Origin: Nitrospirota bacterium | GTDB taxonomy: Bacteria; Nitrospirota; Thermodesulfovibrionia; Thermodesulfovibrionales; UBA1546 | Length of the DNA stretch: 39,752 nucleotides | Reading direction: 5' to 3' | Assembly: GCA_016212165.1 (NCBI GenBank) | Contig: JACRGY010000060.1 | Coordinates: 1-39,752, forward strand | In this document: in pieces, positions 1 to 39,752 of the stretch | Layout: every line of letters starts with the position of its first letter | Position numbering within the stretch: the stretch's first letter is position 1 | Notes under the pieces: model-generated | Seen by the model: the letters and a program-made list of their open reading frames with translations, nothing else | What the model was told of the DNA's origin: nothing | Database searches by the model: none | Position numbers and translations under genes: made by a program

Positions 1-80
1 TAATCGGCTAAATAATATATCATATGATTATTCAGGTTAACTGCGTTAATCAGAAATAAACTGACCAAAAGGAGATATTG

Positions 81-395
81 ATGAAACGGTTTTTGATGGT
101 ATTATTGGTTATTTCGGTCTTTATGTTAATGGCGCTCGGACAGGTCAGCTATGCTGCTCCCAAAGATGATTCTGCTATATCAGGAAAGGTTGTTGAAACA
201 ATGGATAGCGGCGGATACACATATGTCTGCCTTGAAAAGAAAGGGAAGAAAACATGGGTGGCTGTACCGCAGATGAAGGTAAAAAAGGGGCAGAACATGT
301 CTTTTCAGCCCGGCACAGAGATGGTAAACTTCAAGAGCAAAACCCTCAACCGCACATTTGACAGAGTTATTTTTTCCGGCGGGGCGATAAAGTAA
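81..395 (+). CDS. Small exported OB-fold-like protein (NrfJ-like)
   Basis: A 104-residue protein with a cleavable signal peptide: lysine and arginine at residues 2-3, a hydrophobic stretch to about residue 22, then an Ala-Ala cleavage region. The mature part (GKVVETMDSGGYTYVCLEKK, then WVAVP, then a final FDRVIFSGG) resembles small periplasmic OB-fold-like proteins annotated NrfJ-like or DNA-binding in metal-reducing bacteria; that assignment is from memory of the family. It probably works in the periplasm, possibly beside cytochrome or metal chemistry, but no catalytic residues are evident. The start is ATG 81, six bases after AAGGAG (69-74); a TTG at 78 in the same frame sits too close to that site. 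The gene stands alone and is followed by a hairpin terminator. Function unknown. Confidence 0.75.
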   Translation: MKRFLMVLLVISVFMLMALGQVSYAAPKDDSAISGKVVETMDSGGYTYVCLEKKGKKTWVAVPQMKVKKGQNMSFQPGTEMVNFKSKTLNRTFDRVIFSGGAIK

Positions 396-410
396 CAAAA
401 GTAAACCTCT

Positions 411-440
411 AAAGGGGGAAAACCATTTCCCCCTTTATCT
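411..440 (+). terminator. Hairpin terminator after the exported small protein
   Basis: A perfect 11-bp stem, AAAGGGGGAAA (411-421) with TTTCCCCCTTT (426-436) around an ACCA loop, lies 16 bases after the stop codon. The T-rich 3' side and A-rich 5' side suit an intrinsic terminator, possibly in both directions. Confidence 0.7.
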
Positions 441-507
441 CCGGAACCGCTTCATTTATCCTTCAGAGGATGTTTTCCTGCTTGTCTGTCCTGTTGCTCC
501 CTTATGT

Positions 508-513
508 TAAAAT
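508..513 (+). promoter_or_regulatory. Putative -10 box of uvrA (leaderless start)
   Basis: TAAAAT ends seven bases before the uvrA ATG and no Shine-Dalgarno sequence precedes the start, so transcription would begin at or next to the start codon. No good -35 box is seen: TTGTCT at 482-487 is 20 bases away. Confidence 0.35.
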
Positions 514-519
514 ATCAGG

Positions 520-3333
520 ATGTCTGAGAGAGAGCTTATAATTGAAGGGGCAAGGCAGAATAACCTCAAAAATATAACTCTCCGGCTTCCTCATGACAAG
601 GTAATTGCCGTAACTGGTGTTTCAGGCTCAGGAAAGTCATCACTTGCCTTCGACACAATCTTTGCAGAAGGGAAGTGGAGGTTTATCGAGTCCCTTTCAA
701 CCTATGCAAGGCTCTTCCTTGAAAAACTTGACAGGCCTGATGTTGACGCAATATATAACATAAGGCCTGCAATAGCCCTTGAACAGAAAAATCCGGTAAA
801 AGGTTCCCGCTCAACAGTTGGCACGCTCACAGAGATATATGACCTTCTCAGGGTCCTTTATTCAAAGATATCCGCTCCGTTCTGCCCTCAATGCGGCAAT
901 GAGATAAGAAAATGGGACCCCTCACAGGTAAAAGAAGAACTTATCGAAAAGTATAACGGGAAAAAGGCAATAATTATTTTCGCCTCTGAAGAACCAGTGG
1001 AGGCCCTTAAGCAAAGAGGATTTCACAGGGCATGGTTGAACGATGAAGTTGTTGATTTGGACGCTACACGCTATACGCTGAACGCTGACCGCATTGAGAT
1101 TGTCCTTGACAGGCTCCTTATCAAAGATGAACCCCGGCTTTCTGATTCAATAGAGATGGCATGGAAAACAGGCAATGGGAAAATGAAGGTTATTATTATA
1201 AACGGCCCTGAAAGCTTGCATCTGTCATCTGTCAGTTTTTCTTCTGAGAATGTATGCGATAAGTGCAATATTGAACTTCCTGAGCCGTCGCCGCTGCTTT
1301 TCTCTTTTAACCATCCCATTGGCGCATGCCCTGAGTGCAAGGGTTTCGGCAATACCCTGATATATGATGAAGACCTGATAATACCTGATAAACACCTTTC
1401 CCTTGCAGAAGGCGCGATAGCCATATGGGAAAAACCCATAGCAAAATGGTGGAAAAGGCAGATGATTGCCAGAGCTAAAAAGTCAGCCATAGATATAAAA
1501 AAGCCTTACATTGAGCTTCCGCAGGCTGAGAAGGAGAAGCTTTTCAAAGGCACTCCTGATTTTTACGGCATAGATGATTTTTTTGAGGAGCTTGAAACAA
1601 AAAGGTACAAGCTTCATGTGAGGGTATTCCTCAGCAGGCACAGAAGGCCTGTGACATGCCCGTCATGTAACGGGAAAAGGCTCGGGAAAGAGGCTTTGTC
1701 ATACAAGATTTCCGAGCTTGATATTGCAGAAGTATGCGATTTGCCGGTATCAGGACTTATAAAATTTTTCAGGGATGCTGACATATCTTCTTTTCAAAGA
1801 AACCTCGCAAAGGAACTCCTCAGGCAGATTAACCTTAAACTTCAATTCCTCAACAGAGTGGGGCTTGACTACCTTGGCCTTAACAGACAGGGGAAGACAC
1901 TCTCTGGAGGAGAGTATCAGAGGGTGAACCTTTCGAACCAGCTCAGTTCACTTCTTACAGGGACACTGTATGTCCTTGATGAACCTACTGTCGGGCTTCA
2001 TCCAAGAGACACTGAGAGGATTGCAAAAATAATGGCAGAGCTTTCAGGGCTTGGGAATACAATAATAGTTGTCGAGCATGACAGGGATATAATCAACTCG
2101 GCTGACTGGATAGTAGAACTCGGGCCGGGAGGAGGGCATCAGGGAGGAGATGTAATATTCTCAGGGCCAAAAGATAAATTTCTTAAGGCTGATACGCTAA
2201 CTGCAAAATATATAACTGGAATAGAAAAAGTAGATCATCAGACAAGAGGCCGGGTATCAGGCGCCGGGTTCCGGAACAAAAGAAAACTCATCCTCTCTGG
2301 CGCTGAAGGGAATAACCTTAAATCAGTTGACCTTAAAATACCTGTTGAGACCCTGACAACAGTCACAGGTGTTTCAGGCTCCGGCAAAAGCAGCCTTGTC
2401 GTGGAGACACTCTATGGAGCGCTTGCAAGGCATTTCAAACTCGAACCTGAATTCCCCCTGCCATATAAGACTATAGAAGGCACGGAATATATCAGGAATG
2501 TAAAGCTCATAGACCAGGCCCCGACAGGCAAAAGCCCGCGTTCAAATGCAGTGACATATCTGAAGATATTTGACCCCATACGAAAAATTTTCTCGGAACA
2601 GCATGAGGCAAAGGCATATGGCTACACCCCGGGGTTTTTCTCGTTCAATGTCACGGGAGGAAGGTGCGAGGCATGCAAGGGAGAGGGTTATCAGAAAATG
2701 GAGATGTACTTTTTCGAAGACCTCTATATAAAATGCGAGGAGTGCAACGGGAAAAGATATAAACCCGAGGCCTTGAGAGTCGCTTATCATGGCAGAAATA
2801 TAAATGATGTCCTGAGCATGACAGTTGATGAGGCAGCAGATTTTTTCTCTGACGTGCCGCAGATACAGGGTAAGTTCTCCCTGATGAAGGATATAGGTCT
2901 CGGTTATATAAGGATTGGCCAGCCTGCAACAACATTCTCAGGGGGCGAGGCCCAGAGGCTTAAGATATGCGCGGAACTGTCTCAGATGGGAGGGAGCAGG
3001 AAGCAGAGAGCGGGGATTAGTAAAACCAGAACCCCAAACTCTAAGCCCGGCTGTTTGTATATTCTTGATGAGCCTACGGTAGGCCTTCATTTCAGTGATG
3101 TGAAAGCCCTTCTTAATATTCTTCAAAGGCTCGTTGATGCCGGAAATAGTGTTCTTGTCATAGAGCATAATCTTGATGTTATTCAGGCATCTGACTGGAT
3201 TATTGATTTAGGGCCTGAGGGCGGGGATAAAGGCGGAAGGATTACATTCGAAGGAACTCCGGAGCAGATAATCAAGGCCGGGGAATCGTATACAGGAAGA
3301 TATCTGAAAGAATCGCTGAAATACCGGGAGTAA
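520..3333 (+). CDS. uvrA: Excinuclease ABC subunit A
   Basis: UvrA is the damage-recognition ATPase of nucleotide excision repair; it dimerises, loads UvrB on lesions and then leaves. The 937 residues hold two ABC modules: Walker A GVSGSGKSS near residues 33-41 and again near 617, two signature/Walker B regions (LSGGEYQRV with VLDEPTVGLHP, and FSGGEAQRL with ILDEPTVGLHF), and cysteine zinc modules including CPQC near residue 122 and the C-terminal CEAC...CEEC finger near 716-742. Length is typical. One oddity is a basic insertion of some 20 residues (about 824-843) between the second signature motif and Walker B, where other UvrA proteins have a short loop. The ATG at 520 lacks a Shine-Dalgarno site and may be leaderless. 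Confidence 0.97.
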   Translation: MSERELIIEGARQNNLKNITLRLPHDKVIAVTGVSGSGKSSLAFDTIFAEGKWRFIESLSTYARLFLEKLDRPDVDAIYNIRPAIALEQKNPVKGSRSTVGTLTEIYDLLRVLYSKISAPFCPQCGNEIRKWDPSQVKEELIEKYNGKKAIIIFASEEPVEALKQRGFHRAWLNDEVVDLDATRYTLNADRIEIVLDRLLIKDEPRLSDSIEMAWKTGNGKMKVIIINGPESLHLSSVSFSSENVCDKCNIELPEPSPLLFSFNHPIGACPECKGFGNTLIYDEDLIIPDKHLSLAEGAIAIWEKPIAKWWKRQMIARAKKSAIDIKKPYIELPQAEKEKLFKGTPDFYGIDDFFEELETKRYKLHVRVFLSRHRRPVTCPSCNGKRLGKEALSYKISELDIAEVCDLPVSGLIKFFRDADISSFQRNLAKELLRQINLKLQFLNRVGLDYLGLNRQGKTLSGGEYQRVNLSNQLSSLLTGTLYVLDEPTVGLHPRDTERIAKIMAELSGLGNTIIVVEHDRDIINSADWIVELGPGGGHQGGDVIFSGPKDKFLKADTLTAKYITGIEKVDHQTRGRVSGAGFRNKRKLILSGAEGNNLKSVDLKIPVETLTTVTGVSGSGKSSLVVETLYGALARHFKLEPEFPLPYKTIEGTEYIRNVKLIDQAPTGKSPRSNAVTYLKIFDPIRKIFSEQHEAKAYGYTPGFFSFNVTGGRCEACKGEGYQKMEMYFFEDLYIKCEECNGKRYKPEALRVAYHGRNINDVLSMTVDEAADFFSDVPQIQGKFSLMKDIGLGYIRIGQPATTFSGGEAQRLKICAELSQMGGSRKQRAGISKTRTPNSKPGCLYILDEPTVGLHFSDVKALLNILQRLVDAGNSVLVIEHNLDVIQASDWIIDLGPEGGDKGGRITFEGTPEQIIKAGESYTGRYLKESLKYRE

Positions 3334-3353
3334 TTTCTGAAGATTAGCTGAAT

Positions 3354-3391
3354 GTCTCCTGCGGCAAAAACCCTGCATCGCCGCAGGAGAC
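3354..3391. terminator. Convergent hairpin between uvrA and the zinc-ribbon gene
   Basis: A perfect 12-bp stem, GTCTCCTGCGGC (3354-3365) with GCCGCAGGAGAC (3380-3391), sits 20 bases after the uvrA stop and 8 bases after the stop of the opposing small gene. There is no strong T tract on either side, but the convergent position fits a shared bidirectional terminator. Confidence 0.55.
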
Positions 3392-3399
3392 AGCAAAAA

Positions 3400-3555
3400 T
3401 TATCCTTCGCAGCACACGCGTCTCATTCTTTTCTTCCCTGATGCTGAAACAGCCAGAACAACTTCGACCTTTTTACCGCAGTTGCTGCAGCAGGCTGCCC
3501 TGCTCTTTGACTCAGCCCTTGCTGATACATCTGTCTTAGACTTTTTCTCTGCCAT
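3400..3555 (-). CDS. 51-residue cysteine-rich zinc-ribbon protein
   Basis: A short gene with an ideal ribosome site: AAAGGAGG five to six bases before ATG 3555 on the minus strand. It encodes 51 residues: a Lys/Ser/Ala-rich basic N-terminus, then CCSNCGKK at residues 22-29, a hydrophobic strand (VEVVLAVSASGKK), and a closing RRVCCEG. Two CxxC-type clusters about 20 residues apart, with basic flanks, suggest one zinc ion in a ribbon-like fold and perhaps nucleic-acid or ribosome binding. I do not recognise a named family. It is monocistronic, convergent with uvrA and divergent from dppB. The strong ribosome site, the compact cysteine pattern and a stop flush against a hairpin argue that it is real. 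Confidence 0.7.
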   Translation of the reverse strand: MAEKKSKTDVSARAESKSRAACCSNCGKKVEVVLAVSASGKKRMRRVCCEG

Positions 3556-3619
3556 AATTACCTCCTTTCAAGTTTTAAAGTTATACGTTAAACGCACAAG
3601 ATTTCCCGTTCACATTTAC

Positions 3620-3648
3620 CCTGTTAAAGGCCGCAGGCCTTCAACAGG
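3620..3648. other. Imperfect inverted repeat in the dppB upstream region
   Basis: CCTGTT-A-AAGGCC, loop GCA, GGCCTT-C-AACAGG: a 12-bp stem with one internal mismatch. It lies in the 280-bp divergent gap between the zinc-ribbon gene and dppB. It could be a regulatory hairpin or a solitary REP-like palindrome. The rest of this gap shows no other feature except the dppB -10 box. Confidence 0.4.
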
Positions 3649-3823
3649 CTTTACTATGCGAAAGCTTCCAACTTATTTTTTACCTTGATTGGTAAAGCAA
3701 GCGCAGGCTGGCAAAGGCACTGCAGGAAACTTCACAAGACTTAATAATATAATCCAATTTGGGAAATGTTGTCAAGAAAACCTGTACGCATTCCGCGGTA
3801 ACCCACATCTCCTCTCATTTTTG

Positions 3824-3829
3824 TATAAT
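3824..3829 (+). promoter_or_regulatory. Consensus -10 box of dppB (leaderless start)
   Basis: TATAAT ends six bases before the ATG at 3836, so the expected transcription start coincides with the start codon. No Shine-Dalgarno sequence is present, and no good -35 hexamer is visible. Confidence 0.5.
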
Positions 3830-3835
3830 ACCTCT

Positions 3836-4813
3836 ATGCTCTCTTATATATCCAAAAGACTCCTTCTCATGATTCCCCTGATATTCGGGATCACGGTAAT
3901 AACATTCATAGTCATTCACCTTGCGCCCGGAGGGCCTGTTGAAGTCCAGACAGAGATGTCATTGAAGACATCTGCGCAGGCCAGGGAAAATCTTAAAAAA
4001 CTCTATGGCCTGGATAAGCCCTTGCATGTCCAGTATTTTGAATGGATTACGAGGGTTGCAAAACTTGATTTCGGAAAGTCATTTGTTGACGGCAGGAAAG
4101 TGTTCGACAAAATACTCGAAAGGATTCCGATAACATTAACCATAAATGTCCTTTCGCTTTTGCTGATATTGATTATTGCAGTTCCCGTAGGGGTGCTCTC
4201 AGCAACAAGGCAGTATTCATTATTCGATAAAATCTCAACCGTATTTGTATTTATAGGTTTTTCAACACCTACATTCTGGCTTGCCTTGCTCCTCATGATT
4301 CTCTTCGGAGTAACCCTCGGCCTATTGCCTATTTCAGGCATTCAGAGCATAGACGTATCAGAGATGGGGCGAATTGAGAGACTTGCTGACTGGATAAAGC
4401 ACCTTATACTTCCTGTCGGGCTCTCTGCGTTCGGAGGCATCGCAGGCCTGAGCCGGTACAGCCGCTCGAGCATGCTTGAGGTTATAAGACAGGACTACAT
4501 CAGGACAGCAAGGGCAAAGGGATTAAAAGAATCTGAGGTTGTATTCAGGCATGCCCTCAGAAATGCACTCATGCCCATAGTTACAATCCTCGGACTTTCT
4601 GTGCCCGGCCTGATCGGCGGCGGAGTCATATTCGAGACAATCTTTGCAATCCCGGGAATGGGGCAGCTCTTTTATTCATCAACAATGTCGCGGGATTATC
4701 CAACGATTATGGGGATACTTGTCATAGGCGCAATTCTTACATTACTGGGAAACCTAATCGCGGACATATCGTATGCCCTGGTTGACCCGAGGATAAGGGT
4801 GAAAAAAGTTTAA
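3836..4813 (+). CDS. dppB: Dipeptide/oligopeptide ABC permease, DppB/OppB type
   Basis: Inner-membrane permease of a peptide or nickel type ABC importer (325 residues from ATG 3836). It begins [19 protein letters not shown], the usual first helix of the DppB/OppB family, and has five to six predicted membrane segments. The cytoplasmic EAA loop that docks the ATPase is clear: [15 protein letters not shown]. The reading frame stays open upstream to 3691 but that part does not look like the family. The next gene overlaps by one base (TAATG). No solute-binding protein or ATPase gene lies nearby, so these must be encoded elsewhere. Substrate cannot be told: peptides and nickel are both handled by this family. 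Confidence 0.88.
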
Positions 4814-5661
4814 TGAGACTGCTGGGTGTTATAGCAAAGAGGTTTTCACGAAACAGATTATCTGTCATAGGGGCGACAACAGTTTTATGCCTGATAACCA
4901 TCTCCCTGCTCGCGCCTTTTATTGCGCCTTATAACCCTACAGCCATTGATGTCCATAATGTGCTTTCCCCGCCGGACAAGGCTCATCTTCTCGGCACTGA
5001 CGAACTTGGAAGGGATGTTCTTTCAAGGATGATATGGGGAAGCAGGGTATCTCTAAAGGTAGGCTTTGTGGCTGTAGGGATTGCGATATTAATCGGAATC
5101 ATCATCGGCGCTATTGCAGGTTTTTATGGCGGAAAGACAGATGCAGCGCTCATGAGGTTTGTTGATATCATGCTTGCATTCCCGACATTTTTTCTCATTC
5201 TTGCTGTGATTGCCATTCTTGAGCCAAGCATATTCACGATAATGATGGTTATAGGCATTACAGGGTGGATGGATGTTGCAAGGCTTGTAAGGGCTGAGTT
5301 TCTGACGCTTAAGGAGAGGGATTTTATTACAGCAGCAAGGGCCCTCGGCGCTAATGACTTAAGGCTCATATTCAGGCACATGCTCCCCAATGCGCTTTCG
5401 CCTGTATTTGTTGCGGCAACATTCGGTGTTGCAGGAGCGATCCTGACAGAATCAGGGCTTTCTTTTCTCGGACTGGGTATCCAACCACCCAATCCAAGCT
5501 GGGGTAATATCCTGACATCAGGAAAAGACAACATTGAGGTTGCATGGTGGCTTTCAGTATATCCCGGCCTGGCAATACTGATTACAGTCCTGAGTTACAA
5601 CCTTATCGGCGAGGGGTTGAGGGATGCACTTGACCCAAGGCTATGGGATATGGAAATATAG
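4813..5661 (+). CDS. dppC: Dipeptide/oligopeptide ABC permease, DppC/OppC type
   Basis: Second permease of the same importer (282 residues). The N-terminal helix, then the family segment with LLGTDELGRDVLSRMIWG, several membrane helices and the EAA loop (LKERDFITAARALGANDL, RHMLPNALSPV) are in the usual order. The ending LIGEGLRDALDPRL is the typical OppC C-terminus. ATG 4813 overlaps the dppB stop by one base, so translation is coupled. leuD begins seven bases after the stop, an unusual partner for a permease pair. DppC is the better name than OppC only by length and the short N-terminus. Confidence 0.88.
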   Translation: MRLLGVIAKRFSRNRLSVIGATTVLCLITISLLAPFIAPYNPTAIDVHNVLSPPDKAHLLGTDELGRDVLSRMIWGSRVSLKVGFVAVGIAILIGIIIGAIAGFYGGKTDAALMRFVDIMLAFPTFFLILAVIAILEPSIFTIMMVIGITGWMDVARLVRAEFLTLKERDFITAARALGANDLRLIFRHMLPNALSPVFVAATFGVAGAILTESGLSFLGLGIQPPNPSWGNILTSGKDNIEVAWWLSVYPGLAILITVLSYNLIGEGLRDALDPRLWDMEI

Positions 5662-5667
5662 ATAGCA

Positions 5668-6168
5668 ATGATAATCAAAGGCAAAAACTGGAAATTCGGA
5701 AATGATATTGATACCGACGCTATAATCCCTGCTCGTTATCTGAATACCTCTGACCCGAAAGAACTGGCAAAACACATTATGGAAGATGCTGACAGGGATT
5801 TCCCGTCCAAAGTAAAAGCAGGCGATATTATTGTTGCGGGGAAAAATTTCGGCTGCGGCTCCTCAAGGGAGCATGCGCCCATTGCAATAAAGGCAACAGG
5901 GATTCAGGCTGTTATTGCAAAGAGCTTTGCAAGGATTTTCTACAGGAACTCATTCAACATAGGCCTTCCCATCTTTGAATCAGAAGAGGCGTCAGAAAAG
6001 ATAAAAGAAGGAGATGAGATAGAGATAGACGCGGATAAGGGAATCATTAAAAATATTTCAAAGGGCGAGACGTATAAGGCAAACCCCATTCCTCCATTTA
6101 TGCAGGAGCTGATTTCAGCAGGAGGGCTTGTGGAATGGACAAAAAGGAAACTGGCAGCAAAGAGTTAA
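5668..6168 (+). CDS. leuD: 3-isopropylmalate dehydratase small subunit
   Basis: Small subunit of isopropylmalate isomerase (leucine synthesis), the swivelling domain that completes the active site of the iron-sulfur large subunit LeuC. The 166 residues show the family marks: [14 protein letters not shown] at the start, [19 protein letters not shown] in the middle and [11 protein letters not shown]. Length matches the short bacterial/archaeal LeuD type (about 160-170). It follows dppC by six bases and is followed by structured element copy 1, then leuB. leuC is not in the window. LeuD and homoaconitase small subunits cannot be told apart with certainty from sequence; the nearby leuB favours leucine synthesis. 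Confidence 0.92.
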
Positions 6169-6177
6169 GGGTAATGG

Positions 6178-6345
6178 AAAATGCAGGATACAGTATTTTC
6201 GCTCGTTCTGGGGCTTACGCAGAGACTCCTCCGCCCCAGGCGGATTCGCCGAGGCGAAGAGGTATTTTGCCTCTTTCTTTATCTTAGCTATTCCTTATGG
6301 AATACTGGCAAAATAAATCCGCTCAAATACAATACCCTGCATTTT
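6178..6345 (+). repeat. Structured intergenic element, copy 1 (after leuD)
   Basis: Longest of the five copies. Outer arm AAAATGCAGG (6178-6187) pairs with CCTGCATTTT (6336-6345); a second arm segment GTATTT (6193-6198) pairs with AAATAC (6325-6330). The core contains GCTCGTTCTG, a side hairpin CTGGGGC/GCCCCAG (6208-6214 with 6233-6239), a second side hairpin TTCGCC/GGCGAA, the core stem TATTTTGCC (6263-6271) with GGCAAAATA (6307-6315), and CCGCTCA. The core-stem loop carries its own hairpin TATTCC/GGAATA. It starts nine bases after the leuD stop and ends 37 bases before leuB. Confidence 0.8.
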
Positions 6346-6382
6346 TCAAAAATAAAATGATAGAGAAGGAGTGTTATTAATC

Positions 6383-7444
6383 ATGAAATCTTATAACATA
6401 GCAGTCATTCCCGGAGACGGGACAGGGCCTGAGGTCATAGCTGAAGGCATTAAGGTATTGAACGTGGCATCAAAGAAATTCGGGTTTAAGGTCAACCTTA
6501 AATATTATGACTATGGCGGAGAAAGATACTTAAAGACAGGCGAGGTCCTGCCTGAAAATGCAGTCTCTGAACTCAGAAAGCATGATGCGGTATATCTGGG
6601 AGCGATAGGGCACCCTGATGTAAAGCCGGGAATCCTGGAAAAAGGCATTCTCTTAAGGTTGAGGTTTGAGCTTGACCAGTACATTAATCTGAGGCCTGTA
6701 AAACTATATCCCGGTGTTGACTGCCCTTTGAAAGACAAAAAACCCGGGGACATAGACTTTGTTGTAGTGAGGGAAAACACAGAAGGATTATATGCAGGCG
6801 CCGGAGGTGTGCTGAAAAAAGGCACTCCTGATGAGGTTGCTGTGCAGGAATCCATAAATACAAGGAAGGGTGTTGAACGCTGCATAAGATATGCATTTGA
6901 ATACTGCAGGAAAAGGAACAAGATGAAAAAGCTTACTCTCTGCGGAAAGACCAATGTCCTTACATTTGCATTCGACCTGTGGGAGCGGACCTTCTATGAA
7001 GTTGCAAAAGAATATCCTGATATAAAAGCAGACTATGCGCATGTTGATGCAATAACAATGTGGTTTGTGAAAAACCCCGAGTGGTTTGATGTTATTGTCA
7101 CTGACAATATGTTCGGGGATATCATCACTGACCTTGGAGCAATGATACAGGGGGGCATGGGCATTGCAGCAGGAGGGAACATAAATCCTCAGGGTGTTTC
7201 AATGTTTGAACCAATCGGAGGGTCCGCTCCAAAATATAAAGGCAAGAATGTCATTAACCCTTTGGCTGCAATATGCGCCGGAGGGATGATGCTCGAATAT
7301 CTGGGAGAAAACAAGGCAGGCAAGGCAATAGAGAATGCAGCCATGACTGTAACCGGAAAACACCTGAAGAGCCTTGCGGCAGGGAAGATGGGCTTTTCAA
7401 CAACAGAGGTAGGAGATTTGGCCGCAGGACTTGTTAATGGGTGA
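6383..7444 (+). CDS. leuB: 3-isopropylmalate dehydrogenase
   Basis: NAD-dependent oxidative decarboxylation of 3-isopropylmalate, the third step of leucine synthesis. The 353 residues carry [10 protein letters not shown] near the N-terminus, the substrate arginines in [26 protein letters not shown], the catalytic lysine segment around [13 protein letters not shown], the metal-binding [13 protein letters not shown] and the nucleotide segment [20 protein letters not shown]. Start ATG 6383, because GTG 6371 overlaps the ribosome site AAGGAG (6366-6371). The family also includes isocitrate, tartrate and homoisocitrate dehydrogenases; leuD next door supports LeuB. A degenerate 7-bp repeat array follows the stop at once. 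Confidence 0.88.
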
Positions 7445-7470
7445 CAGCTATCGGCTGACAGCCCGGAGCG
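7443..7470. repeat. Degenerate 7-bp tandem array after leuB
   Basis: Four heptads in phase: GACAGCT, ATCGGCT, GACAGCC, CGGAGCG. GC recurs at the same place in each unit, and the first and third differ by one base. Weak alone, but it matches the heptad style of the arrays at 11334 and 21256. Confidence 0.35.
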
Positions 7471-7478
7471 TGTAAAAG

Positions 7479-8159
7479 ATGGGTATTGAAAACAGGAAAC
7501 TGAAAAGAATACCTTTTGCGCAACAGGTACTCATAAACAATTCCATAATGCTCAACTCCATTGATATAAGCGAGGGCGGCATATATGTTCACACAGACCG
7601 TTTGTTCCCCGCAGGAAGTATCATTAACATCTCAATACCAACTGGCACAAAAAAACTTAACCTAAAGGCCCGCATTCAACACTGCCAGGTAGGGATAGGC
7701 ATGGGACTTCAGTTTGTAGAACTTGGCGCTGAGCCGCAGACTGAACTTAAAAATTTATTGACAGAGTTAGAGACAAAGTCACCTGCCAAAAGCAAGAAAA
7801 GAATCCTGATTGTTGATGACACCGATACAGTAAGAAGGATGAATAAAAGCAGGCTTATCCTTGACGGGTTTACCGTGCTTGAAGCAAGAGACGGGGTGGA
7901 GGCAGTAAAGGTGCTTCAGGCAGAGCCGCTGGACCTGGTTGTGCTCGACCTTTACATGGAGCCGATGGACGGTTTTAAATTAACAGCTTTTATAAGGCAG
8001 ATGCCCCAGCATAATGATATCCCGATAATAGTTTTCTCGGCGCGCAGCACCCCTGAGGTGATAGAGCAGGCAATGAATGTGGGCGCAACCTTATTCCTTG
8101 TAAAGATGACAACCTCTCCCATAAAGCTCAGTGAAAATGTTAAGGCATTATTAAAGTAG
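7479..8159 (+). CDS. PilZ domain - response regulator receiver fusion
   Basis: A 226-residue cytoplasmic signalling protein. Residues 1-100 form a PilZ domain with the cyclic-di-GMP motifs RKLKR (near residues 6-10) and DISEGG (near 27-32). A short linker leads to a CheY-like receiver with the acidic pair in ILIVDDTD (near 111), the phosphoacceptor aspartate in VVLDLYM (near 150), the switch serine in VFSARS and the conserved lysine in FLVKM. There is no output domain, so it likely works through protein contacts, joining c-di-GMP binding to phosphorelay input. PilZ at the N-terminus of a receiver is less common than the reverse. Structured element copy 2 follows. Confidence 0.88.
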   Translation: MGIENRKLKRIPFAQQVLINNSIMLNSIDISEGGIYVHTDRLFPAGSIINISIPTGTKKLNLKARIQHCQVGIGMGLQFVELGAEPQTELKNLLTELETKSPAKSKKRILIVDDTDTVRRMNKSRLILDGFTVLEARDGVEAVKVLQAEPLDLVVLDLYMEPMDGFKLTAFIRQMPQHNDIPIIVFSARSTPEVIEQAMNVGATLFLVKMTTSPIKLSENVKALLK

Positions 8160-8202
8160 GATTAAATTCTTGCCGGAGTGCTGCTTAAAAAAGTAAGCGA
8201 GT

Positions 8203-8357
8203 AAAAAGCAGGGCCTAGTGCCCTCACTCATTCTCGCTTCGCTCCGAGGTATTTTGCCTCTTTATGACTCTTGAATTCCCCCTTAGCAAAGGGGGATGAA
8301 GGGGGTTGTTGGAATATCGGCAAAATAAAACCGCTCACACACTATCCCCTGCTTTTT
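8203..8357 (+). repeat. Structured intergenic element, copy 2
   Basis: Outer arm AAAAAGCAGGG (8203-8213) pairs with CCCTGCTTTTT (8347-8357), then TAGTG (8216-8220) with CACTA (8340-8344). The core has ACTCATTCTCG, a CTCG/CGAG side hairpin, TATTTTGCC (8240-8248) pairing with GGCAAAATA (8319-8327), and ACCGCTCA. The loop of the core stem holds a nested palindrome with five-G and five-C runs (8276-8305), the widespread CCCCCTTAGCAAAGGGGG type. It lies between the PilZ-receiver gene and the convergent polyferredoxin gene and ends 11 bases before the latter's stop. Confidence 0.8.
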
Positions 8358-8368
8358 GTATTTGCCTA

Positions 8369-9391
8369 TCATGGATGTTCGAGCGTTGACGCCTGAGGGA
8401 TTATATGCCTGTACTCCTCCACTGTGGTCGCTGAATGCCATTTGCCTGTTATCATGCCAATCCCTATTGCCCCAAAGAACAGGCATATAACCAGAACTGC
8501 AAATATAACCGGACTCAAGACCCTCTTTTTTGTGAATGCGATGTCAAGCGCGCCTTTTGCCGGGCAATGGCTTACGCAGGTAAGACATCCTGTGCATTCA
8601 GGAGACCTGACCCTGATTTTTTTATCTACAGGCAAAAGCGCAGGGCAGTTCCTTGAGCATTTTCCGCAGTCAATGCATGCGCCTTTATTTCTTGTTATCT
8701 TCAACGGGCTGAAAAAACTTATCAGCCCGAGCAGGGCCCCGTACGGGCATAAATACCTGCACCAGAAATTCTTGAATGGAAGAGAGAGCAGAAACAATAT
8801 AAGCAATGTAATAAACGTCAGGGTTGTCATTTCCGTGAAGAAATATAGCATCTTCACATCTGCAATTTTGTAGTAATCGCCTTCGAGGAATCCAAGAATC
8901 GCAAATGGAGGCATCTTGATTATTATTATGTAGATAAAAAACAGCAATAGAATATACTTAAGAGACCTGAGAGGGTAATCAATGTATCTGTGCATTACGA
9001 AATTCCTGTTGAATATCTTTCCACCGAGTTTCCAGACAAAATCTGACAATGCCCCGACAGGGCATATCCAGCCGCAGAAACTTTTTTTGAGCAATAATGC
9101 CATAAAGACAGCTGCAATGAATATTACAAGCCCTGCCGGATGGATTCTGTCGAATATGCCTGTGGTGACCCATAGCTTGAATGCCATCAGGGCGCCAATT
9201 GGAAGAAATCCTTCAACCGATGGAGAACGCAGAGACAAAATAGTTTCAGGGGTCAGGTTCCGGGCATCAGGAGATGCAAAATGTTCAATAAAGATATAGA
9301 ATTTGTATCCTGCATAAATGAGAAAGAAAAATATGCCCCACTGGACAGCGTATCTTATATACCTTAAATATGAACGGTCAATCTTTTCCAT
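8369..9391 (-). CDS. Membrane-bound polyferredoxin (NapH/NosR/CcoG-like 4Fe-4S protein)
   Basis: A 340-residue integral membrane iron-sulfur protein. It has about five hydrophobic segments (residues 13-30, 65-80, 85-100, 140-160, 190-205) and a late one near 290-312. Between the segments are CGWICPVG and CRYLCPYG, the paired CxxxCP motifs typical of NapH, NosR and related proteins, followed by two classical 4Fe-4S motifs (CIDCGKCSRNCP and CTGCLTCVSHCP). Such proteins move electrons between the quinone pool and periplasmic or cytoplasmic redox partners. No nap or nos genes are adjacent, so the partner is unknown. A TAAGAT hexamer sits six bases before the ATG and no ribosome site is visible. 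The APS-kinase-like gene lies 44 bases upstream on the same strand. Confidence 0.85.
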   Translation of the reverse strand: MEKIDRSYLRYIRYAVQWGIFFFLIYAGYKFYIFIEHFASPDARNLTPETILSLRSPSVEGFLPIGALMAFKLWVTTGIFDRIHPAGLVIFIAAVFMALLLKKSFCGWICPVGALSDFVWKLGGKIFNRNFVMHRYIDYPLRSLKYILLLFFIYIIIIKMPPFAILGFLEGDYYKIADVKMLYFFTEMTTLTFITLLILFLLSLPFKNFWCRYLCPYGALLGLISFFSPLKITRNKGACIDCGKCSRNCPALLPVDKKIRVRSPECTGCLTCVSHCPAKGALDIAFTKKRVLSPVIFAVLVICLFFGAIGIGMITGKWHSATTVEEYRHIIPQASTLEHP

Positions 9392-9435
9392 AAGAATATC
9401 TTAGCTGATTTTTTGCCGGAGAGATATGATTTAAA

Positions 9436-9966
9436 TCAGGCAGGGATGTTAACTTTCATCAGCTCCTTAATAAGTCGCACGCTTTCCTTCAATGAGACCT
9501 TATCCGTCTCTATCACACGCTCCGGCTTTTCAGGCTCTTCGTAGGGCACATTCAATCCCGGCACAGGCCAGCCCCTTGCGCCCTTTTTATAAATGCCTTT
9601 CGGCGCCTTATGGGTCGCAAGCCTTTTTCTCTCTCTTTTCATGGCTATCTCCAAAGGGCATTTGAGATATATCTCGGCATATTTTGGCATCAGCTTTCTT
9701 GCAAGGCCTCTCCATTTTCTTAAATTGCCGGTAGCATCTATGATGACGCTGTGCCCCTGCTCTGTCATCAGTTTTGCAAGATACACAAGCGAGCGATAGA
9801 CAATATCCCTTTCTTCATCTGAATATGTAGGCTTTGGCGTAACAATCTTCCTGAACTCATCCATCCTTAATACAATAAATCCGGGATATGCCTTTTTTAT
9901 TTCATCCGCAAGAGTGCTTTTCCCGCTGCCGGGAAGCCCTGTTATCCACAAAGCGATGCCTTTCAT
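9436..9966 (-). CDS. cysC: Adenylylsulfate kinase-like protein
   Basis: P-loop kinase of the APS kinase family (176 residues), which phosphorylates adenylylsulfate to PAPS. Visible motifs: Walker A GLPGSGKST at residues 9-17, RMDEFRK, a DATGNLRKWRGLARKL segment where CysC has its substrate arginines, KGIYKKGARGW, and PYEEPEKPERVIETD, which corresponds to the conserved PYE.P..PE..ldTd motif of CysC. An insertion RERKRLATHKAP near the lid makes it an atypical member, so a related nucleotide kinase function is possible. ATG 9966 is preferred over upstream starts because those 36 residues are not family-like. Divergent from the DUF1015 gene. Confidence 0.75.
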   Translation of the reverse strand: MKGIALWITGLPGSGKSTLADEIKKAYPGFIVLRMDEFRKIVTPKPTYSDEERDIVYRSLVYLAKLMTEQGHSVIIDATGNLRKWRGLARKLMPKYAEIYLKCPLEIAMKRERKRLATHKAPKGIYKKGARGWPVPGLNVPYEEPEKPERVIETDKVSLKESVRLIKELMKVNIPA

Positions 9967-10084
9967 AAATATAAGTTTAATATCAATCACTAAATATGGC
10001 AATTCGATAATATCCTGTGCTATGATATTTAGTCTTTTTAGAACCTTTTTCTCACGAAATATTAGTGCAGACAATCGGAGTGAA

Positions 10085-11329
10085 ATGGCTGAAATTATTC
10101 CTTTCAGAGGAATTCTCTACAATGTGTCCAGGGTTTCAGGAGAGGATACCGTTGCCCCTCCTTACGATATTATTACGCCTGAATACAAAGAAAAGCTTTA
10201 CAACAAAAGCCCATACAATATTGTCAGGATTGATTTCGGTAAAGAGCTTGCCGGAGATAATGAATCAGAGAACAAATATAAAAGGGCTTCTGAATTTTTT
10301 AACTCCTGGCTGAAAGATGGGATATTGCTCAGAAGCAAAAACCCGGTATTTTATGCCCATGAAATAGAGTATAAAATTAAAGGAAAACTTAAAAAGCTCA
10401 GGGGATTTTTTAGTCTGGTCAGGCTCGAAGAGCTCGGCAAGGGCAATATACATCCTCATGAGTGCACACACTCCAAACCCAAGGCTGACAGGTTAAATCT
10501 TATGAGGTCATGCAAGGCAAACATCAGCCCGATATTTTCACTTTACAACAGCCCTGAAAAAAAAGCCTCAAAGGCAATAGAAAACATGGTGCGTAAAGGA
10601 AAGCCTTATATTGAAGCAAAAGATTCAGACAGGGCAATCCACAGGCTCTGGGTCATAGAAGATAAAAAGGCTATAGAGGCTATAAAAAACGACCTTAAAG
10701 ACAGGGCAATTTTTATTGCTGACGGCCATCACAGGTATGAGACAGCGCTGGAATTCCAGAAAGAGCAGAGAGCAAAGAGCAGGGAGCAGGGAGCAGAGAG
10801 CAAGCCATGGGATTATGTATTGATGTTTCTTGCAAACATATCCGATGAGGGGCTGACGATATTGCCAACACACCGGCTTGTCAGGGAGATGCCGGAAAAT
10901 CCGTTAGATACGATCTCGGAATATTTTGATATAAAGGAGTTGCCAAAATCTGATGATATTGCAAAAACCATATACGGGTATAAGAATGCTATTGGTTTTT
11001 GTAAATGCGAAGGGGATAAGAAATATATCCTTAAATATAAGGGCGCCGGGCTTGATGACCTGCATCCTGCCCTGAGAGGGCTTGATGTTACTGTGCTGCA
11101 TGAACTAATATTTAAGAAACTGCTCAAGGTTACCGATATAGCATATGAGATGGATGTCAGGGAGACTGTAAGGAAAGTTAATGATGGGCTTTATGACGCA
11201 GCATTTTTCCTTAACCCCACAAAGGTTGAGGACGTTGAAAGGGTCGCCCTTTCAGATATGCGCATGCCGCCAAAGTCCACATATTTTTATCCAAAGCTTC
11301 TTACAGGATTGGTTATAAATAAATTTTAG
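10085..11329 (+). CDS. DUF1015 family protein
   Basis: Conserved cytoplasmic protein of the DUF1015 family (414 residues). Marks are the N-terminal IIPFRGILYN...APPYDII, the HPHECTHSKPKADRLNLM segment, and the ADGHHRYETAL motif near residue 217. The DGHHR motif recalls ParB/sulfiredoxin-fold serine kinases (SerK, SbnI), so a free-serine kinase-like activity has to be considered; this is inference. Start ATG 10085 follows GGAG at 10077-10080; the frame is open upstream across the APS-kinase-like gene but without family similarity. Right after the DGHHRYET motif lies an in-frame array of 7-bp repeats (10763-10804) encoding a Gln/Glu/Ser/Lys-rich surface loop. Confidence 0.85.
   Translation: MAEIIPFRGILYNVSRVSGEDTVAPPYDIITPEYKEKLYNKSPYNIVRIDFGKELAGDNESENKYKRASEFFNSWLKDGILLRSKNPVFYAHEIEYKIKGKLKKLRGFFSLVRLEELGKGNIHPHECTHSKPKADRLNLMRSCKANISPIFSLYNSPEKKASKAIENMVRKGKPYIEAKDSDRAIHRLWVIEDKKAIEAIKNDLKDRAIFIADGHHRYETALEFQKEQRAKSREQGAESKPWDYVLMFLANISDEGLTILPTHRLVREMPENPLDTISEYFDIKELPKSDDIAKTIYGYKNAIGFCKCEGDKKYILKYKGAGLDDLHPALRGLDVTVLHELIFKKLLKVTDIAYEMDVRETVRKVNDGLYDAAFFLNPTKVEDVERVALSDMRMPPKSTYFYPKLLTGLVINKF
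10763..10804. repeat. In-frame 7-bp tandem array in the DUF1015 gene
   Basis: Six consecutive heptads: GAGCAGA, GAGCAAA, GAGCAGG, GAGCAGG, GAGCAGA, GAGCAAG. The total of 42 bp keeps the reading frame and encodes EQRAKSREQGAESK, a loop unlike the rest of the protein. Confidence 0.85.
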
Positions 11330-11333
11330 TTTT

Positions 11334-12397
<1,064 letters not shown>

Positions 12398-12402
12398 TAG
12401 CC

Positions 12403-13641
12403 ATGGCGAGAAAGAGTAATGGCAATCCTGTCCCTATAAAGGACATATTGAACAAACTCACGATTGAAGAGTTGAATATCAGGGGCAAAAGGGTATTCAT
12501 ACGGGCTGATTATAATGTGCCGCTCGATGATAATCTCAGCATCACTGATGACCGCAGGATCCGCTCAACGCTGCCTACCATAGACTATGCAATAGACGAA
12601 GGCGCAAAGGTCATACTCGCTTCCCATCTTGGAAGGCCAAAGGGAAAAGTTGACCCGCGGTTTACTCTTGCGCCTGTTGCAAAAAGGCTTCAGCGGCTGT
12701 TGGGCAAGGAAGTCATTTTCGCTCAGGACTGCATCGGCCCTCAGGTCGAGGGCCTTGTTTCCAGGATGAAGGAAGGCGATGTCCTGCTGCTTGAAAATCT
12801 GAGGTTCCATCCAGGCGAAGAAAAAAATGATGAGGAATTTGCAAAGGCGCTCGCAAAACTTGCTGACTATTTTGTGAATGACGCCTTCGGAGCTGCACAC
12901 AGGGCACATGCCTCAACTGTCGGAATTGCAAGGTTTCTTCCCTCGGCAGTAGGTTTTCTGCTCAGGAAGGAAATAGAATATCTTAAAGGCACGGTTCAGA
13001 ATCCTGTCAGGCCTTTTGTTGCCATCCTTGGCGGGGCAAAGGTCTCCGGCAAGATAGGAGTTCTAGAAAACCTTGTTGATAAGGTTGATAAGGTCATAGT
13101 AGGCGGCGGCATGGCATATACCTTTATAAAAGCCATGGGATATGAGGTGGGTGATTCCCTGGTAGAGACAGAGATGCTCGAATTCGCAGATATGCTAAGG
13201 AAAAAGCTTATAAGGAATAATGTAAAATTTTATCTTCCTGTTGACAGTGTGATAGCACAGAGCATGGAGGCAGGCTCCGAGACCAAACTGGTTACAACAC
13301 AGGAGATTCCCAGGGGTTGGAGAGCTCTTGATATCGGGCCTGCATCTGCCAAACTCTTTTCAGAGGCAATTCAGGATGCAAAAACAATAATATGGAACGG
13401 CCCTATGGGCGTATTTGAGATGGATGCCTTTTCGAGAGGGACTTTTGCGATTGCGCATTCAGTGTCTGACGCATATGCCCTTACAATAGTGGGCGGCGGA
13501 GATACTGACCTGGCTGTGCACAGGGCAGGCGTATCAGACGCCATATCTTTTATATCAACAGGCGGAGGGGCATCTTTGCAATTGCTCGAGGGCAAAGAGC
13601 TTCCGGGAATTGCTGCGCTGACAGACAGGAAAGAGGAGTGA
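12403..13641 (+). CDS. pgk: Phosphoglycerate kinase
   Basis: Transfers phosphate between 1,3-bisphosphoglycerate and ADP. The 412 residues include RVFIRADYNVPLDD with the substrate-binding arginine, ASHLGRPKG, LLENLRFHPGEEKND, VNDAFGAAHRAHAST, ILGGAKVSGKIGVLENL, WNGPMGVFE and the C-terminal GGGDTDLAV...FISTGGGASLQLLEG. It has about 20 extra residues before the usual PGK start (TIEELNIRGKRV); ATG 12403 is nevertheless well placed, nine bases after AAGGAG (12388-12393). Normal length is 390-400, so the extension is modest. It is the second gene of a gap-pgk operon, and structured element copy 3 follows nine bases after the stop. Confidence 0.96.
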   Translation: MARKSNGNPVPIKDILNKLTIEELNIRGKRVFIRADYNVPLDDNLSITDDRRIRSTLPTIDYAIDEGAKVILASHLGRPKGKVDPRFTLAPVAKRLQRLLGKEVIFAQDCIGPQVEGLVSRMKEGDVLLLENLRFHPGEEKNDEEFAKALAKLADYFVNDAFGAAHRAHASTVGIARFLPSAVGFLLRKEIEYLKGTVQNPVRPFVAILGGAKVSGKIGVLENLVDKVDKVIVGGGMAYTFIKAMGYEVGDSLVETEMLEFADMLRKKLIRNNVKFYLPVDSVIAQSMEAGSETKLVTTQEIPRGWRALDIGPASAKLFSEAIQDAKTIIWNGPMGVFEMDAFSRGTFAIAHSVSDAYALTIVGGGDTDLAVHRAGVSDAISFISTGGGASLQLLEGKELPGIAALTDRKEE

Positions 13642-13650
13642 GTAATGGTT

Positions 13651-13804
13651 AAGAAAGCATGCTACAGCATCTTCGCTCATTCTCGCTGCGCTCCGAGGTA
13701 TTTTGCCTCTTTATTCCTCTTAAAGTTCCCCTTAGCAAAGGGGATTAAGGGGTTGTGGAATATCGGCAAAATAAAACCGCTCAGATACTCTATCATGCTT
13801 TCTT
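13651..13804 (+). repeat. Structured intergenic element, copy 3 (after pgk)
   Basis: Outer arm AAGAAAGCATG (13651-13661) pairs perfectly with CATGCTTTCTT (13794-13804); the pairing continues inward through GCATCT/AGATAC (one C.A mismatch). The core shows TCGCTCATTCTCG, a CTCG/CGAG side hairpin around GCTCCG, GAGGTATTTTGCCTC, the core stem TATTTTGCC with GGCAAAATA (13766-13774), and ACCGCTCA. The loop contains the same nested palindrome as copy 2 but with four-base C and G runs instead of five. Ends 19 bases before tRNA-Val. Confidence 0.85.
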
Positions 13805-13823
13805 GTAATTTGTGGTTGTAACC

Positions 13824-13898
13824 GGGCGATTAGCTCAGTGGTAGAGCGTTCCCTTCACACGGGAAAGGCCGTGGGTTCGATACCCTCATCGCCCACCA
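13824..13898 (+). tRNA. tRNA-Val (anticodon CAC)
   Basis: A 75-base tRNA with encoded CCA. Acceptor GGGCGAT pairs with ATCGCCC; D arm GCTC/GAGC; anticodon stem TTCCC/GGGAA with loop TTCACAC, giving anticodon CAC (reads GUG, valine); T arm GTGGG/CCCTC around TTCGATA, with one U.U mismatch inside the T stem. Discriminator A followed by CCA. A CAC-anticodon valine tRNA is a supplementary isoacceptor, so a UAC tRNA should exist elsewhere in the genome. Confidence 0.95.
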
Positions 13899-13935
13899 TA
13901 CAAGGAGCCTATTCGTCCTGCTTCGGCGCCAGTGG

Positions 13936-13973
13936 CTTGGATTGCCTGTCTCCAAGAAGAGATTTTAATTTTT
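13936..13973 (+). terminator. Possible terminator of tRNA-Val
   Basis: CTTGGA (13936-13941) pairs with TCCAAG (13951-13956), followed by a T-rich stretch ending in six T residues. The stem is short and the T run is offset, so this is tentative. Confidence 0.35.
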
Positions 13974-13983
13974 TGCATGCAAC

Positions 13984-14520
13984 CTATAAATCAAGGCCGC
14001 AGGCCTTCTGAAAATCATCTATTGATTTTTCAGTGTAACCTGACAACGCATAAGCAAGGCCGCGGTGGTAAAAAGCAAATGCATATTTAGGATTTATCTC
14101 AATTGCCCTGTCAAAATCTTTAACTGCATTGTCATACAAGCCTTTGTCGTAATATAAAAGTCCGCGGTTATAGTAGGCCTTATAATAGTCCGTGTTTATC
14201 TCGATTGCCTCCTTGAAATCCTCAATTGCCATGTCATTCTGTCCGCTTTTACTATGGGCCTGCCCCCGGTAATAGTAGGCATCTGCATTCCCGGGGTTTA
14301 AGGCAATTGCCCTGGTGAAATCCTTAATAGCCTCCGCTGTATCCCCTGATTGGGCGTGAGCAAGGCCGCGCTTGTAGTATATATCTGAATTTTTTGGATT
14401 AACGGCAACTGCCTTATTTAAATCTTCAATAGACGCATCGCCTGTTTCTTTTATTTCAGCAGAACAAAAAACCGGCGGAATCAAAAAGGCAATTAAAATA
14501 ATAATTCTTATAAATAGCAT
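13984..14520 (-). CDS. Exported tetratricopeptide repeat protein
   Basis: A 178-residue secreted TPR protein. The N-terminus MLFIRIIILIAFLIPPVFCSA is a signal peptide; the cysteine near residue 19 could be a lipobox but lacks the usual LxxC small-residue pattern. Four TPR units follow, with the repeated pattern Y.RG.A....G....AI.DF..AI..NP. This is a protein-interaction scaffold; no partner can be named. Start ATG 14520 is chosen for the ribosome site GGGAGGT six bases upstream; an upstream in-frame start at 14550 would add ten residues. It is monocistronic, convergent with the tRNA, and lies downstream of the Tol-Pal operon but is separated from it by a strong hairpin. Confidence 0.8.
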   Translation of the reverse strand: MLFIRIIILIAFLIPPVFCSAEIKETGDASIEDLNKAVAVNPKNSDIYYKRGLAHAQSGDTAEAIKDFTRAIALNPGNADAYYYRGQAHSKSGQNDMAIEDFKEAIEINTDYYKAYYNRGLLYYDKGLYDNAVKDFDRAIEINPKYAFAFYHRGLAYALSGYTEKSIDDFQKACGLDL

Positions 14521-14682
14521 TCTGACCTCCCGGGCTGCTATATCAATCAAATGATATCAAAAACAGGATACAAAATACAAATGCAGCAAAGCCTTAAGAT
14601 GTTAAAACGCTATCTATAGACCAATCTTATTGATTTATAAGGCCATGACGGAACATATCTATATGCTTTACATTAAACTCTT

Positions 14683-14714
14683 CAGGCAGATGCAGCAAAA
14701 GCTGCATCTGCCTG
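14683..14714. terminator. Strong hairpin after the tol-pal operon
   Basis: A perfect 14-bp stem, CAGGCAGATGCAGC (14683-14696) with GCTGCATCTGCCTG (14701-14714), around AAAA. It lies about 60 bases after the cpoB stop. No T tract follows on either strand, so it may end or stabilise the operon transcript rather than act as a classical intrinsic terminator. Confidence 0.5.
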
Positions 14715-14773
14715 TCATGTATATGCAAACTACCTATTCCAACAAACCTATATCTAAATCCGGGAAGCCCTCT

Positions 14774-15637
14774 TTATTTGCCTTTTTTGTCCATATCCTC
14801 TAATTTTCTCTTTGCAAGCTCGGCTTCTTTAGATTTAGGATATTTTTCCCTCAGCTGCTCGAGTATCCCTTTGGCTGCCTTTTTATCGCCCATTTCGATA
14901 AATGCATATCCCTGTTTCAAAAGCGCTCCTATGGCTTTTTCGCTGTTCGGATAGTTCTTGAGCAGGGCATCATATTCGACAATTGCGCCTGCATAGTCTT
15001 CTTCAGAATAATAGCTCTCACCTATCCAGAACTGGGCGTTGCCGGCAAGGCTGTCCCTGGGAAATTCTTTAAGGAATGCCTCGAACTTTTCTCTGGCCTC
15101 TTTAAATTTTTTCTCCTTGAAGGTTGAGTAGGCTGCCTCATATATTTTTGCAGGGTCTTTTATTTCAGGCTTTGCCTCAGGTGTTTTTGCCTCCTCCGGC
15201 TCGGTCTTCTTTTCTTTCTTTATGTCCTGTTTGCCTTTTGTCTTGCTGTCTGTTTCTGCCTTTGCAGGCGGCTTCCCTCCCTGTAATTCCTTCACTTGCG
15301 TTTCAAGTGCTGTTATCTGCAGGCGGAGCAGCTCTATTTCTGCAGACTTATCTTTCAGAGACTTATCAATAAAATATTTGTTCTCATCAAATCTGCCGGT
15401 TATGGTCTGGAGGTCTTTTGAAATTCCCGATACCTCTGAGCGGAGCGAGGCCTCGCTCTCCCTTATAGCATTGAATGCTTCCTCTTTAACCGCACCTGCC
15501 TTCAATTCAGTTAAATCTTTTCTTGTGTCATAAGAATCTTTCTTGAGCTGATTCATATCAGCCTTCAGCATCTCGTAATCAGCTGTTGTTGCGCATCCTG
15601 AAACCAGCAATAATAGAACTAAAAAAATCTTTTTCAT
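14774..15637 (-). CDS. cpoB: Tol-Pal system protein CpoB (YbgF), lipoprotein form
   Basis: Periplasmic partner of the Tol-Pal machine, linking outer-membrane constriction with septal peptidoglycan synthesis. The 287 residues start with a lipoprotein signal (MKKIFLVLLLLVSGC), unlike E. coli CpoB, which is soluble. A long coiled coil (about residues 20-120), a Lys/Glu/Pro-rich linker and three TPR units (about 165-285, with YEAAYSTFKEKKFKEAREKF, AQFWIGESYYSEEDYAGA and ALLKQGYAFIEMGDKKAAK) follow. Its start overlaps the pal stop by one base, so translation is coupled. It is the last gene of the tol-pal operon. Confidence 0.9.
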   Translation of the reverse strand: MKKIFLVLLLLVSGCATTADYEMLKADMNQLKKDSYDTRKDLTELKAGAVKEEAFNAIRESEASLRSEVSGISKDLQTITGRFDENKYFIDKSLKDKSAEIELLRLQITALETQVKELQGGKPPAKAETDSKTKGKQDIKKEKKTEPEEAKTPEAKPEIKDPAKIYEAAYSTFKEKKFKEAREKFEAFLKEFPRDSLAGNAQFWIGESYYSEEDYAGAIVEYDALLKNYPNSEKAIGALLKQGYAFIEMGDKKAAKGILEQLREKYPKSKEAELAKRKLEDMDKKGK

Positions 15638-16212
15638 TATTTTCTGGAGCCTTCAGCTGCGTTCTTGATTATAAACTGGACCCTTCTGTTTTTCTGCCAG
15701 CACTCTTCATTCTGCTCTTTGCAGAGCGGCTTTTCTTCGCCAAAACTTATCATGTCAAGCCTGTCTTTTCCCACGCCTGATGATACAAGATAATCCCTTG
15801 TTGACTTTGCCCTTCTTTCTCCAAGCGCGAGGTTATACTCGTTTGTGCCCCTTTCATCGCAATGCCCCTCTAAAAGCATTTTTGATGACTTGTTCTTTAC
15901 GAGCCAGTCTGATACACCCCGAAGCACCGGTTTTGCATCATCCCTTATGTCGTACTTGTCAAAATCAAAATGGATGTTTTCAAGGGTTGTCATTGCAGGT
16001 TTTGCCTCAACAACTTCTTTTACCGGAACTGTCTCTACTCTTTTAGGTTCCTCTTTTGCTGCAACTGGCGCTGGTTCTGCCTTTGCTTCAGGTGCAGCAG
16101 CCTTTTGAGCTGTTTCCTGAGTTGCCGGCTGTTCAGGCTTTACTACCTGTTTTTCAGCACATCCCGCAAAGATAAATCCCAAAGCTAATACTAATACAAA
16201 AAACCTCTTCAT
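15637..16212 (-). CDS. pal: Peptidoglycan-associated lipoprotein Pal
   Basis: Outer-membrane lipoprotein that binds peptidoglycan and TolB. The 191 residues have a lipoprotein signal with the lipobox ending in AGC (cysteine near residue 18), an Ala/Pro/Lys/Glu-rich linker to about residue 75, and an OmpA-like domain: IHFDFDKYDIR, LLEGHCDERGTNEYNLALGERRAKS (the diaminopimelate-binding Asp/Arg pair) and ISFGEEKP...NRRVQFII. Two cysteines near the C-terminus (PLCKEQNEECW) may form a disulfide. A ribosome site AGGAGG precedes the start by four bases. The linker is longer than in E. coli. Confidence 0.95.
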   Translation of the reverse strand: MKRFFVLVLALGFIFAGCAEKQVVKPEQPATQETAQKAAAPEAKAEPAPVAAKEEPKRVETVPVKEVVEAKPAMTTLENIHFDFDKYDIRDDAKPVLRGVSDWLVKNKSSKMLLEGHCDERGTNEYNLALGERRAKSTRDYLVSSGVGKDRLDMISFGEEKPLCKEQNEECWQKNRRVQFIIKNAAEGSRK

Positions 16213-16236
16213 AAAACCTCCTTCTACAGATTTTAA

Positions 16237-17535
16237 TTAATTTGGCGACCACCGTGGGCCAAAGGCCCTTAACCATGTAGGTGTTATTCTTTTTTGAGAT
16301 TCTCCATTTGCTCTCATTATGTAAATGCCGTTTACCCCTTCCCTGTCAGACGAGAATATTATAAACCTTCCGTCAGGAGAAAATGAAGGGTCTTCATTAT
16401 TCCCCCTGTCTGTAAGCTGTTTGAGCCCTGTTCCATCAGGGTTTATAGTGAATAGATGATGTTTGCCTGAACTCCTGCCGACAAAGACAATGTTTTCCCC
16501 TGCCGGGGACCAGCTCGGAGAGGTATTGTATGAGCCTTCAAATGTCAGCCTTCTTACATCATACCCGTTTTTACTCATTATATATATCTGAGGTGTTCCT
16601 CCCCTGTCAGACACGAACGCAACCAGCTTCCCGTCAGGCGAGACAGCAGGAGAAACCTCTATCCATCTTGTTGAAGTTATCCTTGTAAGTCTCGACTCAG
16701 AAATTCTCAGGCTGTATAAGCCATAAGTTTCATCCTTTGATGATGAAAGCATAATTTCGTCTCCGTCAGGGAAAAAGTTGCCGGTCATGTTCAGTCCCTT
16801 TGCATCAAATATATTCCTTTCTGTCATTTTTGTAAAGTCTAACAAATATATTCCCCATTTTCCACCTCTTTCGGAAGAATAAAGAAGCCTGGTGCCGTCT
16901 TTTGACCAGTGGGGACTGAGGACAAAGTCTCCCTTGATCCCCAGTCTTTTTATCCCTGTACCATCCCAGTCCATTATATAAAGCCCTTTTTTGTCCTCAT
17001 CCTCTGCAACAAAGGCAATCCTTGTCCTGAATATCGCGTTTTCTCCTGTTATATGTTTGTATATATCATTCGAAATAGAATGAGCAAGCTGCCTTACTGA
17101 ACCTTTTTCTCCCTTGTACTCTTTTTTGAACAGCTCTCTGTTCTCAAATACATCATAGAATGATGCAGTCACTATAAGATTTTGTTCTCCGTTGACATTT
17201 CCTTTTACGACAGCCTCTGCGCCAACAACGGTCCAGTTTTTGGAATTAAATGCCTGTAAAGAACTCTCTATGTACATAGCCCTGTCAAGGCACAGAAAAA
17301 AACCCGTGAAATCAAGGTCCTCTCTTATTATATCCGCAATATTTTTACCTTCCTTTCCGTTGAATTCCTGAATGGCAATAGGAAGTTTTTTTACTTCAGG
17401 AGAGGTTATGTCAACGTAAACCTTTGCGGAGCAAGTTGAAAGTGAAAAGTGAAAAGTGAAAAGTGAAAAACAGAAGAAAAATATAATAACTTTAAACTGT
17501 TTGAACTGCTTAAACTGTTTAAACTTTTCTTTCAT
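16237..17535 (-). CDS. tolB: Tol-Pal system translocation protein TolB
   Basis: Periplasmic beta-propeller that binds Pal and TolA. The 432 residues comprise a signal peptide, an N-terminal alpha/beta domain (residues 40-160) and a six-bladed propeller with repeated WSPDG-type turns: SPHWSKDGTRLLY, SPAVSPDGKLVAFVSDRGG, SPSWSPAGENIVFVG, DPSFSPDGRFIIFSSDR. The signal peptide is extraordinary: residues 3-15 (KFKQFKQFKQFK) come from a 9-bp tandem array and the hydrophobic part (FSLFTFHFSLST) from a 7-bp array (see repeats at 17494 and 17438). The start overlaps the tolA stop by four bases. Confidence 0.93.
   Translation of the reverse strand: MKEKFKQFKQFKQFKVIIFFFCFSLFTFHFSLSTCSAKVYVDITSPEVKKLPIAIQEFNGKEGKNIADIIREDLDFTGFFLCLDRAMYIESSLQAFNSKNWTVVGAEAVVKGNVNGEQNLIVTASFYDVFENRELFKKEYKGEKGSVRQLAHSISNDIYKHITGENAIFRTRIAFVAEDEDKKGLYIMDWDGTGIKRLGIKGDFVLSPHWSKDGTRLLYSSERGGKWGIYLLDFTKMTERNIFDAKGLNMTGNFFPDGDEIMLSSSKDETYGLYSLRISESRLTRITSTRWIEVSPAVSPDGKLVAFVSDRGGTPQIYIMSKNGYDVRRLTFEGSYNTSPSWSPAGENIVFVGRSSGKHHLFTINPDGTGLKQLTDRGNNEDPSFSPDGRFIIFSSDREGVNGIYIMRANGESQKRITPTWLRAFGPRWSPN
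17438..17470. repeat. 7-bp tandem array encoding the TolB signal-peptide core
   Basis: GAAAGT followed by three GAAAAGT heptads and GAAAAA on the plus strand. Read on the coding strand this gives Phe/Ser/Leu/Thr/His residues that make up the hydrophobic core of the TolB signal peptide. Confidence 0.85.
17494..17524. repeat. 9-bp tandem array encoding the TolB N-terminus
   Basis: AAACTGTTT, GAACTGCTT, AAACTGTTT, AAAC: three nonamers plus a partial one. The 9-bp period is in frame and gives the repeated tripeptide Lys-Gln-Phe at the N-terminus of TolB. Confidence 0.85.
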
Positions 17536-18209
17536 GGCGTAAACCTCAACCCTATTTCCACCTCATACGGAGGCCTGGAAACAGGGCTTGCCTTGCTGAT
17601 AGCCTTTAAAACAGAGCGGTCGAAAATAATATTGCCGGAACTCTTCTCAACCTTGTTTATCCTGATAGTTCCATCCTGCATAACTGTTACAGAAATTATT
17701 GCCTCGAGATTCTTGCCTTTTATCTCCGGCATTATTGTGTAGTACTGCCATATCTCCCTGCCTATTTTCATCTCATAACTGACAAGCTCGCCGCCTTCTT
17801 CTCCATCCTCTCCGGCCCCGGATATCCCTGTTATGTCTCCTTCTGAATCACCGGAGCTTTTTATGGAAATGATATTCCTCAGTTTTAAAATGTCCCTTGC
17901 CCTTTTTGTTGCTTCCATCGCTGCAATCCTGTTTTCTGCATATTGTTTTGTATCATCAGCTGGTTTGAGTTTTTTGGAAGTTTTCGGAGGCAGGCTCATC
18001 TGAGGAACTGCCTCCTCCTCACTCACTGCTGCAGCCCCTTTCCCCGGGGCGCCTGTATCAGCAACCTCTGTGCTGACAAGGTTGACGATATACGGAGAAG
18101 GCATAATAAAATGCCTTGACTGTTTCATCAGCATGAACGCCATAAAGAAAAAACTTATATGTATCACAAGCGAGAGGATTGCGGTTATCTGAAGGCTGGG
18201 TTCCTTCAT
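17532..18209 (-). CDS. tolA: TolA/TonB C-terminal domain protein
   Basis: Energy-transducing protein of the Tol system, coupling the TolQR proton motor to TolB and Pal. The 225 residues have one N-terminal membrane helix (about residues 10-28), a short variable periplasmic linker with charged and Gly/Glu-rich parts (to about 145) and a TonB/TolA-type C-terminal domain (LEAIISVTVMQDGTIRINKVEKSSGN, FDRSVLKAISKASP). The linker is much shorter than the long helical domain of E. coli TolA, so this is a compact form. Four-base overlaps with tolR upstream and tolB downstream show tight coupling. The name TolA rests on operon position as well as domain. Confidence 0.85.
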   Translation of the reverse strand: MKEPSLQITAILSLVIHISFFFMAFMLMKQSRHFIMPSPYIVNLVSTEVADTGAPGKGAAAVSEEEAVPQMSLPPKTSKKLKPADDTKQYAENRIAAMEATKRARDILKLRNIISIKSSGDSEGDITGISGAGEDGEEGGELVSYEMKIGREIWQYYTIMPEIKGKNLEAIISVTVMQDGTIRINKVEKSSGNIIFDRSVLKAISKASPVSRPPYEVEIGLRFTP

Positions 18210-18613
18210 TTCTCATCTATATTTATCTTCGGCTCGGTTATCATCCCGAGCTTCTCTATCCCTGCCTCCTTTATTTCAGCCATGACCTCAACAACAAGGC
18301 CATACGGGACGTCCTTATCAGCCCTGAGAAAGATATTAGGATTAGCCTTGCTTATTGCATTAAGTTTTTGCTTTACCTCAGGAAGAGACATCGGGATATC
18401 ATTCATGTAAATAATCCCGTCTCTTTTTATTACAATGTTTATTCTTTCTTCAGGAGGCAGCTCCTTGCCTTTTGCCTTTGGCAGGTTTACATCAATTCCC
18501 TGCTGAAGGAGCGGCGCTGTAACCATAAATATTATAAGCAGTACCAGCATTACGTCTACGAACGGCGTTACGTTTATCTCTGACATAACACCCCTGTTTC
18601 TTTCAGTTCTCAT
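18206..18613 (-). CDS. tolR: Biopolymer transport protein TolR (ExbD family)
   Basis: Part of the TolQR proton channel. The 135 residues begin with a short cytoplasmic tail, then INVTPFVDVMLVLLIIFMVT, the single membrane helix carrying the essential proton-binding aspartate of the ExbD/TolR family, and a periplasmic domain that ends LGMITEPKINIDEK. Length is typical. Its start overlaps tolQ and its end overlaps tolA, each by four bases. ExbD is the alternative name, but the operon with tolB and pal settles it. Confidence 0.93.
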   Translation of the reverse strand: MRTERNRGVMSEINVTPFVDVMLVLLIIFMVTAPLLQQGIDVNLPKAKGKELPPEERINIVIKRDGIIYMNDIPMSLPEVKQKLNAISKANPNIFLRADKDVPYGLVVEVMAEIKEAGIEKLGMITEPKINIDEK

Positions 18614-19236
18614 TTAGCTCCCTGTGAGAAGAAGTCAAGCAGTTCCTCCGCAAAATCCTCCATCTCTATAATCGCCTGCCTTGCCCTGCTCAGATAATAG
18701 TTATATGCAATTACAGCCGGGATTGCTGCTGCAAGCCCTGCTGCTGTTGTTATTAATGCCTCTGCAATGCCGGGCGCAACAACTGCAAGGGATGCCGACC
18801 CGGCAGCGCCTATTCCCCTGAAGGCATTCATTATCCCCCATACAGTTCCAAACAGCCCTATGAATGGCGTAGTAGAACCGGTAGTGGCAAGAAAGCTGAG
18901 GTATCTCTCAAGTTTGGCTGTCTCCAGGGCCTCATATCTCCTGAGCAATCTTTTGATTTCAACCCTGTCACGAACTTCTTCTGTAAATGTATATTTGAAT
19001 ATATTCGCAAAGGGGCTTAGGTTGAGAGTTTTTGCAACGCTCAGGAGGCCTTTTACATCACGCCCCGCATTGTATGTCCTGAGGAACATGTCTGTTTCTT
19101 TGCCTGCCTTTGACAGGTAACGATGCTTATAAAAGATTATTGCCCATGAGACAATGGAAAAAAACACGAGAATGAGCAATACAGCCTTAACAACATAGCC
19201 TGCCTGCAGTATTAATTGTATAGCAGAGTTTTGCAT
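18610..19236 (-). CDS. tolQ: Biopolymer transport protein TolQ (ExbB family)
   Basis: Inner-membrane proton-channel subunit (208 residues). It has a membrane helix near residues 12-35, a long cytoplasmic loop, and the paired helices of the ExbB/TolQ family with FLATTGSTTPFIGLFGTVWGI and ALITTAAGLAAAIPAVIAYNYY, which include the conserved threonines that line the channel. It is the first gene of the operon tolQ-tolR-tolA-tolB-pal-cpoB. A GA-rich ribosome site precedes ATG 19236. A sigma-70-type promoter lies upstream. Confidence 0.94.
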   Translation of the reverse strand: MQNSAIQLILQAGYVVKAVLLILVFFSIVSWAIIFYKHRYLSKAGKETDMFLRTYNAGRDVKGLLSVAKTLNLSPFANIFKYTFTEEVRDRVEIKRLLRRYEALETAKLERYLSFLATTGSTTPFIGLFGTVWGIMNAFRGIGAAGSASLAVVAPGIAEALITTAAGLAAAIPAVIAYNYYLSRARQAIIEMEDFAEELLDFFSQGAK

Positions 19237-19293
19237 AAATCCCTCTCTCTCCCCCTTAATCTTAACTTAAACCTTTTCTTTTATAACTTTTAA

Positions 19294-19322
19294 ACTTTAA
19301 AAGAATTTGAGCTAAAAGTCAA
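19294..19322 (-). promoter_or_regulatory. Promoter of the tol-pal operon
   Basis: On the minus strand TTGACT (19322-19317), a 17-base spacer, and TAAAGT (19299-19294). Predicted transcription start near 19287, giving a leader of about 50 bases with a purine-rich ribosome site. Confidence 0.6.
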
Positions 19323-19350
19323 ATCAAAGGGATATTGGACAGCGCTGGTT

Positions 19351-20031
19351 TTAATGCGGTTTTCTTGACTGCACAAGTTTTTTTGCTCCTGTACGGAGCG
19401 CCTCTGCAACATTTTTATTCTTTTCGATTGTAGCAAGGTCTTTCAGTTTCAGGCTGGTCAAGAGCGGAATTGCAATTCCCGCAGGCGTCTTGGGATTAGT
19501 TATAACCGCAAGCAATACACCATAGTTTTTCATCCAATCCCTGTTCTTTGTTATTGCCCTTAATGCGTCGTCAGGAATAGAGCGTGAGTGGGCAAATATT
19601 TCAACTTCTGAATCCGTGATCTTCGGATTATCAAGGACAGACAGTATGATCTGCTTATTTGTATCCTTTAACAGTATGGACCTTACTTCACGCCCTCCTC
19701 TCATTGCCAGCAGCCTGCGTTCAGACACAGTCAGGTTCTGCACCTTCTGCAGCATAGTCTGTGCATGCGCCTCCTGCGTCTCTTCAGTTTTTGCGACAGC
19801 TCCGCCTGCCTTTACAGGGACCTGAAGGAGTTTCCCGGCTTCTTCTCTTACATTTTCAGGGGTATCAGGGTTTTCAATTAATATCTTAATGATCTCCGGC
19901 CTCTGCGTATTGGCCCTTAATATCTCTTCGTATGTGGCCGGCTCTATTGCCTCTGCAAGGAGGGCCTCTATCATTTCCCTGGATGCAATTGAGAGGTCAA
20001 CGCCTAAAACTTTTTGTTCCTGTTCTTCCAT
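19351..20031 (-). CDS. Conserved helical-repeat protein of unknown function
   Basis: A 226-residue soluble protein that I do not recognise by name. It is almost entirely helical by composition and has degenerate repeats of about 40 residues marked by NPDTPENV, NPKITDSEV, RSIPDDALRAI and NPKTPAGIAI, in the style of leucine-rich-repeat-variant or HEAT-like solenoids. A low-complexity Ala/Glu/Thr linker (residues 75-95) splits it in two. No signal peptide, membrane segment or catalytic motif is seen, so it is likely a cytoplasmic protein-binding module. It starts six bases after the tlyA stop on the same strand and so belongs to the ispA-dxs-tlyA transcription group. Confidence 0.7.
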   Translation of the reverse strand: MEEQEQKVLGVDLSIASREMIEALLAEAIEPATYEEILRANTQRPEIIKILIENPDTPENVREEAGKLLQVPVKAGGAVAKTEETQEAHAQTMLQKVQNLTVSERRLLAMRGGREVRSILLKDTNKQIILSVLDNPKITDSEVEIFAHSRSIPDDALRAITKNRDWMKNYGVLLAVITNPKTPAGIAIPLLTSLKLKDLATIEKNKNVAEALRTGAKKLVQSRKPH

Positions 20032-20036
20032 TTTAT

Positions 20037-20768
20037 TTATCCTTTTTTCATATATAAGAAATACTCTATATTGCCTTTCTGCCCGGTGACAGGCGATTGG
20101 AACATGCCTGCTGTCTGAAGCCCTGTATCTTCAAGGCTAATTTTAACAGATTCTACTGCCTGAAGTCTTTTTTCTTCTTCCCGCACAATGCCGCCTTTCC
20201 CGACTTCTCCTTTTCCGACTTCAAACTGGGGTTTTACGAGTGCAAGTATCTCACCGCCATTTTTTAAAAACTCTGCCACGCCCGGAATAACTTTTGTGAG
20301 GGATATAAAAGAGACATCCGCTGTTACGATATCAATTACATCAGGAATCTTTTCTTTCCCGATGTATCTTACATTGGTCCTTTCAAGGAGAACAACCCTT
20401 GGGTCATTCCTTAACTGCCATGCAATCTGCCCGTAACCTACGTCAATGCAATAGACCTTTTTTGCTCCCATCTGGAGCATACAGTCTGTAAAGCCTCCTG
20501 TTGATGAACCCACATCCATGGCTATCTTATCTTTAAGGCTTATGTTGAAAAAATCTATGGCAGCCTTTAGTTTCAGCCCCCCTCTGCTCACAAAAGGGAT
20601 GTCTTCTTTTTTCAGGCTAACCGAAGAATCGCTGCTTATCATTGCGCCTGCCTTTGTAACAACAGCGCCGTCAACCAGAACAGCGCCTTCCATTATCAAG
20701 GCCTTTGCCCGCTCCCTGCTTTTTACAAGCCCGCTGTCAACAAGGATTTTATCGAGTCGTTCTTTCAT
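20037..20768 (-). CDS. tlyA: TlyA family rRNA (cytidine-2'-O)-methyltransferase
   Basis: SAM-dependent RNA methyltransferase of the TlyA/FtsJ-like group, which methylates ribosomal RNA; it is often misannotated as hemolysin. The 243 residues have an N-terminal S4 RNA-binding domain (MKERLDKILVDSGLVKSRERAKALIMEGAVLVDG), then the methyltransferase domain with VSRGGLKLKAAI, the SAM loop AMDVGSSTGGFTDCML and a catalytic KPQFEVGK segment. Start ATG 20768 is chosen over ATG 20792 because a TATAAT (20784-20779) lies between them and puts the transcription start about four bases before 20768. Co-location with dxs and ispA is common in bacteria. Confidence 0.9.
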   Translation of the reverse strand: MKERLDKILVDSGLVKSRERAKALIMEGAVLVDGAVVTKAGAMISSDSSVSLKKEDIPFVSRGGLKLKAAIDFFNISLKDKIAMDVGSSTGGFTDCMLQMGAKKVYCIDVGYGQIAWQLRNDPRVVLLERTNVRYIGKEKIPDVIDIVTADVSFISLTKVIPGVAEFLKNGGEILALVKPQFEVGKGEVGKGGIVREEEKRLQAVESVKISLEDTGLQTAGMFQSPVTGQKGNIEYFLYMKKG

Positions 20769-20778
20769 AAACACATCA

Positions 20779-20784
20779 ATTATA
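20779..20784 (-). promoter_or_regulatory. -10 box before tlyA
   Basis: TATAAT on the minus strand, ten bases before ATG 20768. Predicted start near 20772, leaving a leader too short for a ribosome site. A weak TTTAGA lies 16 bases upstream. Confidence 0.4.
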
Positions 20785-20832
20785 ACAGACATGGAACTTG
20801 TCTAAAAACTGTCATTTCAATATAAAATTTAC

Positions 20833-22719
20833 TCAGTGAACTGATGTGAGAGTTGAGAGAAATGCCTTGCAGTTTTGATAAATCCCTTCTTCATCAATCC
20901 CGTATTTCTTTCTCAGTATCGCCTGAGAACCTTGCTCTACGAATTCGTCCGGTATTCCGAGCATCTTTATTTTTATATCATGAATATCCGCGCTGTTAAG
21001 ATATTCAAGGACTGCGCTGCCAAAACCTCCGGCAATTAAATTCTCTTCTATCGTTACTATTTTTTTTATTCTTGATGCAATTGAAAAAATAAGCCCCTTA
21101 TCCATCGGCTTAACAAACCTTGCATTTATGACCGCAGCCTTTATGCCGTCCTTTTCCAGCCTTGCTGCTGCATTGAGCGCCGGATAAACAGTATTGCCTA
21201 TGGCTATCAGCGCTATGTCCTCTCCCTCTTTTAAAATCTCAGCCTTCCCTGTTTCGATAGCTGATGGCTGATAGCTGATGGCTGATAGCTGACTAACTTT
21301 CCCCCTCGGATATCTTATTGCTGACGGCCCGTTGTATTTGAGGCTGAATTCCAGCATGTCCTTAAGTTCATGTTCATCCTTTGGAGCCATGACAGCAAGG
21401 TTCGGGATATGCCTGAGATAGGAGATATCAAAGACCCCCTGATGGGTCGGCCCGTCTTCTCCCACGATACCGGCCCTGTCTATTGCAAAGACAACAGGCA
21501 GATTCTGGAGACAGACATCATGGATAATCTCATCATACCCGCGCTGGAGAAAAGTAGAGTATACCGCAACCACAGGCCTCAGCCCCTGAACTGCAAGGCC
21601 GGCTGCAAATGTCACAGCATGAGGCTCTGCGATGCCTACATCATAAAACCTATCCGGATATTTCTCTGCAAAACACTCAAGCCCTGTCCCTTCCCTCATC
21701 GCTGCCGAGATAGCAATAATCCTTTCATCATGCCCTGCAAGTTCTGTAAGGACATGCCCGAATATTTCACTGTATGAAGGGATTTTCTTGGTGCTTATGG
21801 GGTCTCCTGTTTCCACCTCAAACGGCCCGACGCCGTGAAATATGCAGGGGTCTTTTTCAGAGAACTCATAGCCCTTACCTTTTTTTGTGATAACATGCAC
21901 TAACGTAGGGGCATCTGCATTTTTTATCTTTTTAAATGTCTCGATGAGGAGTTCGATATTGTGCCCGTCTATGGGGCCGATATAATTAAACCCGAGTTCT
22001 TCAAATAATATCCCGGGCAGGAAAAGCCCCTTTAGTGTCTCTTCTGCCTTCTTTGCTATTTTTGAGAAAGGCCCTCCAAGCTTGGGAATGCTTTCGATGA
22101 ATGACTTTGTTTCCTTCTTGAATTTCTGATAGAGGTCGCCTGTCAGTATTCTGTTCAGATATTCAGATAAGGCCCCGACATTCTGTGATATGGACATCTC
22201 GTTGTCATTTAAAACTACAATCAAGTCCTTCTTCAGATGCCCGGCATGATTCAGTCCTTCAAAAGCAATCCCTGCTGTTAAGGCGCCGTCTCCTATCACA
22301 GCTATTACCTTAAATTTCTCTTTCTTTTTATCTCGTGCCGTTATAATGCCGAGTGCAGCAGATATTGATGTTGAGCTGTGCCCTGTCCCGAAAGAATCAT
22401 GGATGCTCTCATCTATTTTCGGAAATCCCGAAATCCCTTTATGTTTTCTGATGGTCGGGAATTTTTCAAATCTTCCTGTAAGGAGCTTATGCGTGTATGA
22501 CTGGTGCCCTACATCCCATACAATCTTGTCAGACGGTGAATCAAAAATATAGTGAAGCGCCAGTGTCAGTTCTACAACTCCGAGGTTTGAGGCAAGATGC
22601 CCTCCGTTAATGGATACACGCTCTATTATTATCTCCCGCAGTTCTTCAGCAAGGTCTTTTAACTCTGCGGAAGACAGGGTCTTGATGTCAGCAGGTGATT
22701 TTATGTTTTCTATAGGCAT
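20833..22719 (-). CDS. dxs: 1-deoxy-D-xylulose-5-phosphate synthase
   Basis: Thiamine-diphosphate enzyme that condenses pyruvate and glyceraldehyde 3-phosphate, the first step of the MEP isoprenoid pathway. The 628 residues contain GGHLASNLGVVELTLALHY with the catalytic histidine, DVGHQSYTHKLLTGR, the ThDP/magnesium motif GDGALTAGIAFEGLNHAG...NDNEMSIS, the pyrimidine-binding part with DRAGIVGEDGPTHQG, and the C-terminal domain. ATG 22719 is about ten bases after AGGAGA; TTG 22728 sits too close. Between residues about 477 and 491 (SQLSAISYQPSAIET) a 7-bp repeat array replaces the normal loop. Structured element copy 4 lies between it and ispA. Confidence 0.96.
   Translation of the reverse strand: MPIENIKSPADIKTLSSAELKDLAEELREIIIERVSINGGHLASNLGVVELTLALHYIFDSPSDKIVWDVGHQSYTHKLLTGRFEKFPTIRKHKGISGFPKIDESIHDSFGTGHSSTSISAALGIITARDKKKEKFKVIAVIGDGALTAGIAFEGLNHAGHLKKDLIVVLNDNEMSISQNVGALSEYLNRILTGDLYQKFKKETKSFIESIPKLGGPFSKIAKKAEETLKGLFLPGILFEELGFNYIGPIDGHNIELLIETFKKIKNADAPTLVHVITKKGKGYEFSEKDPCIFHGVGPFEVETGDPISTKKIPSYSEIFGHVLTELAGHDERIIAISAAMREGTGLECFAEKYPDRFYDVGIAEPHAVTFAAGLAVQGLRPVVAVYSTFLQRGYDEIIHDVCLQNLPVVFAIDRAGIVGEDGPTHQGVFDISYLRHIPNLAVMAPKDEHELKDMLEFSLKYNGPSAIRYPRGKVSQLSAISYQPSAIETGKAEILKEGEDIALIAIGNTVYPALNAAARLEKDGIKAAVINARFVKPMDKGLIFSIASRIKKIVTIEENLIAGGFGSAVLEYLNSADIHDIKIKMLGIPDEFVEQGSQAILRKKYGIDEEGIYQNCKAFLSTLTSVH
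21256..21297. repeat. In-frame 7-bp tandem array in dxs
   Basis: GATAGCT, GATGGCT, GATAGCT, GATGGCT, GATAGCT, GACTAAC: alternating heptads over 42 bp, in frame. They encode a Ser/Gln/Leu/Ala/Ile/Tyr loop just after the RYPRGK motif, at the junction to the C-terminal domain. Confidence 0.88.
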
Positions 22720-22746
22720 TATTAACAATCTCCTATCTATAACTTA

Positions 22747-22876
22747 AAGCGAGATATAGTGTTTGAGCGGTTTTATCTTGCCGATAGTCCAGAATCTGCT
22801 TAATATAATTAAGAGGCAAGATACCTCGGAGGTCGCCTCGGCGACCGAGAATGAGCGAGAATACTATATCTTGCTT
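22747..22876 (-). repeat. Structured intergenic element, copy 4 (after ispA)
   Basis: Read on the minus strand like ispA. Arm AAGCAAGATATAGTATT (from 22876) pairs with the opposite arm at 22747-22763 with two A.C mismatches. The core stem is changed to TATCTTGCC/GGCAAGATA (22774-22782 with 22815-22823), a compensatory double substitution relative to the other copies. A side hairpin GGTCGCC/GGCGACC (22831-22846) and a loop hairpin CTTAAT/ATTAAG are present, as are CGCTCATTCTCG and ACCGCTCA. The arm begins inside the ispA stop codon. Element ends 27 bases before dxs. Confidence 0.82.
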
Positions 22877-23762
22877 AATTCTTTCTTTCAAGAAAATACC
22901 TCGCAATTTCCCTCAATGGTTCTGCCTTGCCTGAAAAATCCTTAATTGCAAAGATTGCTTCTGATATAAGTTCCCCTGCTTTTTCCCTGGATTGCTCTAT
23001 ACCGTAGAGGGCAGGATAGGTCATCTTCTTTTTCCTCTCATCAGAACCGGCAGTCTTGCCGAGTTCTTCCGTGTTCCCTTCAATATCAAGTATATCATCT
23101 ATGACCTGAAAGGCAAGGCCGATATTCTCGCCGTATCTTGTAATGGCACTGAGTGAGAGTTTGGTGCAGTTAGCAAGGATTGCCCCGGCCCTTAAAGAGC
23201 CTGATATTAATGCCCCTGTCTTATGTTTGTGTATAAAGGAAAGCGTTTCCTTGTCAGGTTCCGCATCCTCTGAAAGAAGGTCCTGCGCCTGTCCGCCGAC
23301 CATACCATGAATGCCTGATACAAAAGCTATTTCCTTTATCGCCCTTATCAAAGCTGCGTTTTTTATATTTTTATTAGACAGAGAATTTGACATCATATAA
23401 AACGCCTCTGTCAATAACCCGTCTCCTGCAAGTATTGCCATGCCTTCTCCGAATACCTTGTGGTTTGTAGGCTTCCCTCTTCTGAGGTCGTCATTATCCA
23501 TGGCAGGAAGGTCGTCATGTATAAGGGAATATGTATGAATGAGTTCTATGGATGATGCAAATTGGATTATATCTTCAGAATCGCCATCGCATGCCTCATA
23601 AGCTGCAAGGCAGAGTATCGGACGGATTCTTTTCCCGCCTGCAAAAAGTGAATAGGCGAGAGATTCGCCGAGTATTGAAGGAGTAGACGGTGAAGAGAAG
23701 TATTCTTTAAGGAACGAGTCTACAAGCTCCTTTTTTTCTTTGAGATATGATTTTATATCCAT
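22875..23762 (-). CDS. ispA: Farnesyl/geranylgeranyl diphosphate synthase
   Basis: Trans-prenyltransferase that chains isopentenyl units onto allylic diphosphates. The 295 residues show GGKRIRPIL, the first aspartate-rich motif in LIHDDLPAMDNDDLRRGKPTNHK, KTGALI, and the second motif GLAFQVIDDILDIEG followed by GKTAGSDERKKKMTYPALYG. The IspA/FPPS type is likely from the motif DDLPAMDND and the length; the product could also be geranylgeranyl diphosphate. It starts three bases after guaA. Its stop codon TAA forms the first bases of the outer arm of element copy 4. Confidence 0.92.
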   Translation of the reverse strand: MDIKSYLKEKKELVDSFLKEYFSSPSTPSILGESLAYSLFAGGKRIRPILCLAAYEACDGDSEDIIQFASSIELIHTYSLIHDDLPAMDNDDLRRGKPTNHKVFGEGMAILAGDGLLTEAFYMMSNSLSNKNIKNAALIRAIKEIAFVSGIHGMVGGQAQDLLSEDAEPDKETLSFIHKHKTGALISGSLRAGAILANCTKLSLSAITRYGENIGLAFQVIDDILDIEGNTEELGKTAGSDERKKKMTYPALYGIEQSREKAGELISEAIFAIKDFSGKAEPLREIARYFLERKN

Positions 23763-23765
23763 GGG

Positions 23766-25325
23766 TTATTCCCATTCAATTGTGCTTGGCGGCTTTGAAC
23801 TTATGTCATAGACAACGCGGTTTACGCCTTTGACTTCGTTTATTATCCTGTTTGAGATTTTACCAAGAACATCATAAGGGATCTTTGCCCAGTCAGCAGT
23901 CATGCCGTCAACGCTGGTCACAGCCCTTACTGCAATCACGTTGTCATAGGTCCTTTCGTCTCCCATAACACCTACGCTTTTTACCGGCAGCAGCACTGCA
24001 AATACCTGCCAGATTTTATCATAGAGGCCTGCTGCCCTTATCTCTTCAAGGACTATCACATCTGCCTTTCTTAAAATATCCAGCCTTGTTTTTGTTATGT
24101 CGCTTATGCATCTTATCGCAAGGCCCGGCCCAGGGAACGGGTGGCGGTTTATTACCTCATCCGGCATGCCGAGTTCATGGCCCAGCACCCTTACCTCGTC
24201 TTTGAACAGTTCTCTTAAAGGCTCGATGAGTTTCAGTTTCATCTTCTTTAAAAGCCCGCCGACATTATGATGGCTTTTTATAGTTGCAGAAGGGCCTTTA
24301 AAAGAAACACTCTCTATTACATCCGGATATAATGTCCCCTGAGCAAGGAAACTTACATTTTTAATCTTCATTGCTTCTTCGTCAAAGACCCTTATGAACT
24401 CATTGCCTATTATCTTCCTTTTTTTCTCGGGGTCTGATACGCCCTTTAGTTTTTTAAGGAATCTTTCAGAGGAATCAACATATTTTATCTTCATGCGGAA
24501 GCTCTTTTTGAGCATCTGTTCCACTTTTTTTGCCTCATCATGCCTCAGGACACCGTTATCAACAAAGATGCACGTCAGGGCATCGCCTATGGCCTCATGG
24601 ACAAGGACTGCTGTGACAGAGGAATCCACGCCTCCGCTTATTCCGCATACAACCCTCTGGTTCCCGACTTTTTCCCTTATTTCTTTTTTGGCAGTCTCAA
24701 TAAAAGACTTCATTGTCCATACCGGCTTGCTGCCGCATATCCTGAAAACGAAATTCCTTATTATCTCTCTGCCTTTTTCTGTATGGACTACCTCGGGATG
24801 GAACTGGAGAGCATAGAAACGCCTCTTCTTGTTTGCCATTGCCGCTACAGGAGAGTTTTCTGTATGTGCCATGGGCGTAAAGCCTGCCGGATATTTTTCT
24901 ATCCTGTCTCCGTGGCTCATCCAGACAACGGTGCGTTCAGCGTTCGGCGCCGAGGGTTGAGCAATGCCGTTAAACAAATCTGAGTTATCGTCAATTATAA
25001 GTTCTGCCCTGCCGTATTCCCTCTTGGCCGCCTTGGCGACCTTCCCTCCAAGCATATGCGCCATGAGCTGCATACCATAGCATATACCGAGGATTGGGAC
25101 TCCCAGGTCAAATATCTTCAAATCAGGGATTGGGGCGTCTTTGCCATAAACGCTTGAAGGCCCTCCTGAAAGTATTATGCCTTCAGGCCTGAAATTTCTT
25201 ATTTTTTCGAGAGATGCATTATAAGGAAATATCTCTGAGTAGACGTTATTTTCCCTCACCCTGCGCGCAATGAGCTGGGTATACTGGGAGCCAAAGTCCA
25301 ATACAAGGATTTTATCTTCAAGCAT
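23766..25325 (-). CDS. guaA: GMP synthase (glutamine-hydrolysing)
   Basis: Converts XMP to GMP using glutamine and ATP. The 519 residues contain the class I amidotransferase domain first ([18 protein letters not shown]-like start, nucleophile cysteine in [16 protein letters not shown] near residue 82, [13 protein letters not shown]), then the ATP-pyrophosphatase domain with the P-loop SGGVDSS near residue 230, and the C-terminal dimerisation domain ending PPSTIEWE, the universal GuaA ending. Length is standard. A TATAAT eight bases before the ATG and no ribosome site suggest a nearly leaderless mRNA. Confidence 0.97.
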
Positions 25326-25333
25326 GGTTAGTA

Positions 25334-25339
25334 ATTATA
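25334..25339 (-). promoter_or_regulatory. -10 box of guaA (nearly leaderless)
   Basis: TATAAT on the minus strand ending eight bases before ATG 25325. Predicted transcription start near 25327; no Shine-Dalgarno sequence lies in between. A TAGACT hexamer lies 18 bases upstream as a possible -35 box. Confidence 0.5.
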
Positions 25340-25379
25340 AAAGATTAGAGGGGGAAAAGTCTAAGGGAGGCCTTTTTGG

Positions 25380-25408
25380 GGCAGATATATGATGTTTTTG
25401 TTGAAATG
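25380..25408. repeat. Direct repeat, left copy, flanking the toxin-antitoxin pair
   Basis: A 29-bp sequence beginning GGCAGATATATGATG and ending GTTGAAATG. It recurs at 26197-26225 in the same orientation with one difference (G to A at position 12). The two copies enclose the toxin-antitoxin genes and little else. Confidence 0.85.
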
Positions 25409-25466
25409 AAGTGGGGCATGAAGGTAGCGTATTTTTACTGAAAGGAGATATGTTTTTTGTCAGGCG

Positions 25467-25778
25467 CTATCCTTCCAGGATCTGCATATCAAGCAGCCTT
25501 GCCCCATGTATAATTCGCATTATAATTACCCGTGACCCGTCTATCCTGAAGATAGTTCTGTAATTGCCATAAATTAGGTGACGATACTTTTCGCTCAATT
25601 CGTGCGCTTCAGGTATAACAGCACAGCGCATGGGGGAGGTCTCGAGTGTTTCTATCTGGCGTTCGATTTCATCAATCAATTGGATAGCTGCTGCCTTACT
25701 GTCTGCAGAAATATAGTCAAAGATATCCTTAATGTCGGCCTCGGCTGACCGTGTAATCTCAACTTTATGCCTTAGCAC
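25467..25778 (-). CDS. ParE/RelE family toxin
   Basis: A 103-residue toxin of the ParE/RelE superfamily. It has the start KVEITRSAEADIKDIFDYI, the helix LIDEIERQIETLETSP, and the terminal strands YRHLIYGNYRTIFRIDGSRVIIMRIIHGAR typical of ParE-like members. It probably targets gyrase (ParE) or ribosome-bound mRNA (RelE); the sequence alone does not settle which, although the terminal HGAR is seen in many ParE-like proteins. The GTG start (25778) overlaps the antitoxin gene by 14 bases. Confidence 0.85.
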   Translation of the reverse strand: MLRHKVEITRSAEADIKDIFDYISADSKAAAIQLIDEIERQIETLETSPMRCAVIPEAHELSEKYRHLIYGNYRTIFRIDGSRVIIMRIIHGARLLDMQILEG

Positions 25779-26043
25779 TTCGCCTAAGCTCCTTTAAAAA
25801 TTCCCGCGCAGGCCTGGTGCGCCTTTCCCTGACGTCAGTTTCAGCCACCGCTATCAGGGCGCTCATGTTCAGCGCCTTGAGTTTTTTCTCGAAGACCCCG
25901 ACATCAATCAGCACGGCATCAGGTTTGCCGTTGACCGTGACAATTATCGGCCTGCCCGTGCGGTGAAGCTGCTTAAAGATATCGCCTGTGTTTGTCTTTA
26001 AATCAGAAACCGTCTTAATATCCTCTGTAATGCTTACAGACAT
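25765..26043 (-). CDS. Phd/YefM family antitoxin
   Basis: A 92-residue antitoxin of the Phd/YefM family. The N-terminal DNA-binding domain shows VSDLKTNTGDIFKQLHRTGRPIIVTVNGKPDAVLIDVGVFE, the standard Phd motif; the C-terminal part (VRERRTRPAREFLKELRRSAKA) is the flexible toxin-neutralising region. Start ATG 26043, with AAGGA ten bases upstream; GTG 26052 is too close to that site. A perfect 16-bp palindrome 20 bases upstream is the likely autoregulatory operator. Confidence 0.87.
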   Translation of the reverse strand: MSVSITEDIKTVSDLKTNTGDIFKQLHRTGRPIIVTVNGKPDAVLIDVGVFEKKLKALNMSALIAVAETDVRERRTRPAREFLKELRRSAKA

Positions 26044-26062
26044 TTTTATCACATCCTTTCAG

Positions 26063-26078
26063 ATACTAAATTTAGTAT
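26063..26078. promoter_or_regulatory. Operator palindrome of the toxin-antitoxin operon
   Basis: Perfect 16-bp palindrome ATACTAAATTTAGTAT, 19 bases before the antitoxin start. A TATTAT (26089-26084, minus strand) directly upstream may be the -10 box, so binding here would cover the transcription start. Phd-type antitoxins repress through such palindromes. Confidence 0.65.
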
Positions 26079-26196
26079 GAAATATAATACCATAATTAAT
26101 GAAAAGAGAGGAACTAATCTTTAGTGAAAGGGGATATTATTCCGGCAGGGGTTGTTAGAGGACGGAGGCAGAAGTAGTTTTATTTTATACTGTTAA

Positions 26197-26225
26197 GGCA
26201 GATATATAATGTTTTTGTTGAAATG
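26197..26225. repeat. Direct repeat, right copy, flanking the toxin-antitoxin pair
   Basis: Matches 28 of 29 bases of 25380-25408, spaced 817 bp from it. Both copies are followed by G-rich then T-rich sequence that is only loosely similar. Confidence 0.85.
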
Positions 26226-26319
26226 GAAGGAGGGGAAGGCAGGTTGTGGATTTTTTTGTGGGGCGAGAGGAGGGGGAAGAGTAAAAATGGGCGCTGACCC
26301 GATTTATTCTGTTCTATCA

Positions 26320-26352
26320 GTAGGCACGCGCCGACTGTAAGTCGATCGCTAC
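26320..26352. repeat. REP-like inverted repeat
   Basis: Begins GTAG and ends CTAC, with an inner CGACT/AGTCG hairpin (26332-26344, loop GTA) and GCG-rich flanks. GTAG at the head of an imperfect palindrome is the hallmark of REP sequences mobilised by RAYT transposases. Single copy here and no RAYT gene in the window, so tentative. Confidence 0.4.
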
Positions 26353-26509
26353 ATTTGTCTTTTTACGCTGATTTTAGGGAAAAAGTCCGGAAGTGTCAAG
26401 AACTTCCTATAATCCGCTCTTTTCAAAAGCCTCAAAATAGTGTAAGTTATCATCGACAATTAATATACTTGACTTCGTAACAGAAAATGGGTGTTAAACA
26501 CGGTGCGGA

Positions 26510-27295
26510 ATGGATAAATGGAAAAAATGGATTGAAGGCAAGGTCGGCTTGCCACTTGGCGATCTGGTCAATGTTGTTGTTCTTATTGTTTCGCTCCTCG
26601 CACTTATAATCAGCGGGATATCACTAAAGGTGGCACTTGATAGTTTAAAGGTCTCAATCGACAGTCTAAAATCGACAGAAAAGGCCGGTGATGCCCAGCA
26701 AAAAGTTCTAGAAGCCTCCCGCAAATCGCTTGAAGCTGTAGTTGATAAAATGAATACACAAACACAACTACTATTACAGCAGTACAAAGAGACATTGCTG
26801 AAGCCTAAGGTGAAGGTTTACTTCTGGAATTTCAAGGATAAGGTGGAGTTGCATCCTGATGTATATGACGCCAAGTCCCAAACAAGGCGAGGTGGTCAAT
26901 CAGCACCTCCAATACAATTAAAAAGTGACGCCGACGGGCGTGCATTTTTTGATGTTTATATAGAAAATGTTGGCGATAGAGATCTTGTCCAGGCAAATGT
27001 TTCTGTAAGCTGCAATGTGCCGATTGAAACATATTCATTAGGAGAAACAGGGCGCTCTGGTCCTGCGCCTGCTGATCCGCATTCCGGAGACTGGACAATC
27101 CACTTTACGAAGATGTTACTGAATCCTTTTAAACAATCGGAAAGTGGGCTTCAATATAAGTTTTCTACAAAGGGTCCATTTCCTAATGTATGGTTACCCA
27201 GAAAATTATTTGGGTGTTTTGTATTCCTTAGAGCCCCTGGGATGGCTCCATTTGTCAGTGGAGGTTTTCTTGAAGTAGTTGATAAACAAGAATGA
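26510..27295 (+). CDS. Membrane-anchored coiled-coil protein of unknown function
   Basis: A 261-residue protein that I do not recognise. A short cytoplasmic head (residues 1-18, Lys/Trp-rich) is followed by one membrane helix (about 19-42, NVVVLIVSLLALIISGISL). A coiled coil follows (about 43-98) with heptad-like repeats SLKVSIDSLKSTEK and KVLEASRKSLEAVVDKM, and then a beta-rich C-terminal domain (100-261; AFFDVYIENVGDRDLVQANVSVSC resembles an immunoglobulin-like strand pair). No ribosome site is evident. It lies in the accessory region beside a nuclease-like gene; a shared role in defence is possible but unproven. Confidence 0.7.
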   Translation: MDKWKKWIEGKVGLPLGDLVNVVVLIVSLLALIISGISLKVALDSLKVSIDSLKSTEKAGDAQQKVLEASRKSLEAVVDKMNTQTQLLLQQYKETLLKPKVKVYFWNFKDKVELHPDVYDAKSQTRRGGQSAPPIQLKSDADGRAFFDVYIENVGDRDLVQANVSVSCNVPIETYSLGETGRSGPAPADPHSGDWTIHFTKMLLNPFKQSESGLQYKFSTKGPFPNVWLPRKLFGCFVFLRAPGMAPFVSGGFLEVVDKQE

Positions 27296-27310
27296 AATGA
27301 GGGGCAGGTC

Positions 27311-27469
27311 TTGAATCTTGACATTGACAGGATAGAAGATAAGCTAGAAAGGAATGTCAGACGTGCCCCCTTGTGTGCTTGCGTAAGCAATATATTCCCA
27401 TGTGTCCTAGATGCTACCATCTTTTTGAGTTTCGATGTGGAATGGGCAGTCGACAGGATTGTCTTGTAA
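27311..27469 (+). CDS. Possible 52-residue open frame
   Basis: A short frame from TTG 27311 to TAA 27469 between the coiled-coil gene and the nuclease-like gene. It begins with an acidic/basic helix-like stretch (NLDIDRIEDKLERNVRRAP) and ends hydrophobic. The upstream GGGGCAGG is a poor ribosome site. It may be a remnant or chance. Confidence 0.2.
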   Translation: MNLDIDRIEDKLERNVRRAPLCACVSNIFPCVLDATIFLSFDVEWAVDRIVL

Positions 27470-27472
27470 CCC

Positions 27473-28369
27473 ATGAAACATTCATACAAACTTGATTCAA
27501 TATCCTACGAGAAGAGCCATGAAAACTTGCTATCCGTTGAAGCATGGCTCAATTCCAAAGGTATTGTGACCGAGAATACTCGATTTAAAAAAATAAAAGA
27601 AAATGTCAAAGCAATTCATGAGAGCCTCGTCGGTCATTCCTTAGGTTCCTTGATTACAGAAAAAGGGAATGAAGAATTGTGGTTTTCTTTATTGGAGGCT
27701 ACACCATTTGAGTCTATATACGAAGCATTCAAGCAATTGAAAGACCATGAGATACCGAAAAGAAAATTAACAGATATTTTGAGTGGACCTTTTCTGCCCA
27801 AAGAAGAAGAAAGCGGGACAAGCAATGTTAATAACAGGAATTATTTGTTTGAATTAGAATTAGCTTCAAAACTGAAAAGCAAAGGTATCAATATTACTGG
27901 ATTTGATGATATTAAATTTGAATTTGAATCAGTTGATTTTACAATAGAATGCAAAAGAATTTTTAGCGATAGAACTGTAAGAGCTAATATCGAAAAAGCT
28001 TATGAGCAACTTCAAAAGCAAATGGCTACCGATGAGCAAAAGCGAGGAATTATAGCCCTATCTATTGAAAAAATATTCCAAATAGACCATTTATATTTTG
28101 AGGCTACAAAGGCAGAGACAGAGACAAGGATTAACCAATATATTGATTCATTCAGAAAGGATAACAGGCAATATTGGGAAAAAATTATTGATATTCGTGT
28201 CATTGGGATTTTTATTATATTAAAATTTATTGTAATCATAGAGCCACAGCATATATTAACACACGGTTTTCAGTTGGCAGTCGTCCCGTTATGCTCACCC
28301 GCCCATCTTCAATATAGAGACTATGATATGCTTATGGCATTAGGAAATAAATTGGCGAATAACGCATAA
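27473..28369 (+). CDS. PD-(D/E)XK nuclease-like protein
   Basis: A 298-residue protein with a probable PD-(D/E)XK nuclease fold. Residues 123-133 (NYLFELELASK) give the helix with a conserved glutamate. The catalytic hairpin is VDFTIECKR, with Asp155, Glu159 and Lys161 in the D-x3-E-x-K arrangement. The following helix AYEQLQKQM matches the Ala/Gln-rich fourth motif of this fold. The N-terminal 110 residues are helical and lack any known motif. The C-terminus is hydrophobic (IIDIRVIGIFIILKFIVIIEP), probably the core strands rather than a membrane anchor. Its sequence is AT-rich compared with its neighbours and lacks a ribosome site. A restriction-like or anti-phage role is inference from fold and location. 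Confidence 0.65.
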   Translation: MKHSYKLDSISYEKSHENLLSVEAWLNSKGIVTENTRFKKIKENVKAIHESLVGHSLGSLITEKGNEELWFSLLEATPFESIYEAFKQLKDHEIPKRKLTDILSGPFLPKEEESGTSNVNNRNYLFELELASKLKSKGINITGFDDIKFEFESVDFTIECKRIFSDRTVRANIEKAYEQLQKQMATDEQKRGIIALSIEKIFQIDHLYFEATKAETETRINQYIDSFRKDNRQYWEKIIDIRVIGIFIILKFIVIIEPQHILTHGFQLAVVPLCSPAHLQYRDYDMLMALGNKLANNA

Positions 28370-28462
28370 GTTATATGTTGGGACGTTTTAAGGGATAGAT
28401 ATATTTAATAGAAATTTTCTTTTTTCGTCCTTTGCAAATGCGCCTTTCTACAGGAAGGATTT

Positions 28463-28486
28463 AAGGGGACGGTTGTCCCCTTTTAT
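28463..28486 (+). terminator. Terminator after the nuclease-like gene
   Basis: AAGGGGAC (28463-28470), loop GGTT, GTCCCCTT (28475-28482), then further T residues. A clean intrinsic terminator on the plus strand about 95 bases after the stop. The stretch in between shows nothing. Confidence 0.75.
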
Positions 28487-28508
28487 GTTTATGTTAGCCT
28501 TTTTCTGT

Positions 28509-28877
28509 TTAGAATAGGCTAAACCATGACAACTTTGAACCAATAGCGTCGCCGATCATAATTAAAATAAAATGATCTCCCTTTTTCAGGGTCTTGTATG
28601 CCTCTTTATAAGTCTCTTTCATATCTTTATTTGTTTCTATATCTCTTTTGTACATCCGCTCAATTAAGCCTTGTATCTTCTTTTCATAATCTGGCTGAGG
28701 TATTTCAACTTCACATTGTTCGCTAAGCTCCATGTCCACAACAAAGGATGGATCTGTTTCAGCCCATGACAGCATGTAGCGTTGCGCTTTGGATAACGGC
28801 ATCCCTTCGCGTTCTGCCTGCTGTATAATCCTGTCTACAAAAAAGGCTTTGGCGGTAGATTCACTATCGATTGGCAT
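28509..28877 (-). CDS. Conserved hypothetical protein
   Basis: A 122-residue protein of a family I have seen in many bacteria but cannot name functionally. Marks are AKAFFVDRIIQQAEREGMPLSKAQRYMLSWAE (helical, with a conserved LSW(A/S)E motif), TDPSFVVD, DYEKKIQGLIERMYKRDI, and a hydrophobic end (GDHFILIMIGDAIG). The hydrophobic C-terminal helix may bind the membrane. It has no catalytic motif. It lies 37 bases downstream of the acetyltransferase gene on the same strand. Confidence 0.6.
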   Translation of the reverse strand: MPIDSESTAKAFFVDRIIQQAEREGMPLSKAQRYMLSWAETDPSFVVDMELSEQCEVEIPQPDYEKKIQGLIERMYKRDIETNKDMKETYKEAYKTLKKGDHFILIMIGDAIGSKLSWFSLF

Positions 28878-28914
28878 GCCTGTCCTTTCCTCTGTTTGTC
28901 ATGGCTCACGCGGG

Positions 28915-29448
28915 TCATGCGTCGCCTGCACCCTCTTGGCCTTTTGCCCTGAATCCTTCGTGGAAAGTGACAGTGCCCTGCGGAGTATGCCCGTCGAAAG
29001 ACAGAGCGAAGAAGACCTCCTGCGGCACTCCCTCAAGCACAAGTCCGGGCATGTTCCTGAACCCGAATTTCCTGTAGTAATCCGGATGCCCCACGAGACA
29101 ACATCCTTGAGCGCTCATATCTTTCAGGCGTGACAACCCTTCTTTTATCAGCGCCTTGCCGATGCCCTGCCGCTGGTACTCCGGCAAAACAGAAACAGGT
29201 CCAAGTCCATACCAGTTCAATGTGCCGTCAGAAATGGTCACGGGAGAGAAAGCAATATGCCCTATCACCCGGCCATCCATTTCTGCGACGAGTGATACTG
29301 CAAGAGCATTAGCGGCACGCAGCGCCTCGATGATGAACTGCTCCGTGTGGCCGCTGATCTCCAGGGTCTTGAACGCTGCGATAGTCACCTCAGTTATCGC
29401 GCAAACATCGTCATGCGTCTCGTTTCTGATAACGATATTTGGATTCAT
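28915..29448 (-). CDS. GNAT family N-acetyltransferase
   Basis: A 177-residue acetyl-CoA-dependent acetyltransferase. The GNAT core is visible: VSLVAEMDGRVIGHIAFSPV (strands 2-3), then GLGPVSVLPEYQRQGIGKALIKEGL, the acetyl-CoA-binding motif A with Q/R-x-x-G-x-G/A, and GHPDYYRKFGFRNM near the end, which is characteristic of the YhbS-like subgroup. Substrate unknown. ATG 29448 is preferred because the family starts with IVIRNETHDDV; 28 further residues upstream in the same frame look unrelated. It is divergent from nikR. Confidence 0.85.
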   Translation of the reverse strand: MNPNIVIRNETHDDVCAITEVTIAAFKTLEISGHTEQFIIEALRAANALAVSLVAEMDGRVIGHIAFSPVTISDGTLNWYGLGPVSVLPEYQRQGIGKALIKEGLSRLKDMSAQGCCLVGHPDYYRKFGFRNMPGLVLEGVPQEVFFALSFDGHTPQGTVTFHEGFRAKGQEGAGDA

Positions 29449-29563
29449 GGTCTCATATTCCTCTTTCTTGCAGGCCAACATATAATCTGCCTTGCAGGTA
29501 GTTTCTGCCTTTAAGCTGGAAATATAGCACATCTCATTAAAAAGAGAAAATAAAATATCCCTC

Positions 29564-29592
29564 TTGACAACATGACCCGCGGATGATAAAGT
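29564..29592 (+). promoter_or_regulatory. Promoter of the nikR-nickel transporter operon
   Basis: TTGACA (29564-29569), a 17-base spacer, TAAAGT (29587-29592). Predicted start near 29599. The first GTAACAC repeat overlaps the -10 box and the second covers the start of the message, so NikR bound here would block it. Confidence 0.65.
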
Positions 29593-29617
29593 AACACTAA
29601 TCTACAAAAAGTAACAC
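29591..29617 (+). promoter_or_regulatory. Putative NikR operator (direct GTAACAC repeats)
   Basis: GTAACAC occurs at 29591-29597 and again at 29611-29617, exactly 20 bp apart (two helical turns), ending one base before the nikR start codon. The NikR half-site that I recall from some non-enteric bacteria is GTAACAC, but arranged as an inverted repeat; here it is a direct repeat. Confidence 0.6.
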
Positions 29618-29618
29618 G

Positions 29619-30035
29619 ATGGCTATAACAAGATTCGGCATATCGCTTGAAAAGGCATTAATCGAACGGTTTGATTCCCTCATAAGAAAAAAAGGGTATG
29701 CAAACCGGAGCGAGGCAATACGCGACCTTATCAGGGACAGCCTTGTCATGGAAGAATGGGAAGCCGGGAATGTAGAGACAGTCGGTACTATCACGCTTGT
29801 ATATTCCCACCATACAAGAGAGCTGGCAGACACACTCACTGACCTCCAGCACCACTACCACACCGCTATTATCTCTGCCATGCACATACACCTTGATGAA
29901 CACAACTGCCTTGAGGTCCTTGTCGTAAAGGGAAAAGGAAAAGACATAAGGAAGATTTCCGACAGGCTGATAGGGACTAGGGGTGTAAAACACGGGAAGC
30001 TCACTGTTACAACAACCGGCAAGCATTTGAAATAG
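29619..30035 (+). CDS. nikR: Nickel-responsive transcriptional regulator NikR
   Basis: Ribbon-helix-helix repressor of nickel uptake (138 residues). The N-terminus [38 protein letters not shown] is the DNA-binding domain. The ACT-like C-terminal domain carries the high-affinity nickel ligands in [20 protein letters not shown]: the first histidine group, the His-x-His pair and the closing cysteine correspond to His76, His87, His89 and Cys95 of E. coli NikR. It is the first gene of the operon nikR-nikM-nikN-nikQ-nikO; two GTAACAC repeats right before its start suggest autoregulation. Confidence 0.95.
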
Positions 30036-30043
30036 GATGGCGG

Positions 30044-30727
30044 ATGCATATACCTGACGGATATTTAGGGCCTTATACTTACGGCGGATTGTGGGCAGCT
30101 ATAGTGCCAATCTGGATTTACGCTTCAGGAAAAATAAAAGAGACCTTAAAGGCATCTCAAATTCCGCTCCTTGCATTAAGCGCTGCGTTCAGTTTTGTCA
30201 TCATGCTGTTTAATGTGCCGATACCCGGAGGCACAACAGGGCATGCAACAGGCGCAACCTTGATCGCTATATTAATCGGGCCCTGGGCTGCCATAATTGC
30301 AGTTTCAATTGCCTTAATAATCCAGGCGCTCATGTTTGGAGACGGCGGGATAACAGCCATTGGCGCTAATTGTTTCAATATTGCATTTGCAGAAGTGCTT
30401 GTTGGGTATGGGGTATACAGATTAGTAGCAGGGGTTAGGGGTCAAGGGTCAGGGGTTATAAAAACTCGTCATTTGATAGGAGCAGGAATAGGCTCATATA
30501 TAGGTATTAACCTTGCTGCCTTCCTTACTGCGCTTGAACTCGGAGTTCAGACTGTTCTCCATGCCGGGCCTGACGGGAGGCCCTTATACAGTCCGTTTCC
30601 ATTGGCAGTTACAATTCCTGCTATTATGATTGAGCATGTAGTACTGTTCGGGATTGTAGAAACGGTAATTACCATATTTGTATTAATCTATCTGAGAAAG
30701 TCACATCCTGATTTGATTAAAGAATAG
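30044..30727 (+). CDS. nikM: ECF nickel/cobalt transporter, substrate-binding subunit (NikM/CbiM)
   Basis: Membrane S component that binds the metal (227 residues, about six to seven membrane helices). The start MHIPDGYL is diagnostic: in NikM/CbiM the amino terminus and His2 hold the metal ion. The other family marks VPIPGGTTGHATGATL and GANCFNIAFAEV are present. NikR upstream makes nickel the likely substrate. Residues about 131-140 (GVRGQGSGVI) come from a 7-bp tandem array inserted in a loop between helices. Eight bases separate it from nikR. Confidence 0.9.
   Translation: MHIPDGYLGPYTYGGLWAAIVPIWIYASGKIKETLKASQIPLLALSAAFSFVIMLFNVPIPGGTTGHATGATLIAILIGPWAAIIAVSIALIIQALMFGDGGITAIGANCFNIAFAEVLVGYGVYRLVAGVRGQGSGVIKTRHLIGAGIGSYIGINLAAFLTALELGVQTVLHAGPDGRPLYSPFPLAVTIPAIMIEHVVLFGIVETVITIFVLIYLRKSHPDLIKE
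30431..30458. repeat. In-frame 7-bp tandem array in nikM
   Basis: Four heptads: GGGGTTA, GGGGTCA, AGGGTCA, GGGGTTA. 28 bp, encoding a Gly/Arg/Gln/Ser loop between two membrane helices. Confidence 0.75.
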
Positions 30728-30729
30728 AT

Positions 30730-31095
30730 ATGAAAGGTTCAAAAGTTCAAAGGTTCAAAAGTTCAAAATTTAAAAAACTCTGGATAGGAATTGGGATATT
30801 GTTACTCCTTTCTCCTCTGGGCATAATTCTCCCTGAGATATTTAAGTCAGGAGGCGCATGGGGAGAATGGGGGCCAGGCGAAATTGAAAAGATAACAGGA
30901 TATATTCCGCAGGAACTGAAAAAGCTGTCAGGCCTGTGGAAAGCGCCGATTCCTGATTATGAATTTTCAGGATGGAAAGGACTTTTAAAGAGTTCTATCG
31001 CATATATAATCTCAGGGGTAATCGGCGTGGGCCTTGTTGTTCTGGTCTCAATATTAATAGGGAAATTTCTGGCGAGGAAAAATGGCAATTCCTGA
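30730..31095 (+). CDS. nikN: ECF nickel transporter accessory membrane subunit (PDGLE/NikN-like)
   Basis: Small membrane protein of 121 residues with two membrane helices (about 17-35 and 88-112) and a periplasmic loop that contains PIPDYEFSGW, close to the PDGLE motif of NikN/CbiN-like subunits. These form the metal-delivery complex with NikM. Its cytoplasmic N-terminus (KGSKVQRFKSSKFKK) is built from an 8-bp tandem array starting just after the ATG, and no clear ribosome site is present. The start is two bases after the nikM stop. It overlaps nikQ by 14 bases. Confidence 0.8.
   Translation: MKGSKVQRFKSSKFKKLWIGIGILLLLSPLGIILPEIFKSGGAWGEWGPGEIEKITGYIPQELKKLSGLWKAPIPDYEFSGWKGLLKSSIAYIISGVIGVGLVVLVSILIGKFLARKNGNS
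30735..30766. repeat. 8-bp tandem array at the nikN start
   Basis: AGGTTCAA, AAGTTCAA, AGGTTCAA, AAGTTCAA: four octads alternating at position 2, in the first codons of nikN. Confidence 0.85.
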
Positions 31096-32014
31096 GTGGC
31101 TCAGACAAAAAACAGAGCATGGCGCACAGAGCAGAGAGCACGGAAAGGCAAAAGAGAGGTTTCTTGATAAGACGCTGGGGCATGTTGTTGCTTTTACTGA
31201 AGATACAATGTTCAACGAGACGACTTCTTTAAAAAACGGCTTTCTGCAGAAAATCGAGCCAGGGCTTAAGGTTTTAACCATCATGCTTTTTATAGTATTA
31301 TTAAGCCTTCAAAAAAATATTTTTGCCATAGCAGGATTTTTTCTGGTTTCATTCGCTTTAGCTCTTATCTCAAGAATACCAGCGTTCCTTTTTATACAGA
31401 GGATTCTCCCTGCTTTCTTTTTTACGCTTTTAATTTCTCTGCCGGCAACCCTGAATGTAATTGTACCGGGCGAACCTTTTACGAATCTCTACAGATTCAG
31501 CAAGTTATACAGCATCGGGGGCCTCACAATCCCCGGGGAAATCTTTATTACAAAACAGGGGCTGTTGAGCGCATTAACGCTTCTTTTAAGAGTAACAGCA
31601 TCTGTTTCTCTGGTTTTTCTGCTTACGCTGACAACTCCGCCCAACAAATTTATCAAAGCGGTTTCATCTTTTATGCCGGGTACATTTAAGGCAATTGTAT
31701 CAATGAGCTACAGGTACATATTTTTCCTTGTAAGGAAGGTTGAACAGTTTATAATGGGCTTTAAATCAAGGAATATATCAGCGGCATCTTACGGAGTCAC
31801 CGGCCGGAAATGGGTTGCCTCAAGGATGGGGCTTTTGTTTTCAATAAGCCTCAAGTTGAGCTCAGAGCTTGAGCAGGCCATGGAATCAAGGGGATACAGG
31901 TATGAGAATCTCAAATCTCAAATTTCAAATTTCAAATTTTCGGGAACAGATGTTTTGTGGATAATCTTCAGTGTAATCTTTGCGGGAGCAGTAACTTGGA
32001 CATATTTAATGTAA
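31082..32014 (+). CDS. nikQ: ECF nickel transporter transmembrane subunit (NikQ/CbiQ)
   Basis: Membrane T component of the ECF importer (310 residues, six helices). It contains NKFIKAVSSFMPGTFKAIVSMSYRYIFFL and the coupling motif AMESRGYRYE, the conserved ARG/SRG-like motif by which EcfT binds its ATPases. The N-terminal 40 residues are a long charged extension partly encoded by a 7-bp array (31114-31141), and a second array (31910-31937) lies just after the coupling motif. ATG 31082 lies within the end of nikN. Nickel is inferred from NikR. Confidence 0.87.
   Translation: MAIPEWLRQKTEHGAQSREHGKAKERFLDKTLGHVVAFTEDTMFNETTSLKNGFLQKIEPGLKVLTIMLFIVLLSLQKNIFAIAGFFLVSFALALISRIPAFLFIQRILPAFFFTLLISLPATLNVIVPGEPFTNLYRFSKLYSIGGLTIPGEIFITKQGLLSALTLLLRVTASVSLVFLLTLTTPPNKFIKAVSSFMPGTFKAIVSMSYRYIFFLVRKVEQFIMGFKSRNISAASYGVTGRKWVASRMGLLFSISLKLSSELEQAMESRGYRYENLKSQISNFKFSGTDVLWIIFSVIFAGAVTWTYLM
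31114..31141. repeat. In-frame 7-bp array in the nikQ N-terminal extension
   Basis: AGAGCAT, GGCGCAC, AGAGCAG, AGAGCAC: four heptads in register, similar to the GAGCAGA units in the DUF1015 gene. Confidence 0.65.
31910..31937. repeat. In-frame 7-bp array near the nikQ C-terminus
   Basis: CTCAAAT, CTCAAAT, TTCAAAT, TTCAAAT: four heptads encoding LKSQISNFK between the coupling motif and the last membrane helix. Confidence 0.8.
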
Positions 32015-33048
32015 GAGAAATATCTTTCAATTATAAAAATGGCAAGAAGGCCGTTGACAGGGTCTCATTCAATGTTAATGCCGGCGAGAGCCTTACAATA
32101 ATCGGGACTAACGGCTCCGGCAAATCAACGCTCCTTTATCTCCTTAATGGCCTTATTAAACCTTTATCAGGCGACATCAAAATATTCGGGAAGGATGGCC
32201 ATGCTTTTTCCCCTGAATTAAGGAAAAGGATATCTCTTCTGTTTCAGGACCCTCATGCCCAGCTCTTCCTGCTTAGTGTATGGGATGAATTATGTTTTGG
32301 GCCATTGCAGCTCGGCCTCGGGAAAGAAGAAATACATAGAAGGGCAGAGGATGTTCTGAGGTTGTTAGATATAGGACATCTGAAGGAGAGAGGCCCGTGG
32401 GATTTAAGCGGAGGGGAGATGAAAAAGGTTGCGTTCGGCACATGCCTCAGCATCAACCCTGATGTGCTTTTACTTGACGAACCGACAACAGGCCTTGACC
32501 CAAGAAGCCAGGTTGAGTTTGTGGATTTAATAAATGAACTGAGGCAGGCGGGAAAGACCGTAATCACAGCGACCCATGACCTGGGCATTATCGAAGATAT
32601 CTCTGACAGGACGATTGTACTTGGAGAAGACCACAGGGTATTGCTCGAAGGCAAACCATGGGATATAATGGAGAATACAGATGCTTTACTTCACGCCAAT
32701 CTCATACATAAACATGTTCACCGGCATACATGGTATGTGCATGAGCACAGTCATTTCGGAACTCATGAACACGAGCATGTGGTTCTGAATGAAGTCTCAG
32801 ACGCAAGTAGCATAAAAAATGAAATAAGGGAGGCGGCCTTTAGGATGACAGACCTGGAAAAACTTAAAAAACTTTTGGCTCACTGGGCAGAGCATAATGA
32901 GGAGCATGCAAAGACATATCTCGAATGGGCAGAAAAGGCCGGGGAATCAGGAGACAAAGAAATATATAATATCCTCAAAGAGATTGCTGAGAATACAAAA
33001 AAGCTGGATGGGTTATTTGAGAAGGCAAGAAAGATAGTTGGGAAATAG
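31996..33048 (+). CDS. nikO: ECF nickel transporter ATPase with His-rich C-terminal extension (NikO/CbiO)
   Basis: ATP-binding subunit (350 residues). ABC marks: Walker A IGTNGSGKST, Q-loop LLFQDPHAQLF, signature LSGGEMKKVAFG, Walker B VLLLDEPTTGLDP and the switch histidine in TATHD. After about residue 225 comes a histidine-rich stretch with some eleven His (LIHKHVHRHTWYVHEHSH and THEHEH) and a helical domain (KKLLAHWAEHNEEHAKTYLEWAEKAG to the end). Such an extension is not in ordinary NikO and may sense or store nickel. Start TTG 31996 follows GGGAG by seven bases and overlaps nikQ; GTG 31957 is an in-frame alternative. Confidence 0.88.
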   Translation: MDIFNVREISFNYKNGKKAVDRVSFNVNAGESLTIIGTNGSGKSTLLYLLNGLIKPLSGDIKIFGKDGHAFSPELRKRISLLFQDPHAQLFLLSVWDELCFGPLQLGLGKEEIHRRAEDVLRLLDIGHLKERGPWDLSGGEMKKVAFGTCLSINPDVLLLDEPTTGLDPRSQVEFVDLINELRQAGKTVITATHDLGIIEDISDRTIVLGEDHRVLLEGKPWDIMENTDALLHANLIHKHVHRHTWYVHEHSHFGTHEHEHVVLNEVSDASSIKNEIREAAFRMTDLEKLKKLLAHWAEHNEEHAKTYLEWAEKAGESGDKEIYNILKEIAENTKKLDGLFEKARKIVGK

Positions 33049-33064
33049 GATAGAGGGAGGTCTG

Positions 33065-33622
33065 ATGGAAATTAAACTGCCGGATGGGTTCGATAACAGG
33101 GAAGAGGCAATCGGGTCAATCATAAAAAAAGAGATTGAGGCCGGAGAGTCTGCGCTTGTTGTTATTAAGAAAGGCATTGGGGAATTCCTGCTTAATAATA
33201 AGGGTTATTCCAAAGACGAGGTTGAGGCAGACAGGGAATTCGATGTTGAGACAGGCAATGAGAAATGCAAATCAAAGGCGGATATTGTTGTCAGCATAGA
33301 CGGGAAAAGGCTGATGATTGTGAAGTGTTCTATCGGAGCATTGGTTTCGAGGGAAAGACAGGCTGTTGCCTGTGCGCGTTTAATGGATTCTTATCAGATA
33401 CCCTTTGCTGTTGTGACAGACGGAAATGATGCAATACTCCTTGACACGCTGACAGGCAAGGCAATAAACGAGGGCATTGAAAAGATCCCTTCAAGGGATG
33501 AGCTAAAGGAGATGACGGAGAAGGCTGAATTCAGGGAGCTGTCTCCTGAAAGGCTGGAAAAAGAAAAACGCATCCTGCTTGCCTTTGATTCGATAAAATG
33601 CTCGATTATTCATGGAGAGTAA
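33065..33622 (+). CDS. HsdR N-terminal-domain-like protein
   Basis: A 185-residue protein resembling the stand-alone N-terminal nuclease-like domain of type I restriction R subunits (HSDR_N). The part ADIVVSIDGKRLMIVKCSIGALVSRERQAVACARLMDSYQIPFAVVTDGNDAILLDTLTGKAI fits the pattern of that domain; in it the usual D..ExK nuclease motif reads D-x-K with valine in place of the glutamate (MIVKC), so catalysis is doubtful. A good ribosome site GGGAGG precedes ATG 33065. It follows nikO by 16 bases and probably rides on the nickel operon. Role unknown. Confidence 0.7.
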   Translation: MEIKLPDGFDNREEAIGSIIKKEIEAGESALVVIKKGIGEFLLNNKGYSKDEVEADREFDVETGNEKCKSKADIVVSIDGKRLMIVKCSIGALVSRERQAVACARLMDSYQIPFAVVTDGNDAILLDTLTGKAINEGIEKIPSRDELKEMTEKAEFRELSPERLEKEKRILLAFDSIKCSIIHGE

Positions 33623-33645
33623 ACCTTTGCTGATTTTAAATAGCC

Positions 33646-33828
33646 TCAGAACAGGCCTTTCTGTTTTTCGCTGGCGTCTCTGTCCCTGTTTCTCTCGTAT
33701 CTTTCTGCAATCCTGAAGAGCCTTTCCTTAAGGGTTTCATCATCAATAAGCCCGACCTTGAAATCTGATACAACAAAATAGAATGCTTCAACAAGTTCTT
33801 CGTTCAGCGATGCCTTTGTTTCCCCCAT
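33646..33828 (-). CDS. Small conserved-looking hypothetical protein
   Basis: 60 residues, strongly charged: an acidic helix (ASLNEELVEAFYFVVSDF), a turn with IDDETLKERLF, and a basic C-terminal tail (RYERNRDRDASEKQK). It starts five bases after the cysK stop on the same strand, so translation is probably coupled, because there is no separate ribosome site. I do not recognise it. Position and codon-like composition argue for a real gene. Confidence 0.5.
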   Translation of the reverse strand: MGETKASLNEELVEAFYFVVSDFKVGLIDDETLKERLFRIAERYERNRDRDASEKQKGLF

Positions 33829-33833
33829 AAATA

Positions 33834-34763
33834 TCAGGGTGTTTCCTGAGCAAAAAGGCCTGTGCTTAAATAGCGGTCTCCCCTGTCAGGCAATATCACA
33901 ACAACCTTTTTCCCTTTGCCGAGTTTTTTGGCAACCTTCAAGGCTGCCCAGACTGCTGCCCCTGATGATATTCCGCACAGGAGCCCTTCCTTCAGGGACA
34001 GCTTTCTTGCTGTATCAGCAGCGTCAGAATCAGTTACCTGAATGACCTCATTATAGATTTTTGTGTTCAACACCCCGGGATAAAAACCTGCTCCTATTCC
34101 TGCAATCTTGTGAGGCCCGGGATTTCCTCCTGAAAGCACAGGTGATGCCGCAGGCTCAACAGCCGCTATCCATACATCTGATTTTTTATCTCTCAATGCC
34201 TCTCCAACTCCTGTTATGGTCCCGCCTGTACCAACTCCTGCGACAAATCCGTCAGGAGCAGTTCCAAGGGCCTCAAGTATCTCAACGGCAGTTGTCTTTT
34301 TATGTATCTCAGGGTTTGCAGGATTTTCAAACTGCTGCGGCATAAAGTAATCAGGGTTTGCCCTGGCTATCTCCTCTGCCTTTTCAACAGCGCCCATCAT
34401 GCCTTTTTTGCCTTCTGTTAGGACAAGCTCTGCACCATAGGCCTGAAGCAGCTGTCTCCTTTCCATTGTCATGGTCTCCGGCATGGTCAGGATTAATTTA
34501 TATCCTTTAACTGTTGCCACCGTTGCAAGCCCTATCCCGGTATTGCCGCTTGTCGGCTCTATAATTATTCCGCCCGGCTTAAGCCTTCCGTCTTTTTCTG
34601 CTGTCTCTATCATGGAAAGGGCAATCCTGTCTTTTACAGAGCCGCCGATGTTACATCCCTCGAGTTTTGCCCATATCTCAGCATCATCTGCTGAACATAG
34701 ATTATTGACCTTCACTAAAGGCGTGTTGCCAATCAGTGTCAATATGTTCTTATTCAGTTTCAG
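33834..34763 (-). CDS. cysK: Cysteine synthase A (O-acetylserine sulfhydrylase)
   Basis: PLP enzyme that makes cysteine from O-acetylserine and sulfide. Motifs: LIGNTPLVKV, the PLP lysine in NIGGSVKDRIA, EPTSGNTGIGLA, the phosphate-binding GTGGTITGVGE, and GISSGAAVWAAL. The start is unusual. The only conventional-type start, TTG 34742, has no ribosome site and truncates the family N-terminus. A CTG at 34763 is seven bases after AGGAGG (34776-34771) and gives KLNKNILTLIGNTPL, which matches typical CysK proteins. I give the CTG start, overlapping the upstream TPR gene by 14 bases. If that is wrong, the gene begins at 34742. Confidence 0.9.
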   Translation of the reverse strand: MKLNKNILTLIGNTPLVKVNNLCSADDAEIWAKLEGCNIGGSVKDRIALSMIETAEKDGRLKPGGIIIEPTSGNTGIGLATVATVKGYKLILTMPETMTMERRQLLQAYGAELVLTEGKKGMMGAVEKAEEIARANPDYFMPQQFENPANPEIHKKTTAVEILEALGTAPDGFVAGVGTGGTITGVGEALRDKKSDVWIAAVEPAASPVLSGGNPGPHKIAGIGAGFYPGVLNTKIYNEVIQVTDSDAADTARKLSLKEGLLCGISSGAAVWAALKVAKKLGKGKKVVVILPDRGDRYLSTGLFAQETP

Positions 34764-35652
34764 GGCTGCCCCTCCTCATTATTAACTGAAAAAGCCTGTC
34801 TGCCATCTTGCTATCCATATCTTTCAGTATCACATATTCCTTTGTCGCGAGTTTAATCTCTCCAAGATTTACATACGCTGTTCCAAGGCCGTAATGGGCA
34901 TCCGCATGTTTAGGGTTTATCCTTACAGCCTCCTTAAATGAAGCCACCGCGTCATTAAGGCTTTCCATTGCAAGCATAGCATACCCAAGGCCATTATGAA
35001 AATCAGCGCTGCCCGGTTCTATAGCTATCGCCTTCCTGAATTCCTGGGCCGCCTGCCTGGCATTGCCCATCTCAAGCATTGCAATGCCCATCCATCCATG
35101 AAGTTCAGGGCTATCAGGCTCTTTCTTGAGCGCATCCTGCAGGATTTTTAAGGCCTTATCGTAATCGCGTGCCTCGATATATCCTCTCACTGCAGAGATA
35201 TTGTCCCCGGAAGAAGTTTTCTCCTGATTTTCACTCCCTGCACTCTTTTCACCGGGCCGGGCGCTTTGAAGATTTTTTGTAAAATCAAGTATAACCTTAA
35301 GAGGCATTACCTCAAATAAACTGCCTGTTTGTGCTTGCCTGTAAACCATGCCTATGACTTTACTGTCAAAAAATAACGGCGCACCCGGCACAGGCGCTTC
35401 CTCAAACTCAATAAGCATATACGTTGTATCATCGCGGTTTTTTTTAATTCCGCTGATTACACCGTCTACCTTTTTTACTGTCTCGCCATCTGTCCTGAAT
35501 GTATAAACCTTTTCACCGATTGATGCTGCATAGTCACTATTAAATACAGGGGATTGTGTGTCAAGGACATCCGGGAAGCAGGAGCTCTCATGCCACAACA
35601 TCTGACTAATAAAAAATATAAAAAAGATGGCTGAGAACTTTACAAGTTTCAT
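34750..35652 (-). CDS. Exported TPR protein with degenerate trypsin-like domain
   Basis: A 300-residue secreted protein. A signal peptide (about residues 1-25) leads to a beta-rich domain (30-130) that resembles the second barrel of trypsin/HtrA-like proteases: GVISGIKKNRDDTTYMLIEFEEAPVPGAPLFFDSKVIGMVYRQ lines up with the GNSGGPL...G.ViGi pattern, but the catalytic serine position is occupied by proline/glycine-alanine, so it should be inactive. Three TPR units follow (about 155-290). The start is ATG 35652 with AGGA upstream; TTG 35679 is a poorer choice. Its upstream neighbour ends 17 bases before the chosen start, and cysK begins inside its end. Confidence 0.75.
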   Translation of the reverse strand: MKLVKFSAIFFIFFISQMLWHESSCFPDVLDTQSPVFNSDYAASIGEKVYTFRTDGETVKKVDGVISGIKKNRDDTTYMLIEFEEAPVPGAPLFFDSKVIGMVYRQAQTGSLFEVMPLKVILDFTKNLQSARPGEKSAGSENQEKTSSGDNISAVRGYIEARDYDKALKILQDALKKEPDSPELHGWMGIAMLEMGNARQAAQEFRKAIAIEPGSADFHNGLGYAMLAMESLNDAVASFKEAVRINPKHADAHYGLGTAYVNLGEIKLATKEYVILKDMDSKMADRLFQLIMRRGSPETE

Positions 35653-35668
35653 GTCCGGCTTCCTGTCC

Positions 35669-37510
35669 CTAGTTTTCAACCTCTAAGAGCTCTTTGCCTT
35701 CTCTTATCTGTTCCAGCGCAGCGCTGTCAAAACCTTTGTCCTCAAAATATTCCTTTTCTATGGTCTCGATGTAGAACCTGTCAAGCCCGCTGTTTTTAAG
35801 GAAATCCTCTCTAAGGTTTATATCCTTCTTCTCTATAATTGCAGGCAGAAGATGATTGAGATAAAAGGATTCTTTCCTGAGGTCCAAGAGTGTTTTATCA
35901 AATAGTTTTTGCGGCACCTTTAACGCAATGCCTCTTTCGTAGAGCTCTTTTTCTATGTCCTCTCTTATCTCATCCCTTCCCTCTCTGGCATTAAGCCTTG
36001 GATAGAAACTGCGCATCCTTTCCTTGAGCGCGCTGTGCACATGATGATAAAGCCTTTCCTCGTCCCTGATCATTTTCAGCTCAGCGATAACATCCCTGAG
36101 GGAGGCGTCTCCTGCGGATACTTTCGCAATCCCCTTTGATATTGCGCTGATCTTTCTTCTGCCATAGGCTGTTATATATTTATTGTGAAGGATCTCTTTT
36201 ACGGTAACATCATCAAAAAGCGCTGTATCAAGCTTATCGAACTCCTTTTTGTTGCCTATAAGGCTCCTGAGGGAATCCTCTGTAAAATCCACATTCTCCA
36301 TAAATGCCATCTGGCTCAGCAATGCCTGAACATTATCGTATCTGTCAAAGTATGTGACTATGGAGCTGAATTCCTCAAATATGCTGAAATCATTGGTCTC
36401 CCGCGCTATCTCATCACATGCCTTGCCTGTATCCAGGAGTATCTGCTCAAAGCCCATATCACTCTGGGAATAGGCCCTGTGCTTTGCCTTTACCAACCTT
36501 GCTATGTCTTCATTTATTATGTGCTTCTTCAGGGATGAGTCTTTAAAAAACAGGTTTTCAAGTATTGACCTTGCCTCTTTGAGATATTCGGGTTCTTTTA
36601 TTTCCTGTATCTTCTTGCCCCTCAGCAGAAGTTCATCAAGTGTATCAAAAAGAACACTCGGAATATTATTCCTGATGCTGAGCGTTCTCAGCCTTCTCAG
36701 CCTTGCAATCTCTGAATGTTCAAGGCTGTCCTTAAGGATGCTCTTGAGGAGGATGTCCCTGTATTCATCAACTACGCGCCTGTTCTCAGGGTGCTTGTAC
36801 ATTACATTAATCTTCATCCTCTCCTGCTGATAATTGTCTATCTTGTATCTTGCTACGATATCTTCGATATACAGTTCTTCCTGTGATGTAAGCGCTCTTT
36901 CATTGGAATAAAATTTTTCAAAGGCCCTGTAGAATTCCTCGTTTTCCTTATGGATTAATTTGAATATGAATACTGTTGATTTTTGTTCGTTCAATTCGCG
37001 CAGAAAATCGTCCAAAAGTTCAGTATCTTCATCCTTCCCGATTAATTCCGTTCTTTTCAGAAACTTGCCGACGGCCCTTACTATCTGTTTCTGCCTCCTT
37101 TTATATTCGCCGCGATAGTCTGAAGATATGAAAAAATAATAGTTCTTTACTGCGTTGCCCTGGAGAAAAAGCCTGTAGAACGACTCATCTCCTTCAATGG
37201 CATCTGTAAATACAATCTTCTCGGCAGCGTCGAGAAACGCGCCAAACATAATCAGCCTGTTGGAAACTTCCCCCTTTACCATATCCTTAAGCGGCTTCTC
37301 CACGCCAAACATGTATTCGCAGAAGCTTCCGCCCGTGCCTTTATAGTGGATGCCCTCTTTGGATACTGTAAACTCATTGCCCTTTGAGAAAAATCTTATG
37401 TGGGAGGCCGTTTCCTCGTAGAAATACGTGCTTTCAACGCTGGCTCCACTTACAAATGCAAAGAACTCTACAGGGCCGAGATTACCATGAAGCCTGAGGT
37501 CTCTAATCAT
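35669..37510 (-). CDS. Large helical protein of unknown function
   Basis: A 613-residue soluble protein that I do not recognise. The first 70 residues look beta-rich (LRLHGNLGPVEFFAFVSGA, HIRFFSKGNEFTVSKEGIHYKG); the remainder is helical with many charged residues and no obvious catalytic, nucleotide-binding or metal-binding motif. No signal peptide or membrane segment is visible. It is the first gene of a minus-strand group with the TPR protein, cysK and a small protein. The ATG is preceded by TATATT six bases away and has no ribosome site, so it may be leaderless. It is divergent from slt across an 81-base gap. Confidence 0.7.
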   Translation of the reverse strand: MIRDLRLHGNLGPVEFFAFVSGASVESTYFYEETASHIRFFSKGNEFTVSKEGIHYKGTGGSFCEYMFGVEKPLKDMVKGEVSNRLIMFGAFLDAAEKIVFTDAIEGDESFYRLFLQGNAVKNYYFFISSDYRGEYKRRQKQIVRAVGKFLKRTELIGKDEDTELLDDFLRELNEQKSTVFIFKLIHKENEEFYRAFEKFYSNERALTSQEELYIEDIVARYKIDNYQQERMKINVMYKHPENRRVVDEYRDILLKSILKDSLEHSEIARLRRLRTLSIRNNIPSVLFDTLDELLLRGKKIQEIKEPEYLKEARSILENLFFKDSSLKKHIINEDIARLVKAKHRAYSQSDMGFEQILLDTGKACDEIARETNDFSIFEEFSSIVTYFDRYDNVQALLSQMAFMENVDFTEDSLRSLIGNKKEFDKLDTALFDDVTVKEILHNKYITAYGRRKISAISKGIAKVSAGDASLRDVIAELKMIRDEERLYHHVHSALKERMRSFYPRLNAREGRDEIREDIEKELYERGIALKVPQKLFDKTLLDLRKESFYLNHLLPAIIEKKDINLREDFLKNSGLDRFYIETIEKEYFEDKGFDSAALEQIREGKELLEVEN

Positions 37511-37556
37511 AGCTAAAATATAACATACGCCGGTTAAAATATTCTATCGCCCTTTA

Positions 37557-37586
37557 TTGCCGAAACAGCATGTGTTTGGTTATCAT
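37557..37586 (+). promoter_or_regulatory. Promoter of slt (leaderless)
   Basis: TTGCCG (37557-37562), an 18-base spacer, TATCAT (37581-37586). The expected transcription start falls on or beside the A of the slt ATG (37592). No ribosome site is present. Confidence 0.55.
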
Positions 37587-37591
37587 AGTTT

Positions 37592-39520
37592 ATGAAGAAG
37601 AAATTTCTGCTTATCGCATTATCCCTTTCTTTTCTTGGCCTTGCATCAGGCGAGGAAATAGACGGCAGGGCCCTTCTCCTCAGGGGTAAAGATGCCATGG
37701 ATGCCGGCCGGTATCCCGAGGCAATTGAGAGCCTTTCTGCAGCGCATGAGAAGGTCCCGGTTATGGGGGATTACATACTTTTCTGGCTTTCAAAGGCCTA
37801 TCAGGAAGCCGGGGATATCAATGAATCGAATAATAAGATACAAGAACTGCTCGCGGGTTATCCTGATTCACCTCTAAGGAAAAAGGCCCGCTCAATGGAG
37901 ATAAAAAATATTATCGCCTCAAATGAAATACCTCCTGGACTGAAGGTCTTTGAAGCGTATATAAAAGACTACTCTGAAGATTATGATATAAAATTTTTGT
38001 TCGGACAGGCGCTCAAAAGCCAGGGGAAGGCAGAAAGGGCAAAAATAATCTTCAGGGATATCTATGTCAACAGCCCGGGGATATCTTCAAAGGCAGCGCA
38101 TAATGAACTGGCTCCCTCTGATATCACTGCATACGACCTTATTGAAAAAGCGTCAAATCTTATAAATGCGATGGAATTTGCAGAGGCTGAAGCTATACTC
38201 AGGGCAGCCCTGCTTAAAGATGACGGCCAGCGCAAACTCGAAATCCTTAAAAAACTGGGGCACTCGGTGTTCAAGCAAAAAAGGTATAAGGAATCAGCAG
38301 AGATATATGAAAAAGCAGGGGATAATTACTGGAGGGCAATGGCTCTTTACAGGGCAGGAGACAAGGCTGCATTCGGCTTAACCCTAAAAAAACTGGCCTT
38401 GACAGGAGACAAGAGAACAGGCTCGCTGCTGCTGCTGGCGGCATCTGATAAGAGGAGAAACAACGAGATTGATGAAGCCCTGGGCATGTATAAAACCCTG
38501 AAAGCAAACCATCCTTCAGAGGCTGAGAATTCTATGTGGGGCATTGGATGGACTTATTATCTCAGCGGTGACTATCAGAAAGCCCTTGACGCCTTTACAG
38601 AACTATGCAGCGCTTATGGCAGCCCAAAATATCTCTACTGGAAGGCGCAGGCATTGGAAAAACTGGGCAAGGATGCAGCCCATATCTACAGGCAGATTAC
38701 AGAGAAAGAACAGGATTTTTACGGTGTGCTTGCATATTTAAAAAGCAACAAGGGGTCAAGGGGCCAAGGGGTCAAGGGGTCTGGCGAAGACAGCATACTA
38801 CTCGAACCCTCGAACCCTCGAACCCTCGAACCCTTTCGGAAGCCGTTCCAGTCCGAGAGAATAGATATCCTTTTAGAACTCGGCATGAAAAAAGAAGCTG
38901 TTTCAGAACTCGCTGCTATAGCCAGAAAAGCAGCCACGCCTGATGAGCTTTTGTCCATTTCCATGAAACTTCAGGATGCAGGCGAATACAGACTAGTGAT
39001 AACTCTGGTATCAAGTCTCCCCAACCGAGAAATAAACCATGATATCCTGTATCCTCTTGCCCATTGGGCTGTTGTTAAGGAAGCATCTGACAGATACGGG
39101 GTTGACCCTTTTATTGTCCTTTCTGTCATGAGGGAAGAAAGCCGCTTTGATTCTGAAGCGCGCTCTACTGCAGGAGCGCTCGGCCTGATGCAGATGATGC
39201 CGCAGACTGCCTCTGCAATGGATAGAAATATAAAATCCAGGGCTCAGTTATACAATGTAAAGACAAATATATATCTCGGTTCACGCTACCTAAACTCTCT
39301 CATAAAAGAGTTTGGTTCCCTGCCGGCAGCGATTGCAGCATACAATGCAGGAGAGGACGCTGTAAGAAGATGGCAGAACGCAGGCAAATACAGCTCTGTT
39401 GATGAATTCATCGAGGATATTCCTTATGGCGAGACAAAAAGCTACGTTAAGCGTGTCTTAACGACTTATTTTGAATATCTCAAACATTCAGACAAGAAAG
39501 AGATGCCCAAAATACTCTGA
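37592..39520 (+). CDS. slt: Soluble lytic murein transglycosylase (Slt70-like) with TPR domain
   Basis: Periplasmic enzyme that cuts glycan strands with 1,6-anhydro ends. The 642 residues have a signal peptide (MKKKFLLIALSLSFLGLASG), a superhelical TPR-like region (about 25-390; ILFWLSKAYQEAGDINE, MWGIGWTYYLSGDYQKALDAF) and a C-terminal SLT domain with the catalytic glutamate in VMREESRFDSEARSTAGALGLMQMMPQTA and the AYNAGEDAVRRW motif. Between the TPR and SLT domains (about residues 387-418) two octanucleotide arrays encode a Gly/Ser/Arg then Pro/Leu/Glu linker. The gene appears leaderless. Structured element copy 5 follows 28 bases after the stop. Confidence 0.92.
   Translation: MKKKFLLIALSLSFLGLASGEEIDGRALLLRGKDAMDAGRYPEAIESLSAAHEKVPVMGDYILFWLSKAYQEAGDINESNNKIQELLAGYPDSPLRKKARSMEIKNIIASNEIPPGLKVFEAYIKDYSEDYDIKFLFGQALKSQGKAERAKIIFRDIYVNSPGISSKAAHNELAPSDITAYDLIEKASNLINAMEFAEAEAILRAALLKDDGQRKLEILKKLGHSVFKQKRYKESAEIYEKAGDNYWRAMALYRAGDKAAFGLTLKKLALTGDKRTGSLLLLAASDKRRNNEIDEALGMYKTLKANHPSEAENSMWGIGWTYYLSGDYQKALDAFTELCSAYGSPKYLYWKAQALEKLGKDAAHIYRQITEKEQDFYGVLAYLKSNKGSRGQGVKGSGEDSILLEPSNPRTLEPFRKPFQSERIDILLELGMKKEAVSELAAIARKAATPDELLSISMKLQDAGEYRLVITLVSSLPNREINHDILYPLAHWAVVKEASDRYGVDPFIVLSVMREESRFDSEARSTAGALGLMQMMPQTASAMDRNIKSRAQLYNVKTNIYLGSRYLNSLIKEFGSLPAAIAAYNAGEDAVRRWQNAGKYSSVDEFIEDIPYGETKSYVKRVLTTYFEYLKHSDKKEMPKIL
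38750..38781. repeat. In-frame 8-bp array in slt (first)
   Basis: AAGGGGTC, AAGGGGCC, AAGGGGTC, AAGGGGTC: four octads, encoding a Gly/Ser/Arg/Gln/Val-rich linker. Confidence 0.88.
38802..38833. repeat. In-frame 8-bp array in slt (second)
   Basis: TCGAACCC four times without change. It encodes EPSNPRTLEP. Separated by only 20 bp from the first octad array and unrelated to it in sequence. Confidence 0.9.
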
Positions 39521-39548
39521 ATACTAAAAGTTAAAACCAGAGTCTTTT

Positions 39549-39672
39549 GCCGACAGGATTAGTCTCTCGCTCATTCTCGATCATTCAGACCTCCGAGGAT
39601 TTTGCCTCTTTATATATAAACAAGCTGCCGGACTATCGGCAAAATAAACCGCTCAAAACCAATCCTGCCGGC
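39549..39672 (+). repeat. Structured intergenic element, copy 5 (after slt)
   Basis: Arm GCCGACAGGATT (39549-39560) pairs with AATCCTGCCGGC (39661-39672) with one A.C mismatch; pairing goes on inward with further A.C positions. The core has CTCGCTCATTCTCG, CCTCCGAGG, the core stem ATTTTGCC/GGCAAAAT, GGACTATCGGC and AACCGCTCA. The loop is short and contains the palindrome TTTATATATAAA. It lacks the nested G/C-run palindrome of copies 2 and 3. Confidence 0.8.
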
Positions 39673-39700
39673 ATTTATTATGTCGCTGTTTATATGTTTG

Positions 39701-39706
39701 TATAAT
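39701..39706 (+). promoter_or_regulatory. Possible -10 box near the window end
   Basis: TATAAT about 28 bases after element copy 5, with only a poor TTATGT at -35 distance. No gene start is visible before the window ends. Confidence 0.3.
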
Positions 39707-39752
39707 TAACTCCCCTTGAAATACCCTATCACATTTGTTATCTTAAACATCA

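Follow-up and report, generated by a model that had tools for sequence, protein, structure and literature searches.

A dispersed intergenic repeat of Thermodesulfovibrionales-type Nitrospirota with a conserved three-way junction and copy-specific, self-pairing ends

The 39,752-nt stretch of Nitrospirota DNA analysed here (hereafter the window) contains, between a phosphoglycerate kinase gene (12403-13641, plus strand; Pfam PGK) and a tRNA-Val gene (13824-13898, plus strand), a non-coding repeat at positions 13650-13807 of the plus strand. A covariance model trained on 28 copies, and used for the window and whole-genome searches, scores this element at 126.6 bits and matches exactly five places in the window, the same five at which a preliminary description of the sequence had placed copies. 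Copy 1 (6176-6349, plus strand) separates leuD-like (aconitase-C) and leuB-like (isocitrate/isopropylmalate dehydrogenase) genes identified with Pfam, and copy 2 (8201-8361, plus strand) lies between convergent genes. The element studied here is copy 3. Copy 4 (22740-22881, minus strand) is located inside an operon, between the genes for a polyprenyl synthetase and a DXP synthase (Pfam), in a gap that in the sister genome G001 holds a different copy in the opposite orientation, and copy 5 (39544-39679, plus strand) follows a lytic transglycosylase gene (37592-39520; Pfam).

Read on the plus strand, copy 3 is bounded by two arms, AAGAAAGCATGCTACAGCATCT (13651-13672) and AGATACTCTATCATGCTTTCTT (13783-13804), which pair with each other to form the closing stem P1. 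The left arm is followed by a conserved junction strand, CGCTCATT (13674-13681; AATGAGCG on the folding strand, as defined below), which is almost invariant across 28 copies and is kept in a distant subfamily. Next come the P2 hairpin, CTCG-CTGCGCTC-CGAG (13682-13697), whose loop is swapped among copies, and the P3 helix, with its 5' strand ATTTTGCC at 13700-13707 and its 3' strand GGCAAAAT at 13765-13772. Between the two P3 strands lies the distal loop (13708-13764); the repeat block nested in it, CCCCTTAGCAAAGGGGATTAAGGGG, is absent from the G001 orthologue. A second conserved junction strand, CCGCTC (13777-13782; GAGCGG on the folding strand), likewise kept by the distant subfamily, leads into the right arm. 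In about half the copies the P3 loop houses such a second, nested repeat, of the CCCCCTTAGCAAAGGGGGATTAAGGGGG type (13708-13764 and approximately 8262-8315 in the window). P2 of copy 1 is enlarged by an inserted block, and the block GACTCCTCCGCCCCAGGCGGATTCGCCGAGGCGAAGAGG takes the place of the P2 loop in several copies (6214-6260 in the window; also L009, L017 and L028). Some copies (L195, L198, L201 and L236) carry an alternative P3 (TTTTGCCTGTCCATGCATTCTGCATAGAGGCAGGCAAAA or TTTTGTCCCGATAGCTATCGGGACAAAA), so that whole P3 types are interchangeable.

The motifs that the preliminary description listed as shared by the five copies are present, but they are not identical in all of them: the copy at 6178 has CGCTCGTTCTGG and GAAGAGGTATTTTGCC, the copy at 8203 has CACTCATTCTCG, and those at 22747 and 39549 have GGTATCTTGCC and GGATTTTGCC, respectively. 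The arms are indeed copy-specific, yet "unrelated" overstates their divergence, as they scatter round a weak consensus, GRCAGGRYATAGTATTT / AAATACTATRYCCTGYC. They run further inward, via AGTATTT/AAATACT, as far as the junction.

The covariance model identifies 91 copies in the window's own genome (G000; 2.79 Mb in 202 contigs), with elements about 105-210 bp in length and a typical copy of ~150 bases. The element occurs in 28 of 41 genomes, comprising G000 and 40 relatives in and around its family, with copy numbers ranging from 0 to 91; the figures for the relatives (0 to at least 77) are lower bounds, counted among the matches listed. In a phylum-wide sample, 12 of 118 genomes contain it, and one Nitrospinota-labelled record also matches. 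The closest named carriers are Nitrospirae/Thermodesulfovibrionales metagenome-assembled genomes (MAGs), such as X2_MetaBAT.7 (G001) and FW300_bin.22 (G003). Every genome used is a MAG, and G000 has an estimated contamination of 8%, but the loci compared are syntenic with G001. Viral contigs (IMG/VR) yielded no exact match, and viral carriage was rejected on this basis. A search of the window against Rfam 15 returned only tRNA, with no relevant match for the element at E<=1. The core thus belongs to no Rfam family, a comparison proposed at the outset, and the initial statement that no described family has this core agrees with Rfam and with searches of open-access papers, which turned up no description of it. 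Judged on Rfam 15 and open-access papers only, the family looks undescribed.

Each arm had been said to pair with its own partner, and duplex energies, permutation and covariation all place this pairing far above chance. Across 28 copies, the arm duplexes formed with own partners average -21.1 kcal/mol, versus -10.4 kcal/mol for cross-copy duplexes, and the own-pair mean was reached in none of 10,000 permutations. As a control for covariance-model alignments, which favour structure, we used a MAFFT alignment based on sequence only and blind to structure; it contains 100 cells with changes on both sides that leave the pair intact; shuffled alignments give 27 ± 5, and sliding the partner gives no more than 21. 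The 89 distinct copies of the window's genome show 398 such double-changed cells (99 ± 10 when shuffled). Pairing and covariation hold in these larger copy sets, and the arms are not random outside the five copies first seen. Direct evidence of selection on pairing comes from locus L162, where the arms of G000 and G003 differ by a change compensated in place, from GATTCAG/CTGAATC to GATTCGG/CCGAATC.

Mismatches in P1 reveal which strand is under constraint. On the strand originally described, the 89 own-genome copies have 173 A·C and 19 G·T mismatches, and A·C on this strand corresponds to G·U/G·T wobbles on its complement; standard pairs account for 84.4% of P1 positions, or ~94% if A·C is counted as complement wobbles. 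This large excess of A·C over G·T indicates that the complementary strand is the constrained, folding one. All four gene-orientation classes (genes with, against, towards and away from the core) show an asymmetry of the same sign, which makes it a property of the element rather than of transcription or replication, and transcription- or replication-linked mutation is ruled out as its cause on the same grounds. Folding energies agree: of 234 copies, 211 have the more stable fold on the complementary strand (p about 3e-33), a number that rises to 216 with DNA parameters. The strand used in the preliminary description is therefore not the best folder. Its complement forms a three-way junction with the layout 5'-P1-GAGCGG-(UUU)-P3-C-P2-AAUGAGCGA-P1', in which the closing stem P1, P3 and P2 are arranged round GAGCGG and AATGAGCGA. 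The idea of a single-strand structure with a conserved junction and a variable, paired closing stem is thereby borne out, with strong covariation. The wobble asymmetry fits RNA as well as single-stranded DNA (ssDNA).

A divergent subfamily, found in genomes of another family (G140, G121 and G037), replicates these features. It retains CGCTCATTCTCG ... CTCCGAGG ... CCGCTC together with the P1 consensus, while its P3 has a wholly different, still paired sequence and its P2 differs as well. Covariation is again strong (213 double-changed cells, against 59 ± 8 when shuffled), the strand asymmetry has the same direction (40 A·C versus 5 G·T), and the complementary strand is more stable in 40 of 42 copies. 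The replacement of helices around the same junction, with covariation preserved, points to the junction bases as the conserved feature, the sequences suggesting that the helices need only pair. The hairpins of this subfamily (L276-L309) have a common CATCC loop motif in both P2 and P3.

Copies are intergenic, beginning at a median of 9-10 nt past the upstream stop codon and nearly filling host gaps of about 170-180 nt. Between co-directional gene pairs, the plus strand of the core runs with the genes in 82 cases and against them in 18 (p about 6e-11), with a corresponding split of 24 to 6 in the subfamily; the folding strand is thus mostly antisense to the transcript (82/100). Orientation tracks transcription better than GC skew, and replication-strand bias, weaker than gene direction and confounded with it, was rejected as the cause. 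The more stable strand may be less tolerated in mRNA; more broadly, the bias could reflect either a role for the element in the transcript or selection against its presence there. The element is not a general terminator: instead of the GC stem and U tract of an intrinsic terminator, no more than 10% of copies have at least six T of eight at the 3' end, and copies lie inside operons.

The chief comparison for the history of individual copies is with G001, which is ~95% identical to G000. Among 46 own-genome copies with both flanks mapped in the compared portion of G001, 23 have a counterpart in the same orientation and 10 have no model match; the other 13 face a counterpart that is inverted (13 of 37 shared intergenic gaps). 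Locus L189 is occupied in G000 only: the sites in G001, G002, G003 and G008 are empty, with both arms missing, and the G000 copy, arms and core together, is bracketed by TATGTTC on both sides (a 7-bp repeat). This is a lineage-specific gain of the whole unit. The opposite event, loss of the whole unit, is seen at L162: G003 has the copy, its arms still recognisable as the same, and G001 lacks it entirely, both arms included; the gap holds a copy with other arms in G005 and a copy in the opposite orientation in G007. This site (L162, 1501-1638, and the matching gap in L319-L322) is a hot spot, occupied in several genomes with differing arms and in both orientations. The gene downstream of it has a GFGGQGIL start motif, and by eye we take it to encode, probably, an oxidoreductase gamma subunit. 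No consistent target-site duplication was found across copies: at least six bases are shared in 35% of copies, compared with 24% of mismatched pairs, a difference that local AT content could explain. At the inverted locus L193/L234 the same arms surround a core that has been flipped (p 0.0002); for five other inverted loci the data are suggestive of the same arms, and the remainder look like unrelated arms. Recombinational import was considered as an origin of the inversions and dismissed, since the flanks were not significantly less identical there. The preliminary description had set the element apart from mobile elements; that contrast fails, since arms and core are gained and lost as a unit and copy number varies from 0 to 91 per genome. 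The element is not an RNA gene fixed in place but a mobile, dispersed repeat.

Arms and cores nevertheless have different histories. Within a genome, arm identity averages ~15/28 whatever the core identity (r = 0.07-0.09), a decoupling that extends to cores at least 95% identical; L183, L184 and L189, for instance, have cores 97% identical and different arms. Between orthologues, both arms are kept in 19 of 24 same-orientation pairs, and 8 of the 16 scorable pairs with conserved arms show a different P2 or P3, swapped in between intact flanks, usually with a loop that occurs in another copy. The simplest cause is ectopic gene conversion, which homogenises cores and ends where homology ends, at the arms. 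The earlier argument that mobile elements "lose their middles" missed this cause, by which cores are exchanged among copies and arms stay with the locus. A different account would have the arms newly written on movement, perhaps with one arm serving as fold-back template for the other, or would have the core move between resident pairs of arms. The L189 copy, whose core is 97% identical to another copy and whose arms match none of 238 copies (best 20/28), fits arms written anew, but ectopic core conversion explains the same data more cheaply, and we find the rewriting of arms quite doubtful; if true, it would make this a mobile element with self-templated ends needing only self-complementarity. 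Excision of the core between CGCTCA direct repeats followed by reinsertion was also considered and rejected, the only arm-loop-arm site being a deletion derivative (L224:14919).

The fold and its strand, the covariation, mobility as a whole unit, intergenic placement behind stop codons and the exchange of loops and cores are all observed in the comparisons above. We consider that they are best explained, with a probability of about 0.6, by a family of small, non-autonomous REP/ERIC-like mobile repeats of Thermodesulfovibrionales-type Nitrospirota whose signal is the single-stranded three-way junction. Much of the same evidence could be read as a structured RNA, with the folding strand transcribed and the junction acting in a small or antisense RNA or in an RNA intermediate of retro-mobilisation: tolerance of the G·U type is confined to one strand, junction nucleotides are conserved among freely varying helices, and the folding strand has the lower RNA folding energy. 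In 82 of 100 gaps between same-direction genes, however, such an RNA would run antisense to its neighbours, and it would require its own promoter at each of ~90 loci; it corresponds to no Rfam family, and RVT_1 is absent from the copy-rich genomes G000, G003 and G007. We therefore regard it as unlikely, and the antisense position of the folding strand, together with several copy-rich genomes without reverse transcriptase, leads us to prefer ssDNA over RNA as the folded form.

An element of the sense-strand mRNA (an intercistronic stabiliser, RNase site or terminator), selected in operons and only incidentally mobile, would account for the strong orientation bias along transcription, for the position between operon genes such as leuD-leuB and ispA-dxs, and for the re-occupation of the same gaps in relatives. 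The wobbles, however, fall on the wrong strand for it, orthologous gaps hold both orientations, 3' ends with at least six T of eight are limited to 10% of copies, and whole copies are cleanly lost, all of which renders this reading rather improbable. It is far less credible that the arms are host terminators, hairpins that were there beforehand and took up an ordinary element in their loops. Alike cores within differing arms, and arms directly behind stop codons, would be expected of such insertions, but unoccupied sites have neither arm, which refutes the idea at the sites tested; moreover, the arms have a common consensus and run into the core, and empty docking hairpins with a single CGCTCA were not found.

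The preferred reading, that of a mobile repeat signalled by its junction, can be set beside several known systems. Integron attC sites are imperfect inverted repeats that fold on the bottom strand just after stop codons, with structure conserved over sequence and with conserved R''/R' ends (RYYYAAC ... GTTRRRY). The element resembles them in its one-strand fold behind stop codons, and differs in having no conserved R'/R'' ends, a conserved middle and ordinary biosynthetic genes as neighbours. REPs, 20-50 nt long, consist of a single palindrome next to a conserved tag, GTAG (or CGTC), and are associated with TnpA_REP (RAYT) transposases (PMC8266576, PMC3733652, PMC3116915). As in REPs and REPINs, we find high-copy, non-autonomous, palindromic intergenic repeats near stop codons, mostly downstream of coding regions, with a strand-specific single-strand structure; unlike REPs, the element is a three-way junction of 105-210 bp with a conserved centre and variable ends, it does not surround the Y1 genes tested, and the composition of 230 copy ends reveals no conserved GTAG/CGTC-type tetranucleotide. 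ERIC/IRU, RU-1/2/3, bcr1 and other small interspersed repeats or MITEs have conserved termini (PMC2229807, PMC2759123, PMC10969869). They share with the element a size of 100-170 bp, an intergenic position in operons, foldability and a dispersed, non-coding nature, but in contrast to MITEs, with their terminal inverted repeats and target duplications, its termini are variable and kept by pairing alone: they are inverted repeats specific to each copy, and no MITE-type terminal inverted repeat is common to all copies. Near their ends, IS200/IS605 elements have ssDNA hairpins of which one strand is recognised (PMC6006769, PMC8266576); these are simple hairpins as opposed to a three-way junction, and the present element has no transposase gene or half-element round an ORF in the segments examined. 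The element thus works like REP/ERIC-type repeats, yet it is not a REP, a classical MITE, an attC site or a known Rfam RNA.

Conserved termini are what normally defines small bacterial repeats. Here the termini are the least conserved part; what is kept across bacterial families, and on just one of the strands, is the branch point of a single-strand fold. A conserved junction with variable termini suggests recognition by shape at the junction rather than by end sequence. The family would add a branched-DNA or branched-RNA class alongside REP and attC. It constitutes a natural library of hundreds of compensated helices, and two near-identical genomes with gains, losses, inversions and loop swaps make its mode of movement directly testable.

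By the logic of REP and IS200-like elements, a putative enzyme supplied in trans would act on the folded single-stranded form, most likely ssDNA, with the junction strands GAGCGG and AATGAGCGA as its recognition signal. Arms would then drift through compensatory changes, since helices need only pair, and cores would be homogenised by gene-conversion-like patches. A Y1/HUH transposase is a candidate for this enzyme, by analogy with REP and TnpA_REP (PMC8266576). There was no covariance-model match beside Y1 transposase genes at ten loci (one per genome), and a Y1 match was absent or weak in G006, G014 and G002 despite at least 10, 8 and 25 copies, respectively; with no adjacency and no strict correlation with copy number, Y1/RAYT was set aside as the partner. 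Half-elements around an ORF, or an autonomous version with an internal ORF, were not found in the sequence segments examined. The RVT_1 reverse transcriptase domain was not found in G000, G003, G004 or G007, the first, second and last of which are copy-rich, and spread driven by a reverse transcriptase was rejected for this reason. A gene for a Y1 transposase of RAYT-like type (227 aa, with an HVH motif) in L275 (1204-2873) adjoins one for a 316-aa protein, and the start of this protein looks like a TIR domain by eye.
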